Source: Ignavibacteriales bacterium
GTDB lineage: Bacteria; Bacteroidota; Ignavibacteria; Ignavibacteriales; Melioribacteraceae
DNA length: 64,000 nucleotides
Direction of reading: 5' to 3'
NCBI GenBank assembly: GCA_026390795.1
Contig: JAPLFG010000002.1
Coordinates: 62,001 to 126,000 of the forward strand
Notes under the pieces: generated by a model
Seen by the model: only the letters and a program-made list of their open reading frames with translations
Told to the model about the DNA's origin: nothing
The model's database searches: none
Translations under genes and position numbers: made by a program
Shown here: positions 1 through 64,000 of the stretch, piece by piece
Position numbering within the stretch: the first letter of the stretch is position 1
Layout of the letters: each line of letters starts with the position of its first letter

Positions 1-33
1 TCTTTAGACACAGCTGCAATCCCTAAATTTTAA
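1..33 (+). CDS. Possible 3' end of an upstream gene (partial)
   Basis: One frame is open from the first base to a TAA at 31-33 and would encode the last ten residues of a protein ending in IPKF. The other two forward frames stop within the first 25 bases. The next gene is YbbR-like, and in many bacteria ybbR follows the diadenylate cyclase gene cdaA, so this could be a cdaA tail. Ten residues are too few to identify anything, and the stretch could be non-coding. Confidence 0.25.
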   Translation, partial: SLDTAAIPKF

Positions 34-92
34 TCAGATTATCTTTAGAAACTTCGAATCGTTTAATCACGGGAGTTTTTTTATATTTCGGT

Positions 93-1004
93 ATGAAGAA
101 AAAGATCATCACAATATCGGTAATTTCATTTTTCTCGATTGGACTCTGGGTTTATGTGTCTCTGTCAAATGTATTCGTAACTACAATTAAAGTTCCTATT
201 AACATTACTGATTTGCCGAAAAATTATTCCTTAGGTAATTCCTCCGTTTCCGAAGTTTATATTCAAGTAAAAGGAAAAGGGTGGGAATTGGCAAAATTAA
301 TTTTGGGACCGGAAGTTGATTTCGATATTTCCGCACATAGAAGAATTGGTCACCGTAAAAATGATTTGAATGATTTAATTGAAGCGAATGCCTGGCTTAC
401 TTCTTCATTTCAAGTTTTGGAAATCACACCTTCTCAGATCGAGTATGATATCGAAAAAGTGGGTTCGAAAACAGTTAAGCTGATCAAGAATTTTAAACTG
501 GATTTTAAACCCGGCTATGGTCCATCTTCAAAAATAAAAATTGTGCCGGAAACGGTTGAAATAAGCGGGCCGGCAAATCTGTTGCGCAATACCGATTCAA
601 TAAAAACAGAGTACAAAAAAATTCCGGATGTTTCAGAAAATGTAAAATTCGATCTCAAAATTGAAGCCCCGGATGGTATAACCGTTTCCACCAAAATTTG
701 CACTATCGAATTGGAAGTCCAAAAAATTGTTGATAAAACTTTTGAAAATATTGTTGTCGAAACTCGAAATGTTCCGCCGTCAAAGGACTTGATACTTTTC
801 CCAGGTAAAATAAATGTGGTTATCCGCGGCGGAATTAACAAACTAGGCAGATTAACAAATGACAGTATTAAAGCCTATGTTGATTACTGGTCAGCACTTC
901 GCGAAGAAAAAGGAACGATAGAGCCAATCATTGAATTACCGCAGTTCACAACACACGTAAGTACAATACCTAATAAACTAGAATACATCATTAAACAATA
1001 CTAA
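93..1004 (+). CDS. YbbR-like domain protein (CdaR-type)
   Basis: This 303-residue protein has one N-terminal membrane segment (about residues 5-24) followed by an extracytoplasmic part made of repeated beta-rich YbbR-like units, roughly at 30-115, 125-210 and 215-300. A typical unit motif, with VxGP near an EISGP step, is visible around residue 150. In Gram-positive bacteria the homologue CdaR binds and modulates the diadenylate cyclase CdaA, so a role in c-di-AMP control is possible but not shown here. The ATG at 93 has no strong ribosome site; GGGAG lies about 20 bases upstream. The stop is followed two bases later by the start of tmk, so the two are probably co-transcribed. Confidence 0.8.
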   Translation: MKKKIITISVISFFSIGLWVYVSLSNVFVTTIKVPINITDLPKNYSLGNSSVSEVYIQVKGKGWELAKLILGPEVDFDISAHRRIGHRKNDLNDLIEANAWLTSSFQVLEITPSQIEYDIEKVGSKTVKLIKNFKLDFKPGYGPSSKIKIVPETVEISGPANLLRNTDSIKTEYKKIPDVSENVKFDLKIEAPDGITVSTKICTIELEVQKIVDKTFENIVVETRNVPPSKDLILFPGKINVVIRGGINKLGRLTNDSIKAYVDYWSALREEKGTIEPIIELPQFTTHVSTIPNKLEYIIKQY

Positions 1005-1006
1005 TT

Positions 1007-1621
1007 ATGTTCATAACATTTGAAGGTCTAGACTTTTGCGGTAAATCAACACAGGTTCAACTGCTTGAAAAATATCTACTGGATAACGAGAAGAATGTAA
1101 AAATTATTCGTGAACCGGGCGGAACACCTATTTCAGAAAAAATCCGGGATATTCTTCTTGATAAAAAAAATTCCGAAATGTCCGTTGAGACAGAACTGGT
1201 TTTATTTTCGGCAAGCCGTTCTCAGCTGGTTAATCAAGTTATTCTTCCGGCATTAAAAGAAAATGTATTTGTAATTTCGGACCGATTTCATGATTCATCA
1301 ATTGCCTATCAAGCTTTTGGTAGAAAAATTTCTCTGGAATTTGTTGAAAAGCTTCAGCAATTTGTCATCGGCAAAGCTGTTCCGGATATAACATTCTTTC
1401 TGGATATACCGATTGAAGAAGTGCTTAAAAGAAAATCGAAAGTAAAACATATAGAACTGGACAGAATTGAACTTTCTAAAATGGATTTTTACGAACGGGT
1501 GAGAAAAGGTTATCTCTATCTCGCCGAAAAGGAAAAAAGATTTCGGATAATAAGCGGGCAGCTTTCAATTCCGGAAATTCACGAGAAAATAATTCGTGAA
1601 GTGAAAATATTAGAGAAATAA
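1007..1621 (+). CDS. tmk: Thymidylate kinase (dTMP kinase)
   Basis: This enzyme phosphorylates dTMP to dTDP with ATP in the cytoplasm, a required step of dTTP synthesis. The 204-residue length is normal. The N-terminal P-loop reads GLDFCGKST (residues 6-14); it keeps the GxxxxGKS/T consensus but has Phe-Cys where most bacterial enzymes have Gly-Ser or Gly-Ala. The substrate motif REPGGT is at about residue 36, and SDRFHDSSIAYQ, the DR(Y/F) nucleotide-monophosphate motif, is near residue 91. The gene starts 2 bases after ybbR stops and ends 12 bases before the ctp gene, consistent with a three-gene operon. Confidence 0.95.
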   Translation: MFITFEGLDFCGKSTQVQLLEKYLLDNEKNVKIIREPGGTPISEKIRDILLDKKNSEMSVETELVLFSASRSQLVNQVILPALKENVFVISDRFHDSSIAYQAFGRKISLEFVEKLQQFVIGKAVPDITFFLDIPIEEVLKRKSKVKHIELDRIELSKMDFYERVRKGYLYLAEKEKRFRIISGQLSIPEIHEKIIREVKILEK

Positions 1622-1633
1622 GAAAGGGTTAGT

Positions 1634-3274
1634 ATGAAAATTTGGAAAATCATTTTTCTTTCTGCGTTTGCAGTAATTTTGTTCTCCGGTTTTATAACAA
1701 GGGATAATGATATTTATCTCGAGATGAATAAAAGCATTGATGTTTTTGGGCGTGTATACAAAGAAGTTACTCTCAATTATGTAGATCATCTGAATCCGGA
1801 AGAATTTATGCTTGCCGGAATTAACGGAATGCTTACATCTCTGGATCCATACACAAATTTTATAGATGAAAATCAGCAGAAAGATATTGATATAATTACA
1901 AAAGGGAAGTACGGCGGCATAGGAGCTTCTATAGGAATTAGAAATGATAATGTTACTGTAGTTGATTTGATTGAAGGATTTTCGGCGCAGCGCCAGGGAA
2001 TGAGAATCGGCGACATCATTATGAAGATAAATGATACTCCAGTTACAAGAGAAAATATTGAAAACTTGAGCGATCTTTTAAAAGGCGACCCGGGAAGTCC
2101 TGTTAAAATTGTTGTTAAACGGGAAACTGTGAATGAACCAATTGTCTTTAATTTGATGCGCGAAGAAATTGAAGTTAAGAATGTTAGCTACTACGGGTTT
2201 ATTCCTGAAGGGAGCAATAATGCATATATAAAACTGAGTGGATTTTCTAGAACTGCGGGCGAGGAAGTAAAAAAAGCTTATCTTGATTTGAAATCCCAAA
2301 AAGAAATTGAGTCTGTTGTTTTGGATCTGAGAGGTAATCCTGGCGGTTTACTCGATGCGGCAATTGATGTGTCTGAAAAATTTTTGAAGAAAGGGGAATT
2401 GATTGTTTCGGTTAAAGGAAGAGATAGTCTTAATAGTAAAAATTATTTTGCCACGGAAGAACCGATTTCCAGCGATACCAAAATGGTTGTTCTGATTGAT
2501 GAGGGTACTGCTTCGGCTTCTGAAATTGTTGCCGGCGCAATTCAAGATCACGACCGGGCTGTAATTGTGGGAACAAATTCTTTTGGTAAAGGATTAGTTC
2601 AAACCGTTTTGCCACTATCATATAATACATCTTTAAAAATTACAACCGCACGTTATTACACGCCTACCGGCAGATCGATCCAAAGGGTCAATTACTCTGA
2701 TAAAAATAAAGTGTTCGAACAGAACTCATTAATAAAACAAACAGAATTCAAAACTGATGGAAAAAGAATTGTTCTTTCAGGCGGTGGAATTATGCCAGAT
2801 TCCATTGTAAAAAATAATTCAAACTCCCGGCTCGTCCAAACACTTCTAGCGGAGGGAATGTTTTTCAAATTTGCCACAAATTTTTTTAATACTAACCCCA
2901 ATACAAATTGGAAAATAATAAAACCCGAAACTTTATTACTTGAATTCACAAAATATTTGAAAAGCCAAAAATTTGAATTTGTCTCGAAATCCGAAAAGCT
3001 AATTGACCAGTTGGAGATTTCGGGTGCGGAAGAAAATATAGATCAAAAATTTTTAGAACAGCTCGCTAAAATTAAAACCCAAGTTGATCTGAGCCATACT
3101 AATGAACTTGATAAATATAAAGACGATGTTTTGTTCGAAATTAGACAGGAGCTTTCAGCAAGAACCGAAGGAAGGCAGGGTAGAATTAGTGAGTCTCTTA
3201 AGGATGATAAACAATTTTTAGCTTCTTATAATATTCTTAATGATAAAAAGAAATATCAATTGCTTCTTAGATAG
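1634..3274 (+). CDS. S41 family C-terminal processing peptidase (CtpA/Prc type)
   Basis: This is a 546-residue periplasmic tail-specific protease. It has an N-terminal signal/anchor segment (residues 4-20), a PDZ domain (about 90-180) that recognises substrate C termini, and the S41 catalytic core. The predicted catalytic serine is Ser294 in GTASASE and the lysine is Lys319 in FGKG; their 25-residue spacing equals that of E. coli Prc (S430/K455). A charged C-terminal region of about 150 residues follows the core and may be a helical extension. An AGAAAGGGT ribosome site precedes the ATG. Natural substrates cannot be read from the sequence. Confidence 0.93.
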   Translation: MKIWKIIFLSAFAVILFSGFITRDNDIYLEMNKSIDVFGRVYKEVTLNYVDHLNPEEFMLAGINGMLTSLDPYTNFIDENQQKDIDIITKGKYGGIGASIGIRNDNVTVVDLIEGFSAQRQGMRIGDIIMKINDTPVTRENIENLSDLLKGDPGSPVKIVVKRETVNEPIVFNLMREEIEVKNVSYYGFIPEGSNNAYIKLSGFSRTAGEEVKKAYLDLKSQKEIESVVLDLRGNPGGLLDAAIDVSEKFLKKGELIVSVKGRDSLNSKNYFATEEPISSDTKMVVLIDEGTASASEIVAGAIQDHDRAVIVGTNSFGKGLVQTVLPLSYNTSLKITTARYYTPTGRSIQRVNYSDKNKVFEQNSLIKQTEFKTDGKRIVLSGGGIMPDSIVKNNSNSRLVQTLLAEGMFFKFATNFFNTNPNTNWKIIKPETLLLEFTKYLKSQKFEFVSKSEKLIDQLEISGAEENIDQKFLEQLAKIKTQVDLSHTNELDKYKDDVLFEIRQELSARTEGRQGRISESLKDDKQFLASYNILNDKKKYQLLLR

Positions 3275-3321
3275 CAATCATTTTTCTTCTTCAGGCAATT
3301 TCTGTTGGAAATGGATTTAAT

Positions 3322-3612
3322 ATGACTTTATCAAAAGTATTTTTTCACAGAAATCCGCAGTTTGGTAAATGCCCCGAATGTAAAAAGACCGGGACTTTAC
3401 ATCGCTCCCGATCACGAAATCTGTATGAACAGATTGTGCAGCTAACTTCGTTTGTCAAGTTGTATCGATGTAAAGAATGCGGATGGCGGGGAACTCGCAC
3501 TACTGTGGCAATAACTCAGAAATCAATAAAGAGTATTTTAATCTATTTGGTCCTGATCCTTGTTGCTGCATTTTTAGTAAGATATATTATTCTTCACTTT
3601 ATCTTAAACTAG
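3322..3612 (+). CDS. Small zinc-ribbon membrane protein, function unknown
   Basis: The 96-residue product has two CxxC pairs: CPEC at about residues 18-21 and CKEC at about 50-53, the second followed by GWRG. This is the layout of a zinc ribbon. A C-terminal hydrophobic stretch (about 70-92) would form one transmembrane helix, so the ribbon probably faces the cytoplasm at the membrane. It follows the S41 protease by 47 bases and converges on the exonuclease gene. I do not recognise the family and no function is assigned. Confidence 0.7.
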   Translation: MTLSKVFFHRNPQFGKCPECKKTGTLHRSRSRNLYEQIVQLTSFVKLYRCKECGWRGTRTTVAITQKSIKSILIYLVLILVAAFLVRYIILHFILN

Positions 3613-3650
3613 TAATGGCTTCTTGAAAATAATCCGGCAGGTCATAACAA

Positions 3651-5309
3651 CTATTTTGACAAAATAAAATTAACAGATAAATCTTCTGCCGATTTATATT
3701 TATTTAGATAATGAACTTTTATTTTTCCCCGGTTTTTTACTAACCAGCTTAAGCCGATTCGTAATTTCTCTAAATCTTTATCATAAATGGCTTTGTCTGT
3801 ATTAATAGTACCGGTGAAGTAATCTTCCAAAATATTATCGAAATGGTCTTTTGAACCAACAAAATATTCTTTGAAAATTACTCTTCCATCTACAAGCAAC
3901 ATGTAATCATTTTTTATTGGACCACTAACTTCTATAAGAACGTTAGCCTTATTGATTGGTTCTGCAAGGATCGAAGCTTTGTTGATTTGATTCAGAATAG
4001 ATTGTACAACATCTCTAACCTGAGCAGCTTCTTCAAATTTTTGCAAAGCACTAAGTTCTTTCATTCTTGTTAGAAGCCGGCCTACGGCAGATTGATTATT
4101 ACCGCATAAAAATTCATTAATATTTTTGAGTTCATTTTTATACTGTTCGTCAATATTCTTCTCAACACATGGAGCCAGGCATCGTTCGATGTCTGCAAGG
4201 TAACACCTTCTACCTTTATTAAATTCTTTAAGAGAACATTCTCGAATTTGAAAAGTCTTATTTACAATTTCTTTTAAAATGTTAGCTGTGTCCCGGTTAG
4301 GATAAGGACCGTAATAGTCATTACCGTCAAAATCAAAGTTTGATGTAACTTCTACCGAAGGGAAATAATGTGTCAAAGCTAATTTTAAGAAATAACTTCG
4401 AGGATATTTCTTCAGCATTTTATTTTGCTTCGGGTTATGGGTCTTGATCAATTCCGCTTCTGCTATTAAAGCCGTCAATTCGCTGTTCGTCGTATGGAAT
4501 TCAAGTCCCGAAGCTTTTCTTACAATATCTTTTGCTTTTCGAATCGCGTTGTTGGAAAAATAATTATTCAACCGGTCCTTTAACGATTTTGCCTTGCCGA
4601 TATAAATTATTTCATTTTTTGTATTCTTATAAAAATATACTCCCGGTTGATCTGGAATCTTTGAAAAGTCGTCCAATAATTTTTTCTTGATTATGCGAAA
4701 TGGTTTTGTTGAAGTCGGCAAATTTTGAAAATTAACCAGATCACTCACTGTATCTATATTATGTTCTTCCCGGAGTGTAGGAAACATTTTTAATAAAATT
4801 TTTGCGGTAGCCATTGAATCGCCCAATCCTCGATGAACATTTCTGTGACGGATCTTGAGCGACTTAGTAAGATGCCCCAGCGATTTACTGGGGAACTGCG
4901 GATATAATTTACGAGCCAAACGGACTGTACAGACCGCTTCGTTGGTTAGGAATTCCAATTCGGCATTTTCACACTCGTGTCTCAAAAATGAATGATCGAA
5001 ACTTAGATTGTGTGCTATTAAAACCGAGTCTCCTATAAATTCCTTCATCCGATAATAAACTTCATCAAAAAAAGGCGCATCCTCTACATCGGCATTTGTT
5101 ATCCCGGTAAGTTTCGTAATGAAATACGGTATTGGTCTGCCGGGATTTATAAATGAAGAAAAAGTATCGGCAATTTTTCCATTCAGAATTTTTACCACAC
5201 CGATTTCGATTACTTTATCCTGCCTTCCGGACATACCGGTAGTTTCAAAATCGAAAACACAATATTCGGCTTCTTCAAAAGGAATTTCTGTTAATTTGGC
5301 TTCTTTCAT
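3651..5309 (-). CDS. DnaQ-like exonuclease fused to UvrC/Cho-like GIY-YIG nuclease
   Basis: This is a two-part nuclease of about 552 residues. The N-terminal third is a DEDDh 3'-5' exonuclease like DNA polymerase III epsilon: DFETT (Exo I), HNLSFD (Exo II) and HRGLGDS (Exo III with the catalytic His and Asp). The central part is a GIY-YIG endonuclease of the UvrC N-terminal type: GVYFYKN, then IYIGKAKSLKDRL. A UVR-like helical segment with FEEAAQVRD lies near residue 430. Such hybrids are known in several phyla and are presumed to act in DNA repair as Cho-type incision enzymes. The chosen start is the ATG at 5309; TTG and GTG codons 24 and 18 bases upstream in the same frame are alternatives. 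Confidence 0.88.
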   Translation of the reverse strand: MKEAKLTEIPFEEAEYCVFDFETTGMSGRQDKVIEIGVVKILNGKIADTFSSFINPGRPIPYFITKLTGITNADVEDAPFFDEVYYRMKEFIGDSVLIAHNLSFDHSFLRHECENAELEFLTNEAVCTVRLARKLYPQFPSKSLGHLTKSLKIRHRNVHRGLGDSMATAKILLKMFPTLREEHNIDTVSDLVNFQNLPTSTKPFRIIKKKLLDDFSKIPDQPGVYFYKNTKNEIIYIGKAKSLKDRLNNYFSNNAIRKAKDIVRKASGLEFHTTNSELTALIAEAELIKTHNPKQNKMLKKYPRSYFLKLALTHYFPSVEVTSNFDFDGNDYYGPYPNRDTANILKEIVNKTFQIRECSLKEFNKGRRCYLADIERCLAPCVEKNIDEQYKNELKNINEFLCGNNQSAVGRLLTRMKELSALQKFEEAAQVRDVVQSILNQINKASILAEPINKANVLIEVSGPIKNDYMLLVDGRVIFKEYFVGSKDHFDNILEDYFTGTINTDKAIYDKDLEKLRIGLSWLVKNRGKIKVHYLNKYKSAEDLSVNFILSK

Positions 5310-5641
5310 TATTTGATCTTTTTTCACGTTCAAAATTTAATCAAAAATGATTTGTTGGAATGAATATTATTTGACAGAATAGTTTGGATCTCCGCCGTTT
5401 AAACTCTACAATTTTATTGACGTGTAATTATTTTTTAATTAAGTTCAATTCAACCTTTCGAGGTTAATCCGGCTAAGTGATAATCTTCTGTTCAATTTTC
5501 ATCATTCTTGAACCTCTAAAGGTATATAGTACAACTTTTAACTTCTGAGTATTTATTCCATTCGGCTATTAAATAATTTCCTTTTACGATCCTTTTCTGC
5601 AAAAAAAAAGTTATTAAAATTATATCGTGAATGGAGGTAAA
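5310..5641. promoter_or_regulatory. Intergenic region between divergent genes; no gene seen
   Basis: These about 330 bases separate the minus-strand nuclease from the plus-strand five-gene cluster, so they must carry the promoters for both. A short perfect hairpin, AACCTTTCGAGGTT, is at 5451-5464; a second, weaker ACCT/AGGT pairing lies near 5515. No T-run follows either, so they are not terminators. I see no convincing open frame and no clear -35/-10 pair. Confidence 0.4.
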
Positions 5642-6322
5642 ATGATTACTGATTCAATCAAGCGATTAATCGAAAGAGTTATTAACGTTTTTGAAACAGG
5701 AACTCCGGCCGGTAAATACAATCAAATTACAATACTTGCCGATGGCAAAAACGGAACAAGACAGATCACTTACGGACGAAGTCAAACAACCGAGCAAGGA
5801 AATCTTGCAAAACTTATTGAGCTTTATATTCGTAACAATGGTCTCTATGCAGAAAAATTCTCTTCGTACATCGACAAAATAGGCAAACAGTCGCTAACAG
5901 ATAACAAAACTTTTAAAGACCTGCTTCGAACATCTGCAAATGAAGATCCAATTATGAAGGAAACGCAGGACGAATTTTTCGATTTAGCTTATTACAACCC
6001 CGCATTTGAATTCTTCACCAAGAATGGATTTGAGTTACCCCTAAGCCTGTTGGTTATTTATGACAGTTATATTCATTCTGGAAGCATTCCGCAAGCATTG
6101 AGAAAAAGATTCGGCGAGTTTCCTCCCGCAAAAGGCGGTGATGAAAAAAAATGGATTACATCATACGTTGATATCCGCCACCAATGGCTCAAGTATCATA
6201 CAAATCCAATTCTCCAACGCACCATTTATAGAACGCAATGTTTCAAAGATCAAATTACCGCAGAGAATTGGATGCTTGATAAACTACCAATAATAGCAAA
6301 CAGCACAGCGGTGAATGTTTAA
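5642..6322 (+). CDS. GH46 chitosanase/lysozyme-like glycoside hydrolase
   Basis: The 226-residue protein resembles GH46 chitosanases, which share the lysozyme fold and hydrolyse beta-1,4-linked glucosamine polymers. The opening helix ends in FETGTP, the position of the catalytic glutamate of the family. It is followed by ADGKNGTRQITYG, which matches the DG-rich segment carrying the catalytic aspartate. The later helices (DLAYYNPAFEF, LLVIYDSYIHSG and WITSYVDIRHQWL) fit the family helical core. There is no signal peptide, which is unusual for a secreted hydrolase. The ATG at 5642 is preferred because GGAGGT lies 4 bases before it; a GTG at 5627 is in frame. It opens a five-gene run on the same strand. 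Target polymer is not known. Confidence 0.7.
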   Translation: MITDSIKRLIERVINVFETGTPAGKYNQITILADGKNGTRQITYGRSQTTEQGNLAKLIELYIRNNGLYAEKFSSYIDKIGKQSLTDNKTFKDLLRTSANEDPIMKETQDEFFDLAYYNPAFEFFTKNGFELPLSLLVIYDSYIHSGSIPQALRKRFGEFPPAKGGDEKKWITSYVDIRHQWLKYHTNPILQRTIYRTQCFKDQITAENWMLDKLPIIANSTAVNV

Positions 6323-6426
6323 TGAGAATTGAAAAATGATAATTGAATTCTAAAAAAAATGATTACTGATCATCATATTGATTTCTGAACAAAAACAAAT
6401 TATAAAAATTGTAAGGAGAACAAGCC

Positions 6427-7149
6427 ATGGCAGACGATCAACAAATACCTCCCGATAATCTGAAATTGAAAGAGGCGGACGATTCAAAATTTGTAACTGA
6501 GGAGATTGGCGCAATGCGACCTATATTTCACAGATTACTAACCGGATGGAATATTGTTACAGGGATAGCTGCTATTGTAATTGCAATAGCGATCTGGCCT
6601 ACAGAACCTATAAAGAATACATCTGTAAGTAATGTACCAAAAGACTCGACAAATGTAGCTGTTGCAGTTCCGGATTCATTGACTAAGAAAGTTATAACCG
6701 ATTCATCAAAACAAGTTACGGTAACAAAAGTGGTAAGCAGTAAAATTGAGAGCAGTGAATTGGGTATAAAATTGCTGATCCTAAGTTTATTGTTTGGTAT
6801 TCTTGGCGGAGCGACACACGGATTATCATCACTTATGGATTTTCGTGGACAAAGAAGGTTATTCCGTTCATGGAGTCTTTGGTACTTTGGCAGACCGATA
6901 CTTGGCGGAATGGTTTCCATGATTTTTTACCTTGTCGTACGTGCGGGATTATTTTCCAGCAGCGCTTCTAGCATTGACGCAAATTTGTACGGTATAGCCG
7001 CGATTAGTACTCTGGTTGGAATGTTCACCGATCAGGCGACAAATAAACTTTCTGAATTATTCAAAACTATGTTCGTAACAAAAGGTGAAGAACGGGAAGG
7101 AAAGCTAACGCCGGATGCACCTAAGCCGGAAGATGAAAACAAGAGTTAG
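6427..7149 (+). CDS. Four-helix membrane protein, unknown family
   Basis: The 240-residue protein has a hydrophilic N terminus (1-35), one transmembrane segment (about 38-58), a Ser/Thr/Val-rich loop of about 50 residues likely outside the cytoplasm, then three further hydrophobic segments (about 112-138, 152-178 and 186-206) and a charged C-terminal tail rich in Glu, Lys and Pro. A Gly-rich stretch (GILGGATHG) lies in the second segment. AAGGAGAA precedes the ATG. I do not recognise the family. Its place between a hydrolase without signal peptide and a secreted protein suggests a membrane component of the same system, but that is inference. Confidence 0.75.
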   Translation: MADDQQIPPDNLKLKEADDSKFVTEEIGAMRPIFHRLLTGWNIVTGIAAIVIAIAIWPTEPIKNTSVSNVPKDSTNVAVAVPDSLTKKVITDSSKQVTVTKVVSSKIESSELGIKLLILSLLFGILGGATHGLSSLMDFRGQRRLFRSWSLWYFGRPILGGMVSMIFYLVVRAGLFSSSASSIDANLYGIAAISTLVGMFTDQATNKLSELFKTMFVTKGEEREGKLTPDAPKPEDENKS

Positions 7150-7192
7150 CAATTATTTTAGATTTTGAGAATACTAAATAGGAGAAAATATC

Positions 7193-7588
7193 ATGCAACT
7201 TGACCACACAATTATTTTCCCAGCAAATGACGATGTATTAGCAAAAAAATTATTCAGCCATTTAATTTATGATGAAGATGTTATTGTGGCGATTGTACTT
7301 GGTAACGATGAACTTTCGCAAAAGGTTGTACAGCTCGTTGATAAAAGAGCAAAACCAGTTGTGAATGGATTTGCACGAAAAGTCGGGTGGGTAACGGACA
7401 GAAATATTCTTCAGAAAGAAATTAAAGAACTCAAAGCAGGATCTGCGGATATCTCGAAGGAAGATCTTAATAAGGTGATGGTTTTCTTTGTCACTTTAGA
7501 TAATAAAGTCTGCAAGATTTTACATAGGGAAGATGAGATTGATTTCTTGTCGGTGGACATGGGCTTTTTAGCTGCAGGTAAATTATGA
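7193..7588 (+). CDS. Conserved-looking small cytoplasmic protein, unknown
   Basis: The 131-residue protein has no signal or membrane segment. The pattern of alternating short hydrophobic strands (IVAIVLGND, VMVFFVTLDN) and charged helices suggests a small alpha/beta fold. A clear GGAGAA ribosome site lies 8 bases before the ATG. Its last codons overlap the next gene by 4 bases (ATGA), which points to translational coupling with the 601-residue protein. No family is recognised. Confidence 0.7.
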   Translation: MQLDHTIIFPANDDVLAKKLFSHLIYDEDVIVAIVLGNDELSQKVVQLVDKRAKPVVNGFARKVGWVTDRNILQKEIKELKAGSADISKEDLNKVMVFFVTLDNKVCKILHREDEIDFLSVDMGFLAAGKL

Positions 7589-9390
7589 GAAGCGATAAAT
7601 TCTTTTATTTACTTAGTTTAATTTGCTTTTTACTAATTGTTCAAATTCGGGCTAATGCCCAGATTTTGACATTTCAGGAAACAGACCGGCAAGGTAAGGT
7701 TTTCGATATCGACTTTAGAAAATCAGCCTTCCCTATAGTTGATATCAACAGCACATTGAAAATTAGTATTGATAAAATTGCGCTAAGAGATCAAATGGGT
7801 AAATCCGTAAAGCTGGATGTAGAATCAGAACTCGGCAAGCTAAAGTTTATTATCGGCATCCTAAAAATTCAGAATAAAATTCTTGATCTTATGGGAGACA
7901 CATCGAGCGATTACAAAACACGAAGAGAGAATATTGATTTATTCTCAACTAGTATGGGTGAATTGGAAAGTTATATCAGCCAAGATAAAAAATTGAGACA
8001 GATGGCAAACGAAATTCTGGGTAACGATGAAGATCCTAAAAAACAATATGAACAAATCTTTGATATCGTTAGACAACATATTAACGACCTAACTGACGAA
8101 ATTGATAAGTCACTGAAGGAAAAAAGGGTTTACTTCCGGCTGGGCGGTTTTTTAAGAGACCAAAATGGAAAGACTACACCAATTCACTTACCGCAATTTG
8201 ATACGTACAGTGACGGTGTCTTTACTGAAATTCCGAGGTTTGCAATGCCTGCACCTGAGAAGTTACAGCAAGAATTTCAAAATGCCTCCAAAGAAGCCGA
8301 AGATTATAACAAAAAAGGAATCACTTCATTTGATAGAGTCAAAACGCTTTTGAGTGATTTGAAAGATAAACTTGAATCCGGTTACAATTGCTTTAGCGAT
8401 AGTCTCAAGAAAATTTATGATGTGAACACAAAAGATAATCGTTTAATTACTTTAATGAAGCCAATGCTCAATAGTGCGAATGCTTTCGCAACAGATGTTA
8501 AAAATCTTACCAAATTAACCCGTGAAATATCAAACTCCTCCGACCCGGTCGGCAGCGGACTGATGTATTTCACCGGTGCTATAGGAATTCTCAAGACTAT
8601 TCAGACCCATGGAAAACTCCTCTCAGATCAATTTAATAGCCTCGAACAACAGAAAGGTAAGATTCAAGCTGTGCTAAAAGAAACAGTTGATAAGGTTATC
8701 AAAGATTCCAAAATATGTTTAGCAAACTTCGGTACGTTTCTTCAAGACAGTATCGGCATTAATATTTCGGAGCTTCAAAATTGGAATGCTGCATCCGTCG
8801 CAAAGCAGACTCAAGTCAACCTTGAATTCACCGATAAGGTAAAATTCATGTTGATGGAAGATATTCCGGATGCTACCGAAATTGATTTACGCAATACCGG
8901 TCAACGTTCAGCCGGTGATGAGATTCATTTTAAAGCTACTGTTGAGAATAAATCCGACGAAAATCAAACACCAATTACTATTGAACTTGAACGACGATCA
9001 TGTACTATGTACCAGATCGGTTTGCATTCACAACTTTCAGCTGGAGTAGTCTTTCTAGACGCTATCAATAACTCAGCTACAAAATTGACAAAACAATTTC
9101 AGGCAGCGCCGTCTTACAGTTTATTATTCAAGTGGGGTACAAGAAGATCATATATTTATAATAAATTCTGGAATGTTGGAGTTGGGATAAATATTGCCGC
9201 ACCCGATTTCAATCTTGACAGCACTCCCGAAATTGCTTTAGGTATAATGGCAACTACAGCATTGGATTATTTACAATTAGGATTTGGCCGGAACCTTGGA
9301 GTAGATGCCTGGTACTGGTTTTTCGGATTACGTTTACCGGTTGGTAGTATAACTTTAACGGGTGATGAAGATCTTTCATCGAACAAATAA
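7585..9390 (+). CDS. Large secreted protein, unknown family
   Basis: The 601-residue product begins with a signal peptide (hydrophobic 8-20, cleavage likely after NAQ near residue 26). The middle (about 60-400) is helical and rich in Lys, Asp, Leu and Gln with heptad-like spacing, suggesting long coiled-coil regions. The last about 130 residues switch to alternating aromatic and small residues (for example YLQLGFGRNLGVDAWYWFF), like outer-membrane beta-strands or a beta-domain. It may be a periplasmic coiled coil anchored in the outer membrane. There is no T9SS tail. Start overlaps the upstream gene by 4 bases. Function is unknown. Confidence 0.7.
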   Translation: MRSDKFFYLLSLICFLLIVQIRANAQILTFQETDRQGKVFDIDFRKSAFPIVDINSTLKISIDKIALRDQMGKSVKLDVESELGKLKFIIGILKIQNKILDLMGDTSSDYKTRRENIDLFSTSMGELESYISQDKKLRQMANEILGNDEDPKKQYEQIFDIVRQHINDLTDEIDKSLKEKRVYFRLGGFLRDQNGKTTPIHLPQFDTYSDGVFTEIPRFAMPAPEKLQQEFQNASKEAEDYNKKGITSFDRVKTLLSDLKDKLESGYNCFSDSLKKIYDVNTKDNRLITLMKPMLNSANAFATDVKNLTKLTREISNSSDPVGSGLMYFTGAIGILKTIQTHGKLLSDQFNSLEQQKGKIQAVLKETVDKVIKDSKICLANFGTFLQDSIGINISELQNWNAASVAKQTQVNLEFTDKVKFMLMEDIPDATEIDLRNTGQRSAGDEIHFKATVENKSDENQTPITIELERRSCTMYQIGLHSQLSAGVVFLDAINNSATKLTKQFQAAPSYSLLFKWGTRRSYIYNKFWNVGVGINIAAPDFNLDSTPEIALGIMATTALDYLQLGFGRNLGVDAWYWFFGLRLPVGSITLTGDEDLSSNK

Positions 9391-9423
9391 TTTCATCTTG
9401 ATTAAGAATTGAGGAATTAATTT

Positions 9424-10368
9424 ATGCCGCGCTCATGGATTCAAACACCTCAAGATAGTTCTCTTTCTGATAAAGAGGGCTGGACAAAATTCGGCCAAAA
9501 TAAATACGCAGCATTCAGGCATCACATACTGGTAGTAGAAAGAAAAGAAAATATCGCAAAAAACGGTCCCGTAATTAAACAAATGGACTGGCCAGTGAAT
9601 GCAAAATACAAGCTGGAAAACAAAAAAGGGAAGAGAGCAAATTTTACCATAAGTATTCAGGAATCCATTACTTCTACAATTTCCAATAAACTTTCTCAAG
9701 AAGTTTTAACGAAGATCGGTTCTTCTCTTGAAGCCGGAATTGCTAACTTGAAAGCGAATATTATTTCCGAGCTGCAAAGTAAATTCGGAGTTGAATTAAT
9801 TACAACTTTACAGAATGATCTCTCGGCTACAAAAACTTATTCCACGGAAATTTACGTTGAACAATTAGAAGCAATCGAGTTTACTGTACCTGATCAAAGT
9901 AACTCAACGCCTACACGGTCAGTTTTTGCGTATTTAAAACTCCGTCCAATAGTTAAGGAATTTTATCTTTATCGAACGGAATACATTCAGCTTGAATATA
10001 AGAAGTCCTGGATTTGGCCCGATGTAAGAAAAACTTTAACACAATACGATTTAGATCTGCGTAAACCGCTATTCAAAATTGTTTATTACGAACCGGAAGA
10101 CACAATTTCTTTTAGCTTTGATTCATATAAACCGGTAATCGAGGAAGGAGATTCAGTTACAAGTGAAGAATTAAATTCAGCATTTCCGTCACCTGCAAGA
10201 ATCCAGTTGAACAAAACAATGGAACAACTTGCCAAGCTGGCGTTCCCGGTTTCGAAAAAAGAAAAACAATCTGCAGCCAAAGAAAAAACTCCAACAATTT
10301 CGGGAAGAAAAAGAGTAAAAGCCGTATTACCTAAAAGTGATATCAAAAAATCGAAGAGTAGAAAATAG
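9424..10368 (+). CDS. Unknown protein with amphipathic helical centre and basic tail
   Basis: The 314-residue protein has no signal peptide. Residues about 75-135 form an uncharged, alternating Ser/Thr/Ile/Leu stretch (SITSTISNKLSQEVLTKIGSS and following) predicted to be amphipathic; similar patterns occur in membrane-inserting proteins but are not diagnostic. A beta-rich section follows (about 140-240) with many Tyr and Trp, and the last 60 residues are strongly basic (Lys/Arg/Ser). It starts 33 bases after the secreted protein and closes the five-gene run. I do not recognise it. Confidence 0.65.
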   Translation: MPRSWIQTPQDSSLSDKEGWTKFGQNKYAAFRHHILVVERKENIAKNGPVIKQMDWPVNAKYKLENKKGKRANFTISIQESITSTISNKLSQEVLTKIGSSLEAGIANLKANIISELQSKFGVELITTLQNDLSATKTYSTEIYVEQLEAIEFTVPDQSNSTPTRSVFAYLKLRPIVKEFYLYRTEYIQLEYKKSWIWPDVRKTLTQYDLDLRKPLFKIVYYEPEDTISFSFDSYKPVIEEGDSVTSEELNSAFPSPARIQLNKTMEQLAKLAFPVSKKEKQSAAKEKTPTISGRKRVKAVLPKSDIKKSKSRK

Positions 10369-10429
10369 AAATTCTGAATAATATTAAAACAAGAAAAACC
10401 AAATAGGCAATTGAAAGGGAATTAAATAA

Positions 10430-10447
10430 AAACCATTTCAATGGTTT
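10430..10447 (+). repeat. Hairpin at the left side of the IS200-like gene
   Basis: The sequence AAACCATT-TC-AATGGTTT is an 8-bp perfect stem with a 2-base loop, ten bases before the transposase start. IS200/IS605 elements carry subterminal hairpins that the Y1 transposase recognises as single strands, and Y1 genes are often poorly translated because of hairpins near their start. This is a candidate left-end structure. I found no equally clear partner on the right side. Confidence 0.45.
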
Positions 10448-10456
10448 ATCAAAATA

Positions 10457-10882
10457 ATGTCACATTCATTTTATAAAATATGGCTGCATGTTGTCTTTTC
10501 CACAAAAGAGAGAGAACCGCTAATCCCGGAAGAGAAAGAGAAAATCATTTATCAATATATATCAGATCAATTAAGAGAATTAGATTGCCCTGTAAGAATT
10601 ATCAACGGAATGCCTGACCATATTCATTTATTGTTTTTACAAAACCCTAACAAATCTATTGCTGAAATAATTAAACAAATAAAAGGATCATCTTCACATT
10701 GGATAAACCAAGAAGGAATAATCCAACACCAATTTGCATGGCAAACAGGTTACGGGGTTTTTTCAGTAAGCGAATCGCAATTAGAGAAAGTTTATAATTA
10801 TATCAAAAATCAAAAAGAGCATCACCAAAAGAAAACATTTACGGAAGAGTACGAATCATTTATTAGGTTATACAGTAATTAA
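10457..10882 (+). CDS. tnpA: IS200/IS605-type Y1 transposase (TnpA)
   Basis: The 141-residue protein is a full-length HUH single-strand transposase. The HUH motif is HIH in PDHIHLLF (about residues 54-61), and the catalytic tyrosine is likely in the helix VYNYIKNQKEHH near residue 116. The opening FYKIWLHVVFSTK is typical of the family. There is no tnpB beside it, so this is an IS200-like rather than IS605-like arrangement. It sits immediately after the five-gene unknown cluster. The frame is intact, so the element could still be active. Confidence 0.92.
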   Translation: MSHSFYKIWLHVVFSTKEREPLIPEEKEKIIYQYISDQLRELDCPVRIINGMPDHIHLLFLQNPNKSIAEIIKQIKGSSSHWINQEGIIQHQFAWQTGYGVFSVSESQLEKVYNYIKNQKEHHQKKTFTEEYESFIRLYSN

Positions 10883-10982
10883 TTATGCAATGACTACAGC
10901 TAATCAAAAAGAAAAGTATCATGAGCCCTCTTTTCGTATTCCCTCCTTTTTAGATATATTGCACACCAAAAGAAAGAAATAG

Positions 10983-11801
10983 ATGACAATCAATATACTC
11001 TTCATTGGCGATATCATTGGTCAGCCCGGGCTTAATATTGTTCAGCTCTACCTGCCAAGTTTGATAAAAAAATACAATGCAGATGTAGTTATTGTGAATG
11101 GCGAAAATGCTGCCGATGGCAAAGGATGTACCGAAAAGGAAGCAAAATTTCTGTTTGATCTTGGTGTTAATGTTATCACCGGCGGCAACCATACGTGGGA
11201 TAAACCTCAATCCCAAGATTATTTGAAGAAAGATCCGCGTGCTCTTCGTCCGTTTAATTATCCAAAAGGGACACACGGAAACGGATATTATATTTTTGAC
11301 AGCGGAATGGGAAAAGTTGCAGTTCTGAATTTGCAAGGACGTTCTTATATGACACCGATTGATTGTCCATTTCGCGGTGCTGAATTTGTTCTGTCCAAAC
11401 TTAAACAGGAAACAAAAGTTATCATTGTTGATATTCATGCCGAAGCTACGGCAGAAAAAATTGCTCTAGCATATTTTCTTGATGGAAAAGTTTCTGCGGT
11501 AATCGGTACGCACACACATGTTCAGACATCGGATGAAAGAATTTTTCCAAATGGTACCGGATTTATAACCGATTGCGGTATGACCGGTCCATATGATTCG
11601 GTAATTGGCATGAAGACAGATGCGGCAATAAACCGGTTTCTTTATCAAACACCGCAGAAATATCAAACCGCTACCGATAATGTTCATTTAACCGGATTGT
11701 TTCTTAAAGTTGATTCAACAACCGGGAAGACGATAGAGATAGAAAGAATTTTTATGCCGGAATTTGAAAGGAAAGTGAACTCGGAGATGGGACTTTCTTA
11801 A
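10983..11801 (+). CDS. ymdB: YmdB-family metallophosphoesterase
   Basis: This 272-residue cytoplasmic enzyme belongs to the TIGR00282/YmdB calcineurin-like phosphoesterases; B. subtilis YmdB hydrolyses cyclic nucleotides and affects biofilm choice. Metal-ligand motifs are in order: GDIIGQPG (8-15), NGENAADG (39-46), GGNHTWD (about 67-73), DIHAEAT (about 148) and GTHTHVQT (about 174). Length is normal for the family. It is followed by a small intergenic repeat and then folD on the same strand. Confidence 0.92.
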   Translation: MTINILFIGDIIGQPGLNIVQLYLPSLIKKYNADVVIVNGENAADGKGCTEKEAKFLFDLGVNVITGGNHTWDKPQSQDYLKKDPRALRPFNYPKGTHGNGYYIFDSGMGKVAVLNLQGRSYMTPIDCPFRGAEFVLSKLKQETKVIIVDIHAEATAEKIALAYFLDGKVSAVIGTHTHVQTSDERIFPNGTGFITDCGMTGPYDSVIGMKTDAAINRFLYQTPQKYQTATDNVHLTGLFLKVDSTTGKTIEIERIFMPEFERKVNSEMGLS

Positions 11802-11811
11802 AAGTAATTTT

Positions 11812-11884
11812 GTTGTCACACTGAGCGAAGACGAAGTGTGATTAGAATCTATAAGTCCATTTCTCGACTTCGCTCGAAATGACC
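11812..11884. repeat. Small palindromic intergenic repeat, type 1 (MITE-like)
   Basis: A 73-base stretch has imperfect inverted ends: GTCACACTGAGCGAAG on the left and the complement of CTTCGCTCGAAATGAC on the right. The GTCA...GAGCGAAG...CTTCGCTC...TGAC pattern is that of short interspersed palindromes found between genes in many genomes. It lies between ymdB and folD and contains no gene. The copy at 27241-27352 is of related type. Confidence 0.75.
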
Positions 11885-11916
11885 TTACAATATTTAAAAC
11901 GGTATTATGAAATAGT

Positions 11917-12810
11917 ATGGCAGTAATAATTGATGGTAAGAAAATAGCAGCTGAGATTCGTGAAGAACTGAAGAGCAAAATCGAATGGCTGAAGTCGTTG
12001 AATATCCGCGTTCCCGGATTAGTGACAATCATGGTTGGTGATAATCCCGCGTCTCAATCTTATGTTAAATCAAAAGGTAAAGCATGTAGTGAAATTGGGA
12101 TGCTTTCCAAAGTCGAAATTCTCCCGGTTGAAACTTCAGAGCAACAACTTCGAGAGATGATCGATAATTATAATTCAGACGATGATTACGACGGTATACT
12201 TGTGCAGCTTCCTCTGCCTAAGCACATCAATGAAAATAAAGTGATTGAGAGAATTTCTCCCAGTAAAGATGTTGATGGTTTTCATCCAATAAGTGTCGGT
12301 AATTTAGTGATTGGCAAAAACACTTTTTACCCTTGTACACCAAATGGGATTGTTGAATTGATAAAGCGTTACAATATTGAAACAAGCGGCAAACATGTTG
12401 TTGTTGTAGGAAGAAGTAACATCGTAGGCAAACCTGTTGCAAATATGCTGCTTCAGAAAAAAGAGGGCGCGAACGCTGTTGTAACAATTTGTCATTCAGC
12501 CGCAAAAGATCTTTCTATTTATACCAAAAGTGCGGATATTTTAATTGCCGCAATTGGAAAAGCAAATTTTATAACTGCCGATATGGTAAAAGAAGGTGTT
12601 GCTGTAATTGATGTCGGAATCAACCGGGTTGAAGATCCATCATTGCCCAAAGGTTATAAAATTGTCGGTGATGTTGATTATGAAAACGTATTTAAGAAAG
12701 CATCGTTCATTACTCCAGTACCAGGAGGTGTTGGACCAATGACAATTGCAATGCTGCTTCAAAATACTTTTCTTGCATATATAAAAATTACTAAACAAAA
12801 ATTAGACTAA
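11917..12810 (+). CDS. folD: Bifunctional methylenetetrahydrofolate dehydrogenase/cyclohydrolase
   Basis: FolD interconverts 5,10-methylene-THF, methenyl-THF and 10-formyl-THF, feeding purine and formyl-Met synthesis. The protein is 297 residues, the usual size. Family motifs are clear: SYVKSKGK with the catalytic lysine (about residues 48-55), VQLPLPKH (about 96), PCTPNGIVELI (about 140) and the nucleotide-binding GRSNIVGKPVA (about 166), then PVPGGVGPMT near the C terminus. It is 3 bases from deoC, so the two are likely co-transcribed. Confidence 0.96.
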   Translation: MAVIIDGKKIAAEIREELKSKIEWLKSLNIRVPGLVTIMVGDNPASQSYVKSKGKACSEIGMLSKVEILPVETSEQQLREMIDNYNSDDDYDGILVQLPLPKHINENKVIERISPSKDVDGFHPISVGNLVIGKNTFYPCTPNGIVELIKRYNIETSGKHVVVVGRSNIVGKPVANMLLQKKEGANAVVTICHSAAKDLSIYTKSADILIAAIGKANFITADMVKEGVAVIDVGINRVEDPSLPKGYKIVGDVDYENVFKKASFITPVPGGVGPMTIAMLLQNTFLAYIKITKQKLD

Positions 12811-12813
12811 ATA

Positions 12814-13680
12814 ATGAGCTCAGGAATAATCGAAAAAGTCGTATCGCAAGTCCTAATGGAAAAATCATTACAGGACTTTTATTGTACCGGCGGAACATGT
12901 GCCGGATGGGAACGTAATGTCGTTGATCAGCGAACCGCCGTTAAGAATATTATTACCAACGGTGCAGAAAGAATTGCCGCAAGCATTGGAGTTGGTGAAC
13001 ATATTGATAAAGATGTTGCGCGGATGATTGACCATACTTTACTCAAACCGGACGCAACCCCAAAAGAAATTAAAACTCTTTGTGAAGAAGCACGCACATA
13101 TAGTTTTGCTTCCGTCTGTATAAATCCGTCTTTTGTCCCGATGTGTAAAGATTTATTGAGCGGTTCTAAGGTGAAGGTATGTACGGTAATAGGATTTCCC
13201 TTGGGAGCTACAACAACCGAAACTAAACGCTTTGAAGCAGAGCAGGCGCTTAAAAACGGTGCGCAAGAAATTGATATGGTAATCAACATTGGCAGACTGA
13301 AACAAGGCGAAAATGATTATGTCTTCAATGATATAAATCAAGTTGTTCTTGCAGCCAAAAAATTCGGCGCAATATGTAAAGTTATTATTGAATCATCGAT
13401 TCTAACAGACGAAGAAAAAATTAAAGCATGCATTTTAGCCAAAGAGGCAAAAGCAGATTTTGTAAAAACCTCCACCGGATTTAGCAAAGGCGGCGCAACT
13501 GCCGGTGATGTTGCTCTGATGAGATATGTAGTTGGCTCGACCGTCGGTGTTAAAGCAAGCGGTGGAATTAGAACCACTGAAGATGCCAAATTAATGATTG
13601 CCAGCGGAGCTGATAGAATAGGGGCGAGTGCAAGTGTTAAGATTGTTAAGGGAGAAGCTGTAGCCGCCGGGGGATATTAA
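12814..13680 (+). CDS. deoC: Deoxyribose-phosphate aldolase with N-terminal extension
   Basis: DeoC cleaves 2-deoxyribose 5-phosphate to glyceraldehyde 3-phosphate and acetaldehyde. The core begins near residue 68 ([10 protein letters not shown]) and includes the Schiff-base Lys218 in [14 protein letters not shown] and the phosphate loop GIRT. At 288 residues it is about 65 longer than a bare DeoC. The extension starts with an amphipathic helix: hydrophobic residues at 5, 6, 9, 10, 13 and 14 ([13 protein letters not shown]). This is the pattern of encapsulation peptides that target enzymes into bacterial microcompartments; a CTGGTC motif follows at 24-29. DeoC is known as cargo of sugar-phosphate-type microcompartments. 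No shell genes lie in this window. Confidence 0.93.
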
Positions 13681-13683
13681 AAA

Positions 13684-13708
13684 TAGCTTTTAGTAATAAG
13701 CCGTTAGC
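13684..13708. repeat. Copy of an intergenic repeat related to 44961-45203
   Basis: The bases TAGCTTTTAG...AAGCCGTTAGC closely match the inverted ends of the element at 44961-45203 (AGCTTTTAGCAATTAGCCGTTA on one strand). Only one end is present here, just after deoC, so it looks like a solo or decayed unit. Confidence 0.5.
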
Positions 13709-13795
13709 ATTTAAATTTTGTTATATAGTACAGAAGGTGTTTCGGCATTTCTATTTTTCCATTATTGTATAATTCGGAATGAAAAGGAAAATATT

Positions 13796-14020
13796 TTGGT
13801 TCTAAACCTACATGTAATACAAACTGATGACGGATTTACAGCCGAAGTGCCTTCAATCAAAGGATGCGAAAGCTGGGCTCATACCGAAGATGAAGTAATT
13901 GACAAAATCGTGGAATTGCTGAAATTTTATTTGCAAAGTCCATCCGATAAAAAAATGATTATTGACCGCGCCCGCAAAGAACATCCTTTAACTGTCTACA
14001 AAATTATTTTTGATAAGTGA
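13796..14020 (+). CDS. HicB-like small protein (orphan)
   Basis: The about 74-residue product has the HicB-type partial RNase H fold pattern: a leading strand, then DDGFTAEVPSIKGCESWAHT and a long helix DEVIDKIVELLKFYL. HicB proteins are antitoxins, or related stand-alone proteins. There is no HicA toxin beside it, and no C-terminal DNA-binding domain. The proposed start is TTG at 13796, with AAGGAAAA placed before it; an in-frame upstream ATG at 13718 would add 26 residues unlike the family. It overlaps trmH by one base (TGATG), implying co-translation. Confidence 0.6.
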   Translation: MVLNLHVIQTDDGFTAEVPSIKGCESWAHTEDEVIDKIVELLKFYLQSPSDKKMIIDRARKEHPLTVYKIIFDK

Positions 14021-14610
14021 TGAGAAAATTTAAGACAGACGAACGGCTCCAAAAAATTATTTCTACTGCTGCTGCAAGACAATTTTCTCTACAGGTAGTA
14101 ATGGAAAACATTCATGACCCGCACAACGTCAGCGCAATATTTAGAACTTGCGATGCCGTCGGCGTTCCGAAAATAAATTTGCTATACACTTTTGAATCGT
14201 TCCCACGCATAAGTAAAACTTCCTCATCATCTGCCAATAAATGGATCGATGTTCAAAAATATAATGACACAAAGAATTGCTATGACCAATTGCGGGCGCA
14301 AGGATTCAAAGTTTATGCAAGCATGCTTAATAAAAATGCCTTGAATATTTATGACATTGATCTGACTCAAAAAATTGCGCTTGTATTTGGGAATGAGAAA
14401 CGCGGTGTTTCTTCTGAAGCTGAAAAATTTGCAGATGAAACTTTTTATATACCGATGAGAGGAATGATCCAGAGTTTGAATGTATCGGTTGCCGCGGCTG
14501 TAACTTTGTATGAAGCACAACGTCAGCGGGTAATAAAAAATATGTATGAAAAGAGCGAACTTGAAAAAAACGAACTTGATGCTCTAATTGATCGGTGGTG
14601 CGAAAAATGA
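14020..14610 (+). CDS. trmH: TrmH-type tRNA 2'-O-methyltransferase (SpoU family)
   Basis: This 196-residue SPOUT methyltransferase would use SAM to methylate the 2'-O of a guanosine in tRNA, classically G18. All three family motifs are visible: HNVSAIFRTCDAVG (motif 1), LVFGNEKRGVS (motif 2) and MRGMIQSLNVSVAAAV (motif 3) forming the deep-trefoil knot. The length and the lack of a long N-terminal extension favour TrmH over rRNA enzymes such as RlmB. A GTG at 14017 is an alternative start. The stop overlaps the aroA start (ATGA). Confidence 0.88.
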   Translation: MRKFKTDERLQKIISTAAARQFSLQVVMENIHDPHNVSAIFRTCDAVGVPKINLLYTFESFPRISKTSSSSANKWIDVQKYNDTKNCYDQLRAQGFKVYASMLNKNALNIYDIDLTQKIALVFGNEKRGVSSEAEKFADETFYIPMRGMIQSLNVSVAAAVTLYEAQRQRVIKNMYEKSELEKNELDALIDRWCEK

Positions 14611-15890
14611 TCCAAAAATTTGAAAAGATAGAAAGTATCCGAGGCGAATTAGAGCTTCGTGGTGATAAATCAATTTCACATCGGGCAGTAATGTTTGCAG
14701 CTATGACAAAAGGTGCATCTATAATTCGTAATTGTTCCGATTCTGAAGATGTCCGTTCCACAATGAGTTGTTTTGAAAAACTAGGTTCTAAATTTGAGTT
14801 TGTAAATGATTCAATAAAAGTAGCAGGAAAAGGTTTTAAAGGATTTTCAAAACCGGAAAGTAATTTATATGCCGGAAATTCCGGAACTACTGCCCGTTTA
14901 ATCAGCGGAATATTATCGGCTCAGAATTTTAAATCGGTTATTACCGGAGATGACTCTCTTTCCAAAAGACCAATGAAAAGGATTGTTGAACCACTAAGAA
15001 TGATGGGAGCGGATATTTCCATCGGTGAAGATGGTGTAATGCCGATTCATATCAGTCCGTCTTCTAATATTAAGGCAGTTAACTACAAACTGCAGGTCGC
15101 AAGCGCACAGGTCAAAAGTGCGATGATCTTATGCGCAATCCATATTGATGAAGAATCGATAATTACTGAACTGGTTTCAACCAGAAATCACACAGAAAAA
15201 CTTCTCGGTTTGAAAACAGAAAAAGATTCTGATGGAACAAAAATATTTGTTTCAAAAAAAAATTATCCTCAACCATTTGAAATAACTGTCCCATCCGATA
15301 TTTCAAGCGCATCATTTTTTATCGTTCTGGCTTTACTCACTAGAAATTCTGAGATCATGATTAAAAATGTGTCACTCAACGAGACTCGGACCGGTGTTAT
15401 TGAGGTACTAAAACAAATGGGCGGCAGCATTAAAGTAGGAAATTTGAGCGAAATAAAAGGGGAGATGGTTGGTGATCTCCGGGTTAAATCTAGTAATTTG
15501 AAAAATATTTCGATAACTGAAGCAATAATTTCCAACATAATTGATGAGATACCAATTCTTTCTGTAGCCGGTGTTCATGCCGAAGGTAATTTTAGAATAT
15601 CCGGTGCAAAGGAACTACGTGTTAAAGAATCAGATAGGATCAAATCTCTCTGTCAAAATTTTGCGAAAGCGGGATTAACAATTTCGGAATTCGAAGACGG
15701 TTTTGAATTAGGCGGCAAAGTTTCTGATAAAAATGTAACGTTTGAAAGTTATGGTGATCATAGAATTGCAATGGTTTTTGGAGTGATGAGTATGCTAATG
15801 AAGAATGGCGGAAATGTAAATGATTTTGAAGCAGTTGCAGTTTCAAACCCGCAATTTGTGGCTCAGATAAATAAACTTCGTCATCAATAA
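14607..15890 (+). CDS. aroA: 3-phosphoshikimate 1-carboxyvinyltransferase (EPSP synthase)
   Basis: AroA joins phosphoenolpyruvate to shikimate 3-phosphate, the sixth step of the shikimate pathway. The 427-residue length is normal. Motifs: DKSISHRAVMFAA near residue 20 (substrate lysine and arginine), LYAGNSGTTARL near residue 90 (the PEP-binding signature) and ELRVKESDRI near residue 335. The ATG at 14607 overlaps the trmH stop by 4 bases; an upstream in-frame GTG-type start lies inside trmH and is less likely. Other aromatic-pathway genes (aroF, tyrA) lie 25 kb away. Confidence 0.95.
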   Translation: MIQKFEKIESIRGELELRGDKSISHRAVMFAAMTKGASIIRNCSDSEDVRSTMSCFEKLGSKFEFVNDSIKVAGKGFKGFSKPESNLYAGNSGTTARLISGILSAQNFKSVITGDDSLSKRPMKRIVEPLRMMGADISIGEDGVMPIHISPSSNIKAVNYKLQVASAQVKSAMILCAIHIDEESIITELVSTRNHTEKLLGLKTEKDSDGTKIFVSKKNYPQPFEITVPSDISSASFFIVLALLTRNSEIMIKNVSLNETRTGVIEVLKQMGGSIKVGNLSEIKGEMVGDLRVKSSNLKNISITEAIISNIIDEIPILSVAGVHAEGNFRISGAKELRVKESDRIKSLCQNFAKAGLTISEFEDGFELGGKVSDKNVTFESYGDHRIAMVFGVMSMLMKNGGNVNDFEAVAVSNPQFVAQINKLRHQ

Positions 15891-15926
15891 TCTAAATTCT
15901 TTCCTCCATAATCGTTCCACTCAAAA

Positions 15927-17555
15927 TTACATTTCTAATATTTGATGTTCGAACTTGTTGATTGCAAGTTCATTGAAGATCCACTCGATAATATCTATTC
16001 CGTATTTATTTGCAAAATAGATCCAGTTCAATTCACGCTCTTGAAGATTACTGTTAGGGAAAAGAACATTCCGGACTTTGCTTACCTGCCGTATTGTTGA
16101 ATCGTATTTTCTTTTCTCGGATTCCAGCGCTTTCGCTTTCAAATAATTTAATGTCTCGTCAATCCGCTGTTTCGATTTTTGCGTCAAATCGCCAAGAGTT
16201 TTATCTATCAAAGGCAAAATGTGCTGAAGCTGATTCATCGAACTATTTATTTCATCGAAAGAATTTTGGAAAAGAGTTTCCAGATTTATTTCTGAAGATG
16301 CTGCAACAATTTTTTGAATTAGAGCTTCTTCTTCTGTGAAAATATCAACGTATTGTAAATTGTTTTTTTCTAGGATAGTCTGAACGCCTTTTTCTACTAT
16401 TGTTGCAGATGAACGCGGGTAGATAAACGGTTCTTCGAGATCATAAATCTTATACAGCGGAGAAACTTGTGCAAAGTAACTTATCTCGCCAGGTCCTCCG
16501 ACATAAAAGGCAGTGGGAAAAAGAAAATCCTGGCATATTGGTCTAAGTAATACATTAGGACTGAATTTTTCAGGAGAAGCCTCAAGCTGTAAAAGTAATT
16601 CTTCTTGAGTAAATTTTTTACGTTTACCTTTCAATCTATATTCACCCGTATCGGTCGGTTCGATCGATAGGCGTTCCTTCTCTTCAACATAAAATAAATT
16701 GATCGGTTTTACTTTTACCTGTGCATGATAAACTTCTTCAAGTTCAGCGCTTCGTTCAACCAGCAAGCCGGTATGATTCCCGAATTCACAAATCTCTTTA
16801 GCGAAGAGCGGTGAAAGAATTTTTTTGACTGCATGGTCTATAGGATTAAAGACTATTAAGCCGTAGTCATCAAAAAGTTTTATCATCAATTCACGGAATG
16901 ATTCGAGAAAAGTTTTATCAGGTTGGTAAATAGAATTTAGTAACTCAAGAAGAGGAGCTTTGAATTCCGTCTGGCGTAATCCGGCATTTAATTCTGTGAA
17001 AACATTTTCTAAATTCTGATTGAACTTCAATAATCCAATTGCGCCTCTGTTTACTTCTTCAAGTTGACCGTCGTCATATTTTAAATTGACTATTTGGTTT
17101 TCATTATTAAGAAGCGAAAAATTTCTTGCTTCATCGTAATCATGATCGTCACCCTCGAGCCAGAAAATCGGTACGAAATTATAATCATCATAAATTTCTT
17201 TAAGGTAACTGCAAAGTTTGATTGCTGTAATTGATTTGTAAATTGTGTAAAGAGGACCGCCAAAAATACCAAGCTGCTGCCCTGTAACAACCGCAATGGT
17301 CTTTTTCGAAGTAAGCAGTTCAATATTTTGTAAGGTCTTTTTTGACGGCGTCTGAGCATGGTACTGCGATTTAATTATATCATGAACTAATTCACGATGC
17401 GGTCTTTCTCTTTCAGCTAATTTCTCAAAGAGTGGAAGATACTGATCAACAGCTCTAAAATTTTTCCCATAAAACCGTTCAACGTTTTCAAATTCGTGCA
17501 AATAATCGAGAAAAAGATTTTGATGCGCCGGGATATCATAAAAATTTATATACAT
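15927..17555 (-). CDS. bshC: Bacillithiol biosynthesis cysteine-adding enzyme BshC
   Basis: BshC performs the last step of bacillithiol synthesis by adding cysteine to glucosaminyl-malate. The 542-residue size and layout match: an N-terminal segment, a Rossmann-like core with VVTGQQLGIFGGPLYTIYKS near residue 90, PIFWLEGDDHDYDEA near residue 145, and a late coiled coil (about 440-500). The bshA/bshB genes are not in this window. Presence of bacillithiol genes fits Bacteroidota/Chlorobi as well as Firmicutes. It is convergent with aroA. Confidence 0.93.
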   Translation of the reverse strand: MYINFYDIPAHQNLFLDYLHEFENVERFYGKNFRAVDQYLPLFEKLAERERPHRELVHDIIKSQYHAQTPSKKTLQNIELLTSKKTIAVVTGQQLGIFGGPLYTIYKSITAIKLCSYLKEIYDDYNFVPIFWLEGDDHDYDEARNFSLLNNENQIVNLKYDDGQLEEVNRGAIGLLKFNQNLENVFTELNAGLRQTEFKAPLLELLNSIYQPDKTFLESFRELMIKLFDDYGLIVFNPIDHAVKKILSPLFAKEICEFGNHTGLLVERSAELEEVYHAQVKVKPINLFYVEEKERLSIEPTDTGEYRLKGKRKKFTQEELLLQLEASPEKFSPNVLLRPICQDFLFPTAFYVGGPGEISYFAQVSPLYKIYDLEEPFIYPRSSATIVEKGVQTILEKNNLQYVDIFTEEEALIQKIVAASSEINLETLFQNSFDEINSSMNQLQHILPLIDKTLGDLTQKSKQRIDETLNYLKAKALESEKRKYDSTIRQVSKVRNVLFPNSNLQERELNWIYFANKYGIDIIEWIFNELAINKFEHQILEM

Positions 17556-17633
17556 TCTATCTTCCTTGATAATTAGAAATTGCTATCTTGCAAGTGAAAA
17601 AATATTAATTGAGAGATCTGAAATATTCAAATT

Positions 17634-17702
17634 GTCATTCTCGTGTAAACGGGAATCTCTTAAAATTACATTGGATTCCCACTTCCGTTTGGATGACTGA
17701 TG
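17634..17702. repeat. Small palindromic intergenic repeat, type 2
   Basis: The segment runs from GTCATTCTCGTG...GGGAATCT to GGATTCCCACTTCCG...GGATGAC. Its two halves are imperfect inverted copies (GTCAT...GGGAATC against GATTCCC...ATGAC). It lies in the 280-base region between bshC and the ROK gene, which shows no open frame. The type differs from the GAGCGAAG repeats at 11812 and 27241. Confidence 0.65.
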
Positions 17703-17837
17703 CTAAAGAATAATTTATCAGAGACCTCTAATTGTTACTCTTCAACAATACTTATTTCAATTACAACATGAATTTATAAATTTTTTCTTACAATATTAAG
17801 ATAGAGTACAATATAAATCTGTAAAATCGGAGAAAGC

Positions 17838-18803
17838 ATGGGAGATCAAAACATCATTTCTGTTGATTTTGGCGGGACAAAAATATTATCCGCCTTAATA
17901 AACGTAAATAATGAAATTGTATCGCGCTTGAAAATTCCTACGAATATCGAAAAAGGAAACGAATTTTTGGTTAAGTCAATTGCCAACTCGGTAAAAAAAA
18001 TATTGGAAGAGAATAAATTAAATGAGCATGATGTAAAAGCTCTTTGTCTTGGAGTTCCCGGGACTGTAAATCCTTTCAGCGGATTAATTGGAAATGCACC
18101 GAATCTTGGCATTAAAGATTTTAATATAAAAGAAGCTCTGTCCAGAGAAATTAATATCCCGGTATTGATCGAAAACGATGTTAACCTTGCTGGTCTTGGA
18201 ATAAAAAAATTTGAATTAGGTGCCGATGTAAAAAATATGCTTGTCGTTTTTGTTGGTACCGGTATCGGAGGCGCATTCTTTTTCGATGGCAAATTATACC
18301 GTGGTTCATCATTTTTTGCCGGCGAGATTGGGCATATAATTGTCGAGCCTAAAGGTGAGTTCTCTACATTTTCAAACCGGACAACTTTTGAAATGACCGC
18401 AAGCAGGACAGCTATAGTGCGTGAAATAATAAGAGGCTTGAATAAAGGGAAGAAGAGTATTCTGAAAGAATATAAATCGCCTAAAAAACAATTGAAGAGT
18501 AAAGCGCTTGCCGATGCATTGAAAAAAGAAGATCCATTGGCAACAAAATGTGTAAGTAAAGCTGCAGTAACTATAGGAACCGTACTGGGAAGCATAACAA
18601 CATTACTTAATATTGATACCATCGTACTTGGCGGCGGTGTTATAGAAGCTATGCACGAATTCATGGTGCCAAAGATTGAAAAAGCGTTTAAGGAATCTGT
18701 TCTGACTGACGCGGGAAAAATTGTAAAAATTTTTGAAACGAAACTTGGCGATGATGCGGCTCTTTACGGCGGTGTTGCTTTAGCGGAAGAATTCTTAAAA
18801 TAA
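17838..18803 (+). CDS. ROK family sugar kinase (glucokinase-like)
   Basis: The 321-residue protein has the ROK/hexokinase fold: phosphate-1 motif DFGGTK (residues 10-15), LGVPGTVNP near residue 75, ENDVNLAGLG with the catalytic Asp near residue 115, and GTGIGGAFFFDGKLYRG near residue 140. GEIGH carries the sugar-contact Glu and His. The ROK zinc signature (CxCGxxGCxE) that normally follows GEIGH is missing; the segment reads EFSTFSNRTTFE, with no cysteines. The sugar is not readable; glucose is the default guess. A GGAGAAAG ribosome site precedes the ATG. Confidence 0.85.
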   Translation: MGDQNIISVDFGGTKILSALINVNNEIVSRLKIPTNIEKGNEFLVKSIANSVKKILEENKLNEHDVKALCLGVPGTVNPFSGLIGNAPNLGIKDFNIKEALSREINIPVLIENDVNLAGLGIKKFELGADVKNMLVVFVGTGIGGAFFFDGKLYRGSSFFAGEIGHIIVEPKGEFSTFSNRTTFEMTASRTAIVREIIRGLNKGKKSILKEYKSPKKQLKSKALADALKKEDPLATKCVSKAAVTIGTVLGSITTLLNIDTIVLGGGVIEAMHEFMVPKIEKAFKESVLTDAGKIVKIFETKLGDDAALYGGVALAEEFLK

Positions 18804-18816
18804 TTTATTAATGAAT

Positions 18817-20757
18817 TTATAATCCGAATTGTTTATCAATCTGTTCAAGTTGATCCGTTACTTCAGTCCAATGGTTGTACTGAATCTCCAGTCCAGACTT
18901 TGTTTTTTCGTACGATAAATTTTTTTCTTTAGCAAGTTGAGGATTGCTGAAAATATTCGGATCGATGAGCTCAGATTCCAATTTAATTTTCAATTCTTCC
19001 AATTTCTGAATTTCTTTCTCGCAACGTTTAAGCTCTGTTTTTAAATCTTTCGTTAGAACAAATTTTTGTTGACGAATTTCTGCTTCTTGCCTTTTTTGGT
19101 CTTTCCGGGTATTCTTTTGTTCGGAAGTTTTATTGTTAATCTCAATCTGTTCTTCTTCTTTCTTCTTTTGTAGATAATAGTCAATCCCGCCTACATTTAC
19201 TTTTACATGCTGATCGCGTATTTCCAAAACTTTAGTAGTAATCGATTCGAGAAAATCAATATCGTGCGAAACTATAATAAGAGTGCCGGAAAATTCCACA
19301 AGCGCCCGCTTCAAAATTTCTTTTGAAGAAAAATCGAGGTGATTTGTCGGTTCATCGAGAATTATTAGATTACTTTGCGTGAGGAGAAGTCGCGCAAGAG
19401 CAACCCGGCTCTTCTCACCTCCGGAGAGCACTTTTACTTTTTTGAAGACATCATCACCAGAAAATAGAAATGAACCTAAAATTGATCTTATGTGCCCAAC
19501 ACTCAAATCATTATTCATTTCTTCAAGAGTATCTATTAGATCATCCTCGGGGTTCAATGCGTCAGCAACTTCCTGCTCGTAGTAAGATACCATCGTGTTG
19601 TGACCGTAATTAATTTCACCGCTGGATGGTTCTAATTTTCCACCAATGATTTTTGCCAGTGTTGTCTTTCCGGCACCGTTGGGTCCAACAATAGCAATCT
19701 TATCTCCACGTTCAATCAATAGGTCTACATTTTTTAAAACATCTAATTCTGCGTAAGATTTGGAAACATTTTTCAATTCAACCGGAACCACACCGCTTCT
19801 GGGCGGTTCCGGAAATCTTAATTCAATTCTTTTCTCTTCTTCAGCAATCGAAATTGAATCTAGTTTTTCGAGCTGTTTAATTCTGCTTTGAACTTGTTTT
19901 GATTTGGTAGATTTATAACGGAATCGTTCAATAAATTTTTCCGTCTCTTTAATTTTTTTTTCTTGAGTTTTTTGTTGTGCTCGGAGTTGAATGTCGCGTT
20001 CGTCTTTGAATTTCAGATAGGAGCTATAATTCCCCGGGAAAAAGCCGATCTGTTTATCAAAAACTTCCAGCGTTTTGTTCGTAACGCTGTCCACAAAATG
20101 TCTATCATGGGAAACAATTACTAACGAACCTTTAAAGTTTTGTAAAAATTCTTCAAGCCAGGTTAGTGTATCAAGATCAAGATGGTTAGTAGGTTCATCA
20201 AGAAGAATCAAATCATTTTCTGCCAGAAGAATCTGCGCAAGCTGAATACGCATCTGCCACCCGCCGGAAAACTCAGCGGTGCTTCTTGCGAAATCTTTAT
20301 TCTTAAATCCGAGTCCGGCTAGTACTTTTTCAATCTTAGAATCTGCAGAGTAAAAATCAATTTCATCTTTCTTGTGATGAATTTCGCCGAGCTCTTCAAC
20401 TAATTCTTCCCGGTCTTCATCCAAGAGGGTGGGAGTGTTAAGTCCCTCTAATATTTCTTTTTCACGTTCATCCAAAGATTTAAGATCTGGCAGGGAGGAT
20501 TTAACTTCCGCAAATAATGTTTGCCCCTTTGATGATATTAAATCTTGTTGAAGATACCCGATTCGGATTCCTTTTTGTCTGAAGATTTCACCCGTCTCCG
20601 GTCTTTCAATTCCATAAAGTAGTTTTAATAGAGTTGATTTGCCGGTTCCATTTGAACCGACAAGAGCAATTTTATCGTGCTTACTTATTCTGAGATTAAC
20701 ATCCTCAAATAAATTTAGTCCTGTAAATTGAATTGAAAGATTTTTTATATCAATCAT
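18817..20757 (-). CDS. ABC-F family ATPase (duplicated ATP-binding cassette)
   Basis: The 646-residue soluble protein has two ATP-binding cassettes and no membrane segments. Cassette 1: Walker A GSNGTGKST (about residue 35), signature FSGGWQMR, Walker B LILLDEPTNHLD. A charged linker with FIERFRYKSTKSKQ sits between. Cassette 2: GPNGAGKTT (about 360), signature LSGGEKSRVALARLLL, LIILDEPTNHLD. A C-terminal coiled coil (about 545-640) is typical of the Uup/YheS/YdiF branches. ABC-F proteins act on ribosomes in translation or antibiotic protection; which role applies here is unknown. It converges on the ROK gene. Confidence 0.92.
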   Translation of the reverse strand: MIDIKNLSIQFTGLNLFEDVNLRISKHDKIALVGSNGTGKSTLLKLLYGIERPETGEIFRQKGIRIGYLQQDLISSKGQTLFAEVKSSLPDLKSLDEREKEILEGLNTPTLLDEDREELVEELGEIHHKKDEIDFYSADSKIEKVLAGLGFKNKDFARSTAEFSGGWQMRIQLAQILLAENDLILLDEPTNHLDLDTLTWLEEFLQNFKGSLVIVSHDRHFVDSVTNKTLEVFDKQIGFFPGNYSSYLKFKDERDIQLRAQQKTQEKKIKETEKFIERFRYKSTKSKQVQSRIKQLEKLDSISIAEEEKRIELRFPEPPRSGVVPVELKNVSKSYAELDVLKNVDLLIERGDKIAIVGPNGAGKTTLAKIIGGKLEPSSGEINYGHNTMVSYYEQEVADALNPEDDLIDTLEEMNNDLSVGHIRSILGSFLFSGDDVFKKVKVLSGGEKSRVALARLLLTQSNLIILDEPTNHLDFSSKEILKRALVEFSGTLIIVSHDIDFLESITTKVLEIRDQHVKVNVGGIDYYLQKKKEEEQIEINNKTSEQKNTRKDQKRQEAEIRQQKFVLTKDLKTELKRCEKEIQKLEELKIKLESELIDPNIFSNPQLAKEKNLSYEKTKSGLEIQYNHWTEVTDQLEQIDKQFGL

Positions 20758-20799
20758 CTTATTCCGAATATCCTAATGCGGTTTGCTGAGTCATGTAAT

Positions 20800-23031
20800 C
20801 TATTTCCTAACTACGGCAACTTTGGAAGTCTTTACATTATTTGCTTCCTGATCATAAGCAGCAATTATATAAATTCCTGTAGGAACCGGATTACCGTTCA
20901 GATCTTTCCCATCCCAAAATGCAATCTTTCCGCCGGGAGAATCAAATTCATTAATTAATTTACCGCTGATTGAAAATATTTTGATGCTGCTGTTTCCGAT
21001 AAGTCCATCTATTGTAAGAGAAGTTGTACCATCATTAAGAATGAACGGATTTGGGTAAACAAATATCTCACTAAAACTTTGTAAAGGTTGAATTGATGAT
21101 GTCTGAAGAGCTGCCAAACCAAAATCTGTTCCTATGTAAGCAATTCCATTTTTTGCGTCGAAAGCAATACTCTTTATTTCATCATTTGGTAAAGGTGAAT
21201 TATTTGAATCGTATTGATGGAGAAGTTGAATCCCATCAGAAGATAAGACGAAAACACCTTGAGTTGTCCCAATCCATTTTTGATCTAGAGGATCGATAGC
21301 AATACATGTTACAGTTTGATTGCGCAATGCCAATCCAAGATTGCTTGTTACTTTTGGTTTAGAAGGATCTATGATTACATTTAATCCAACATTTGTTCCT
21401 ACCCACAAATAACCTCGCTGATCTATAGCAAGCGCGGTAATTAGATCGCTCAATAAACCATTTGCCGAATTTAAAAATCCTTGAGTGTCATTGGTTAGAT
21501 CATCAAGTGTTTTATTCTCGTTAAAATAATATAAGCCAAATCTGCTACCAGTAACCGTTACTGTAAACCATTTGGTATCATATTGATCAATTACTAGTTT
21601 CTCTACATTATCGCCTTGGGTCAGTTGCGGATTTGAAAATGAAAAGTTAATCCAGTTATTCTGCTTTGTTAAAACACTTAACGGTTTTTGCGATGCTGAT
21701 TGAGTGTTTAGAATCCATAAGTTTCCTTTTGAATCTGTTTTGCAATCTGGTACAGCTAGATAAAGAGGGTTCTTATAATATCCGACTAATGTACTGTTGT
21801 AAGTGGTAATCGTATCTATTTTTTCATTCTTCAGTATTGCTAAACCATTACCCCAATTGCACAAATATATTGAAGAATCGGGTGCCGCATAAACATTATA
21901 GTAATCGTTTGAAGGAAGTATTGGATAGTTAGTTCTATCAAAAACCTTCCAAACACTACCGTCAAATTTGAAAAATCCTTTTCCGGTATTATTCTTTCCC
22001 GTTGCAACCCACAAATTTCCGCTTGGATCGACAGAAAGATTCACAAATAAATTGCCAGCCGGACCATTAGGATATAATGTGCGTACTTTACTGTTTTTAA
22101 TCTCAATTAGTCCTTGTGTAGATGAAATGTAAATTGTTTGATCCGCGGCAACTTTAATAGTATTAAATGTTGCAGCACTGTTCTGATAAAGTAAAGTTGA
22201 TTGTCCGGCAGAGTATTTATACAGTTCATGCGGTGTAATAACGAAAAGCGAATTGCCAGAGACTACCATATCACTTACGTTACTTTCTTGAAACGCACTA
22301 GGTTGCCATGATTTATTAATTAATTGAAATACTCCACGTGAAGTTGCAAGTAAAATCTGTCCGTTAAATTCAAGAACTCGGCTAGCTGAAGGAGATGGGA
22401 AACTTGGTAAAAACGATGAGAGATAATATGTATCCCATGATTCCGGAACAGAAAGATTTTGAGCACCCGCTTTTTGTATCGCAACTCCGTATTGAGTTAC
22501 GGCATAAACCAAAGTTGATTTATAAGTACTTATCACTTTCGATTCTGCTGGGAAATTACCCAGTTTTAAAAATGAATCAATAAAAGAGATTGTTTTGGCG
22601 TCGATAATTGCTAAACCGAAATCGAATGATACGTAAACAGAATCACCTTTGACGAGAATTCCATTGATCTGTTTTAGAGTTTTATTGGAATTAGAAATAT
22701 CAATTATTTTTTGGAGTGAATTGTCTTTCGTATCAAGTATATTGATATATCCCTCTTGCGAGCCAATCCAAATTCTATCTTTATTATCAACAGCGATTGC
22801 AGTAAGTGCCTGACTGTTCAATCCATCGGCTTTAGTTAAGACCGAAAAGCTACTGTCGGCAGAATTGAATTTGAAAGCAGCACCTTGAGTTGCAGCCCAT
22901 ACTCCGGATGAAGTAACCACCGCGTCGTTAATACTTTTCATATCAGAATAAATTTTCCATTGTCCTACAGCTTGAGCAAAAATAGAATTGCTGAATACAA
23001 TGACAATCAAGCAGATTTTAATTGTCCGCAT
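20800..23031 (-). CDS. PorZ-like two-propeller protein with T9SS sorting tail
   Basis: This 743-residue secreted protein starts with a signal peptide (cleaved after FAQA) and continues with many WD-like repeats of the two-component-regulator propeller type (IAVDNKDRIWIGSQEG, LWVATGKNNTG, YLWVGTNVGLN, QKWIGTTQGVF), enough for two beta-propellers. It ends with a T9SS type A tail (VYPNPF...GIYIIAAYDQ...KVAVVRK). Size and layout match PorZ, part of the T9SS attachment complex of Porphyromonas; a plain T9SS cargo is the alternative. The start at 23031 is chosen for GAGGAA seven bases upstream; an in-frame start 75 bases further upstream adds a non-signal stretch. Confidence 0.8.
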   Translation of the reverse strand: MRTIKICLIVIVFSNSIFAQAVGQWKIYSDMKSINDAVVTSSGVWAATQGAAFKFNSADSSFSVLTKADGLNSQALTAIAVDNKDRIWIGSQEGYINILDTKDNSLQKIIDISNSNKTLKQINGILVKGDSVYVSFDFGLAIIDAKTISFIDSFLKLGNFPAESKVISTYKSTLVYAVTQYGVAIQKAGAQNLSVPESWDTYYLSSFLPSFPSPSASRVLEFNGQILLATSRGVFQLINKSWQPSAFQESNVSDMVVSGNSLFVITPHELYKYSAGQSTLLYQNSAATFNTIKVAADQTIYISSTQGLIEIKNSKVRTLYPNGPAGNLFVNLSVDPSGNLWVATGKNNTGKGFFKFDGSVWKVFDRTNYPILPSNDYYNVYAAPDSSIYLCNWGNGLAILKNEKIDTITTYNSTLVGYYKNPLYLAVPDCKTDSKGNLWILNTQSASQKPLSVLTKQNNWINFSFSNPQLTQGDNVEKLVIDQYDTKWFTVTVTGSRFGLYYFNENKTLDDLTNDTQGFLNSANGLLSDLITALAIDQRGYLWVGTNVGLNVIIDPSKPKVTSNLGLALRNQTVTCIAIDPLDQKWIGTTQGVFVLSSDGIQLLHQYDSNNSPLPNDEIKSIAFDAKNGIAYIGTDFGLAALQTSSIQPLQSFSEIFVYPNPFILNDGTTSLTIDGLIGNSSIKIFSISGKLINEFDSPGGKIAFWDGKDLNGNPVPTGIYIIAAYDQEANNVKTSKVAVVRK

Positions 23032-23151
23032 GAATTCCTCTAATGATTTTTTAAAAAATGTTTGTTTAAAGACGCACAGCAAATTTACTCTTTTCAAATT
23101 GAACAAAAAGTAGAAAATTATTTCATGCGTCTCTGTCTTTGGTGAGATAAT

Positions 23152-23982
23152 TTATGCGTTGTGTTTTTGAATCATTTTTTTCATTGCTTCAAACTGGTTT
23201 TGACCGAGCGTAAATTTACCAAGAGTTTCTTCATCTAATTTCTTACCGCCGTGAAAATCCGAACCGCCCGATTCCAACAAACAATATTGATTCACTATTC
23301 CGCGGTAAAATTGTACTTGGTTTTCACTATGACTCGGATGTGTACATTCAATTCCATCAATTCCCGCTTTAATCAAATTCAGTAAAAGATTTTCTTTCAT
23401 ATATCCGGGATGCGCTATGAACGATAATCCGCCTGCATCGCTAATTAGTTTAAGAGCACTCTGCGAAGATACGTGAATTTTCCTCTCAAATGCAGGGCCA
23501 TAATCTCCGATATATTTTTCGAATGCTTCATTATAGTTTTTAATCAAGCCAAGCTCAATCATTGTATATGCTATATGCGGTCTCCCGATGGCACAATTTT
23601 GTGCGTGGTCAATAACATCATCCATTGTGATTTTCAAACCAAGGCCCTTTAATTTTTGCACCATTCTTTTCGCGCGGTGCATCCGTTCATCTCTAAAGAA
23701 ACTAAGATATTTTAGAAGTTCCTCATTTTCAATGTCAATAAAATAAGCAAGAAGATGAACTTCTTTTTCATCAACATCAGTGCTGATTTCCATACCGGGA
23801 ATAATTTCAATTCCTAAATCTTTTGCGCATTCAACAGCTTCTTTTATTCCGTTTATACTGTCATGATCGGTAATACTAATAATATCAAGACCGCACTTAT
23901 GAGCTTTTTGTACTAACTCCGCCGGTGTAAAAATACCATCCGAATAGTTTGTGTGTGTGTGAAGATCTATTTTAAGAGACAT
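23152..23982 (-). CDS. PHP-domain phosphoesterase (RNase AM/YciV-like)
   Basis: The 276-residue metal-dependent phosphoesterase has the PHP motifs: DLHTHTNYSDG (residues 5-15), ITDHDSINGIKEA (about 37-49), EIIPGMEIS (about 59), a central domain with GRPHIA (about 133), FIAHPGY (about 193) and a closing GGSDFHGG (about 238). Homologues (E. coli YciV/RNase AM, C. violaceum NPase) act on 3',5'-bisphosphate nucleotides or RNA 5' ends. Its start lies 3 bases after the Crp/Fnr gene stop, so both are likely one transcript. Confidence 0.9.
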   Translation of the reverse strand: MSLKIDLHTHTNYSDGIFTPAELVQKAHKCGLDIISITDHDSINGIKEAVECAKDLGIEIIPGMEISTDVDEKEVHLLAYFIDIENEELLKYLSFFRDERMHRAKRMVQKLKGLGLKITMDDVIDHAQNCAIGRPHIAYTMIELGLIKNYNEAFEKYIGDYGPAFERKIHVSSQSALKLISDAGGLSFIAHPGYMKENLLLNLIKAGIDGIECTHPSHSENQVQFYRGIVNQYCLLESGGSDFHGGKKLDEETLGKFTLGQNQFEAMKKMIQKHNA

Positions 23983-23985
23983 CGT

Positions 23986-24666
23986 TTAGATAAACATTCC
24001 TTTGAATTTTTCATAATCCAGGATTCTCAATTTTGAACCTTCCAATTCGATCAATCCTTTTTTAGCAAAGGAATGTAAAGTTCTAGAAATTGTCTCTCTT
24101 GATGTTCCTGCCATATTTGCTAAATCTTGTTGCAAAGGAAGCTTATCGATTTCAACTTTACCTTGTTTAATCTTTCCGACTTCATCGGCCAATTGAAGTA
24201 GGACAGAGGCAACTTTACCTTCAGCGTCTTTCAATGAAAGTGCTTTAATTTTCATATCTGCCGCACGCAATCTTCTTGTGAGTTCCTGCAGTAGTACAAT
24301 TGAAATCTCGGGATGTTCGTGAAGCAGATTCATAAAATCGTTTCTCTGTAACATAAAAAGTTCAGTGTCTTCTGTCGCAACTACTGTAGCCGAACGTGTT
24401 AATCCGTCCAGTATTGCCATCTCACCGAAGAAATCGCTTTCAGTAAGGATTGTAAGAATTACTTCACGGCCGTCATTACTCGATCTGGCAACTTTAACTT
24501 TTCCTGTAACAATTACAAAAAGGGCTGTGCCGGATTCTTCTTCCATCAAAATTACTTCATTTTTTTTGAAATTTTTACGAGAGCCTGTCTTCTCGATCTT
24601 ATCGAGAGCTTCATCAGGAAGTTCGGAAAAAATTGGAACGGATGACAAAAACTTTGGCGATTCCAT
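23986..24666 (-). CDS. Crp/Fnr family transcriptional regulator
   Basis: The about 226-residue protein has an N-terminal cyclic-nucleotide-binding beta-barrel (about 10-125, with GREVILTILTESDFFGEMAI and RSATVVATEDTEL), a dimer helix, and a C-terminal winged helix-turn-helix (QQDLANMAGTSRETISRTL, about 172-190). FGEM and RS at the phosphate-cassette positions resemble cAMP-type binding pockets, but c-di-GMP or no ligand is possible. There are no Cys clusters, so it is not an Fnr-type oxygen sensor. The ATG at 24666 is chosen; a TTG 12 bases upstream is in frame. Confidence 0.9.
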   Translation of the reverse strand: MESPKFLSSVPIFSELPDEALDKIEKTGSRKNFKKNEVILMEEESGTALFVIVTGKVKVARSSNDGREVILTILTESDFFGEMAILDGLTRSATVVATEDTELFMLQRNDFMNLLHEHPEISIVLLQELTRRLRAADMKIKALSLKDAEGKVASVLLQLADEVGKIKQGKVEIDKLPLQQDLANMAGTSRETISRTLHSFAKKGLIELEGSKLRILDYEKFKGMFI

Positions 24667-24790
24667 TTTTACTCTCAAAATAATTGTGATTGTTTTTTGC
24701 TAATAGTTTTCTTAGTCACATACTCAAGATAAATTTTTCAAATCAAATCAACAATCATTATCTTAAAATTATTTATCTCCTATTCTTAAA

Positions 24791-24819
24791 TTGAAACTTC
24801 AAACTCGTTTAACTATATT
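24791..24819 (+). promoter_or_regulatory. Probable sigma-70-type promoter of gap
   Basis: TTGAAA (24791-24796) and TATATT (24814-24819) are separated by 17 bases, the ideal spacing, and lie about 40 bases before the gap start codon. This is read by eye; no transcript start is known. Confidence 0.5.
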
Positions 24820-24847
24820 TACACCCGAATTTATTCTAATGTATTGA

Positions 24848-25918
<1,071 letters not shown>

Positions 25919-25938
25919 TTGCATTAAGCATTTTAGCC

Positions 25939-25977
25939 AAGACGCAGACCATAATGTTTTGGCTGCGTCTTTTTTTT
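25939..25977 (+). terminator. Rho-independent terminator after gap
   Basis: A 9-bp stem AAGACGCAG/CTGCGTCTT (25939-25947 with 25963-25971) has a 15-base loop and is followed by a run of eight T. It sits 21 bases after the gap stop and 31 before pgk, so pgk is either transcribed by read-through or from its own promoter. Confidence 0.88.
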
Positions 25978-26008
25978 AGGAATTTTGTATTTGCAGTGGA
26001 GGATTAAA

Positions 26009-27208
26009 ATGAAAAAAATGAGTATTGACAAAGTTGGTTTGAAAGGAAAGCGTGTTCTTGTCCGGGTCGATTTTAATGTCCCGCTCGATGAGAATTTGAA
26101 AATTACCGATGATATTAGAATTACATCTGCTTTGCCGACTATCAAAAAAATCATTGGTGACGGCGGACGTTGTATTTTGATGAGCCATCTTGGAAGACCA
26201 AAGGGAGGTCCGAATCCAAAATATAGTTTGAAACCGGTGGCTGTTCGTCTTGGTGAATTGCTCGATATGGATGTGAAATTTGCGCCTGATTGTATTGGCG
26301 ATCAGGTAAAAGCAATTGTTAATTCGCTGCAAGACGGTCAAGTATTGCTTCTGGAAAATTTACGATTTCATCCTGAAGAAGAAAAAAATGTTCCTGAATT
26401 TGCCCAACAGCTTGCCGAACTTGGTGATGTTTATATTAATGATGCTTTTGGCAGTGCACACCGTGCGCATGCATCCACCGAGGGTGTAACCAAGTATATT
26501 AAAATTTGCGCTGCGGGATATTTGATGCAGAAAGAGTTAGACTATCTTGGAGAAGCTATTGCAAATCCGGTTCGTCCATTCACTGCAATTCTCGGCGGGT
26601 CTAAAATCTCCGGTAAGATTGATGTAATAGATAATCTACTTCCGAAAGTGGATAATCTTTTAATCGGCGGCGGAATGGCTTATACTTTTTATAAAGCATT
26701 GGGATATGAAATTGGATCTTCTCTTCTTGAAGCAGAAAAAGTTGATCTTGCTAAACAGATGCTGGAAAAATTTAAAACTTCCAAAGCAAAAGTATTGTTA
26801 CCAAAAGATAATTTAGTTGCCGCTGAATTTAAGAATGAATCTCTTTCAACTGTAGTTGATGCGGATAAAATTCCATCAGACAAAATGGGTTTAGATATTG
26901 GACCGAAGACAATTGAAGAATTCAAAAAAATAATTCTTTCCAGCAAGACAATTATTTGGAATGGACCGATGGGAGTTTTTGAATTTGATAATTTTGCGAA
27001 TGGGACTGATGAGATTGCCGGAGCTTTAGCAGAAGCAACCAAAAATGGGTCTATAACAATTATTGGCGGCGGTGATTCTGCTGCTGCAATTAAAAAAGCC
27101 GGACTTGATGATAAAGTTTCTCACGTTTCAACAGGAGGCGGTGCTTCCTTAGAATTTCTTGAGGGAAAAATTTTACCCGGCGTTGAAGCATTAAATGATG
27201 ATAAATAA
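26009..27208 (+). CDS. pgk: Phosphoglycerate kinase
   Basis: PGK transfers phosphate from 1,3-bisphosphoglycerate to ADP. The 399-residue protein has the N-terminal signature [14 protein letters not shown], substrate motifs [10 protein letters not shown] and [27 protein letters not shown], and the C-terminal nucleotide segment GGGDSAAA followed by [16 protein letters not shown]. The ATG at 26009 is preferred because GGAGGAT lies 8 bases before it; upstream in-frame codons would add eight residues and hide this site. Confidence 0.97.
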
Positions 27209-27240
27209 TTAGATAGACTTCTGAAATATTATTTCTTGAT

Positions 27241-27352
27241 GGTCATTGCGAGGAATGTCCCTAAGGGATCCCTTTCGGGAAAATAACGAAGCAATCTTAA
27301 TTTAGACAAAAAGCTAACTATAGTTTGCTTCGCTTCGCTCGCAAGGACAAAT
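27241..27352. repeat. Small palindromic intergenic repeat, type 1 (longer copy)
   Basis: This 112-base stretch starts GGTCATTGCGAGGAA and ends TTCGCTTCGCTCGCAAGGAC, so its ends are inverted copies. It also has an inner stem (CCCTAAGGGATCCCTTTCGGG) and the phrase ACGAAGCAATCTT, the hallmark of a widespread GCGAGGAGCGAAGCAATC palindromic repeat. It lies between pgk and the rhomboid gene. Confidence 0.75.
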
Positions 27353-27491
27353 GTTGGATTTTGTTAGATGTTTTTAAGAGAAAGATATATTCTTGTTCTT
27401 TATCTTAATCATAATCTTGCTCTTATTCTATTCATAATTGCGTATGTTTCCGCAACTGAAAAAAATGATTATAAATTTAATTGGAATATAA

Positions 27492-28478
27492 ATGGGATTA
27501 GATTCAAGAGATTATTACCGACCATCCGGAATGAGCGGCTTCAGCTTCTTTCCGCCTGTATTGAAATATTTATTAATTACGAATGGTGTGGTTTATTTCA
27601 TACAAATAATTTCACAAATGTTTGTATACGGTTATTTCTCCGCAGGACAACCAGTGACTTATGGAGATATTATCACTAAGTATTTTGGTTTAATCCAATT
27701 AAGTAATGGTATGGTACCAATTTTAGATAATTTTGGACGAATAATGGGTGCGATACCAGCGAATTTTTATCCGTGGCAATTGATAACATATCAATTTATG
27801 CATGCTAATCTTACCCACATATTTTTTAATATGTTTATGCTCTGGATGTTCGGAATGGAAATTGAACATATAATGGGTTCCAAAAAGTTCTTAATTTTTT
27901 ATTTAGCATGCGGATTAGGTGCGGGCCTATTTCAAATAATACTTCCCCCAATGCTATCTGAAGTGACAGGACCAACAATTGGGGCTTCCGGAGCTGTTTT
28001 TGGAGTTATGATTGCATTTGCCATGTACTTCCCGGACCGCTATGTGTTCATATACTTTTTGATTCCGATAAAGACAAAATATTTAATGGCGATTTTGGTT
28101 GTTATAGAATTCATGTCGGTTGGAAATCAAAGCGTAGTAGCACATTTAGCTCATATCGGTGGCGCTATAACCGGTGTCATTCTAATTCTAATTAACCGCA
28201 AAAATGAATTTAGTAAAAAAAATATTTTTAGCTCTTTTAAAAAATCTAGTAATAACTTTTCTGCAGGCGGTTTCCAAAAAGCTTTCCGGAAAAATCCGTT
28301 TAAACAGGCCGATGTTGAAGATGCAAAGTTTTATGATATAAATGATAGCCGGAAAGAAGACGAGACCGTTTCTCAAGAGGAAATTGATAAAATACTTGAT
28401 AAGATTAGCCAGAGCGGATACCAAAAATTATCTGACCGTGAAAAGAAAATTTTATTTGAAGCCAGCAAGAAAAAATAA
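27492..28478 (+). CDS. Rhomboid family intramembrane serine protease
   Basis: The 328-residue protein is a polytopic membrane protease. The catalytic serine is in GASGAVFGV (near residue 168) and the catalytic histidine in HLAHIGGAITG (near residue 221). The loop-1 type motif WQLITYQFMHANLTHIFFNMFMLWMFG is complete in a six-helix core (about 20-235). A hydrophilic cytoplasmic tail of about 90 residues follows, ending in a helix LDKISQSGYQKLSDREKKILF that is common in Bacteroidota rhomboids. Substrates are unknown. The stop overlaps the following lipoprotein gene. Confidence 0.93.
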   Translation: MGLDSRDYYRPSGMSGFSFFPPVLKYLLITNGVVYFIQIISQMFVYGYFSAGQPVTYGDIITKYFGLIQLSNGMVPILDNFGRIMGAIPANFYPWQLITYQFMHANLTHIFFNMFMLWMFGMEIEHIMGSKKFLIFYLACGLGAGLFQIILPPMLSEVTGPTIGASGAVFGVMIAFAMYFPDRYVFIYFLIPIKTKYLMAILVVIEFMSVGNQSVVAHLAHIGGAITGVILILINRKNEFSKKNIFSSFKKSSNNFSAGGFQKAFRKNPFKQADVEDAKFYDINDSRKEDETVSQEEIDKILDKISQSGYQKLSDREKKILFEASKKK

Positions 28479-28779
28479 TTTGGCATTAATATTTCTTTCG
28501 CTTTTCATCTTAGCTTTCGCTTGCAGCAGTGAGAAGATTCCGGAAGAAGTTTTAGTGAAAGTTTATGTGGAGAACATAATTGCAGCCGAGACATATTCCG
28601 CCAATGCCGATTCATTGCGCATTCATAAAGAATCGATTTTTAATAAATATAAAATAACTAAAAAAGATTTTGAGGCGGAACTCGAAAAATATTCCGATGA
28701 TAAAGTAAAATGGGCTGACTTTTTTAAGAAAGCAAACGATTACTTAAACGATCTAAAAAAGAATAATACAATTAATTAA
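28456..28779 (+). CDS. Small lipoprotein (DUF4296-like)
   Basis: The about 107-residue product has a basic N terminus, a hydrophobic stretch (LALIFLSLFILAFAC) ending in a lipobox cysteine, then a helical, charged domain (VYVENIIAAETYS, KYKITKKDFEAELEKYSDD). This resembles the short DUF4296-type lipoproteins of Bacteroidota. The start is uncertain: TTG at 28456 gives a tidy signal peptide; GTG at 28438 is also in frame. Either overlaps the rhomboid end. It converges on recQ, and the ends overlap by 8 bases. Confidence 0.65.
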   Translation: MKPARKNNLALIFLSLFILAFACSSEKIPEEVLVKVYVENIIAAETYSANADSLRIHKESIFNKYKITKKDFEAELEKYSDDKVKWADFFKKANDYLNDLKKNNTIN

Positions 28780-31360
28780 CCCTTCGTTTTGCAACAGCAA
28801 TTCTCAATTTTGCATAACTGATTTTATTGCTGAACGCCTCCCTTAATAATTTTAAATCAGTTGTGCCTTCACTAATAATTTTATTTATCTCTTTCAATTC
28901 GTTCTTGTCAAAAAGAAAGTCAACTTCCAGATTAGGCTGCATTTCTATTAAGGTCTCAATCTGAGTTGAAACAATAGACTCCGGTAGTTTTGTTAGTGAG
29001 GCAATATCGGCTAATGAATATTTTTTCTGAACGAGTTCAAGAACTTTTAATATATTTTCTGGAAGCTTTTTTTGCTTCATCATATCAGTCAAGTTTTTAG
29101 AGTCACCGAATATTTTAAGGACATTTAAAAAATCATCACCAATTTTGTTAAACATACGCTGGCTAAATCCTTCAACATTTAGCAAGCCGGAATGTGTACT
29201 TGGTTTAAGTCTGACAACTTCTCGCAAAATATCATCGGAACAAATTAGGTTGGCATTCTGACCAAATTTATCTGCTGCTTCTTTTCTTATCTGCCTAAGG
29301 AGATTAAATAGTTTGAGTTCTTCTTCATATTCACCAACTCCCGCATTGGAGGCGACTTCTTCTTCAGGTATTAAAAAATTACTTATGCCTATATCCGTGA
29401 GGGATAAAACATCATTTATACTGTGAATCAATTTAGAATTAACAAGTTTAGAAATTGAAATTTCTATTTCATCTTTTCTAAAATGTGTGCATGTGTTGAA
29501 AGTCGTAAACTTTTTCAATGAAGCTAAATCAGTTTTACCGGTAAGAATCTGAATTAAGTTCTTCTTTTTAATCGGTTTTTTTGACTCGTGAATTGTCTGC
29601 AGAATTATCTCTTCCAAATATTCCAGAGTTGTTGCTGAAGCTTGAATGGAACCGGTACAAACATCACATTTACCGCATTTGTAATTTGTATCGAACTGAC
29701 CAAAATATTCAAGAATGTAATTAAATCGGCATTGATCCGTAAAGGCATAACGAACCATCTTATCAAGTTTTGACTTAGCATGTTCGGTAAGCATTCTGGC
29801 TTTTTCAAGATTGAGCTGAATATACTTCGCTTCAATTCGGGGTGTAATCAATTTAACAGAAGGGAATAGTGACGGAATATCATAAGAAAAAATCCCGGCT
29901 CTGCCCAATGTTTGCAGAAGATCAATGATTGAATCCTCGGAAATCTCCAGAAGTCGAGATAATTTGTCAACCCCAATTTGTGTTTTCGTATTAAAAATTT
30001 TACTTCCATATTCACGTGCGAGAAGAAGAATCAGATCTTTTAATTCCGCATCGGTAAAACTCTTGGCAAATTGGTTAAGACGGTTCGGCTCAAGAAGAAA
30101 TTGTCCGTAATGTTTATTCTCAAAATCCGATCTGTGGCGTATGTAACCTGACTCTTCTAGAATTTTGATAGAAGCGTTAGTTAGTGCATGGTTTATTTTT
30201 TTTACCGCAAGCAGAGAAAGAAAATTCTTATCTAGCGGGATTTCCTTATCCGGAATGTTTCCAACGGCAACCTTACCGGAATTGCAAATCAATTGATACA
30301 CATCTTCAATCTGCTGGCGGGATGGACTCGAACTTGCAATAAAATATTCCTGAATTAATTTGTCGCGTTCATCATATAATAAATAAATCGATGCATCTTT
30401 CCCGTCCCGTCCCGCTCTCCCTATTTCTTGATAATAATTTTCTATTGTGCCGGGCATGTTATAGTGGAAAATAGTACGAATGTCGCTTTTGTCTATTCCC
30501 ATTCCGAATGCATTCGTTGCAGCAATCACTTTAACCCTGCCGGATAAAAAATCATCTTGAATCATTCTGCGGAGTTCAGCAGCAAGTCCCGCATGATAGT
30601 ACGTACAATCAATCCGGTTGCTCCTTAAGAATTCACTGACTTCCTCGGCAGATTTCCTAGTTGCGGTGTAGATTATTGCTGGTTCTTTTCTTCCTTTCAA
30701 CAACTCTGCAACTTTTTCTTTTTTGTGTTGAGTGTGAATAACATTTAAATGAAAATTTTCTCTTTCAAATCCGCGTACAAAAACTTTGGGATTCTTCAAT
30801 CCAAGTTGATCAATAATATCTTTCCTTACATCTTCGGTTGCAGTTGCCGTGAAAGAAGAAACATTATTTAGTCCGATAAATTCTACAAACTCTTTAATCT
30901 TCCTATAGCTTGGTCTAAAATTGTGTCCCCACTCGCTGATACAATGTGCTTCATCGACAAATAGATTGGAAGGTCTAAGCGATTTTAATCGCTCGGCAAA
31001 ATATCTATTAGAAATTTTTTCAGGCGAAACATATAAGATCTTTATTTTCCCGTTTGCCAAACTTTGCAAAACTTTCTCTATCTCATGTGAGTCTAATGAA
31101 CTGTTAATGAATGCCGCAACAGTCTCAATTTTGTTGATCGAATCCACTTGATCTTTCATCAAAGCAATTAGAGGAGAAATAACAATTGAAAAACCGGGGG
31201 ACATAAGTGCGGGAATTTGATAACATAGTGATTTACCGCCGCCGGTAGGAAGAATAGTAAGTACGCTTTCACCATTTAGAATTGTACTAATTATTTCTTC
31301 TTGAGCCGGTTTAAACTCGGTATAACCAAAAAATTTTTGCAGAATTTCTTTAGAGCGCAT
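28772..31360 (-). CDS. recQ: RecQ-family ATP-dependent DNA helicase
   Basis: The 862-residue helicase has an SF2 core: LPTGGGKSLCYQIPAL (motif I), DEAHCISEWGHNFRPSY (motif II), SFTATAT (motif III), and the motif V/VI region ATNAFGMGIDKSDIR and QEIGRAGRDG. A RecQ zinc-binding domain has the Cys set C...CGKCDVC (about 560-580). It is 250 residues longer than E. coli RecQ. The extra C-terminal part holds an HRDC-like region (about 695-770) and a final helix-turn-helix-like helical segment with SLADIASLTKLPESIV. RecQ unwinds recombination intermediates and stalled-fork DNA. Confidence 0.94.
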   Translation of the reverse strand: MRSKEILQKFFGYTEFKPAQEEIISTILNGESVLTILPTGGGKSLCYQIPALMSPGFSIVISPLIALMKDQVDSINKIETVAAFINSSLDSHEIEKVLQSLANGKIKILYVSPEKISNRYFAERLKSLRPSNLFVDEAHCISEWGHNFRPSYRKIKEFVEFIGLNNVSSFTATATEDVRKDIIDQLGLKNPKVFVRGFERENFHLNVIHTQHKKEKVAELLKGRKEPAIIYTATRKSAEEVSEFLRSNRIDCTYYHAGLAAELRRMIQDDFLSGRVKVIAATNAFGMGIDKSDIRTIFHYNMPGTIENYYQEIGRAGRDGKDASIYLLYDERDKLIQEYFIASSSPSRQQIEDVYQLICNSGKVAVGNIPDKEIPLDKNFLSLLAVKKINHALTNASIKILEESGYIRHRSDFENKHYGQFLLEPNRLNQFAKSFTDAELKDLILLLAREYGSKIFNTKTQIGVDKLSRLLEISEDSIIDLLQTLGRAGIFSYDIPSLFPSVKLITPRIEAKYIQLNLEKARMLTEHAKSKLDKMVRYAFTDQCRFNYILEYFGQFDTNYKCGKCDVCTGSIQASATTLEYLEEIILQTIHESKKPIKKKNLIQILTGKTDLASLKKFTTFNTCTHFRKDEIEISISKLVNSKLIHSINDVLSLTDIGISNFLIPEEEVASNAGVGEYEEELKLFNLLRQIRKEAADKFGQNANLICSDDILREVVRLKPSTHSGLLNVEGFSQRMFNKIGDDFLNVLKIFGDSKNLTDMMKQKKLPENILKVLELVQKKYSLADIASLTKLPESIVSTQIETLIEMQPNLEVDFLFDKNELKEINKIISEGTTDLKLLREAFSNKISYAKLRIAVAKRRVN

Positions 31361-31433
31361 CAATATTAATTTTTGTTTGATCTATTAACATAAGCAATTA
31401 TCTTTAAGCCAAAATAAAAATAGTTGATTAAAT

Positions 31434-32354
31434 ATGCTTAAAATCAATCATATCATAAAAAACTTTGAAAACATCAATGCCCTTAACAACGTTAGTCTAA
31501 CTATTCCGAAAGGTGAGTTTTTTGGACTTCTTGGACCGAATGGTGCCGGCAAATCTACTTTGATGAATATTATCATCGGTTATCTTGAAGCAGATAGCGG
31601 GCAAGTTTATATCGGTGAAGAAAAAATCTCTTCACAAAATATTCAGTTGCGTAAAAAGATTGGATACGTTCCGCAAGAAGTCTCGCTTTATCTTGAACTA
31701 AGCGCATATAAAAACTTGAAAATATTCGGCGAATTGTACGGTATTACTTCAAAAAAACTTGAGAGCAAAATTGAATATGTACTTGACCTGGTTCAGCTAA
31801 AAGATAGAAAGAAAGATCAGGTAAAGGAATTTTCCGGCGGGATGAAGCGCAGACTGAATCTTGCTGCAAGTTTACTTCACGATCCGGAAATTGTGTTATG
31901 CGATGAACCGACTGTTGGCGTAGATCCTCAATCCAGAAATGCAATCTTTGATATGCTCAGTGAGTTAAATAAATCCGGTAAAACAATAGTTTATACAACA
32001 CATTACATGGAAGAAGCGGAACGGCTCTGCTCACGCCTTGCAATAATTGATCACGGAAATATTATTGCAATTGGAACATTGGTTGAATTGATCAACCTTC
32101 TCAATAGGAAAGACACAATAAAAATTCAAAAAACTGCTCTAACGCAAAACAAACTTTCGGCACTCCGCGAGATGGGACTGGTAAATGAATTCGATTTTTA
32201 CTTTGAATTGATGCCGAAAGATGGATATGAGAAAAATTCAAAAATTTTTGGTAAGCTGGAAGAAATAGGAATACCGAACGATTTTATCCAGATCAGCCGC
32301 GCTACTCTTGAAGACGTGTTTCTAAATTTAACCGGAAGGAGTTTGAGAGATTGA
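31434..32354 (+). CDS. ABC transporter ATP-binding protein
   Basis: The 306-residue ATPase has Walker A GPNGAGKST (about residue 37), Q-loop YVPQEVSLY, signature FSGGMKRRLNLA, Walker B IVLCDEPTVGVDP and switch His in YTTHYMEEAERLC. The extra C-terminal 80 residues are typical of the DrrA/NatA/CcmA-like group that works with ABC-2 permeases. It overlaps the permease gene by 4 bases (TTGA). Confidence 0.93.
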   Translation: MLKINHIIKNFENINALNNVSLTIPKGEFFGLLGPNGAGKSTLMNIIIGYLEADSGQVYIGEEKISSQNIQLRKKIGYVPQEVSLYLELSAYKNLKIFGELYGITSKKLESKIEYVLDLVQLKDRKKDQVKEFSGGMKRRLNLAASLLHDPEIVLCDEPTVGVDPQSRNAIFDMLSELNKSGKTIVYTTHYMEEAERLCSRLAIIDHGNIIAIGTLVELINLLNRKDTIKIQKTALTQNKLSALREMGLVNEFDFYFELMPKDGYEKNSKIFGKLEEIGIPNDFIQISRATLEDVFLNLTGRSLRD

Positions 32355-33670
32355 GAACGATAATCCGATTAGTTCAAAAAGATGCCGCAAGATTTTTAAA
32401 CGATAAACGTGCAGTAATTCTAACCTTCCTTGTTCCGATGGTATTGATAATAATTTTTGGAAATATTTTCGGCGGTGATGGAGGAACACGCGGTAAGGCA
32501 AGTTTGATATTGGTAAATGAAAGCAATTCAATTGTTGCAAAACTGTTCGAGACAAAATTGGATTCTTCCAAAGCACTCTTGCCGGTAAAAACTTATGTTG
32601 CTGAAAACGGAAAAGACTCGATCAAATTTGATGAAGAAACAGCAAAAGAGTGGGTGCGTACAGGAAAAATATCCGCCGCTGTTGTAATGCCAAAAGATTT
32701 CTTCACGGATACTTCAACTGCAATTAAATTTAAATTCTATTACGATCCCAAAAATGAAATCGAATCCAATATCATTCAAGGAAATATGCAGCAGTTAATT
32801 TTTACGGCTATTCCTAAAATGATACCGATACTTCTTCAAAGAAGATCAATCTCATATCTTGGTAAAGACAGTACCTCGCGTTTCATGAAAGGAATTAGCA
32901 ATGTAGTGCATCAATTTTACGGTGAATCACCGGATTCGTTTATGAAGAAATGGACTCAAATTGATTCGGCTTCTTTATTCTCGAGTTCAAAAGATACAAG
33001 CAGTGAAGTAAATTTCATGTCAAATGTAATCAAATTTGATAGCGAGCAGCTTGTTGGTAAAAAAATAACAAATCCGGGTTTAACCCGTTCTGTAGGCGGC
33101 TGGGCAATGATGTTCCTTCTCTTTTCGCTGACTGGAGCCGCAACTTCAATCTTTGAAGAAAAAAATGAAGGAACCCTTAAGCGTCTGCTCTGTATGCCGG
33201 TTACTCGTGCGCATATACTTTGGAGTAAATATATCTACGCAATTATTCTTGGCGTAATTCAATTGCTAGTAATGTTCATCTTTTCATGGGCACTTTTTGG
33301 TGTGGAAATATTTGCAAATTTTGGAAACTTATTAATATTGATTATTGCATCGGCTGCGGCTGCCGTTTCATTCGGAATGCTGATTACATCAATCAGTACT
33401 ACCTATAGCCAAGCCAACGGAATTTCAACACTTCTTATTTTAGTGATGTCTGCTCTTGGCGGTTCTTGGTTTCCAACTTCTTTTTTACCGGACTGGATGC
33501 AAGTTATCTCCAAAGGGACTTTAACTTACTGGTCAATGGAAGGATTTCTACAAGTATTATGGCGTCATTCAAACTTTTCTGGAATTGCCGAGAACGTTTT
33601 GATTCTTCTTGCCATTGCATTCTTGATTAATTCCTATGCACTAATTCGGTTCCGTAGAGGGATTATTTAA
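32351..33670 (+). CDS. ABC-2 type transporter permease
   Basis: The 439-residue permease has one N-terminal membrane helix (about 23-41), a large extracytoplasmic domain (about 42-245) and five or six helices at the C-terminal end (about 255-435), the ABC-2 export layout with EGTLKRLLCMPVTRAHILWSKY before the third helix. The start codon is TTG, fixed by the overlap with the ATPase stop. The substrate is unknown; lipids, drugs or polymers are all possible. Confidence 0.9.
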   Translation: MRTIIRLVQKDAARFLNDKRAVILTFLVPMVLIIIFGNIFGGDGGTRGKASLILVNESNSIVAKLFETKLDSSKALLPVKTYVAENGKDSIKFDEETAKEWVRTGKISAAVVMPKDFFTDTSTAIKFKFYYDPKNEIESNIIQGNMQQLIFTAIPKMIPILLQRRSISYLGKDSTSRFMKGISNVVHQFYGESPDSFMKKWTQIDSASLFSSSKDTSSEVNFMSNVIKFDSEQLVGKKITNPGLTRSVGGWAMMFLLFSLTGAATSIFEEKNEGTLKRLLCMPVTRAHILWSKYIYAIILGVIQLLVMFIFSWALFGVEIFANFGNLLILIIASAAAAVSFGMLITSISTTYSQANGISTLLILVMSALGGSWFPTSFLPDWMQVISKGTLTYWSMEGFLQVLWRHSNFSGIAENVLILLAIAFLINSYALIRFRRGII

Positions 33671-33774
33671 AATTTAACGTCGCCTGGTTATTCTCATTGT
33701 TGCTTGGATAATTTTTATTTTTGATAAAAATTAATTTACCCGTCTCATTCTTACCTCTTTTCAAAGTTATTCTC

Positions 33775-33783
33775 TGGTATAAT
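33775..33783 (+). promoter_or_regulatory. Extended -10 promoter before the acyl-CoA dehydrogenase gene
   Basis: TGGTATAAT is a perfect extended -10 box with no convincing -35, 86 bases before the gene. It is read by eye only. Confidence 0.35.
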
Positions 33784-33822
33784 TGTTGCGCATTAAAGTT
33801 TCTATTTTGGTTTTTAGGTATC

Positions 33823-33834
33823 TTTACATGTAAA
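33823..33834. promoter_or_regulatory. Perfect 12-bp palindrome, candidate operator
   Basis: TTTACATGTAAA is a perfect palindrome 35 bases upstream of the 3-hydroxyacyl-CoA dehydrogenase start and downstream of the extended -10 box. A repressor bound here would block transcription. Such a short AT-rich palindrome may be chance. Confidence 0.3.
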
Positions 33835-33868
33835 ATTTAGCACTTAATAAAAAAACAGAGAAAAAAGA

Positions 33869-34804
33869 ATGGCAGAAGAAAAATTGAAATTAGAAGATTT
33901 GCTCGGTGAATCATCCAAAATCGAGGGGACAGGAAGAATCGATTATGTAGCCATTATAGGCGCCGGAGTGATGGGACAAGGAATTGCTCAAACAATTGCT
34001 AATGCCGGGCTTGATGTTCTTCTAGTAGAACGGGATGAAGAGCAGATTGCGAAAGCAAAGGAAAGTCTGAAAGTTTCGATGGAACGAGAGATTGCCCGCT
34101 GGGCAATGACTCAGAGTGAATTAAAATCTGTTCTTAGCAGAATCAAATGGACAATCGACATGAACGAAATTCCGGAATGCGATCTGGTTATTGAAGCTGT
34201 TGATGAGAATTATGATCTAAAGAAAAAAATATTTAAAGAACTTGATGCGATTGCAAAACCCGAAACAATTTTTGTCTCAAACACCTCCACTCTTAGTTTG
34301 ACCAAAATTGCCGAAGTAACAAAACGCCGCGACAAAATTATCGGAATGCATTTCTTAAATCCGGTACCAAAAGTTCCGTTAGTTGAATTAGTACGTGCGT
34401 TAGATACATCCGATAAAACAGTTGAAGTTAGCAAAAAATTTGCAGCACGCATCGGTAAAACCGCTGTTGAAGTTTATGAATATCCCGGATTTGTAACAAC
34501 GCGTGCGATAGTTCCTCTTCTCAATGAAGCGATGCATATTCTTCTTGAAGGGCTTGCAAGCGCAAAAGATATTGATACTGCAATGCGGCTTGGCTACAAC
34601 TTTAATACAGGTCCACTTGAAATGGCTGACTCGATGGGACTTGATGAAGTTCTGGCGTGGATGGAAACTTTATGGACTACTTTAGGAGAACCCCGCTATC
34701 GTCCTTGTCCAATTCTTCGCAAACTTGTAAGGGAAAGAAAACTAGGCAAGAAAACCGGCGAAGGATTTTTTAAATATGATGCAGACGGAAAAATAATCAA
34801 CTAA
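33869..34804 (+). CDS. 3-hydroxyacyl-CoA dehydrogenase
   Basis: The 311-residue NAD-dependent enzyme oxidises 3-hydroxyacyl-CoA (often 3-hydroxybutyryl-CoA). The Rossmann motif IGAGVMGQGIAQTIANAG is near residue 30, preceded by about 25 extra residues. SNTSTLSLTKIA and GMHFLNPVPKVPLVE carry the catalytic Ser and His. The C-terminal domain has the RLGYNFNTGPLEMADSMGLD and KTGEGFFKYD motifs. It precedes acetate kinase by 16 bases, suggesting a shared transcript linking acyl-CoA and acetyl-phosphate metabolism. It is not part of a full beta-oxidation operon here. Confidence 0.92.
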   Translation: MAEEKLKLEDLLGESSKIEGTGRIDYVAIIGAGVMGQGIAQTIANAGLDVLLVERDEEQIAKAKESLKVSMEREIARWAMTQSELKSVLSRIKWTIDMNEIPECDLVIEAVDENYDLKKKIFKELDAIAKPETIFVSNTSTLSLTKIAEVTKRRDKIIGMHFLNPVPKVPLVELVRALDTSDKTVEVSKKFAARIGKTAVEVYEYPGFVTTRAIVPLLNEAMHILLEGLASAKDIDTAMRLGYNFNTGPLEMADSMGLDEVLAWMETLWTTLGEPRYRPCPILRKLVRERKLGKKTGEGFFKYDADGKIIN

Positions 34805-34820
34805 TTATTCTGAGGAAGAA

Positions 34821-36050
34821 ATGAAAGTTTTGGTTCTTAATTGCGGAAGTTCGTCAATCAAATATCAGTTTATAGATACAACGGCAAAAATTACATTGGC
34901 AAAAGGGATGGTTGAACGTATTGGTATGACGAGCGCCATCTTAACACATCAGCCGCATGAAAAAGATAAGATTAAAATTGTTGGTGAAATACTTGATCAT
35001 ACAATCGCTATTGAATATGTGGTCGCAGTACTACTTTCACCAAATCATGGAGTCATTAAAGATAAAAATGAAATTGACGCGGTCGGTCACCGCGTTGTGC
35101 ACGGCGGCGAGACTTTCTCCGGATCAGTTTTGATTACCGATCTTGTCATGAAAGCTCTAAAAGATAATATAGAACTTGCACCGCTTCATAATCCGCCTAA
35201 CATTAAAGGTATTCAAGCAGCAAAGAGTCATCTGCCGAATACTCCTCAAGTCGGAGTTTTCGATACATCATTTCATATTAAGATGCCGCCGCAAGCTTAC
35301 TTGTATGGTATTCCTTATGAACTATATAAAAAATATAAAATACGCCGTTATGGATTTCACGGTACATCTCATCGTTTTGTTTCCGAACGTGCGGCAAAAA
35401 TGCTGGGTAAACCAATTGAGGAATTGAAAATAATTACTGCACATCTTGGTAATGGTTGTTCGATGGCTGCTGTAGACGGTGGAAGATCGGTTGATACTAC
35501 TATGGGTTTTACTCCTCTTGAAGGCTTGATCATGGGAACCAGAAGCGGCGATATGGATCCTTCTGTAATTCTTTACATCATGGCTAAAGAAGGACTTTCA
35601 CTTTCTGAGGCCAACACTCTTCTTAATAAGCATAGTGGATTAATTGGAATTAGCGGTGAAAGCAGCGACATGCGTGAGATTGAAGAAGCTGTTGGAGAGG
35701 GGAATAAAAAAGCAAAATATGCCTTCGATGTTTTCACTTATAGAATCAAAAAATATATTGGCGCTTACGCGGCAGCAATGGGAGGACTTGATGCTGTTGT
35801 TTTCACCGGTGGAATTGGCGAGAACTCAATTATGGTTCGACAAAATTCATGCTCCAATTTAGAATTTCTCGGAATTAAACTTGATGAAGAAGCAAACAAA
35901 AATGTAAAAGGGGAATGCAAAATTTCTACAGCTGACTCAAAAGTAAGTGTACTCAGAATTCCGACCAATGAAGAGTTAGTCATAGCCCTTGATACTGAAG
36001 AAATTGTAAATGGTGAACTCGCTGTTAAACTAGCCGCAAGTGCGCATTAA
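34821..36050 (+). CDS. ackA: Acetate kinase
   Basis: AckA interconverts acetyl phosphate and acetate with ADP/ATP. The 409-residue protein has LNCGSSSIKYQ (phosphate-1), HRVVHGGE, FDTSFH, RRYGFHGTSHRFVS, AHLGNGCSM and VFTGGIGEN motifs in order. GAGGAAGAA lies just before the ATG. A pta gene is not adjacent. A strong terminator follows. Confidence 0.97.
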   Translation: MKVLVLNCGSSSIKYQFIDTTAKITLAKGMVERIGMTSAILTHQPHEKDKIKIVGEILDHTIAIEYVVAVLLSPNHGVIKDKNEIDAVGHRVVHGGETFSGSVLITDLVMKALKDNIELAPLHNPPNIKGIQAAKSHLPNTPQVGVFDTSFHIKMPPQAYLYGIPYELYKKYKIRRYGFHGTSHRFVSERAAKMLGKPIEELKIITAHLGNGCSMAAVDGGRSVDTTMGFTPLEGLIMGTRSGDMDPSVILYIMAKEGLSLSEANTLLNKHSGLIGISGESSDMREIEEAVGEGNKKAKYAFDVFTYRIKKYIGAYAAAMGGLDAVVFTGGIGENSIMVRQNSCSNLEFLGIKLDEEANKNVKGECKISTADSKVSVLRIPTNEELVIALDTEEIVNGELAVKLAASAH

Positions 36051-36062
36051 TTAGACTATTTG

Positions 36063-36088
36063 CCCGCAGAGTAATCTGCGGGTTTGTT
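36063..36088 (+). terminator. Rho-independent terminator after ackA
   Basis: An 8-bp GC-rich stem CCCGCAGA/TCTGCGGG with a GTAA loop is followed by TTTGTT, 13 bases after the ackA stop. Confidence 0.85.
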
Positions 36089-36204
36089 CTCTCGGCTTTA
36101 AAATTATTTCTATAATTTCTTCCTGCCTTAACAAGAATCAAAAAATTTTATTCCAACTGTAAAAAATCTTAAATTGCATCTAACAATAATTTAGCGGGTT
36201 GGAG

Positions 36205-36996
36205 ATGGATTTACAGATAAAAGGAAAAACAGTTTTAGTTACTGCATCAAGCAGTGGTATCGGCAGAAAGACTGCTGAGTTATTCATTAAAGAAGGATGC
36301 AAAGTAGCAATCTGTTCTCACAACAAAGAAAATCTTTTAAAAACTGCACTCGAAATTAAATCATCTTATGGCGTTGAGCCGTTATGGGATCTTTGTGATA
36401 TTAACGAACCGCAAGATATTGAAGATACTGTCGGTGTTGTAAGAAAGAATTTAGGTGACATTGATATACTTGTAAATAATTGCGGAGGACCTGTACCTGG
36501 ATTTTTCGAGGACCTCTATGATGAAAGCTGGGAAAATGCATTTGAACAAGTTTTGATGAGTACGATTCGTTTTACCCGTCTTGTTCTTCCCGGTATGAAA
36601 GCAAAAAATTCCGGGCGAATAATAAATATCACTTCGCTCTCTGTAAAACAACCGGTTGATAATTTAATCCTTTCCAATTCTCTAAGAAGTGCTGTAACCG
36701 GTTTCGCAAAAACTTTAAGCAATCAAGTTGGCAAATACAATATTACTGTTAATAATGTTGCACCCGGGTATACACTTACATCCCGTCTGCATGAATTAGC
36801 TGAGAGCCGCGCAAAAATCGCAAATACAACACCGGAGAAAATTTTAGAATCAATGTCTAATGATGTCCCGATGAAGCGCTTGGCAAGTCCGGAAGAAGTT
36901 GCATCACTCATTGTTTATCTCGCTTCGGAACAAGCCGGATATATAAACGGGCAGACGATTGCTGTAGACGGCGGAGTAATTAAATCAACTTATTAA
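36205..36996 (+). CDS. Atypical SDR-family oxidoreductase
   Basis: The 263-residue protein has the classical SDR dinucleotide motif TASSSGIGR (about residue 12) and VNNCGGP near residue 92, plus the VAPGYTLTSRL and YLASEQAGYINGQTIAVDGG signatures. The catalytic YxxxK is absent: where YSASKAA is expected the sequence is LSNSLRSAV. The catalytic-Ser region is ITSLSVKQP. This variant subfamily, with a conserved NSxR, is known among 3-oxoacyl-ACP-reductase-like proteins of unclear activity. ATG at 36205 (GGAG touches it) or TTG at 36199 may be the start. Confidence 0.8.
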   Translation: MDLQIKGKTVLVTASSSGIGRKTAELFIKEGCKVAICSHNKENLLKTALEIKSSYGVEPLWDLCDINEPQDIEDTVGVVRKNLGDIDILVNNCGGPVPGFFEDLYDESWENAFEQVLMSTIRFTRLVLPGMKAKNSGRIINITSLSVKQPVDNLILSNSLRSAVTGFAKTLSNQVGKYNITVNNVAPGYTLTSRLHELAESRAKIANTTPEKILESMSNDVPMKRLASPEEVASLIVYLASEQAGYINGQTIAVDGGVIKSTY

Positions 36997-37223
36997 TTGA
37001 GAATTGTCAATTTAGAATTGCTAATTCTATGAGAATATTTGAAAAAAATTGTCAATATGGAAATCCAATTCTTCAAAAAAGTTTTCGGATCGGAACAAGA
37101 ATAGTTAAATTATGTTTACTCAATGTTTAAGAAGATTATTAAATCAAGGATTCATTTAAACAATTTATTAAGAAACTGAAAGAAAAATAATTTTCCATTC
37201 TCAATTCGCAATTATCAATTATA
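36992..37223. repeat. Intergenic element with about 28-bp inverted ends, type 3
   Basis: The left end (36992-37019) and the complement of the right end (37195-37223) are imperfect inverted copies, about 22 of 28 positions alike, built of AATTGAGAATTG-like units. The inner 175 bases are AT-rich with no open frame. The element starts inside the stop codon region of the SDR gene. The structure is that of a miniature inverted-repeat element; no target duplication was checked. Confidence 0.6.
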
Positions 37224-37251
37224 GAGCTTTTTCCTCAAAACAGAGGACAAC

Positions 37252-38811
37252 ATGAAAAAAGAAATTGAATTAGTAATTCCACCCGGTTTTATAAACGATT
37301 ATTCTTATCAAAAAAATCTCGCAGCTCAAAAGCTCAAACTTAATATCGAAGAGATTACCGCTGTTCAAATTATACGCCGCTCTGTTGATGCACGCAGCAA
37401 GAATCCTATTTATAGAACAAAAGCAATTGTTTATATAAACGAAGAACCAACTGAACTATTTTCTCCAATTAATTTTTCACATATCAAAAACGGTAAGCAA
37501 GTTTTAATTGTTGGAATGGGTCCCGCTGGAATGTTTGCTGCTTTACGTTTGATCGAGTTGGGAATTAAACCTATCATATTTGAACGTGGGAAAGATGTAC
37601 AGACACGCAGAAGAGATCTGAGAGAAATTCAGCAATTTGGTAAAGTGAACCCGGATTCAAATTATTGTTTTGGTGAAGGAGGTGCCGGTACTTATAGCGA
37701 TGGAAAACTTTATACACGTTCTACCAAACGCGGGGATGTAAACCGGATTTTAAATATATTGGTTCAGCACGGTTCACCAATAGAAATCTTGATTGATGCA
37801 CATCCTCATATCGGATCAAACATACTACCGCAGGTTGTTAGTGCAATAAGGAAAACAATTCTAGATTGCGGCGGTGAAATTCATTTTGAATCTCGAGTAA
37901 CAGATTTGATTAAAGAAGAGAGAAAAATTAAAGGTGTTATTGTTAATGGTGAGGATGAATTCATCGGTGATTCCTTGATAGTAGCAACCGGGCATTCCGC
38001 GCGTGATATTTATTATCTGTTGGATCGTCACAATATAAAAATTGAAGCAAAACCATTTGCAGTTGGAGTTCGTATTGAACATCCACAAAAATTGATTGAT
38101 GAAATTCAGTATCATACAACTGAGCGGAATCAAAACTTACCGGCGTCAAATTACAATTTAACATGTCAAGTAGATAACCGAGGCGTTTATTCTTTTTGTA
38201 TGTGTCCGGGAGGAATAATAATTCCGGCTTCAACAGGACCGAATGAGCTTGTCCTAAACGGAATGAGTGTTTCAAGACGCGATTCTCCATTTGCAAATTC
38301 CGGATTAGTAGTTTCTGTTGATGAAAGAGATTGGACTGATTATAAAACGTATAATGTATTTGCCGGATTGGAATTTCAAAAAGAGATTGAACGAATTGCA
38401 TTCGATGCCGGTGGTAAAACTCAACGAGCACCGGCACAAAGAATTACTGATTTCGTAAATCGAGAATTGTCTCAGACACTTCCGGATTCATCATATATTC
38501 CCGGGACAATCAGCTCGCCGATTCATGAAATTCTACCGAAGAAAATTTCAGATGGATTAAGGAAAAGTTTAATCATCTTTGATAAAAAAATGAAAGGATA
38601 TTTCACCGAAGAAGCGCAGATACTTGCTGCTGAGACACGTACAAGCTCGCCAATAAGAATTCCGCGCGATAATGAAACACTTATGCATGTCGAAGTTAAA
38701 GGATTATTCCCTTGCGGTGAGGGAGCCGGTTACGCCGGCGGAATTGTTTCTGCCGCAATTGATGGAGAGAGAAGTGCCGAGGCGGTTTGTAGGTTTTTAG
38801 ATTTTTGTTAA
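37252..38811 (+). CDS. FAD-dependent dehydrogenase (COG2509-like)
   Basis: The 519-residue flavoprotein has a Rossmann FAD motif VLIVGMGPAGMFAALRLIELG (split here by the limit on quoted length: GMGPAGMFAALR) near residue 86 and a C-terminal FAD segment GEGAGYAGGIVSAAIDG. FGEGGAGTYSDGKLYTR and CMCPGGIIIPAS are typical of the uncharacterised COG2509/YtfP-related dehydrogenases. An about 80-residue N-terminal domain precedes FAD binding. The substrate is unknown. The last codons overlap the tyrA-tail remnant on the other strand. Confidence 0.85.
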   Translation: MKKEIELVIPPGFINDYSYQKNLAAQKLKLNIEEITAVQIIRRSVDARSKNPIYRTKAIVYINEEPTELFSPINFSHIKNGKQVLIVGMGPAGMFAALRLIELGIKPIIFERGKDVQTRRRDLREIQQFGKVNPDSNYCFGEGGAGTYSDGKLYTRSTKRGDVNRILNILVQHGSPIEILIDAHPHIGSNILPQVVSAIRKTILDCGGEIHFESRVTDLIKEERKIKGVIVNGEDEFIGDSLIVATGHSARDIYYLLDRHNIKIEAKPFAVGVRIEHPQKLIDEIQYHTTERNQNLPASNYNLTCQVDNRGVYSFCMCPGGIIIPASTGPNELVLNGMSVSRRDSPFANSGLVVSVDERDWTDYKTYNVFAGLEFQKEIERIAFDAGGKTQRAPAQRITDFVNRELSQTLPDSSYIPGTISSPIHEILPKKISDGLRKSLIIFDKKMKGYFTEEAQILAAETRTSSPIRIPRDNETLMHVEVKGLFPCGEGAGYAGGIVSAAIDGERSAEAVCRFLDFC

Positions 38812-38952
38812 GAAGCCGAATTGTTCAATTAGTTTTCTTGCATTGTCGGTATCAGCCTTGCTTTCAAATGCAACCCTGAATGTACCGCCGGACCCTTCCC
38901 AGATATTTAGAAGTTCAATTTCTTTGACGTAACATTTTTTACGATAAAAAGT
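38800..38952 (-). pseudogene. Broken copy of the tyrA 3' end (ACT domain)
   Basis: Read on the minus strand, this piece encodes EIELLNIWEGSGGTFRVAFE and a further 21 residues ending GFLTKI. The last 43 residues of intact TyrA match it closely (IELLKIREGSGGTFRVAFES ... GFSTKL). No start or upstream part of tyrA is present. The two share a perfect 41-base direct repeat at 38860-38900 and 39580-39620; the flanks are only moderately similar. The piece ends level with the upstream edge of the toxin-antitoxin pair, so it looks like the displaced end of tyrA. Confidence 0.85.
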
Positions 38953-38984
38953 TATATTTACTTCGGTTAAAGAAAGGACTAAAA

Positions 38985-39215
38985 ATGATAAACTTGGATC
39001 AGGCACTAGACAGCGCCAGACAGTTATCGCTCGCCGATAAAGAGATGTTGATAGAAATACTTAAAAAACAAACTATAGAAGAAAGAAGAAAAGAGATAGC
39101 AGCAGAAGTAAGAGAATCTAAAAATCTTTATAATACAGGTAAACTGACTCCTTCAGATTCGAAACAAATTATAGATAAACTTCATAATTCACTATCCGAA
39201 CCAGACAACAATTGA
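38985..39215 (+). CDS. Antitoxin-like protein of a type II TA pair
   Basis: The 76-residue charged helical protein (LSLADKEMLIEILKKQTIEERRKEIAAE) has the composition of RelB/YafQ-partner antitoxins; no clear DNA-binding motif is visible. AAAGGA lies before the ATG. It overlaps the toxin gene by 4 bases (TTGA), the usual coupling in TA operons. Identification rests mainly on the neighbour. Confidence 0.75.
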   Translation: MINLDQALDSARQLSLADKEMLIEILKKQTIEERRKEIAAEVRESKNLYNTGKLTPSDSKQIIDKLHNSLSEPDNN

Positions 39216-39490
39216 ATAAGTTAGTTTTATCACCTCATTTTAAGAAAGCATACAAAAAGATTGTTGGAAAAATTCCTCTTTTACAAGAGCAAATTGATTC
39301 TTCTATACGGCTTTTAGAAATAGATATATATGATGTTAGGCTAAAAACACATAAACTTTCTGGTGAGCTATTAGGATGTTATGCTTGTTCTTGCGGATAT
39401 GATTGTAGAATTATTTTTACTCTTGAAGATGATAATAATGTTCAGACAATTCTATTAATAACTCTCGGAACTCATGATGAAGTATATTAA
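39212..39490 (+). CDS. RelE/YafQ-family toxin (putative mRNA interferase)
   Basis: The 92-residue protein has the ParE/RelE fold pattern: LVLSPHFKKAYKKI, the central KTHKLSGELLGCYACSCG where KxHxLxG is the family signature, DCRIIFTLEDDN, and the C-terminal LLITLGTHDEVY that carries the catalytic-type His and Tyr of YafQ relatives. It probably cleaves mRNA on the ribosome. The start codon is TTG, fixed by the overlap with the antitoxin stop. Confidence 0.88.
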   Translation: MNKLVLSPHFKKAYKKIVGKIPLLQEQIDSSIRLLEIDIYDVRLKTHKLSGELLGCYACSCGYDCRIIFTLEDDNNVQTILLITLGTHDEVY

Positions 39491-39516
39491 TACTGCACAG
39501 TTGTTATGCGCTTTTT

Positions 39517-40599
39517 TTAAAGTTTAGTTGAAAAACCTAACTTTTCAACTACATCTTTTGCTTTCTCAGCATCACTTTCGCTTTCAAATGCAACCCTGAA
39601 TGTACCGCCGGACCCTTCCCGTATTTTCAGAAGTTCTATGTTCTTGATGTTAATCTTATTTTCAAAAAGCGCTGTGGAAATTTTACTTATAACTCCCGGT
39701 TCATCCTTCACAAATACGAATAGATCATAGATCTGGTTGATGAATCCTTTATTCGATTTTGGAATTTCATCACGCTTAATTCTCGCACTCTCAAATTTTT
39801 CCGCAAGCTTTTTGTAATCTTCTTTTGCTACAGATTTTTTAATCTGTTCCAGATCCAAAATAAAATTATCAACCGCCTGAATAATATTTTTCTTGTTTTG
39901 TTTAATGATCGGTTCCCAGATTCTAAATTCGCTGGAAGCAATCCGAGTCATATCTCTAAATCCGCCGGCGGCGAAATCGAAAAAGTTTATTGCACTCTCT
40001 TTGAAATTTGCAGAGTTGATCAACGAAACCGAAACCAACTGGGGGAGATGACTGACCGAAGCAACAATTATATCGTGCACCTTCGGGTTGAGAAAAGTAA
40101 TCTTCGCGCCAAGTTTATGAATTATTTCCGTGAATGAATCAATTACCGGCAAATCCGCCGCTGCTTCATTTAAGATGTAAACACAGTTTTCAAATAAAAG
40201 GGGATTGGAATTCTCAAAACCGCTGTTCTCTTTTCCCGTCATCGGATGTCCGCCGATGTAAAATCCGTTTCTCTCTTTGGAATCCCAAATTTCTTGGAAG
40301 ACGGATTTCACTCCGCAAACATCTGTAAGAATCTGACCGGATCTAATTCTGCCGGCTAGTTTTTCGAAAACAGTAATTGACAAATCAACCGGGAGACATA
40401 TAAATATCAGATCCGCATCAAGAGCGTCTTCAAATGAAGATAATTTTTGGTCGATAACTTTTTGCTGAAATGCTGTCTCGAGAATATCCGGATTATCAAA
40501 AGCACTGATCTTATGGTCGGAAGAAAAACTTCTAATTGATTTTGCAATTGAACCGCCGATCAATCCCAAACCTATTATAGCAATCTTCCCGACTTTCAA
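39517..40599 (-). CDS. tyrA: Prephenate dehydrogenase with ACT domain
   Basis: TyrA oxidatively decarboxylates prephenate to 4-hydroxyphenylpyruvate for tyrosine synthesis. The 360-residue protein has GLGLIGGSIAKSIR (Rossmann, residues 10-23), LTDVCGVKS, GGHPMTGKENSGFE and VSHLPQLVS motifs in the catalytic part, then an ACT regulatory domain (about 290-360). The start codon is TTG directly after the aroF stop, with AGGA inside the aroF end as ribosome site, so translation is coupled. The 3' end is repeated as a fragment beyond the TA pair. Confidence 0.93.
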   Translation of the reverse strand: MKVGKIAIIGLGLIGGSIAKSIRSFSSDHKISAFDNPDILETAFQQKVIDQKLSSFEDALDADLIFICLPVDLSITVFEKLAGRIRSGQILTDVCGVKSVFQEIWDSKERNGFYIGGHPMTGKENSGFENSNPLLFENCVYILNEAAADLPVIDSFTEIIHKLGAKITFLNPKVHDIIVASVSHLPQLVSVSLINSANFKESAINFFDFAAGGFRDMTRIASSEFRIWEPIIKQNKKNIIQAVDNFILDLEQIKKSVAKEDYKKLAEKFESARIKRDEIPKSNKGFINQIYDLFVFVKDEPGVISKISTALFENKINIKNIELLKIREGSGGTFRVAFESESDAEKAKDVVEKLGFSTKL

Positions 40600-41613
40600 T
40601 TACAGAGTCCTGCCGATTGCAATTGCAATTAAACGAAGCTCTTCCATTAGTTTAAGATAAGTCTCCGGCAACAAAGCTTGCGGTCCATCAGAGAGAGCAT
40701 TTTCCGGATCATCATGAATCTCGATCATTATTCCATCAGCTCCTGCTGCAACTGCAGCACGAGCCATCGGCGGAACCTGATCGCGCAACCCTGTTGCATG
40801 CGACGGGTCGGCGATAATCGGTAAGTGGCTTTTTTTGTGAACAACCGGAATTGCTGAAAGATCAAATGTATTGCGTGTGTAATTCTCAAATGTTCTTATG
40901 CCTCGTTCACAAAAGAAAACGTTCTTATTACCGCCGTTAAGAATATATTCCGCGGACATGAGCCATTCTTCAATTGTAGCCGCTATGCCGCGCTTCACCA
41001 TTACGGGTTTGGTAACTTTTCCTAATTCTTTGAGAAGAGAAAAGTTCTGCATATTACGCGCGCCGAGCTGGAATACATCCGTATATTTATCAATTAATTC
41101 GATTTGATCCATCTGCATTACTTCAGTTACAACTAACAATTTGTTTTCATCTGCTGCTGCTCGCATCAATTTTAGTCCTTCTTCTCCCATTCCTTGAAAT
41201 GAATAGGGAGATGTGCGAGGTTTAAATGCGCCGCCGCGTAAAAATTTTGCACCGGATTTAGCAACGACTTTAGCTAATCTGAAAATTTGATCTTCACTTT
41301 CAACCGAACATGGACCGGCTATCATCGCAATCTTATTACCGCCAAGTTCAACATCTTTGATTTTTATAATCGTATCGTGTTCTTGAAAACTTCTGCCGGC
41401 TAATTTATATGGAGTAGTAACACGGTAAACTTCGTCAACGCCGTCAAGTATGCTAATGTTACGCGTGTCGAAATTTGGTTTTACCCCGATTGCGCCAATG
41501 ATAGTTCGTTCAGCACCATTCGATCTGTGAATCTGAAATCCGAAACCTTCAAGATGTTTAACTATGTTTTCTATCTGAAGTTCTGTTGCATTTCTTTCGA
41601 GTATGATTACCAA
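40600..41613 (-). CDS. aroF: 3-deoxy-7-phosphoheptulonate synthase
   Basis: DAHP synthase joins PEP and erythrose 4-phosphate, the first shikimate step. The 337-residue protein is of the type I beta kind with an N-terminal ferredoxin-like regulatory domain (residues 1-70, as in Thermotoga). The catalytic barrel follows with MIAGPCSVESEDQ, GGAFKPRTSPYSFQG, VMVKRGIAATIEEWL and PIIADPSHATG. It is translationally coupled with tyrA. Confidence 0.95.
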   Translation of the reverse strand: MVIILERNATELQIENIVKHLEGFGFQIHRSNGAERTIIGAIGVKPNFDTRNISILDGVDEVYRVTTPYKLAGRSFQEHDTIIKIKDVELGGNKIAMIAGPCSVESEDQIFRLAKVVAKSGAKFLRGGAFKPRTSPYSFQGMGEEGLKLMRAAADENKLLVVTEVMQMDQIELIDKYTDVFQLGARNMQNFSLLKELGKVTKPVMVKRGIAATIEEWLMSAEYILNGGNKNVFFCERGIRTFENYTRNTFDLSAIPVVHKKSHLPIIADPSHATGLRDQVPPMARAAVAAGADGIMIEIHDDPENALSDGPQALLPETYLKLMEELRLIAIAIGRTL

Positions 41614-41628
41614 TGTTAACTCCTAATA

Positions 41629-42306
41629 TTAATCGTGAAATTTTTTCTCGCCCGCATTAATTGCAATCGGGATGAAATCTTCTTTTGTTGGAATTGCGCA
41701 AGAGAAATTTGGATTATATGCGCAGTATGGATTATACGCCAAGTTGAAATCGATTGTGTAAACATGATTTGGATCATCAACTTTTTCAAAATCTATATAA
41801 CGACCTACGCCGTAAGTCTCTTTATTTGTTGTCTTATCTGTAAACCAAATTGAATAATAAGTATCACCAGCACTTGTACTTCCTTGATAAACATTTATTC
41901 TAAACGGTTGGTTCTCGTAACTGATATCAATATAACCGTAACGAACAGCTTTGCGCGGCTCACCCTTTGTTCCATAGATGGTAACAGTATCCTTCGGGTT
42001 ATTCGCAGAAAGTTTGCTAGTAAAAACAAATGAAGGATCAACGTCAAAATATTTCAAATCATGAAATTCAATTTTTCCTTTCCTGTTAAAAGGGGAATTA
42101 GGTTCGTTTTTCATTTCATCGTTTTTTGCTGTGCGGAATTTCTCTATTTGATCAATATATATTTTTTGTTCTGGAGAATAATTTTTACCGCATGAAACCA
42201 AAAGGAGAGTAAGAATAAGAGCAAGACCATTATCATAAAAACGAAATGACTTTTCTTGCCCTTTCTTGTAATCCTGTTCTTGATATTTTTTATTTCTTTT
42301 CATCAT
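41629..42306 (-). CDS. DUF1684 lipoprotein
   Basis: The about 225-residue protein has a hydrophobic segment (about 28-41) ending in the lipobox LLVSC, preceded by an unusually long basic N terminus; a later start is possible. The mature part is a DUF1684 domain (YFDVDPSFVF, AVRYGYIDISYENQPFR, YGVGRYIDF, FNLAYNPYCAYNPNFSCAIPT), whose cysteine-containing motif is diagnostic. Function is unknown. It overlaps the mutS end by about 17 bases. Confidence 0.85.
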   Translation of the reverse strand: MMKRNKKYQEQDYKKGQEKSFRFYDNGLALILTLLLVSCGKNYSPEQKIYIDQIEKFRTAKNDEMKNEPNSPFNRKGKIEFHDLKYFDVDPSFVFTSKLSANNPKDTVTIYGTKGEPRKAVRYGYIDISYENQPFRINVYQGSTSAGDTYYSIWFTDKTTNKETYGVGRYIDFEKVDDPNHVYTIDFNLAYNPYCAYNPNFSCAIPTKEDFIPIAINAGEKKFHD

Positions 42307-44905
42307 CAATCTTTTTCTTTAGTTCGCTAAGTTTGTTTAACGCCTCAAGCGGAGTTAAACTGTTGATCGAAATATCGGAAATATGTTTGCGTAATTCTTC
42401 ATCTTTCATCTCGAATAAACTGATCTGAAAATCATCAGCACCTTTTAGCTTTGCAAGTTTTGCTTTCTTCATTTCATAAGGAGTAAGTTCTTTACTTTCC
42501 AAATTAGCAAGAATTTCTTTCGCGCGGTTAGTTACGAATAGCGGCAAGCCGGCCATTTGTCCAACTTGAATTCCGTAACTATGATCGGCTCCGCCCGAAG
42601 AAACTTTGTGTAAGAAAATTACTTTATCACCGTACTCACGTACCTCAACTTTGAAATTTTTTATGCGGGGGAATAACGTTGCCATCTCATTCAGCTCGTG
42701 ATAGTGAGTAGCGAATAAAGTCTTTGCTGCAAGTTTCGGATTTTCATGTAAGTATTCCGTAATTGCCCAAGCAATTGAGATTCCGTCAAACGTGCTTGTG
42801 CCGCGCCCGAGTTCATCCAGCAGTATTAAACTCTTGCTGGTTGCGTTGTTCAAAATATTTGCGGCTTCCTGCATCTCAACAAGAAAAGTTGATTCTCCCG
42901 CAGAAATATTATCGCTTGCACCGACTCGTGTATAAATTCTATCAATCAAACCGATCTTTGCAGATGAAGCCGGAACGAACGAACCGATCTGTGCCATCAA
43001 GACAATTAATCCAACTTGGCGTAAGTAAACAGATTTACCCGCCATGTTCGGTCCGGTAAGTAATATTATCTGCTCATCGGATGAAGATAGTTTGCAGTTG
43101 TTCGGAGTAAATTTTTCTCCCGGTGGAAGAATTCTTTCAACAACTGGATGCCTTCCGTCAATAATTTCGAGCTGATCAGATTCATCAAGCTGTGGACAAA
43201 CATATTTATAATCGTCTGCGCATTCCGAAAATGATTGGTAACAATCGAGCATGGCAATCAAGCGCGCGTTCTCCTGGATTGCTTCTGTCTCGGAAGCGGA
43301 GGCAATTCTAACTTGATCGAAAAGCTGGTATTCAAGATTACCAATATTCTCTGCCGCATTTAGAATTTTATCTTCATACTCTTTTAATTCGGGAGTGATA
43401 AATCTTTCGCTATTTACCAGGGTCTGTTTACGAATATAATTTTCCGGCACTTTATCTTTGTTAGCGTTGCTGATATCGATGTAATATCCAAAAACCTTAT
43501 TGTAACTTACTTTCAGAGAAGAAATTTTTGTCCTTTCACGTTCGGTTTTCTGCAGATTTGTAATCCAATCTTTCGCATTTGTAGATAGTCCGCGCAGTTC
43601 GTCAAGTTCCGGACTGTATCCGTCCCTAATAACTCCGCCATCGGAAACAGAAAGCGGCGGATCATCTGCAATTGCTAATTCGATTTTTTCAACAATCTGA
43701 TCCAAAGAATTTAAACGCTGATTAATTGCAACAAGCGTTTCCACGGAAGTCTGATCTAATAGTTGTTTGATAAGAGGAATTTTTTTAAGCGATGTTTTTA
43801 AATGAAGAAGTTCGCGCGGATTAACTCTTCCCGTACAAATTTTTGATGTCAGCCGCTCAAGATCGCCGATCTCTTTTAATTCATTCTGTAAATTTTTTCT
43901 AAGAGTTTTATTTTGAAGAAGTTCGGCAATAGATTCTTGCCTCTTTAATATCGGTTCCAATTTTCTCAGCGGTGCAGAGATCCATTTCTTCAGCATCCGT
44001 CCGCCCATAGAAGTTGCAGTCTTATCAAGAATTGATATCAACGAACCTTCACGCTCGCCTTCCTGCATCGTAAACATAATTTCAAGGTTACGCTTGGTCG
44101 AATAATCAAGGATCATGTAATCGGATGGATTATGACGCGAAATTTTATTTATGTGAGTTAGATTTGCTTTCTGTGTTTCGCGTAAGTAGTTCAACGCAGC
44201 ACCGGCAGCACATATTCCGGCGTTTAATGTTTCAATTCCAAATCCTTTTAATGTCTTTGTGTTGAAATGATTCATCAAAAGTTCGGAAGAATATTCGTAA
44301 TTGAAAATCCAGTCGTCAATCTTTGTTATTCTAGCCAATGGAACTGCTTTATGAATCAAAGGTTCGAGTTCCTGCTTAAGTCTTTTGGGAATCAAGATTT
44401 CGGAAGGATTTATTGAGCTGAGTTGCTGTGATGCTTCGGAACTTATAACCTCGAATGTTGAGAACTCTCCCGTTGAAATATCGCAGAATGCAATTCCCGC
44501 AATTTCATTTTCGATATAAACTGATAGGAGGTAATTATTTTTTTTGTGATCAAGAAGTTTATCGGATATCGCGACACCCGGAGTTACAATCTCAACTACA
44601 TCACGCTTTACAATACCTTTTGCAAATTTAGGATTTTCCATCTGCTCGCAGACGGCAACTCTATAGCCTGCCCTAACTAGTTTAGGCAAGTATGTATCAA
44701 TCGCATGATGCGGGAATCCTGCAAGAGGAACGTCGCCGGCTCCGCCGTTAGCTCGTTTAGTTAGTGTTATACCGAGCACTTTTGATGCGATTTTTGCATC
44801 TTCCTCAAATGTTTCAAAGAAATCTCCCATTCGGAAAAGCAAAATTGTATCCGGATAGTTCTCTTTGATCCTTCCATATTGTGCCATCAAAGGAGTGATC
44901 GACAT
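42290..44905 (-). CDS. mutS: DNA mismatch repair protein MutS
   Basis: MutS recognises base mismatches and recruits MutL. The 871-residue length is full size. The N-terminal GDFFETFEEDA holds the mismatch-wedge Phe-X-Glu. The ATPase has Walker A TGPNMAGKSVYLRQ (about 620), signature GASDNISAGESTFLVEM, Walker B LILLDELGRGTSTFDG and THYHEL. It ends with a C-terminal helical segment. The gene cluster downstream on the same strand is DUF1684, aroF and tyrA. Confidence 0.97.
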   Translation of the reverse strand: MSITPLMAQYGRIKENYPDTILLFRMGDFFETFEEDAKIASKVLGITLTKRANGGAGDVPLAGFPHHAIDTYLPKLVRAGYRVAVCEQMENPKFAKGIVKRDVVEIVTPGVAISDKLLDHKKNNYLLSVYIENEIAGIAFCDISTGEFSTFEVISSEASQQLSSINPSEILIPKRLKQELEPLIHKAVPLARITKIDDWIFNYEYSSELLMNHFNTKTLKGFGIETLNAGICAAGAALNYLRETQKANLTHINKISRHNPSDYMILDYSTKRNLEIMFTMQEGEREGSLISILDKTATSMGGRMLKKWISAPLRKLEPILKRQESIAELLQNKTLRKNLQNELKEIGDLERLTSKICTGRVNPRELLHLKTSLKKIPLIKQLLDQTSVETLVAINQRLNSLDQIVEKIELAIADDPPLSVSDGGVIRDGYSPELDELRGLSTNAKDWITNLQKTERERTKISSLKVSYNKVFGYYIDISNANKDKVPENYIRKQTLVNSERFITPELKEYEDKILNAAENIGNLEYQLFDQVRIASASETEAIQENARLIAMLDCYQSFSECADDYKYVCPQLDESDQLEIIDGRHPVVERILPPGEKFTPNNCKLSSSDEQIILLTGPNMAGKSVYLRQVGLIVLMAQIGSFVPASSAKIGLIDRIYTRVGASDNISAGESTFLVEMQEAANILNNATSKSLILLDELGRGTSTFDGISIAWAITEYLHENPKLAAKTLFATHYHELNEMATLFPRIKNFKVEVREYGDKVIFLHKVSSGGADHSYGIQVGQMAGLPLFVTNRAKEILANLESKELTPYEMKKAKLAKLKGADDFQISLFEMKDEELRKHISDISINSLTPLEALNKLSELKKKIDDEKK

Positions 44906-45227
44906 AGCTTGCTTTAGTTTTGTGTCAAAAATAGTTTAATGAGCGATTAGAATCAAAAGTAGCTTTTAACTGTTAGCAATTAGCCATTAGCTATTTGCCG
45001 TCAGAGGAGTATAAACATTTCTTTTCCCTAATTTCCTTCGCTAACACGTAACAACTTTTATTGAGAAATTAAATTGTCTCTTATTTTGAAAATATATCCA
45101 AAACTCTTCTTATAAGTATTTTAATTCTCTTAAAAATATTGCCCATCCACATAAATAATTTTTTTATTATTTTCTAACGGCTAATTGCTAAAAGCTAACA
45201 ACTATTATAAAATAGAATAAGGGAATT
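44906..45227. other. Intergenic region without a gene
   Basis: This 322-base region between the divergent mutS and epimerase genes is AT-rich and has no open frame of note. It holds the inverted-repeat element listed at 44961-45203 and must contain promoters in both directions, which I could not place. Confidence 0.5.
44961..45203. repeat. Intergenic element with inverted ends, type 4
   Basis: The left end (44961-44991) and right end (45175-45203) are inverted imperfect copies sharing TTAGCAATTAGCC(A/G)TTA on one strand. The interior of about 180 bases has no gene. A related single end is at 13684-13708, so the unit is repeated in this genome. Confidence 0.6.
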
Positions 45228-45896
45228 ATGACGATCAAAACAATAATTTTTGGCGCAAGCGGAATGGTAGGGGAAGGTGTTCTTCTTCAGGCAATCTCAG
45301 ATCCGGATGTTGAATCGATCTTAGTAATTGGGAGAAGATCATGCGGCATCAAAAATGAAAAGTTGAAAGAGATAATTCATAACGATTTTTTCAACTTTTC
45401 AGCAATTGAAAAAGATTTAGTAGGCTACAATGCATGTTTCTTTTGTCTCGGTGTTTCTTCGGTCGGTATGAATGAAAAAGATTATACACGGCTAACATTT
45501 GATCTTACAATGCAGGCAGCCGCAACTTTATCTAAAGTAAATGCTGAAATGACTTTCTGTTATGTATCCGGCGAAGGAACTGATAGTACAGAAAGAGGAC
45601 GTTTAATGTGGGCAAGAGTGAAAGGGAAAACAGAGAACCACTTAAAGAAATTACCGTTTAAAGCTGTTTATCTATTCAGACCCGGATTTATGAAGGCAGT
45701 TGAAGGACAGAAAAATTTAAAATCATTATACAAAGTAGTTGGAAATTTCTACCCCTTGATGAAATTTATTCTTCCAAACCACGGCTGCAAGCTGGAAGAC
45801 CTTGGAACTGCGATGCTCAAATCAGTTAAACTTGGTTATTCCAAACCAATTCTTGAAAATAAAGATATTGAGGAACTTGCCGGAATTAAAAAGTGA
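45228..45896 (+). CDS. NAD(P)-binding epimerase-like protein (atypical SDR)
   Basis: The 222-residue protein opens with FGASGMVGEGVLLQA, an atypical-SDR nucleotide-binding motif (GxxGxxG), followed by LVIGRRSCG. A middle YVSGEGTDSTERGR and KGKTENHL segment resembles YbjT/HTATIP2-like Rossmann proteins. Substrate unknown; an electron-transfer or epimerase role is inferred only from family. A 67-base gap separates it from the alpha-galactosidase gene. Confidence 0.8.
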   Translation: MTIKTIIFGASGMVGEGVLLQAISDPDVESILVIGRRSCGIKNEKLKEIIHNDFFNFSAIEKDLVGYNACFFCLGVSSVGMNEKDYTRLTFDLTMQAAATLSKVNAEMTFCYVSGEGTDSTERGRLMWARVKGKTENHLKKLPFKAVYLFRPGFMKAVEGQKNLKSLYKVVGNFYPLMKFILPNHGCKLEDLGTAMLKSVKLGYSKPILENKDIEELAGIKK

Positions 45897-45963
45897 TTTG
45901 TTCTTCTGTATAAATTTTATAAAAAATCAAATTGAATAAACTGTTATCATAAGGAGAAGAAAA

Positions 45964-47202
45964 ATGCAAAACATTAAAAATGGAATGCTTTGTAAAAGAA
46001 TACAGTTAACGTCAATGCTTTTTCTTATTTCTCTTCCTGGAATAATCTCTGGACAAAAATTTGACAAACTTGCATTAACACCGCCTATGGGCTGGAATAG
46101 CTGGAACAAATTCGGGTGTGATGTTAACGAACAGATTATACGTGATGTTGTAGATGCGATGGTTTCTTCAGGAATGAAAGACGCCGGATATCAATATATC
46201 AATATAGATGACTGCTGGCATGGTAAGAGGGATAGTCTTGGATTTATTCATCCAGACAAGAATAAGTTTCCATCCGGAATGAAAGCTCTTGCTGATTATA
46301 TTCATTCAAAAGGATTAAAGATTGGAATTTACTCTGATGCAGGCAACCAAACTTGCGGCGGAAAACCTGGAAGCCGGGGATATGAATATCAAGACGCAAT
46401 TACTTATGCGCAATGGGGGATTGATTATTTAAAATATGATTGGTGTAATACGGATGGATTAAATGCTGAAGGAGCTTATCAAACAATGCGTGATGCTTTG
46501 TTCAATGCCGGAAGACCAGTGGTTTTTAGCTTGTGTGAGTGGGGAAATAATAAACCATGGAAGTGGGGTAAAAATGTCGGTCATCTTTGGAGAACAACGG
46601 GAGATATAAATGCATGTTTTGATTGTAAAAATGATCACGGAAGCTGGGTATCCTGGGGTGTTACATATATCCTAGATATGCAAGATGGTTTGAGAGAATA
46701 TGCCGGTCCGGGACATTGGAACGATCCTGACATGCTTGAAGTCGGTAATGGAATGAGTACGAATGAAGACAGAGCGCATTTTTCAATGTGGTGCATGTTA
46801 GCAGCACCTTTGATTGCCGGTAATGATTTAAAAAATATGAAACAAGAAACAAAAGAAATATTGATTAATAGAGATGTAATATCAGTAGATCAAGACTCTC
46901 TTGGGATTCAAGGATTTAAATATTCTTCCAAGGAGGGTGTTGAAATTTGGTTTAAGCCGCTTGTTAAAGATCAATGGGCAATGTGTATATTAAATCGAAA
47001 CTCAAGGCCTCAAAAAGTTCTCTTTGATTGGGGAAAAGAAAAAGTTATTGATACACTTTCAAAAAAAGATACTGATTTCAGTAATTCAAAATATAGCCTT
47101 TATGATTTATGGGCGAAAAAGAATCTTGGGACAACAAGTGAGATATTAAATGTTAGTTTACAAAGCCATGATGTTTTAATGATTCGTTTAAACAAACTTT
47201 AG
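45964..47202 (+). CDS. GH27 alpha-galactosidase
   Basis: The 412-residue secreted enzyme hydrolyses alpha-1,6-galactosyl side chains. It has an N-terminal signal peptide (about 15-31, cleavage near SGQ), then the GH27 barrel: LTPPMGWNSWNKFGC, NIDDCWHGKRDSLG, the nucleophile Asp in LKYDWCN (about residue 160) and the acid/base Asp in RTTGDI (about residue 216), then GHWNDPDMLEVG. A beta-sandwich C-terminal domain follows. AAGGAGAAG precedes the ATG. It is the first gene of the polysaccharide locus. Confidence 0.94.
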   Translation: MQNIKNGMLCKRIQLTSMLFLISLPGIISGQKFDKLALTPPMGWNSWNKFGCDVNEQIIRDVVDAMVSSGMKDAGYQYINIDDCWHGKRDSLGFIHPDKNKFPSGMKALADYIHSKGLKIGIYSDAGNQTCGGKPGSRGYEYQDAITYAQWGIDYLKYDWCNTDGLNAEGAYQTMRDALFNAGRPVVFSLCEWGNNKPWKWGKNVGHLWRTTGDINACFDCKNDHGSWVSWGVTYILDMQDGLREYAGPGHWNDPDMLEVGNGMSTNEDRAHFSMWCMLAAPLIAGNDLKNMKQETKEILINRDVISVDQDSLGIQGFKYSSKEGVEIWFKPLVKDQWAMCILNRNSRPQKVLFDWGKEKVIDTLSKKDTDFSNSKYSLYDLWAKKNLGTTSEILNVSLQSHDVLMIRLNKL

Positions 47203-47288
47203 AGTTCAATGCTTTACAAAATAATTTTGTATTGAATTTTAGAAAGAGCTATTTAAATAAATAATTTAATAGAGAGTCTGAGGTGAAT

Positions 47289-47440
47289 ATGAAAAAAAAT
47301 ATTTTATGCATTCTTCTTATGCTGCATATTTAGTTTTTCATTTTTATCGGCATCGGTTAAACCTATCACACTGAATGCATCACCCTAAAATTCATTACCT
47401 GATATTGAAATGATTTATTAATATGGAATCGAAATTATTT
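47289..47440 (+). pseudogene. Decayed start of a secreted protein
   Basis: GAGGTGAAT precedes an ATG at 47289 that reads MKKNILCILLMLHI before a stop. A one-base shift continues the hydrophobic signal peptide (IFSFSFLSASVKPITLNASP), which then runs into further stops while still showing protein-like text (NSLPDIEMIY, YGIEIIYRL). At least two frame or stop lesions separate it from a functional gene. DPxxIYYxG-like text hints at a GH43-type start, which is speculative. Confidence 0.5.
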
Positions 47441-47445
47441 ATAGA

Positions 47446-48849
47446 CTATAGAGTTTTACCTATACTTCTCCAGTGATTTAAAAACTCCTCGGTTTCTTCT
47501 TTGAGAGTTCTAAAATTTTCATTTTTCTTAACCAAAGAATAATTTTCATCACTTAAGATTTTGATGCAATTCATAAGAGATCTTCCCTCATGATAACATG
47601 CTTTCCAAATATGTCCCTTGGGACCATATTTTAATTGCGGTTCTTTATCTAATCCCCCTTCAAACCAGCCGCCGTATTCATGATCAATACAATAGTTTTC
47701 AACATATTCGATTTGCTTTAAGAAATTATTATAATATTTTTTCTCTACTGGAAAGATTTGTGAGAAAAGCAGTAAAGAGTTTAGTCCTTCTGCTTGAGAC
47801 CACCAGTTTTTCTTGTCATTTATTATTGTGCATTTATCAGAATCTTTGAAGTAATATCCGCCATCATAAAATCCTCCTAAATTATTATCCCACCCATTTT
47901 CTAATGCATGATCTAACATCTTTTTAGCAACTGATAAAGTCCTTTCATCATCTTTGATTTTTAAAGCATAAGAAGCTTCCAGTAATAAAAATGCGGTTTC
48001 ATAATCATGGCCGAATGAAACATGGTCTAACCCATAATTTTTCTTTCTTTCTTCATCACTGGAATCTCTATATGAAACGGGAGCCCAATTATGTTTGAAA
48101 AATAAATTCATATAACCTTTTTCGGTTGTAATTGTATCACGTATTAATAAAAGTAATCTGTGCAATTTAATCCGTAGTTTTTCATCCGGCCAGATTTTAT
48201 ATAATTCTGTATATGCTTCCAGCAGATGAATGGAACAATTTTGGTCTTTGTAGTAAGCTTCATTTGCATCCGATGCTTTAGTGTTTTTAATGTCTTCTAG
48301 ACCAAAAGGTTTACCTTCACGTGTCAGGAATTGAAAATATCCGCCATCATTCCGATCATAAGCATGATTTTCTATCCAATCAAACGCTTTAATTGCAAAA
48401 TCTAAAACTTCCTTTTCTTTTGTGAGCTCATAGAATGCCGCAAGTGCATAGATGCCGAATGCTATTCCATAAGTACGTTTTTCTTCAAAATATCCTCTGT
48501 AATCCGAAATATCTCCATCCGGAGAACGCATTGTGTAAAATCCTCCGTATTCCTTATCCCAAATAATATCTTTAAGAAATTTGTAACCATGCCACGCAGC
48601 TTCCAAATACCTTGGGTCTTCAGTGAAAAAGAGAGCAGCTTTCGAAGGTGTCCATGTATGGCGCGCCTGAGTTACAATCATTTTATCCTGAGGATCTATA
48701 AATTTCCAATCATAAGATAAATTGTTTAAGAAACCGCCGAATTTATTATCCAATGTCAAAGGGTAAAATTTTTCTAATAAATCCGTCGTAAGCATTTTGT
48801 GCAATTTTTGGACAATATCTTTTTTCGAGTCTACTAAAGCAATATCCAT
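47446..48849 (-). CDS. AGE-family sugar 2-epimerase (cellobiose/mannobiose 2-epimerase type)
   Basis: The 467-residue enzyme has an (alpha/alpha)6 barrel of the N-acylglucosamine 2-epimerase family. Catalytic-type motifs: QARHTWTPSKAALFF with the early His/Arg, SFGHDYETAFLLLEA with the His and Glu, NWWSQAEGLNSLL, GGWFEGG and HIWKACYHEGRSLMN with the second catalytic His. No signal peptide is seen, so it is cytoplasmic. It would convert mannobiose or cellobiose units entering from beta-mannan breakdown; which disaccharide is used cannot be told here. It is divergent from the GH5 lipoprotein gene. Confidence 0.88.
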   Translation of the reverse strand: MDIALVDSKKDIVQKLHKMLTTDLLEKFYPLTLDNKFGGFLNNLSYDWKFIDPQDKMIVTQARHTWTPSKAALFFTEDPRYLEAAWHGYKFLKDIIWDKEYGGFYTMRSPDGDISDYRGYFEEKRTYGIAFGIYALAAFYELTKEKEVLDFAIKAFDWIENHAYDRNDGGYFQFLTREGKPFGLEDIKNTKASDANEAYYKDQNCSIHLLEAYTELYKIWPDEKLRIKLHRLLLLIRDTITTEKGYMNLFFKHNWAPVSYRDSSDEERKKNYGLDHVSFGHDYETAFLLLEASYALKIKDDERTLSVAKKMLDHALENGWDNNLGGFYDGGYYFKDSDKCTIINDKKNWWSQAEGLNSLLLFSQIFPVEKKYYNNFLKQIEYVENYCIDHEYGGWFEGGLDKEPQLKYGPKGHIWKACYHEGRSLMNCIKILSDENYSLVKKNENFRTLKEETEEFLNHWRSIGKTL

Positions 48850-49118
48850 CTTTTCACCTAATCTGTTTTTCTACTTATTATTACTTTCAAAAATTGTGCT
48901 CAAATAAAAAAATTATTTTCGAACTAATATTCGATTGATTTGCGCCTACCATTTTAACAAAATAATAAAGAATTATTGAATTGATAAAAAAGGAGGACTT
49001 GGATGAACGGGATTTAGACAACCAAGACAATCTTGCAAAGGCATTATTTTTGTTGATTTAATAAACTCTATAAAAAATATTTATAGAAAAATTAACCAAA
49101 TAAAATGTTCAAGCCGTT

Positions 49119-50942
49119 ATGAAACTGATTAGAATAATTAAAATCCTTTTGTTTCTTTTAATTACGCTTTTATTTACTCACTGCGCGGCGGGATTTAGTA
49201 ATTTCATCACAGCTGAAAAAGATCAATTAAAAGACGGAGAAAAAAATTTTAGATTCATTTCTTATAATATTCCCAATCTTCATTACATCGAAGACTATAT
49301 GAAATTCGATGCAGCAAATCCGTGGCGACTTCCGAATGAATTTGAAATAAGAGATGCATTAAAAGCGATTAAACAAACTGGCGGTAAGGCTACAAGGAGT
49401 TATGTACTTTCAGTCCGCAAAGAAGGGGAGTCTTCGAATATAATCCGTCATGTCTTAGGGCCAGGTAAATTTGATGAAGATGCATTTAAAGCATTAGACT
49501 TAGTGATGAAGATTGCAAATGAAGAAGGGATTAGAGTCATCATTCCGTTGGTCGATAATTGGTGGTGGTGGGGAGGTCCAAAAGAATATGCAGCATTTAG
49601 AGGAAAAGATAAAAAGGAATTCTGGACTGATTCACTTCTAATTTCCGATTTTAAAAAGACCATTGATTTCATAATCAACAGAAAAAACACTTATACCGGC
49701 ATTCTTTATAAAGAAGATAAAGCATTATTGGGCTGGGAAACCGGTAATGAATTGCAATGTCCTTATTCTTGGTGTGCGGAAATAGCAAAGTATATTAAAA
49801 CTATTGATAGAAATCATCTTGTCATCCAAAATACACATGTTAACATTGTAGCAGAGGAAGAAATAAAAGATACTAACATTGATGTTGTATCTACACATTA
49901 TTATTCACCCGGAGATGTAGCCGCAAAGTATATTAAAGAGAATAAACAAAATACAAAAGGGAAAAAACCGTATTATGTTGGCGAATTCGGATTTCAGCCA
50001 ACGAAAGATATTGCTGCGGTTCTTGATACTGTAATAAAAGATAGTGTTTCCGGCATTATGCTTTGGAGTTTGCGATTTCATAATAGAGATGGTGGATTTT
50101 ATTATCACTCAAGCGATAATGGAGGAACAGCTTATCGCTGGCCTGGATTTGGGAGCGGCAAATTATTCGATGAACAAAATGTAATGCAACTAATGAGAGA
50201 AAAAGCATATGCAATTAACAACGAGCCAATTCCACCTATGCCTATCCCCGAAGCACCAATACTTCTACCAATATTAAAACCATTTGAAATCTCGTGGCAA
50301 GGTTCAACGGGCGCGTCAACGTATATAATTGAGAGAAAGGAAGAAAAAGAATCTAATTGGAAAATCCTTACAGATAATATTACCGATGCGGTATGGCCTT
50401 ATAAACCGCAATTCTCCGATACTTCAGTCGTGATTGGTAATAATTATACATATCGGATAAAAGCAAAAAATGAGTCGGGTGAATCAGATTGGTCTAATGA
50501 GGTGGGACCCATAAAAGTCAATTACAAAATGCTGATTGATGAAATGGAAAACGATAATAAAATATTTTTGAAAGATGGAGAATTTGAATTCATAACATAT
50601 AAACAGATTGTTCAAGCAAAAGAAGATAGAAACCGCTTGAGCGGAAAGAGAGGCAATTATATAATTTATAAAATTCCCGGTAGTATTAATTCTGTAAATG
50701 TAGAATTTTATATGACCGGAGAGGAAGGTAATCTTGAATTAAGTTGTTCAGATAATAATGATAATTATTCTCCAATTATTATGAAAAAAAAAATCTTCAT
50801 ACCTGAAAAAAATGAGTACAAATTTTTTACGTGTGCAAGATACACAAGTGGAGAATTGCCGGAGAACTATAGATATATCAAAATAGTTTTTGGAGATGCG
50901 GTTCAAATAGGAAGAGTATCAGTGTCTTACAAAGGAAAATAA
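49119..50942 (+). CDS. GH5-type beta-mannanase-like lipoprotein
   Basis: The 607-residue protein has a hydrophobic N terminus ending in a lipobox (LLFTHC at 18-23), so it is likely an outer-membrane lipoprotein. The barrel (about 40-370) carries GWETGNELQCPY with the acid/base Glu, and YYVGEFGF with the nucleophile Glu, as in mannan endo-1,4-beta-mannosidases of GH5. A run of Trp (DNWWWWGGP) marks the substrate groove. A Pro-rich linker leads to a fibronectin-III-like domain (about 390-468, FEISWQGSTGASTYIIER) and a last beta domain (about 475-605). It precedes the esterase by 23 bases. Confidence 0.88.
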   Translation: MKLIRIIKILLFLLITLLFTHCAAGFSNFITAEKDQLKDGEKNFRFISYNIPNLHYIEDYMKFDAANPWRLPNEFEIRDALKAIKQTGGKATRSYVLSVRKEGESSNIIRHVLGPGKFDEDAFKALDLVMKIANEEGIRVIIPLVDNWWWWGGPKEYAAFRGKDKKEFWTDSLLISDFKKTIDFIINRKNTYTGILYKEDKALLGWETGNELQCPYSWCAEIAKYIKTIDRNHLVIQNTHVNIVAEEEIKDTNIDVVSTHYYSPGDVAAKYIKENKQNTKGKKPYYVGEFGFQPTKDIAAVLDTVIKDSVSGIMLWSLRFHNRDGGFYYHSSDNGGTAYRWPGFGSGKLFDEQNVMQLMREKAYAINNEPIPPMPIPEAPILLPILKPFEISWQGSTGASTYIIERKEEKESNWKILTDNITDAVWPYKPQFSDTSVVIGNNYTYRIKAKNESGESDWSNEVGPIKVNYKMLIDEMENDNKIFLKDGEFEFITYKQIVQAKEDRNRLSGKRGNYIIYKIPGSINSVNVEFYMTGEEGNLELSCSDNNDNYSPIIMKKKIFIPEKNEYKFFTCARYTSGELPENYRYIKIVFGDAVQIGRVSVSYKGK

Positions 50943-50965
50943 AATTCAAAGAAAGGAATTCAGAA

Positions 50966-52993
50966 ATGAAAGTATTCTTACTTCTCCTATCTATGGTTTC
51001 GTTAATTAATATAAGCTATGGCAGTGAAAAGAAGATTTTTTTAGAAATACCCTCTCTCTTCTCCAATAATATGGTTTTGCAGCAGAAATCAGATGTCCCA
51101 TTTTGGGGAAAAGCTACTCCCGGATTACGAATATCCTTCGATGCAAGTTGGGGCAGAGCTGCTAAGACAATTGTTAAAGATGATAGTACTTGGTTCGTCA
51201 AAATAAAAACTCCGAAAGCTGGGGGACCATATAAAATTGATCTTCAAATCGGCGATTCAACAATAAATTTCTCAAATGTTTTGATAGGAGAAGTTTGGCT
51301 TTGTTCTGGTCAATCAAATATGGAAATGCCATTAAGAGGATGGCCGCCATCTGACACTATTTCATTCTCAGCACAATCAATAAGAGACGCAGACTATCCT
51401 AATCTTAGATTTTTTACAGTTGTTCGTGCTTATTCTGAAAGACCTGAACAAAAATGTTCTGGGATCTGGTCAGAATGTACTCATGCAACTGCTGAAGGTT
51501 TCAGTGCTACGGCTTTTTTCTTAGGAAGAAAATTAATGCAAGAATTAAAAATTCCAATTGGATTAATCCATTCAAGCTGGGGTGGTACTCCCGCTGAAGC
51601 GTGGACAGGAGAAAAATATCTCGCAGAAATTGAACAATTCAAAGACATCATTAAAAAATTAGATGACGGCAAACCTGAAATTGTCAAACTTAATCGATGG
51701 ATTAGAAATCATCCGATAATTGATATCTCTAAAAAAAATCCGCAACAAAAATGGAAGGAATTGGACTTTGGAGATTCAGTTTGCTCAATATCTAATTATG
51801 ATGATAGTAAATGGAACACAATGAATTTACCAACTCAGTGGGAGAGTACCGAAGTTGGTGATTTTGACGGAGTAATATGGTTCAGGAAACAAATTAATAT
51901 TTCTAAAAACTGGCTTAACAAAGATCTAATACTTGAGATCGGCAAAGTTGACGATATGGACATTACATTTGTCAACGGTGTGAAAGTTGGGTCTTATGAA
52001 GAAGACGGATTCTGGCAGACAGAGAGAGTTTATAATGTACCTGCAGAAATTGTAAAAGACACATTGATTACGATTGCTGTAAGAGTTCTTGATAATCAGG
52101 GTGGTGGAGGAATATGGGGACCGAAAGAAAAAATGAAATTGTCTTTAAAAGAAGAGCGAGAAAATATTTCTCTATCTGGTGAGTGGAAATATCTTCCGGT
52201 TGCTCAATATATAGCTGATAATTTTTATGTTTTTGGCACAAAAGAAGATGAGTATTTGTCACGTCCGAAACTTTCATTAAGCATTGGTCCTTCTACTCCC
52301 ACAGTACTTTATAACGGTATGATTTCGCCTCTTATTCCTTACAAAATTAAAGGAGTTATCTGGTATCAGGGTGAATCGAATGTAGCGAATCCGGAATTGT
52401 ACAAAATTATTTTTCCTACTATGATTAGAAATTGGCGTAACGATTGGAAGGAAAGAAGCTTTCCATTTTATTATGTTCAGATAGCACCATGGATTTATGA
52501 TAGTGGTTCCCAATCACAAAAATTAAGAGAGGCGCAACTCGTTACATTATCAGTACCGAAAACAGGAATGGTTGTAACTCTCGACATCGGCAGTCCCAAC
52601 ACGATCCATCCTCCCGACAAAGAAAATGTTGGTGAAAGGTTAGCATTATGGGCTCTCGCTAAAGATTATAACAAGAGAGTCGTTTATTCAGGTCCAATCT
52701 ATAAATCAATGAAAGTGAAGAAGGATAAAATTATTTTAACTTTCGATCATATTGGTAAAGGATTTATTCTGAAAGAAAAAGAAAGCCAAAAGAATTTTCT
52801 AATTGCAGAAGAAGATAAAATATTCAAAGAAGCAGAGTTAAAAATAGTGGGGAAGAATTTAATTGTTTCTTCTCCAGGTATGAAAGCTCCTGTTGCAGTA
52901 AGATATGGCTGGAGTAATTATGTTGATGCTTCGTTATTTAACAAAGAAGGTTTACCTGCATCATCATTTAGAACTGATAATTGGGAAAATTGA
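50966..52993 (+). CDS. Sialate O-acetylesterase-family esterase
   Basis: The 675-residue secreted protein has a signal peptide (1-19) and the SASA/SGNH esterase pattern: GEVWLCSGQSNMEMPL with the nucleophilic Ser (about residue 116), IPIGLIHSSWGGTPAEAW, WYQGESN, and DIGSPNTIHPPDKENVG with the Asp/His pair. A jelly-roll insert (about 270-400, WFRKQINISKNWL) is typical of this group. In carbohydrate loci such enzymes remove acetyl groups from hemicellulose rather than sialic acid. It follows the GH5 lipoprotein in the same direction. Confidence 0.88.
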   Translation: MKVFLLLLSMVSLINISYGSEKKIFLEIPSLFSNNMVLQQKSDVPFWGKATPGLRISFDASWGRAAKTIVKDDSTWFVKIKTPKAGGPYKIDLQIGDSTINFSNVLIGEVWLCSGQSNMEMPLRGWPPSDTISFSAQSIRDADYPNLRFFTVVRAYSERPEQKCSGIWSECTHATAEGFSATAFFLGRKLMQELKIPIGLIHSSWGGTPAEAWTGEKYLAEIEQFKDIIKKLDDGKPEIVKLNRWIRNHPIIDISKKNPQQKWKELDFGDSVCSISNYDDSKWNTMNLPTQWESTEVGDFDGVIWFRKQINISKNWLNKDLILEIGKVDDMDITFVNGVKVGSYEEDGFWQTERVYNVPAEIVKDTLITIAVRVLDNQGGGGIWGPKEKMKLSLKEERENISLSGEWKYLPVAQYIADNFYVFGTKEDEYLSRPKLSLSIGPSTPTVLYNGMISPLIPYKIKGVIWYQGESNVANPELYKIIFPTMIRNWRNDWKERSFPFYYVQIAPWIYDSGSQSQKLREAQLVTLSVPKTGMVVTLDIGSPNTIHPPDKENVGERLALWALAKDYNKRVVYSGPIYKSMKVKKDKIILTFDHIGKGFILKEKESQKNFLIAEEDKIFKEAELKIVGKNLIVSSPGMKAPVAVRYGWSNYVDASLFNKEGLPASSFRTDNWEN

Positions 52994-53183
52994 TTCGGTT
53001 TTTGTACAAGTAACTCAGGAAAAATTATTTCTCCATTATTCTGTAATCAATTAAATGAAATCCAATTTTCTTGAAAAGCTAAAATTTTAAAAGGAGAAAT
53101 ACCGTAACAATACTTGAATTGAATCTAGATAAAATAAATAGAACGAAAAAAAACAAATCGGGTGCATAATGTTTGGAGGAGTG

Positions 53184-54263
53184 ATGAAAAAAATGATACT
53201 ACTTTTTATTATGATATTTACAATTACATCTATTTTCCCATGTATTAATGCTCAGCAAGAAAAAAAAGAGAAGAAATATCATGAATGGTGGAACGATCAG
53301 AATATCGGAAAACCGCTTAACAGTCCAAATGCAAAAAAACTTTCTCTCATTCATGTGAAGGGAAATCGATTTGTTGATGGGAAGGACAGTACAATTTTAT
53401 TCCGAGGTCTTTCTATTTCCGATCCGGATAAAATTGAACATCAAGGTCATTGGAATAAAAATCACTTTATAGAAGTAAAAAAACTTGGGACTATGATAGT
53501 TCGTATACCGGTTCATCCGATTGCCTGGCGCGAACGTACACCGGAGAAGTATCTAGAACTATTAGATCAAGCTGTTGAATGGTGTACTGAACTTGATATG
53601 TACATAATAATTGATTGGCATTCTATAGGTAATTTAAAAATGGAGTTGTTCCAAGATCCCATGTATTATACAACACTAAAAGAAACTTTTGAATTTTGGT
53701 TAACAATCGCCAGGCATTTCAAAGGGAATAATACAGTTGCGTTTTATGAATTATATAATGAACCAACGCTTTATAACGGCGAGCTAGGGAGAATGTCATG
53801 GAGTGAATTGAAAAAAATAAACGAAGATATGATTAGCTTAATTCGTGCATATGATAAAGAAAAAATTCCTCTTGTCGCTGGTTTAGATTGGGCTTATGAT
53901 CTCACTCCGTTATTAATAGAACCGATTGAAGCTGAAGGAATTGGTTATGTTTCACATCCCTATCCCCATAAAAGAACTGTTCCTTATGAACCAAAGTGGG
54001 AAGAAAATTTTGGTTTCGCATCGAACAGGTATCCAATAATTGCAACTGAAATTGGTTTTACACTTGGTAAAGAAGGATTAAATGATAACGGTGAATACGG
54101 CAAATCAATTATAAATTATCTCGAAAATAAAGGTATTAGTTGGATTGCATGGGTATTTGATCCTCAATGGTACCCTAAAATGTTTGAGTCTTGGAGAACT
54201 TATAAATTAACAGAAAGTGGAGAATTTTTTAAGGAAGCGATGCAAGGAAGAATTAATAAATAA
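53184..54263 (+). CDS. GH5 endoglycosidase (cellulase/mannanase-like)
   Basis: The 359-residue secreted enzyme has a signal peptide (1-24, cleavage at INAQ) and a GH5 barrel: VRIPVHPIAWR, IIDWHSIG, FYELYNEPTLY with the acid/base Glu, and IIATEIGFTLG with the nucleophile Glu, then WVFDPQW. The substrate (glucan, glucomannan or mannan) is not readable; context favours the beta-mannan group. ATG at 53184 is preferred because GGAGGAGTG lies directly before it; the upstream ATG at 53169 would cover this site. Confidence 0.88.
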   Translation: MKKMILLFIMIFTITSIFPCINAQQEKKEKKYHEWWNDQNIGKPLNSPNAKKLSLIHVKGNRFVDGKDSTILFRGLSISDPDKIEHQGHWNKNHFIEVKKLGTMIVRIPVHPIAWRERTPEKYLELLDQAVEWCTELDMYIIIDWHSIGNLKMELFQDPMYYTTLKETFEFWLTIARHFKGNNTVAFYELYNEPTLYNGELGRMSWSELKKINEDMISLIRAYDKEKIPLVAGLDWAYDLTPLLIEPIEAEGIGYVSHPYPHKRTVPYEPKWEENFGFASNRYPIIATEIGFTLGKEGLNDNGEYGKSIINYLENKGISWIAWVFDPQWYPKMFESWRTYKLTESGEFFKEAMQGRINK

Positions 54264-54436
54264 TCAATTTTATTTTTTTACTTGGATAACAATCTGCAGC
54301 CTATTTTGCTCTGTGAATAATTGTCCAAAATTATTGCATCAAGAGCATTAATCGAATCTTACTATCAGCACTAATAAAAATTTTTTAAAGCCCATAAATA
54401 TGATCTTGCGAAAGAAAATTATATATAAATGAAAAT

Positions 54437-54469
54437 TTATCTTATTGATAAAATTTATCATTACGATAA
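54437..54469. promoter_or_regulatory. Tandem TTATC-N5-GATAA dyads, candidate activator site
   Basis: Two perfect 15-bp dyads, TTATCTTATTGATAA (54437-54451) and TTATCATTACGATAA (54455-54469), have centres 18 bp apart, nearly two helical turns. They end about 75 bases before the sigma-54 core promoter, or roughly 100-130 bases before its likely start, where enhancer-binding proteins usually bind. Confidence 0.65.
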
Positions 54470-54542
54470 AAAGATTCTATGTAGGATAATATATAATACA
54501 CATCATAAATAATTAAATCATAATTTAAATCATCCAAAGTTC

Positions 54543-54558
54543 TGGCACTATTTGTGCC
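54543..54558 (+). promoter_or_regulatory. Sigma-54 promoter of the TonB receptor gene
   Basis: TGGCAC-N5-GTGCC keeps both invariant pairs, GG (54544-54545) and GC (54556-54557), at the exact 12-base spacing, with 9 or 10 matches to TGGCACG-N4-TTGC(A/T). Transcription should start near 54569. A sigma-54 activator gene lies at 63419. Confidence 0.72.
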
Positions 54559-54791
54559 CTTTCTCAATATTAATTTATTCTCTATAAATCCAAAAAAAAG
54601 AATTTCTAAAAAACTTCATCAGAGGGAAAATTTATTTATTTAAAATGATGTACTAGAGAGGCAAAGTATAAATCCACAATACTGAAAAAGTCGTATAAAT
54701 TAGCGTTGAAGTCATTTCCTATAAATGTGCAATAATTTCTCTATTAATAATCAAGTGTGGATTGGGGGTATCAAAAAATAGGAGAAAGCAT

Positions 54792-57773
54792 ATGATAAAA
54801 AATTTTTACCAATTTATAAGCAAAGTGCTAATTGCTTTCACCATTCTTATTTTTATTTCATTTCAAACTCTCATGGCTGCCGATACCGGGGCTATTAGAG
54901 GTCGTGTATTAGATAAACCAACAAAAGAGGCTCTTATAGGTGCTAGTCTTGTAATTAGTGGTACAAACATTGGCGAATCAGCCGACATTAATGGAAAATT
55001 TTTTATTCGAAATGTACCTACAGGTAAACAAGAACTCGTGATTTCTTATATCGGCTATAAGAAGCTAACAGTTTCTATAGATCTCAGGGAAGATCAAATC
55101 TTGGAACGAAACTTTGAATTAGAACCCGAGTCGCTGGTAGGTCAGACGATTGTTGTAACCGCACAGGCGCAAGGACAGCTATCAGCAATCAATCAGCAAC
55201 TTTCTTCTAATACAATTTCCAACGTAGTATCTGCAGCCCGTATTAAAGAATTACCGGATGTGAATGCTGCCGAGTCAATTGGTCGTTTACCTGGTGTTTC
55301 AATTGAACGATCAGGAGGTGAAGCTACTAAGGTAGAAATTCGGGGTCTTTCCCCTAAGTACAATACTGTTACTGTTAATGGTGTACGGCTACCCGCTACC
55401 GGTGGAGACGATCGCAGTGTTGATTTATCACTCATCTCATCAAACATACTGGATGGAATCACCGTCAAAAAAGCGAATACACCTGATATGGATGCCGATG
55501 CTCTAGGAGGTACAGTAGACCTCAAATTAAAAGAAGCGCCAGATAAAATGGAACTTAACGTTTCTTTACAGGGCGGTTACAATCAACTTCAGAAATATTA
55601 TGGCAATTATAATTTCAACGGTAATATAAGCAACAGATTTTTTGAGGGAGACCTTGGTCTTATTGCAAGTGTTAACATTGATGATTATGATAGAAGCGCA
55701 GATAAATTTCAAGGCAACTACCGTCAGTCAACTCAAGCATTAACAGGCATTACTCAAATTTTACTTTCGAGCTTAAATCTTAGAGAAGAAAAAGTAAAAA
55801 GAGGACGCACCGGTGCAAGTTTCTTACTGGATTATCGTATCCCTTATGGAAAAGTCACAGCTAACTCATTTTATAATCGGCTAAAGTGGGATGGTCTTTA
55901 TCGCATTAACCGAGGCGACATTTTAAACAACAGACATTATTATGATCTTGAACAACGCGGTGGTACAACATCAATTTTTACTGGTGCAATTGGAATGGAA
56001 CAGGATTTCGATTGGATTAAATATGACGCAAATATATCGAGAACAGCGTCGCGATCAAAAAATCCAGGTGAACGTACATGGACTTTCTCTCAGGAAAACG
56101 CAGCATATCTTACTACACAAATTGATCCTGATACTCCCCCGACTATGGTTCCCAATTTGGCAACGATTGATACTAACAGTACAGGAATTGCAGATTTATA
56201 TGTTTATGATACAAGACTTGATGAGAATGAATCTGCGGTACAATTAAATGTTCAAGTGCCTTTCCGATTAACAGATCAGATTAATGGATATCTTAAAACC
56301 GGTGGCAAACTTCGTTGGTTAAATAGACTGAATGATCAAGAGCAAAACGGTCGAAACGGATTGCAGTATGGAGGTGGGACAGCAGTCAATACAATTCTAA
56401 CTTCTACACTAAAATATCTATCTCAAAATTATCCCGATGAATTTAACTGGAAGAGTGACTCATTAATTGCAAGGCGTTATGGTGTTTTTCCAATCTCCAG
56501 CTTCTTGAGTAATTATAGCCGTTCCGATTTTATGAAGGGTGATTATCCGCTGGGATTTGCAGTCGATGAAGCGAAGATGAATAAGTTAATGGATGCACTA
56601 TTTGCAACCGGTGAAAATCGAAACTACGCTATCGGATCCATCGGTCGCGATTATGACGGTGTCGAGCGTTATCAGGCCGGTTACTTTATGAGTGAATTTA
56701 ATGTAACAAAATATGCAACAGTCATTGGTGGAGTTCGTTGGGAAAAAGATTACTCCATATATAATGGTCAAAGATTCAGAGAAGTAACGCTTAATAATAT
56801 TCAAGGACCACCAGCAGATCTTCAAAGACTTACTATAGAACGCAATAATGAATTCTGGCTACCGATGATTCATCTAATTATTAACCCAACAGATTGGTTG
56901 AAAGTACGTCTTGCAAGAACTGAAACACTTACCCGTCCGGACTACATTCAATACGCACCCATTACATCGATTAATTCATACCAGAATTATATTCGCGCAG
57001 CTAACTCAACTTTAAAACCAGCAAAATCTGCAAACTACGATGTTGCCATTTCCGTTTTTGAGAACACTATTGGTCTATTCAGCGTTTCAGGTTTCTACAA
57101 AAAAATAGATGACTTAATTTTTCAAACAACTTATTACCTCAATCCAGGAGTTCCGGTTCTTCCCGGTTTGAATATTCCTGATAATTGGTTAAAGAATGCC
57201 GCTCCTCAAGTTGATACATACATCAACAATCCAACACCTGCTACTTACAAGGGGGTTGAATTCGATTGGCAGACACATTTCTGGTACCTGCCTTCAGTCT
57301 TTAACGGATTAGTTTTGAATATCAATTACACTCGAATATTTTCAGAAATCGAAAAAGAACTATTCTTTAACGGTCAAGGTGCAATCATACCTGGCAGCCG
57401 TCCGCCTCGTCGTGCTAATATTTTAATCGATAGTTCGAGAGTAGCTCGTATGCCAGATCAGCCGGCGCATATTCTAAATGTTACAATTGGTTACGATTAT
57501 ATGGGATTTTCAGCACGATTGTCTTATCTCTATCAGACAAACAAGGTTACATATATTGATAGGTCTCCAGCACTGGATAACTTCTCCGGCACTTATGCAC
57601 GCTGGGATTTTACACTTCAACAGAAGCTGGATTTCGGAATTCAAGTATTTGCAAACTTCACAAACTTAAATAACAGAGCAGACCAGAATTTTAGAGGGGA
57701 AGCATTAGTTAGTCCTACCTACATCGAGTATTACGGTTTTACGATGGACGTAGGTGTGAGATATAAATTGTAA
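54792..57773 (+). CDS. TonB-dependent receptor (Xanthomonas/Caulobacter type)
   Basis: The 993-residue outer-membrane receptor has a signal peptide (about 10-30), a carboxypeptidase-like regulatory domain (about 35-120: GAIRGRVLDKPTKEALIGAS), a plug domain (about 140-265: LPDVNAAESIGRLPGVSIER, VEIRGLSPKYNTVTVNGVR) and a 22-strand barrel. The plug text DMDADALGGTVDL is typical of the TIGR01782 carbohydrate receptors, which work without a SusD lipoprotein; none is present here. AGGAGAAAG precedes the ATG at 54792. Substrate is most likely an oligosaccharide from the neighbouring enzymes. Confidence 0.93.
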   Translation: MIKNFYQFISKVLIAFTILIFISFQTLMAADTGAIRGRVLDKPTKEALIGASLVISGTNIGESADINGKFFIRNVPTGKQELVISYIGYKKLTVSIDLREDQILERNFELEPESLVGQTIVVTAQAQGQLSAINQQLSSNTISNVVSAARIKELPDVNAAESIGRLPGVSIERSGGEATKVEIRGLSPKYNTVTVNGVRLPATGGDDRSVDLSLISSNILDGITVKKANTPDMDADALGGTVDLKLKEAPDKMELNVSLQGGYNQLQKYYGNYNFNGNISNRFFEGDLGLIASVNIDDYDRSADKFQGNYRQSTQALTGITQILLSSLNLREEKVKRGRTGASFLLDYRIPYGKVTANSFYNRLKWDGLYRINRGDILNNRHYYDLEQRGGTTSIFTGAIGMEQDFDWIKYDANISRTASRSKNPGERTWTFSQENAAYLTTQIDPDTPPTMVPNLATIDTNSTGIADLYVYDTRLDENESAVQLNVQVPFRLTDQINGYLKTGGKLRWLNRLNDQEQNGRNGLQYGGGTAVNTILTSTLKYLSQNYPDEFNWKSDSLIARRYGVFPISSFLSNYSRSDFMKGDYPLGFAVDEAKMNKLMDALFATGENRNYAIGSIGRDYDGVERYQAGYFMSEFNVTKYATVIGGVRWEKDYSIYNGQRFREVTLNNIQGPPADLQRLTIERNNEFWLPMIHLIINPTDWLKVRLARTETLTRPDYIQYAPITSINSYQNYIRAANSTLKPAKSANYDVAISVFENTIGLFSVSGFYKKIDDLIFQTTYYLNPGVPVLPGLNIPDNWLKNAAPQVDTYINNPTPATYKGVEFDWQTHFWYLPSVFNGLVLNINYTRIFSEIEKELFFNGQGAIIPGSRPPRRANILIDSSRVARMPDQPAHILNVTIGYDYMGFSARLSYLYQTNKVTYIDRSPALDNFSGTYARWDFTLQQKLDFGIQVFANFTNLNNRADQNFRGEALVSPTYIEYYGFTMDVGVRYKL

Positions 57774-57831
57774 AGTTTATACTGTTTCTAATTAACAAAA
57801 CAAACACAAACAAACGATTGGAGGATTACCT

Positions 57832-60357
57832 ATGAAGTCTAAGTATGGAATCATTTTTTTAACTCTCATTGCAGTAATCTTCGTCTTCTCGGCACAGCAA
57901 CTTAAAGCACAGCAGGGAGATACACTCCTCGTAACGTGGGCACAAGCAGATGGTACCGTAAAAACAGATGCCCTTAGGGATGCTATCGCCAATGATTTAG
58001 ACCGGCCTGCTGGACGTGTTTATAAACTGCAGAGAGGCGGTTTCTATTGGCTCACAGAAACAATCACAAACAATGGCTGGGCACTAAGAATTGTCGGAGA
58101 ACCTCCGGGACCAACACTCTATGATAATCCAGCTGTTCTCCAAATGGTTGCCCGAACAGATGGTACCGTTAACGGTCGTATGATAACCGGAGGCGGTGAT
58201 ATTACATTAAAAAACCTCTACATAGTAGGTGCCGATAATAATGGTGTTCAAACTTATTATCAACCAATTCAGATCGATGCAAGCAACTCCCGTTTTATTT
58301 TCGATAATATCATTTTGGAACGCACTAACTTTGCATTGATTGCTTTTACTGCCAAGAATAATGATATCTTTTTTACTAATTGTAAATTCCGTAATCTTAT
58401 CGGTCAACCGAGTACACAACAATGGGAAGGCCGCGGTATTTCAATTTGGGCCGATCAAGATTCTGTTGTAGTAGAAAATTGTACATTCTTTAATGTTGGC
58501 ATGACTGCACTACAGATTGAAGGTGGCGCTGCCAATTATGTTCGCTTCAACCATAATACACTTGTTAATGTAGGCCGATCTGTGAATACTGGAAATTGGT
58601 GGAAGTACGCTTATTTCGCTAATAATCTTATCATAAACGGTTTCTGGCATGGAGAAGGTTTCGGCGATTATGATTTAGTAAGAAATCCCGGCCGTGATCC
58701 GCGGGCAACAACATCAGGTATGTTCAGCATTGGTGCACTGCCTTCCAAATATGGAACTGAAGAAGCTCGCAGAGTTGTGTTTGCAAATGTAGCCTCATGG
58801 CGTGATCCAGCGTTTGCTCTTTACTATGCAGATTCCATCAGAGCGCAGCCGTTTGTAGGTCCTGTTACTAAATTGGACTTCTTAGCAAAGTACGAACACA
58901 TGGTAGTTAAAGATACAACTTGGCTTGCAACAATGCCAGATATTCAAACATATCCTTACGACATTATTGCCAACATGTATCGTAATATCAAAGATCTGCG
59001 TGCCGGTGTTACACCAGCTACTCCATATTTCTGGAAACTAGAGACTGATCCAACCACACCAAGTTGGCCATTACCTGAGAACTTTACATATACAACTCCT
59101 TCACTCCTCACAGCAGGTACCAATAGTATGCCGCTGGGTGATCTTAATTGGTTCCCCGCTAAAAAAACTGCATGGCAATTAATTAAAGCAAAAGACATTT
59201 CTGATATTGAAAATATGGCCGGTAGTGTAGTAGTCTTAAATACAGTTGAGAAGCAGGAAGCGGAAGTCGGTACAGTATCTGGCACTGCAGCTGTTAAAGT
59301 TGCCAGCGGTTTTGCTTATTATAGATTGTCCAACGGTTATGTTGAATGGACATTTGATTTAGCTACTGAGGGGCAATACGATCTTAATGTATGGACACAT
59401 CTTAACAATCGTACAAACGGTGTTAATTTCTTTGTAAATGATTTCGAAATTCACGATACACGCGGTTGGGGTCAATATGTATTTGGTGTCGATGCTTCTA
59501 GTGTTCATTTAGATTTTCCGCCAAATGCTTGGGGTTGGTGGTTAGTTAAAGAATCCGAGTTAAAAGAATCAGCTAGTTTACCGCTTCATTTAAAAGCTGG
59601 TTCAAATAAAGTTCAAATCAAAGCTTCTTGGTGTGATAATATGTACGCTGGTTTTAATGTTCTTCAGCCGGGAACCACTACTATTGTAAAATCATTAAGA
59701 GCTTCTGATGTAACGGCTTCAGACATCGCTTCTTTAGTGCTAGAAGGCGCTAAATGGACACCAAGCGGATTGAAATCAGTTGATTTAGGAACAAATGGTA
59801 CTATTGAATGGAATGTTACAGCCCCAGATGCAGGAAAGTATAGACTGCAAGTATTCTACCAAAATGGAGGATCTGCTAAAACAATGCAAATTAAAGTAGG
59901 GGGTAGTACTGTTATCTCCGACTTTAGTTTAGATGGCAAAGCAGATTCGACGGGACTAGTAAAATTATCCAATACATTTACATTAGTTAAAGGAACTAAT
60001 AAAGTTGCCTTAACTGGATCAGGAGTAAATGTTGACTATATTCAACTGATTCAAGATCTAACAACGAGTGTAAAAAAACTCGACGAGATTCCTACAGGTT
60101 TTGCTCTTCAGCAGAATTATCCGAATCCATTCAATCCATCCACTACGATTCGATATCAGATTCCTAAAGAATCAAAAGTTACTTTGAAGATCTTTGATAT
60201 TCTCGGCAGAGAAGTAGCTACTTTGGTTAATATGCAACAAGGCGTTGGATCCTATGAAGTGAATTTCAATGCAATGAAATTTGCAAGTGGTGTATATATT
60301 TACAGAATTTCTGCAGGAGATTTCATGCAAACTAAGAAGATGATGTTGCTTAAGTAA
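57832..60357 (+). CDS. T9SS-exported beta-helix protein with carbohydrate-binding domains
   Basis: The 841-residue secreted protein has a signal peptide (1-25), a right-handed parallel beta-helix (about 30-330) with repeated strand text (ITLKNLYIVGADNNG, FIFDNIILERTN, VVVENCTFFNVG, YVRFNHNTLVNVG), two beta-sandwich carbohydrate-binding-like domains (about 470-620 and 625-745) and a T9SS type A tail (NYPNPFNPSTTIRYQI ... GVYIYRISAGD). The helix resembles pectate-lyase/PL6-type lyases or binding proteins (DUF4957/DUF5123 group); I cannot see certain catalytic residues. It follows the TonB receptor by 58 bases and may be in its operon. A terminator follows. Confidence 0.85.
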   Translation: MKSKYGIIFLTLIAVIFVFSAQQLKAQQGDTLLVTWAQADGTVKTDALRDAIANDLDRPAGRVYKLQRGGFYWLTETITNNGWALRIVGEPPGPTLYDNPAVLQMVARTDGTVNGRMITGGGDITLKNLYIVGADNNGVQTYYQPIQIDASNSRFIFDNIILERTNFALIAFTAKNNDIFFTNCKFRNLIGQPSTQQWEGRGISIWADQDSVVVENCTFFNVGMTALQIEGGAANYVRFNHNTLVNVGRSVNTGNWWKYAYFANNLIINGFWHGEGFGDYDLVRNPGRDPRATTSGMFSIGALPSKYGTEEARRVVFANVASWRDPAFALYYADSIRAQPFVGPVTKLDFLAKYEHMVVKDTTWLATMPDIQTYPYDIIANMYRNIKDLRAGVTPATPYFWKLETDPTTPSWPLPENFTYTTPSLLTAGTNSMPLGDLNWFPAKKTAWQLIKAKDISDIENMAGSVVVLNTVEKQEAEVGTVSGTAAVKVASGFAYYRLSNGYVEWTFDLATEGQYDLNVWTHLNNRTNGVNFFVNDFEIHDTRGWGQYVFGVDASSVHLDFPPNAWGWWLVKESELKESASLPLHLKAGSNKVQIKASWCDNMYAGFNVLQPGTTTIVKSLRASDVTASDIASLVLEGAKWTPSGLKSVDLGTNGTIEWNVTAPDAGKYRLQVFYQNGGSAKTMQIKVGGSTVISDFSLDGKADSTGLVKLSNTFTLVKGTNKVALTGSGVNVDYIQLIQDLTTSVKKLDEIPTGFALQQNYPNPFNPSTTIRYQIPKESKVTLKIFDILGREVATLVNMQQGVGSYEVNFNAMKFASGVYIYRISAGDFMQTKKMMLLK

Positions 60358-60381
60358 ATTCTGTTTTCCCAGAATGAATAA

Positions 60382-60417
60382 GGCAGGGGAGTAATATACT
60401 TTCCTGCCGTTTTTTTA
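60382..60417 (+). terminator. Rho-independent terminator after the beta-helix gene
   Basis: A 12-bp stem with two G-T pairs (60382-60393 with 60397-60408, GGCAGGGGAGTA/TACTTTCCTGCC) has a 3-base loop and a run of seven T after GT. It lies 25 bases after the stop and ends the sigma-54-driven unit. Confidence 0.88.
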
Positions 60418-60598
60418 TTTTAATATGCTATATTCAAACTTGAGGCATTGAAAACACAAGGCTTTTCTTGATAAACCAGCGGGACGTTTTATAATTTTGA
60501 TTTTATAAGTGAGGGATGGAGTTCGGTGATAGATATATAGCGAGTCTTTAATTCTATCTTCCAAGAAATGAATTTTTTAAATAAGAGAATAAATTTAT

Positions 60599-61906
60599 AT
60601 GATTCATATTAAACAAAAATGGGGATCAACTCTTCTTGTCCTTTTGATAATTGTTTATGTGGCAATTTCATTCGTTCAGAATTATGGTTCTAGCAATGAA
60701 ATAACAAAAATATATTTTGCGGATAGATTTACATTCGCTCATAAATTACTGATTGAAAAATACAATAAGCTAAATGAAGGAAAAGTAAAAGTAATTCCAA
60801 TTGATTTTCCAAATTTCGATTTCAGTACAAATGAAAGAAAAGAAGTTCTTGCAAGATCTTTGAGAGGAACAGGAGATGGAATTGATTTATTAGCAGTTGA
60901 TTTGATATGGGTACAAAGGTTTGCAAAATGGTGTGAACCATTAGGACAGTATTTTTCTGAGGATGAAAAAAAAAGGATTCTGCCATGTGCTTTAGAATCA
61001 TGTTATTCCAACGGCAAATTAGTAGCTGTACCGCTGAATCTGGTGCAAGGTGTTTTATATTATAGGGAGGATATAATAAAAAAACTGAAAAACGGTGAAG
61101 AGATAATCAAAAAAATAAAAAACTCTGTTACATGGGAAGACTTTATTAAACTAAATAAGAAACTTAACTTGAATAATCCTTTTTATCTTTTCCCCGCCGC
61201 TGATTATGAAGGTCTCATATGCTGTTATATGGAACTGATTCTTAGTATGAAACCAAACTATTTTAAAGAATACGGGTTCAATCTTAAATCACCTGCAGCT
61301 AAAAAATCATTACAACTGCTGGTAGATTTGGTTAACAAATATAAAATATCTCCACCTGAAGTTACTGAATTTACAGAAGTTACTTGTTATGAATACTTTA
61401 TAAAAAATAACGGTCTCTTTATGTTTGGATGGCCTACTTTTGATAAAGATTTTAAAGAAACCCCTTTTGATATTTTGAAAGAAAGCAATTTAAAAAAAGC
61501 TCCTCCTCAATATTTTGAAAAAGGAGTACCGACATCAGTGTTCGGTGGCTGGGACTTAATGATCTCTAAATATTCAAATAAGAAAAAAGAAGTAGCGGAT
61601 TTTGTTAAATTTCTTCTAAGCGATGAATCACAGGAAGTATTTTACAAAGAAAGTAGTTATTATCCAGTAGTTAATAAATTTTATGAGAGTGATTATTATA
61701 CTTCAATGTATCCCGAAATTTCAGAAATTAAAAAAATGTTAAAAATAGGTGTGCATCGTCCGGCGGATGAAGAATACACAAAATATTCCAAAATAATGTC
61801 TTACTATTTTGATCTGGCAATTAAAAATAAAATCTCTGTAGATGAGGCTTTACAAAAATCTACAGATGCTATACAAATTGAGAAAAAGATGTTTGAAGAG
61901 TTCTGA
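60599..61906 (+). CDS. Membrane-anchored extracellular solute-binding protein
   Basis: The 435-residue protein has an N-terminal hydrophobic segment (about 10-27) with no lipobox, then a family-1 sugar-binding fold: ITKIYFADRFTFAHKLLIEKYN, GDGIDLLAVDLIWVQRFAKWCEPL, VPLNLVQGVLYYREDII, TSVFGGWDLMISKYS, with a closing VADFVKFLLSDESQE helix. No permease or ATPase gene is near; the next gene is a histidine kinase. It probably presents a ligand to that kinase rather than to a transporter. Confidence 0.85.
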   Translation: MIHIKQKWGSTLLVLLIIVYVAISFVQNYGSSNEITKIYFADRFTFAHKLLIEKYNKLNEGKVKVIPIDFPNFDFSTNERKEVLARSLRGTGDGIDLLAVDLIWVQRFAKWCEPLGQYFSEDEKKRILPCALESCYSNGKLVAVPLNLVQGVLYYREDIIKKLKNGEEIIKKIKNSVTWEDFIKLNKKLNLNNPFYLFPAADYEGLICCYMELILSMKPNYFKEYGFNLKSPAAKKSLQLLVDLVNKYKISPPEVTEFTEVTCYEYFIKNNGLFMFGWPTFDKDFKETPFDILKESNLKKAPPQYFEKGVPTSVFGGWDLMISKYSNKKKEVADFVKFLLSDESQEVFYKESSYYPVVNKFYESDYYTSMYPEISEIKKMLKIGVHRPADEEYTKYSKIMSYYFDLAIKNKISVDEALQKSTDAIQIEKKMFEEF

Positions 61907-61927
61907 TTCATTTAACCGGTAATCAAG

Positions 61928-63409
61928 ATGTTAATACGAAACATCAAGGGCAAAATATCGAAATACCGATTTGAGATACGACATATCACTATTTTCTTAA
62001 TTGTTTTAATAATATTCCAAATCATCTTAGCATTTGTTCAAAAATCCTCCTTAAATGATTTCCTAGTACAAACACAATCCTGGTATCAGAAATATTCTAC
62101 CGAAAGATTAGCAATCGTGACTTCTACAAGTTTGGAATTATTATTTGAAAATTTATTTATAGATAAAACTGTTCGTGATTTTGATGAAAGAAAAATGATT
62201 TATTCATTTAATGTAATTTTTAAACAACAACTGATGCAGAAAAGTGTAGAAGATATTTGTTTAATCCTTGTAAAAAACCACGAACTTTATGTTATTGACA
62301 GCGGGCATAAATTATATTCTTATTTAACTAATACATTACCGGCATTTCCTATTGACAGTAAAGAACATAGAGAAGGTATCTCTCTATTCCTGTCACTTAA
62401 AGGTAAAATAAAAAAATCTGAGACGATTTATAGCGAGCTCGAAAATCAGCAGACGTTTAATATATTGGTACCATTTGTACCCGATGGGGAATATTTGGGA
62501 GTGATGTATATGAAAATTATTCCCGACTTTTCTTTTCTAACAAAAGAAGTCAGTGCAAACTTTAATAAAGTCGCAATGATCTATTCGTCTCTGATCTTAC
62601 TTGGATTGATTGCAATCTTTTATATCTCTTCAAGAGCTGTTAAAGAACGGAATGAAGCTCAGAAAAAATTCTTTGATGAACACGAAGAAAATATAAAGAA
62701 GCAGATTAGGTTAGAGAAGGAATCGTTATTTACAAAAAGAATTTATCATACTCATCACAAGGCTGAGAAAATTATAGGTTTTATAAAAGAAGATATTAGA
62801 AATATTGGGAATAAAAATGTGGATGATATCCAAAAACGGGTTATTACTTATTCTAACTTTATCTCTAGAATTATTTATGATATGAAATGGTATGACCAGG
62901 AAATCAATACTATTATAAATCCAATGTTTAACACCAATATAAATGGAGTAATCAAATTTATTGTTCAATATGTATTTTTAAGAATTACAAGTAAGAATGA
63001 AATGTTTGACTTTAAGTTGGATTTGGATGAGACTCTTCCGATTGTTAAAGTTAATGAATACATAGTGTGGGAAATACTTGAACCTCTAATCCAAAATAGT
63101 ATTGATCACGGCAGCAAACATTCAGTCACAATAAAGATTGCTACTAAATATGACCGGGAACAAAACATTTCTCATATATCAATTGAAGATGACGGAGTGG
63201 GTATTCAACCTGATTTGCTTGAAGTAGGTGACAACGGCATTAAAAGAATATTTTTAGAAAATCAGTCTACAAAAAAAATATATGGCGCAAATTCCGGTTA
63301 TGGATGTTACATAGCCTATCAAATGGCTGTTGAAAAATGCGGCTGGATCTTAGATGCGGAAAATTTATCGGGTGCAGGCTGCATATTTAATATCACAATA
63401 AAGAACTAA
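61928..63409 (+). CDS. Sensor histidine kinase
   Basis: The 493-residue protein has TM1 (about 22-39), an extracytoplasmic sensor domain (about 40-212), TM2 (about 213-233), a coiled linker, and a dimerisation region with RIYHTHHKAEKIIGFIKED, an atypical His motif. An HATPase_c domain (about 355-493) has LEPLIQNSIDHGSKH (N box), EDDGVGIQPDLL (G1) and NSGYGCYIAYQMAVE (G2). The phosphoacceptor His cannot be assigned with certainty. It starts 22 bases after the binding protein and ends 10 before the response regulator. Confidence 0.9.
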   Translation: MLIRNIKGKISKYRFEIRHITIFLIVLIIFQIILAFVQKSSLNDFLVQTQSWYQKYSTERLAIVTSTSLELLFENLFIDKTVRDFDERKMIYSFNVIFKQQLMQKSVEDICLILVKNHELYVIDSGHKLYSYLTNTLPAFPIDSKEHREGISLFLSLKGKIKKSETIYSELENQQTFNILVPFVPDGEYLGVMYMKIIPDFSFLTKEVSANFNKVAMIYSSLILLGLIAIFYISSRAVKERNEAQKKFFDEHEENIKKQIRLEKESLFTKRIYHTHHKAEKIIGFIKEDIRNIGNKNVDDIQKRVITYSNFISRIIYDMKWYDQEINTIINPMFNTNINGVIKFIVQYVFLRITSKNEMFDFKLDLDETLPIVKVNEYIVWEILEPLIQNSIDHGSKHSVTIKIATKYDREQNISHISIEDDGVGIQPDLLEVGDNGIKRIFLENQSTKKIYGANSGYGCYIAYQMAVEKCGWILDAENLSGAGCIFNITIKN

Positions 63410-63418
63410 AGGATTTTA

Positions 63419-64000
63419 ATGACTAGAAGCGATCAAATAAATATTCTTCTTGTTGAAGATGAAGATTTTGATGTAAGAAGAGTAAAAAATACTGTCAATT
63501 ATTACGAAACCCGAATTAAAATAGTAGATGTTGTTTCAAATGGCAGGGCGGCAATCGAATTAATTCAGGCGAGTCCAGATAAATACGATGTTGTAATTCT
63601 GGATTATCAGATATCGGGAGGATTGCGCGGTGAAGAATTGATAGTAAAAATAAAAGACTACGATCCTTTTATTCAAATAATTGTAATCACTAAGATGACG
63701 ATCAATATTACAAATTACGATTTTGCAAATAGTCTCTTAAGATCTGGTGCGTTTTGGTATTGTACAAAATATCCCGGAAACATTGAGGAATATATATATC
63801 AACCTACGGATTTTATACTAAGCATTTTCAATGCTTTTGAGAAGAAAAAATTAGAAAAGCAAAAATTAAGATCGGATAAAAAATTAAAACAGAATATAGA
63901 ATCACTGCTTGAATCAAAAAAAATTATCGGCGAATCAAGACCGATGCAACAGCTCAAGGAAAATATTGAAAAATATGCCAAGAGCGATGCAAATATATTG
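63419..64000 (+). CDS. Sigma-54-type response regulator (NtrC family), partial
   Basis: This gene is cut by the window end after 194 codons. The receiver domain (1-130) has ILLVEDEDFDVRR (acidic pocket), VVILDYQIS with the phosphorylated Asp, VITKMT and CTKYP with the conserved Lys. After a charged linker, IIGESRPMQQLKENIEKYAK is the start of a sigma-54 AAA+ domain; its GESGTGKE Walker A would follow beyond the edge. The ATG at 63419 has AAAGGA before it. It is the natural partner of the kinase upstream. Confidence 0.9.
   Translation, partial: MTRSDQINILLVEDEDFDVRRVKNTVNYYETRIKIVDVVSNGRAAIELIQASPDKYDVVILDYQISGGLRGEELIVKIKDYDPFIQIIVITKMTINITNYDFANSLLRSGAFWYCTKYPGNIEEYIYQPTDFILSIFNAFEKKKLEKQKLRSDKKLKQNIESLLESKKIIGESRPMQQLKENIEKYAKSDANIL

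Follow-up and report, generated by a model that had tools for sequence, protein, structure and literature searches.

How the uptake of a polysaccharide is switched on in Ignavibacteria is the question raised by a 64,000-nucleotide stretch of an Ignavibacteriales genome (assembly GCA_026390795.1, contig JAPLFG010000002.1, positions 62,001 to 126,000), hereafter the window. Control by SusR, HTCS or ECF sigma factors is best known in Bacteroidia, and the host of this DNA belongs to Ignavibacteria, not to Bacteroidia. The first-pass annotation placed a sigma-54 promoter with two activator-type dyads before the gene of a TonB-dependent receptor, and named a sigma-54-type response regulator at 63419. 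It called such a route unusual for polysaccharide loci, a view that we share, this route not being usually expected for such genes; it also proposed to search the genome for the dyad and for rpoN, and to look for the dyad-promoter pair upstream of orthologues. As argued below, the region 54437-54558 is very probably a real sigma-54-type switch before a sugar-uptake gene, and the switch recurs, along with its regulator gene, ahead of genes for mannan breakdown across many related bacteria.

The region contains two enhancer-like dyads of the form TTATC-N5-GATAA, TTATCTTATTGATAA (54437..54451) and TTATCATTACGATAA (54455..54469), with centres at 54444 and 54462, 18 bp apart; the -24/-12 element TGGCACTATTTGTGCC (54543..54558), TGGCAC-TATTT-GTGCC, follows on the same, forward strand, and has the GG at -24 and the GC at -12, 10 bp apart, of a sigma-54 promoter. 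Both dyads are conserved in relatives, as is TGGYA-N7-TG at the place of the promoter. Direct reading found the annotated dyads, their 18-bp distance and TGGCAC-N5-GTGCC exactly where they had been placed. Transcription is predicted to start near 54569, if the start is 12 bp after the GC, with the dyad centres at -125 and -107, in agreement with the roughly 100-130 bases before the start that had been claimed; the most likely start of the TonB frame is 54792, so that the leader would be about 220 nt. The promoter also contains a perfect 5+5 palindrome, GGCAC-TATTT-GTGCC, and a search of the window against Rfam gave no match.

As for the frequency of these elements, the proposed search of the 4.08-Mb genome found the exact dyad pair, with 2-12 bp separating the dyads, at a single place and its reversed control nowhere; single dyads with up to one mismatch number 12 in the window against 5.8 expected, a count reached by one of 100 shuffles. 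TGGCACN6TGC alone is not enriched, which counts against the main reading: the genome contains five, where the reversed control gives 11, and with one mismatch there are four in the window against 5.1 expected. The genome-wide scan with the strict pattern was unproductive, giving no excess over its reversed control. Since the promoter pattern taken alone does not exceed chance, the -24/-12 match by itself says little; the weight is carried by the combination of dyads and promoter and by its conservation.

The first gene of the downstream operon (54792..57773, on the forward strand like the other genes and the hairpin of this paragraph) encodes a TonB-dependent receptor with CarbopepD_reg_2 and Plug domains (Pfam), whose homologues are 44-66% identical. 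The second (57832..60357) encodes a beta-helix/CBM6-CBM35-like protein with a Por secretion tail, some of its Pfam domains being below the curated cut-off; it is the partner of the receptor and occupies the place expected for SusD, and the pair recurs in loci L116-L118. A terminator-like hairpin at 60382..60408 may separate this operon from the regulator genes, with weak evidence because four such hairpins occur in 11 kb and 6.4 are expected. Then come a solute-binding protein (SBP_bac_1, Pfam; 60599..61906), conserved beside kinase and response regulator genes and proposed as a sugar sensor, a membrane histidine kinase (HATPase_c, Pfam; 61928..63409), and an NtrC-type response regulator. The solute-binding protein has a hydrophobic N-terminal anchor, read by eye; among solved proteins it is closest to those that bind trehalose/maltose and other sugars, and its direct neighbours are not permeases (Pfam). 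Among the ten neighbouring proteins scanned, Pfam detected no SusD-like protein, such as a SusC/SusD polysaccharide utilization locus would have, and neither a one-chain kinase-regulator-AraC protein nor a sigma/anti-sigma pair is found among these ten, the histidine kinase and the NtrC-type regulator being separate.

Regarding the regulator, the window holds the first 194 of its 484 amino acids (63419..64000), and the gene, complete in the contig, extends past the window end to contig 2 position 126870. It combines a receiver and a Sigma54_activat AAA+ domain with GAFTGA (Pfam and sequence) with a C-terminal Fis-like helix-turn-helix, read by eye and without a Pfam hit, which are the parts of an NtrC-type enhancer-binding protein; among solved proteins, an NtrC-family regulator of 447 residues matches it best, over residues 3-483 of 484. 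The response regulator annotated from its first part is thus a full NtrC-type activator. The genome, in five contigs, has one rpoN, the gene whose lack would have spoken against the annotation, and its product has the RpoN box ARRTVAKYRE.

Conservation was studied first of all on the regulator, through the loci of the best 80 of its 173 relatives by protein similarity, 33 of which form clade A (71-82% identity) and 47 clade B (58-63%); the carriers of these best 80 of 173, where named below Bacteroidetes/Bacteroidota, are Ignavibacteria, Ignavibacteriales, Melioribacteraceae and relatives. The regulators of L092-L171 (77 read) have GAFTGA in the sigma-54 contact loop in 49 cases and GSFTGA in 22, and six were unmatched by the expression used. 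The conserved unit is defined as two TTATY-N5-RATAA dyads 18-19 bp apart, followed about 60-110 bp on by TGGYA-N7-TG facing the gene; the decoys were 19 permuted half-sites and seven promoters with wrong spacing, reverse complement, reversed or changed letters. In the clade A loci (n = 33), the dyad pair stands beside 11 of the 54 TGGYAY-N6-TG sites (score at least 17 of 20), with a mean of 0.84 and a maximum of 5 for the permuted half-sites and 0 for each of the seven decoy promoters. The clade B loci have dyads at 8 of 86 sites, against a mean of 1.63 and a maximum of 13 for permuted half-sites and 0 for the seven decoy promoters; as the permuted half-sites reach 13 and the real ones 8, the dyad is not established for clade B. 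At the loci of TonB homologues (n = 29), dyads accompany 9 of 28 sites, with permuted half-sites at a mean of 1.95 and a maximum of 8 and decoy promoters at 0; the 9 and 8 are counts at the loosest score, and at score 19 there are seven real cases against a permuted maximum of 2.

These counts depend on the exact form of the promoter: TGGYAY-TG spaced one letter shorter or longer gave 0 near dyads, and the reverse-complement decoy gave 0 of 53, 86 and 30 sites, so that the orientation relative to the dyads is fixed. With decoy spacings of 4 and 8, one run yielded 10 and 3 sites; on rechecking, all such sites (18 and 4 in that run) proved to be real ones with a second TG. Conservation of the unit spans genera and families and extends to GC-rich DNA, for example that of L107. 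As for the regulator genes themselves, no good dyad lies upstream of them in the window, which is against the main reading; in G051, a weak unit (TGGCATAATGCTTGTT, score 17, locus L071) precedes the gene of the solute-binding protein itself and suggests autoregulation in that genome. A second triad of solute-binding protein, kinase and regulator, of clade B and with a 61% identical regulator, is found in G000 contig 3, 130001-170000 (L244, L245); it adjoins a 789-aa protein, a symporter-like protein and a TonB receptor, and a weak look-alike of the unit (TGGTACCCTTTTTGAA, scoring 15 out of 20) lies in front of the first gene.

Among the regulator loci, a closely related TonB gene was seen upstream in L116-L118 alone, on contigs that stop short of its promoter; TonB homologues were therefore sought directly in 391 genomes of the class, and the 30 best loci were read upstream. 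The comparison comprised 22 genomes, with homologues of at least 44% identity and upstream DNA (only 321-350 bp for G052 and G127), and the clade-A regulator was called present at 71% identity or more. With kinship uncorrected, the unit precedes the TonB homologue in 11 of 14 genomes with the clade-A regulator and in none of the eight without it (p 0.001, two-sided). Both are found in the genome of the window and in G049, G050, G052, G056, G057, G090, G274, G308, G314 and G402; the regulator is present and the unit absent, against the main reading, in G311, where the TonB frame has a stop, G353 and G415; and G082, G092, G104, G127, G130, G178, G199 and G252 have neither. The comparison excludes G258 and G388, in whose loci the start of the gene is missing, the second copies that some genomes have, and six more distant homologues of 37-39% identity, which show neither the unit nor a regulator match above 65% (G417 has a partial one at 65%). 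The dyad-promoter pair therefore does occur upstream of orthologues, before TonB homologues in other genera and before other genes in relatives.

In the 79 genomes of the family, the dyad pair with up to two mismatches occurs at 24 places against 2 for the reversed pattern. In favour of the main reading, TGGYA-N7-TG lies at 60-112 bp and points away from the dyads at 20 of 29 intergenic dyad pairs, and the same promoter is found at 0 of 5 pairs inside open reading frames and at 13 of 380 random intergenic places (p about 1e-18); three of the 29 pairs are from the own genome and many others are mutually related. The loci behind the 29 pairs were not fetched by promoter letters, except L284, which was chosen because of a site noticed where L003 ends. 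Nine of the 29 pairs lack the promoter, against the main reading. Pairs within open reading frames, such as those on contig 3 of G056 and contig 6 of G058, were regarded as accidental, since none of the five scored had a promoter; similar pairs occur in G057 and G068. When TGGYA alone was required, 24 hits beside 21 of the 29 pairs were obtained, with the T at the sigma-54 spacing in 22 and the G in 21.

The composite pattern of dyads and promoter has 31 matches in the 79 genomes against one for the reversed control, with the reservation that its refinement drew on sites from some genomes later counted and that kinship is uncorrected. Twenty-nine of the 31 fall in 12 of the 13 genomes with a clade-A kinase (64-100% identity) and the other two in G076 and G077, so that the pattern is present in 12 of 13 genomes with this kinase vs 2 of 66 others; the thirteenth, G069, is 77% complete, and G049 has two strict sites. 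Clade-B-type kinases are present in many genomes without composite matches. At the class level, there are 45 matches in 27 of 391 genomes against one for the control, the presence of the regulator having been checked in part of these genomes. The elements, their order, spacing and orientation, their conservation and their co-occurrence with the regulator subfamily are thus direct observations, and from them the TonB promoter is read as part of a multi-operon regulon that tracks the subfamily across genomes.

Regarding the -12 element, the C of the GC is kept in 5 of the 20 sites with TG, while the TG before it is kept, which is against the main reading; with the G of -12 in 21 of the 24 hits, relatives have the GC of sigma-54 promoters only in part. 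A set of 28 sites picked by hand agrees, seven having the C and none having TAnnTTTG, a box quoted in a paper that describes sigma-54 promoters in Flavobacterium psychrophilum (PMC9723704, consulted in part). This box marks the Bacteroidota housekeeping promoter, and the element could be one, the dyads being an ordinary operator: many sites read TATTTNTG, one letter off the box, and TA is present in 15 of 20. Exact matches are 0 of 20, and on this count the housekeeping promoter was rejected; moreover, such a promoter has no TGGYA, TGGYAY-TG spaced one letter shorter or longer gives 0 near dyads, and the activator has GAFTGA, and we hold this explanation very unlikely. That GGCAC-TATTT-GTGCC is a palindromic operator and not a promoter would fit the perfect palindrome of the window; the G2-C14 pair is kept in only 5 of 20 sites, the ground on which it was rejected, and the orientation is fixed relative to the dyads, making this extremely unlikely. 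Chance, namely AT-rich dyads next to an accidental sigma-54-like match, would account for a promoter pattern at chance level; it was rejected by the decoys, and with controls near zero and conservation that extends to GC-rich L107, its probability is close to negligible.

A different objection accepts the sigma-54 promoter and its enhancer and assigns the dyads to another activator. Sigma54_activat has 23 matches in the genome, of which 16 are strong (E 1.6e-35 or better). In its favour, the genome also has a clade-B regulator 61% identical to that of 63419 and with a similar last helix (GLAPPNYYRMCKEL vs GLAPSNFYRMCKEL), and look-alike sites stand before symporters in some clade-B loci. Against it, the sites follow the clade-A system in the family genomes while clade-B-type kinases are common where matches are lacking, and both strict sites of the own genome are within 16 kb of the clade-A regulator, so that we hold it unlikely. 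A sigma-54 promoter with enhancer at 54437-54558, driven by the regulator of 63419, is in our judgment highly likely to be the full explanation.

As for other targets, two further units lie in the own genome just right of the window. The first, at contig 2 position 133676, stands in front of genes for a 736-aa CBM35 protein, which weakly matches a glycosidase, and for a GH5; the second, at 141276, stands in front of those for a sodium:solute symporter and for a GH130 that most resembles 4-O-beta-D-mannosyl-D-glucose phosphorylase. In the same area, two short frames were read by eye: a 94-aa one (L003 15723-16007, contig 2 about 129723) resembles a GH3 amino end broken off early, and a 152-aa one (L284 4536-4994, contig 2 about 137535) resembles a shortened GH2-type protein. 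The window has another dyad pair at 48954..48987 on the forward strand (TTAACAAAATAATAA and TTATTGAATTGATAA, at a distance of 19 bp), which is weaker than the first and is followed on that strand by a weaker promoter element, AGGCATTATTTTTGTT (49039..49054), in which the first T is A and the -12 pair GT. The proposed second operon begins, also on the forward strand, with a 607-aa protein without Pfam match (49119..50942), 45-51% identical to the GH5 (Cellulase) proteins of L101, L107 and one of L168; the homologues in L101 and L107 are preceded by clear units. An acetylesterase-type protein (SASA, Pfam; 50966..52993) follows, and a GH5 glycoside hydrolase (Pfam; 53169..54263) ends this gene group on the same strand. 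In relatives, units precede sugar MFS transporters, SSF symporters with GH130, GH9, GH2, GH5, SASA and CBM9 proteins, and some downstream genes, e.g., in L295, have no Pfam match.

The substrate is best read as an acetylated galacto- or glucomannan. The window encodes an alpha-galactosidase, SASA and GH5 (Pfam), and its epimerase at 47446 is closest to cellobiose 2-epimerases; together with a GH130 phosphorylase, this type of enzyme makes up the known mannobiose pathway. The content suits beta-mannan because of the GH130, the cellobiose 2-epimerase type, GH5, SASA, alpha-galactosidase and CBM35; against mannan, the solved enzymes closest to the GH5 at 53169 are named cellulase or beta-glycosidase, not mannanases. 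These genes are best read as an acetylated (galacto)mannan regulon under a sigma-54 activator that acts together with a histidine kinase and a solute-binding protein.

In the mechanism that we propose, an oligosaccharide, probably derived from mannan, would be captured by the membrane-anchored protein at 60599, now a sensor part, which would report it to the kinase at 61928; this would phosphorylate the regulator of 63419, which would then occupy both TTATC-N5-GATAA dyads as adjacent dimers and form an AAA+ ring. The regulator would loop to RpoN-polymerase at TGGCAC-N5-GTGCC and open the promoter of the TonB receptor/CBM operon; it would also drive the 736-aa CBM35/GH5 and the sodium symporter/GH130 operons of the same contig, and probably that at 49119. 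Binding, phosphorylation, the use of sigma-54 in vivo and the inducer are deduced here by analogy with established NtrC biology.

In the open-licence literature, judged by title and the start of the abstract, no description of this system was recognised among papers on sigma-54/RpoN in connection with polysaccharide use, Ignavibacteria, TonB or mannan, or on solute-binding protein sensors. In the parts consulted of PMC12316311, Bacteroidota sigma-54 is tied to chaperones and proteases, TonB (COG0810) is prominent in Flavobacteriia with its sigma-54 control called unconfirmed, and the word Ignavi- is absent. Passages on Melioribacter roseus report mannan hydrolases and a SusCD starch operon (PMC3534657), with no sigma-54 control and without the word rpoN. 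According to part of PMC10576277, susCD is scarce in Ignavibacteriales gene clusters, and two Ignavibacteriales MAGs have about 55 CAZyme gene clusters with no matched substrate.

In conclusion, we lean slightly towards a broader view: Ignavibacteria and relatives may run plant-polysaccharide use via sigma-54, with triads of solute-binding protein, kinase and NtrC-type regulator, each for its own glycan (beta-mannan for clade A, another for clade B), that drive TonB/symporter/hydrolase operons in the role of SusR, hybrid sensors and ECF factors in Bacteroidia, from RpoN promoters tolerating a relaxed -12 (TG instead of TTGC). If this is true, a large part of one Bacteroidota class turns on glycan uptake via ATP-driven sigma-54 and not by the routes of gut Bacteroidia; for uncultured genomes, whose substrates are poorly predicted, the cis-element would then point to glycan operons and perhaps also to the substrate of each.

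Polysaccharide utilization loci of Bacteroidota are usually controlled by SusR, hybrid two-component systems or ECF sigma/anti-sigma pairs. The locus resembles them in its TonB receptor with CarbopepD_reg_2 beside glycan-degrading enzymes and in its co-located sensor, and differs in having no SusD among the ten neighbouring proteins, a separate kinase and NtrC-type regulator, and a sigma-54-type promoter. In Bacillota, the sigma-54 activators of phosphotransferase systems include LevR/ManR/CelR, which are PTS-regulated. Sigma-54 is enriched at sugar phosphotransferase systems of this phylum, and the activator CelR is named in the reference list (PMC12316311, in the parts consulted). Sigma-54 and an activator induce sugar-uptake genes there and, in the scheme proposed, here too; phosphotransferase systems serve there, whereas this locus has a TonB receptor, a solute-binding protein and an activator of the two-component type. 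A solute-binding protein is coupled to a histidine kinase in systems of the ChvE-VirA type; here, too, a sugar-binding protein is encoded with the kinase, apparently as its sensor, but the output is a sigma-54 activator, the binding protein is apparently membrane-anchored and an adjacent permease gene is lacking. Finally, enhancer promoters of NtrC and sigma-54, such as that of glnA, are a known system for comparison. Both have two 15-17-bp dyads with an N5 spacer, centred roughly 100-125 bp upstream, as well as a -24/-12 promoter, and the activator of both combines a receiver, a GAFTGA AAA+ domain and a Fis-like helix-turn-helix; in this locus, however, the letters of the dyads are others, the C at -12 is mostly unconserved in the regulon, and the targets are TonB uptake and glycoside hydrolases.
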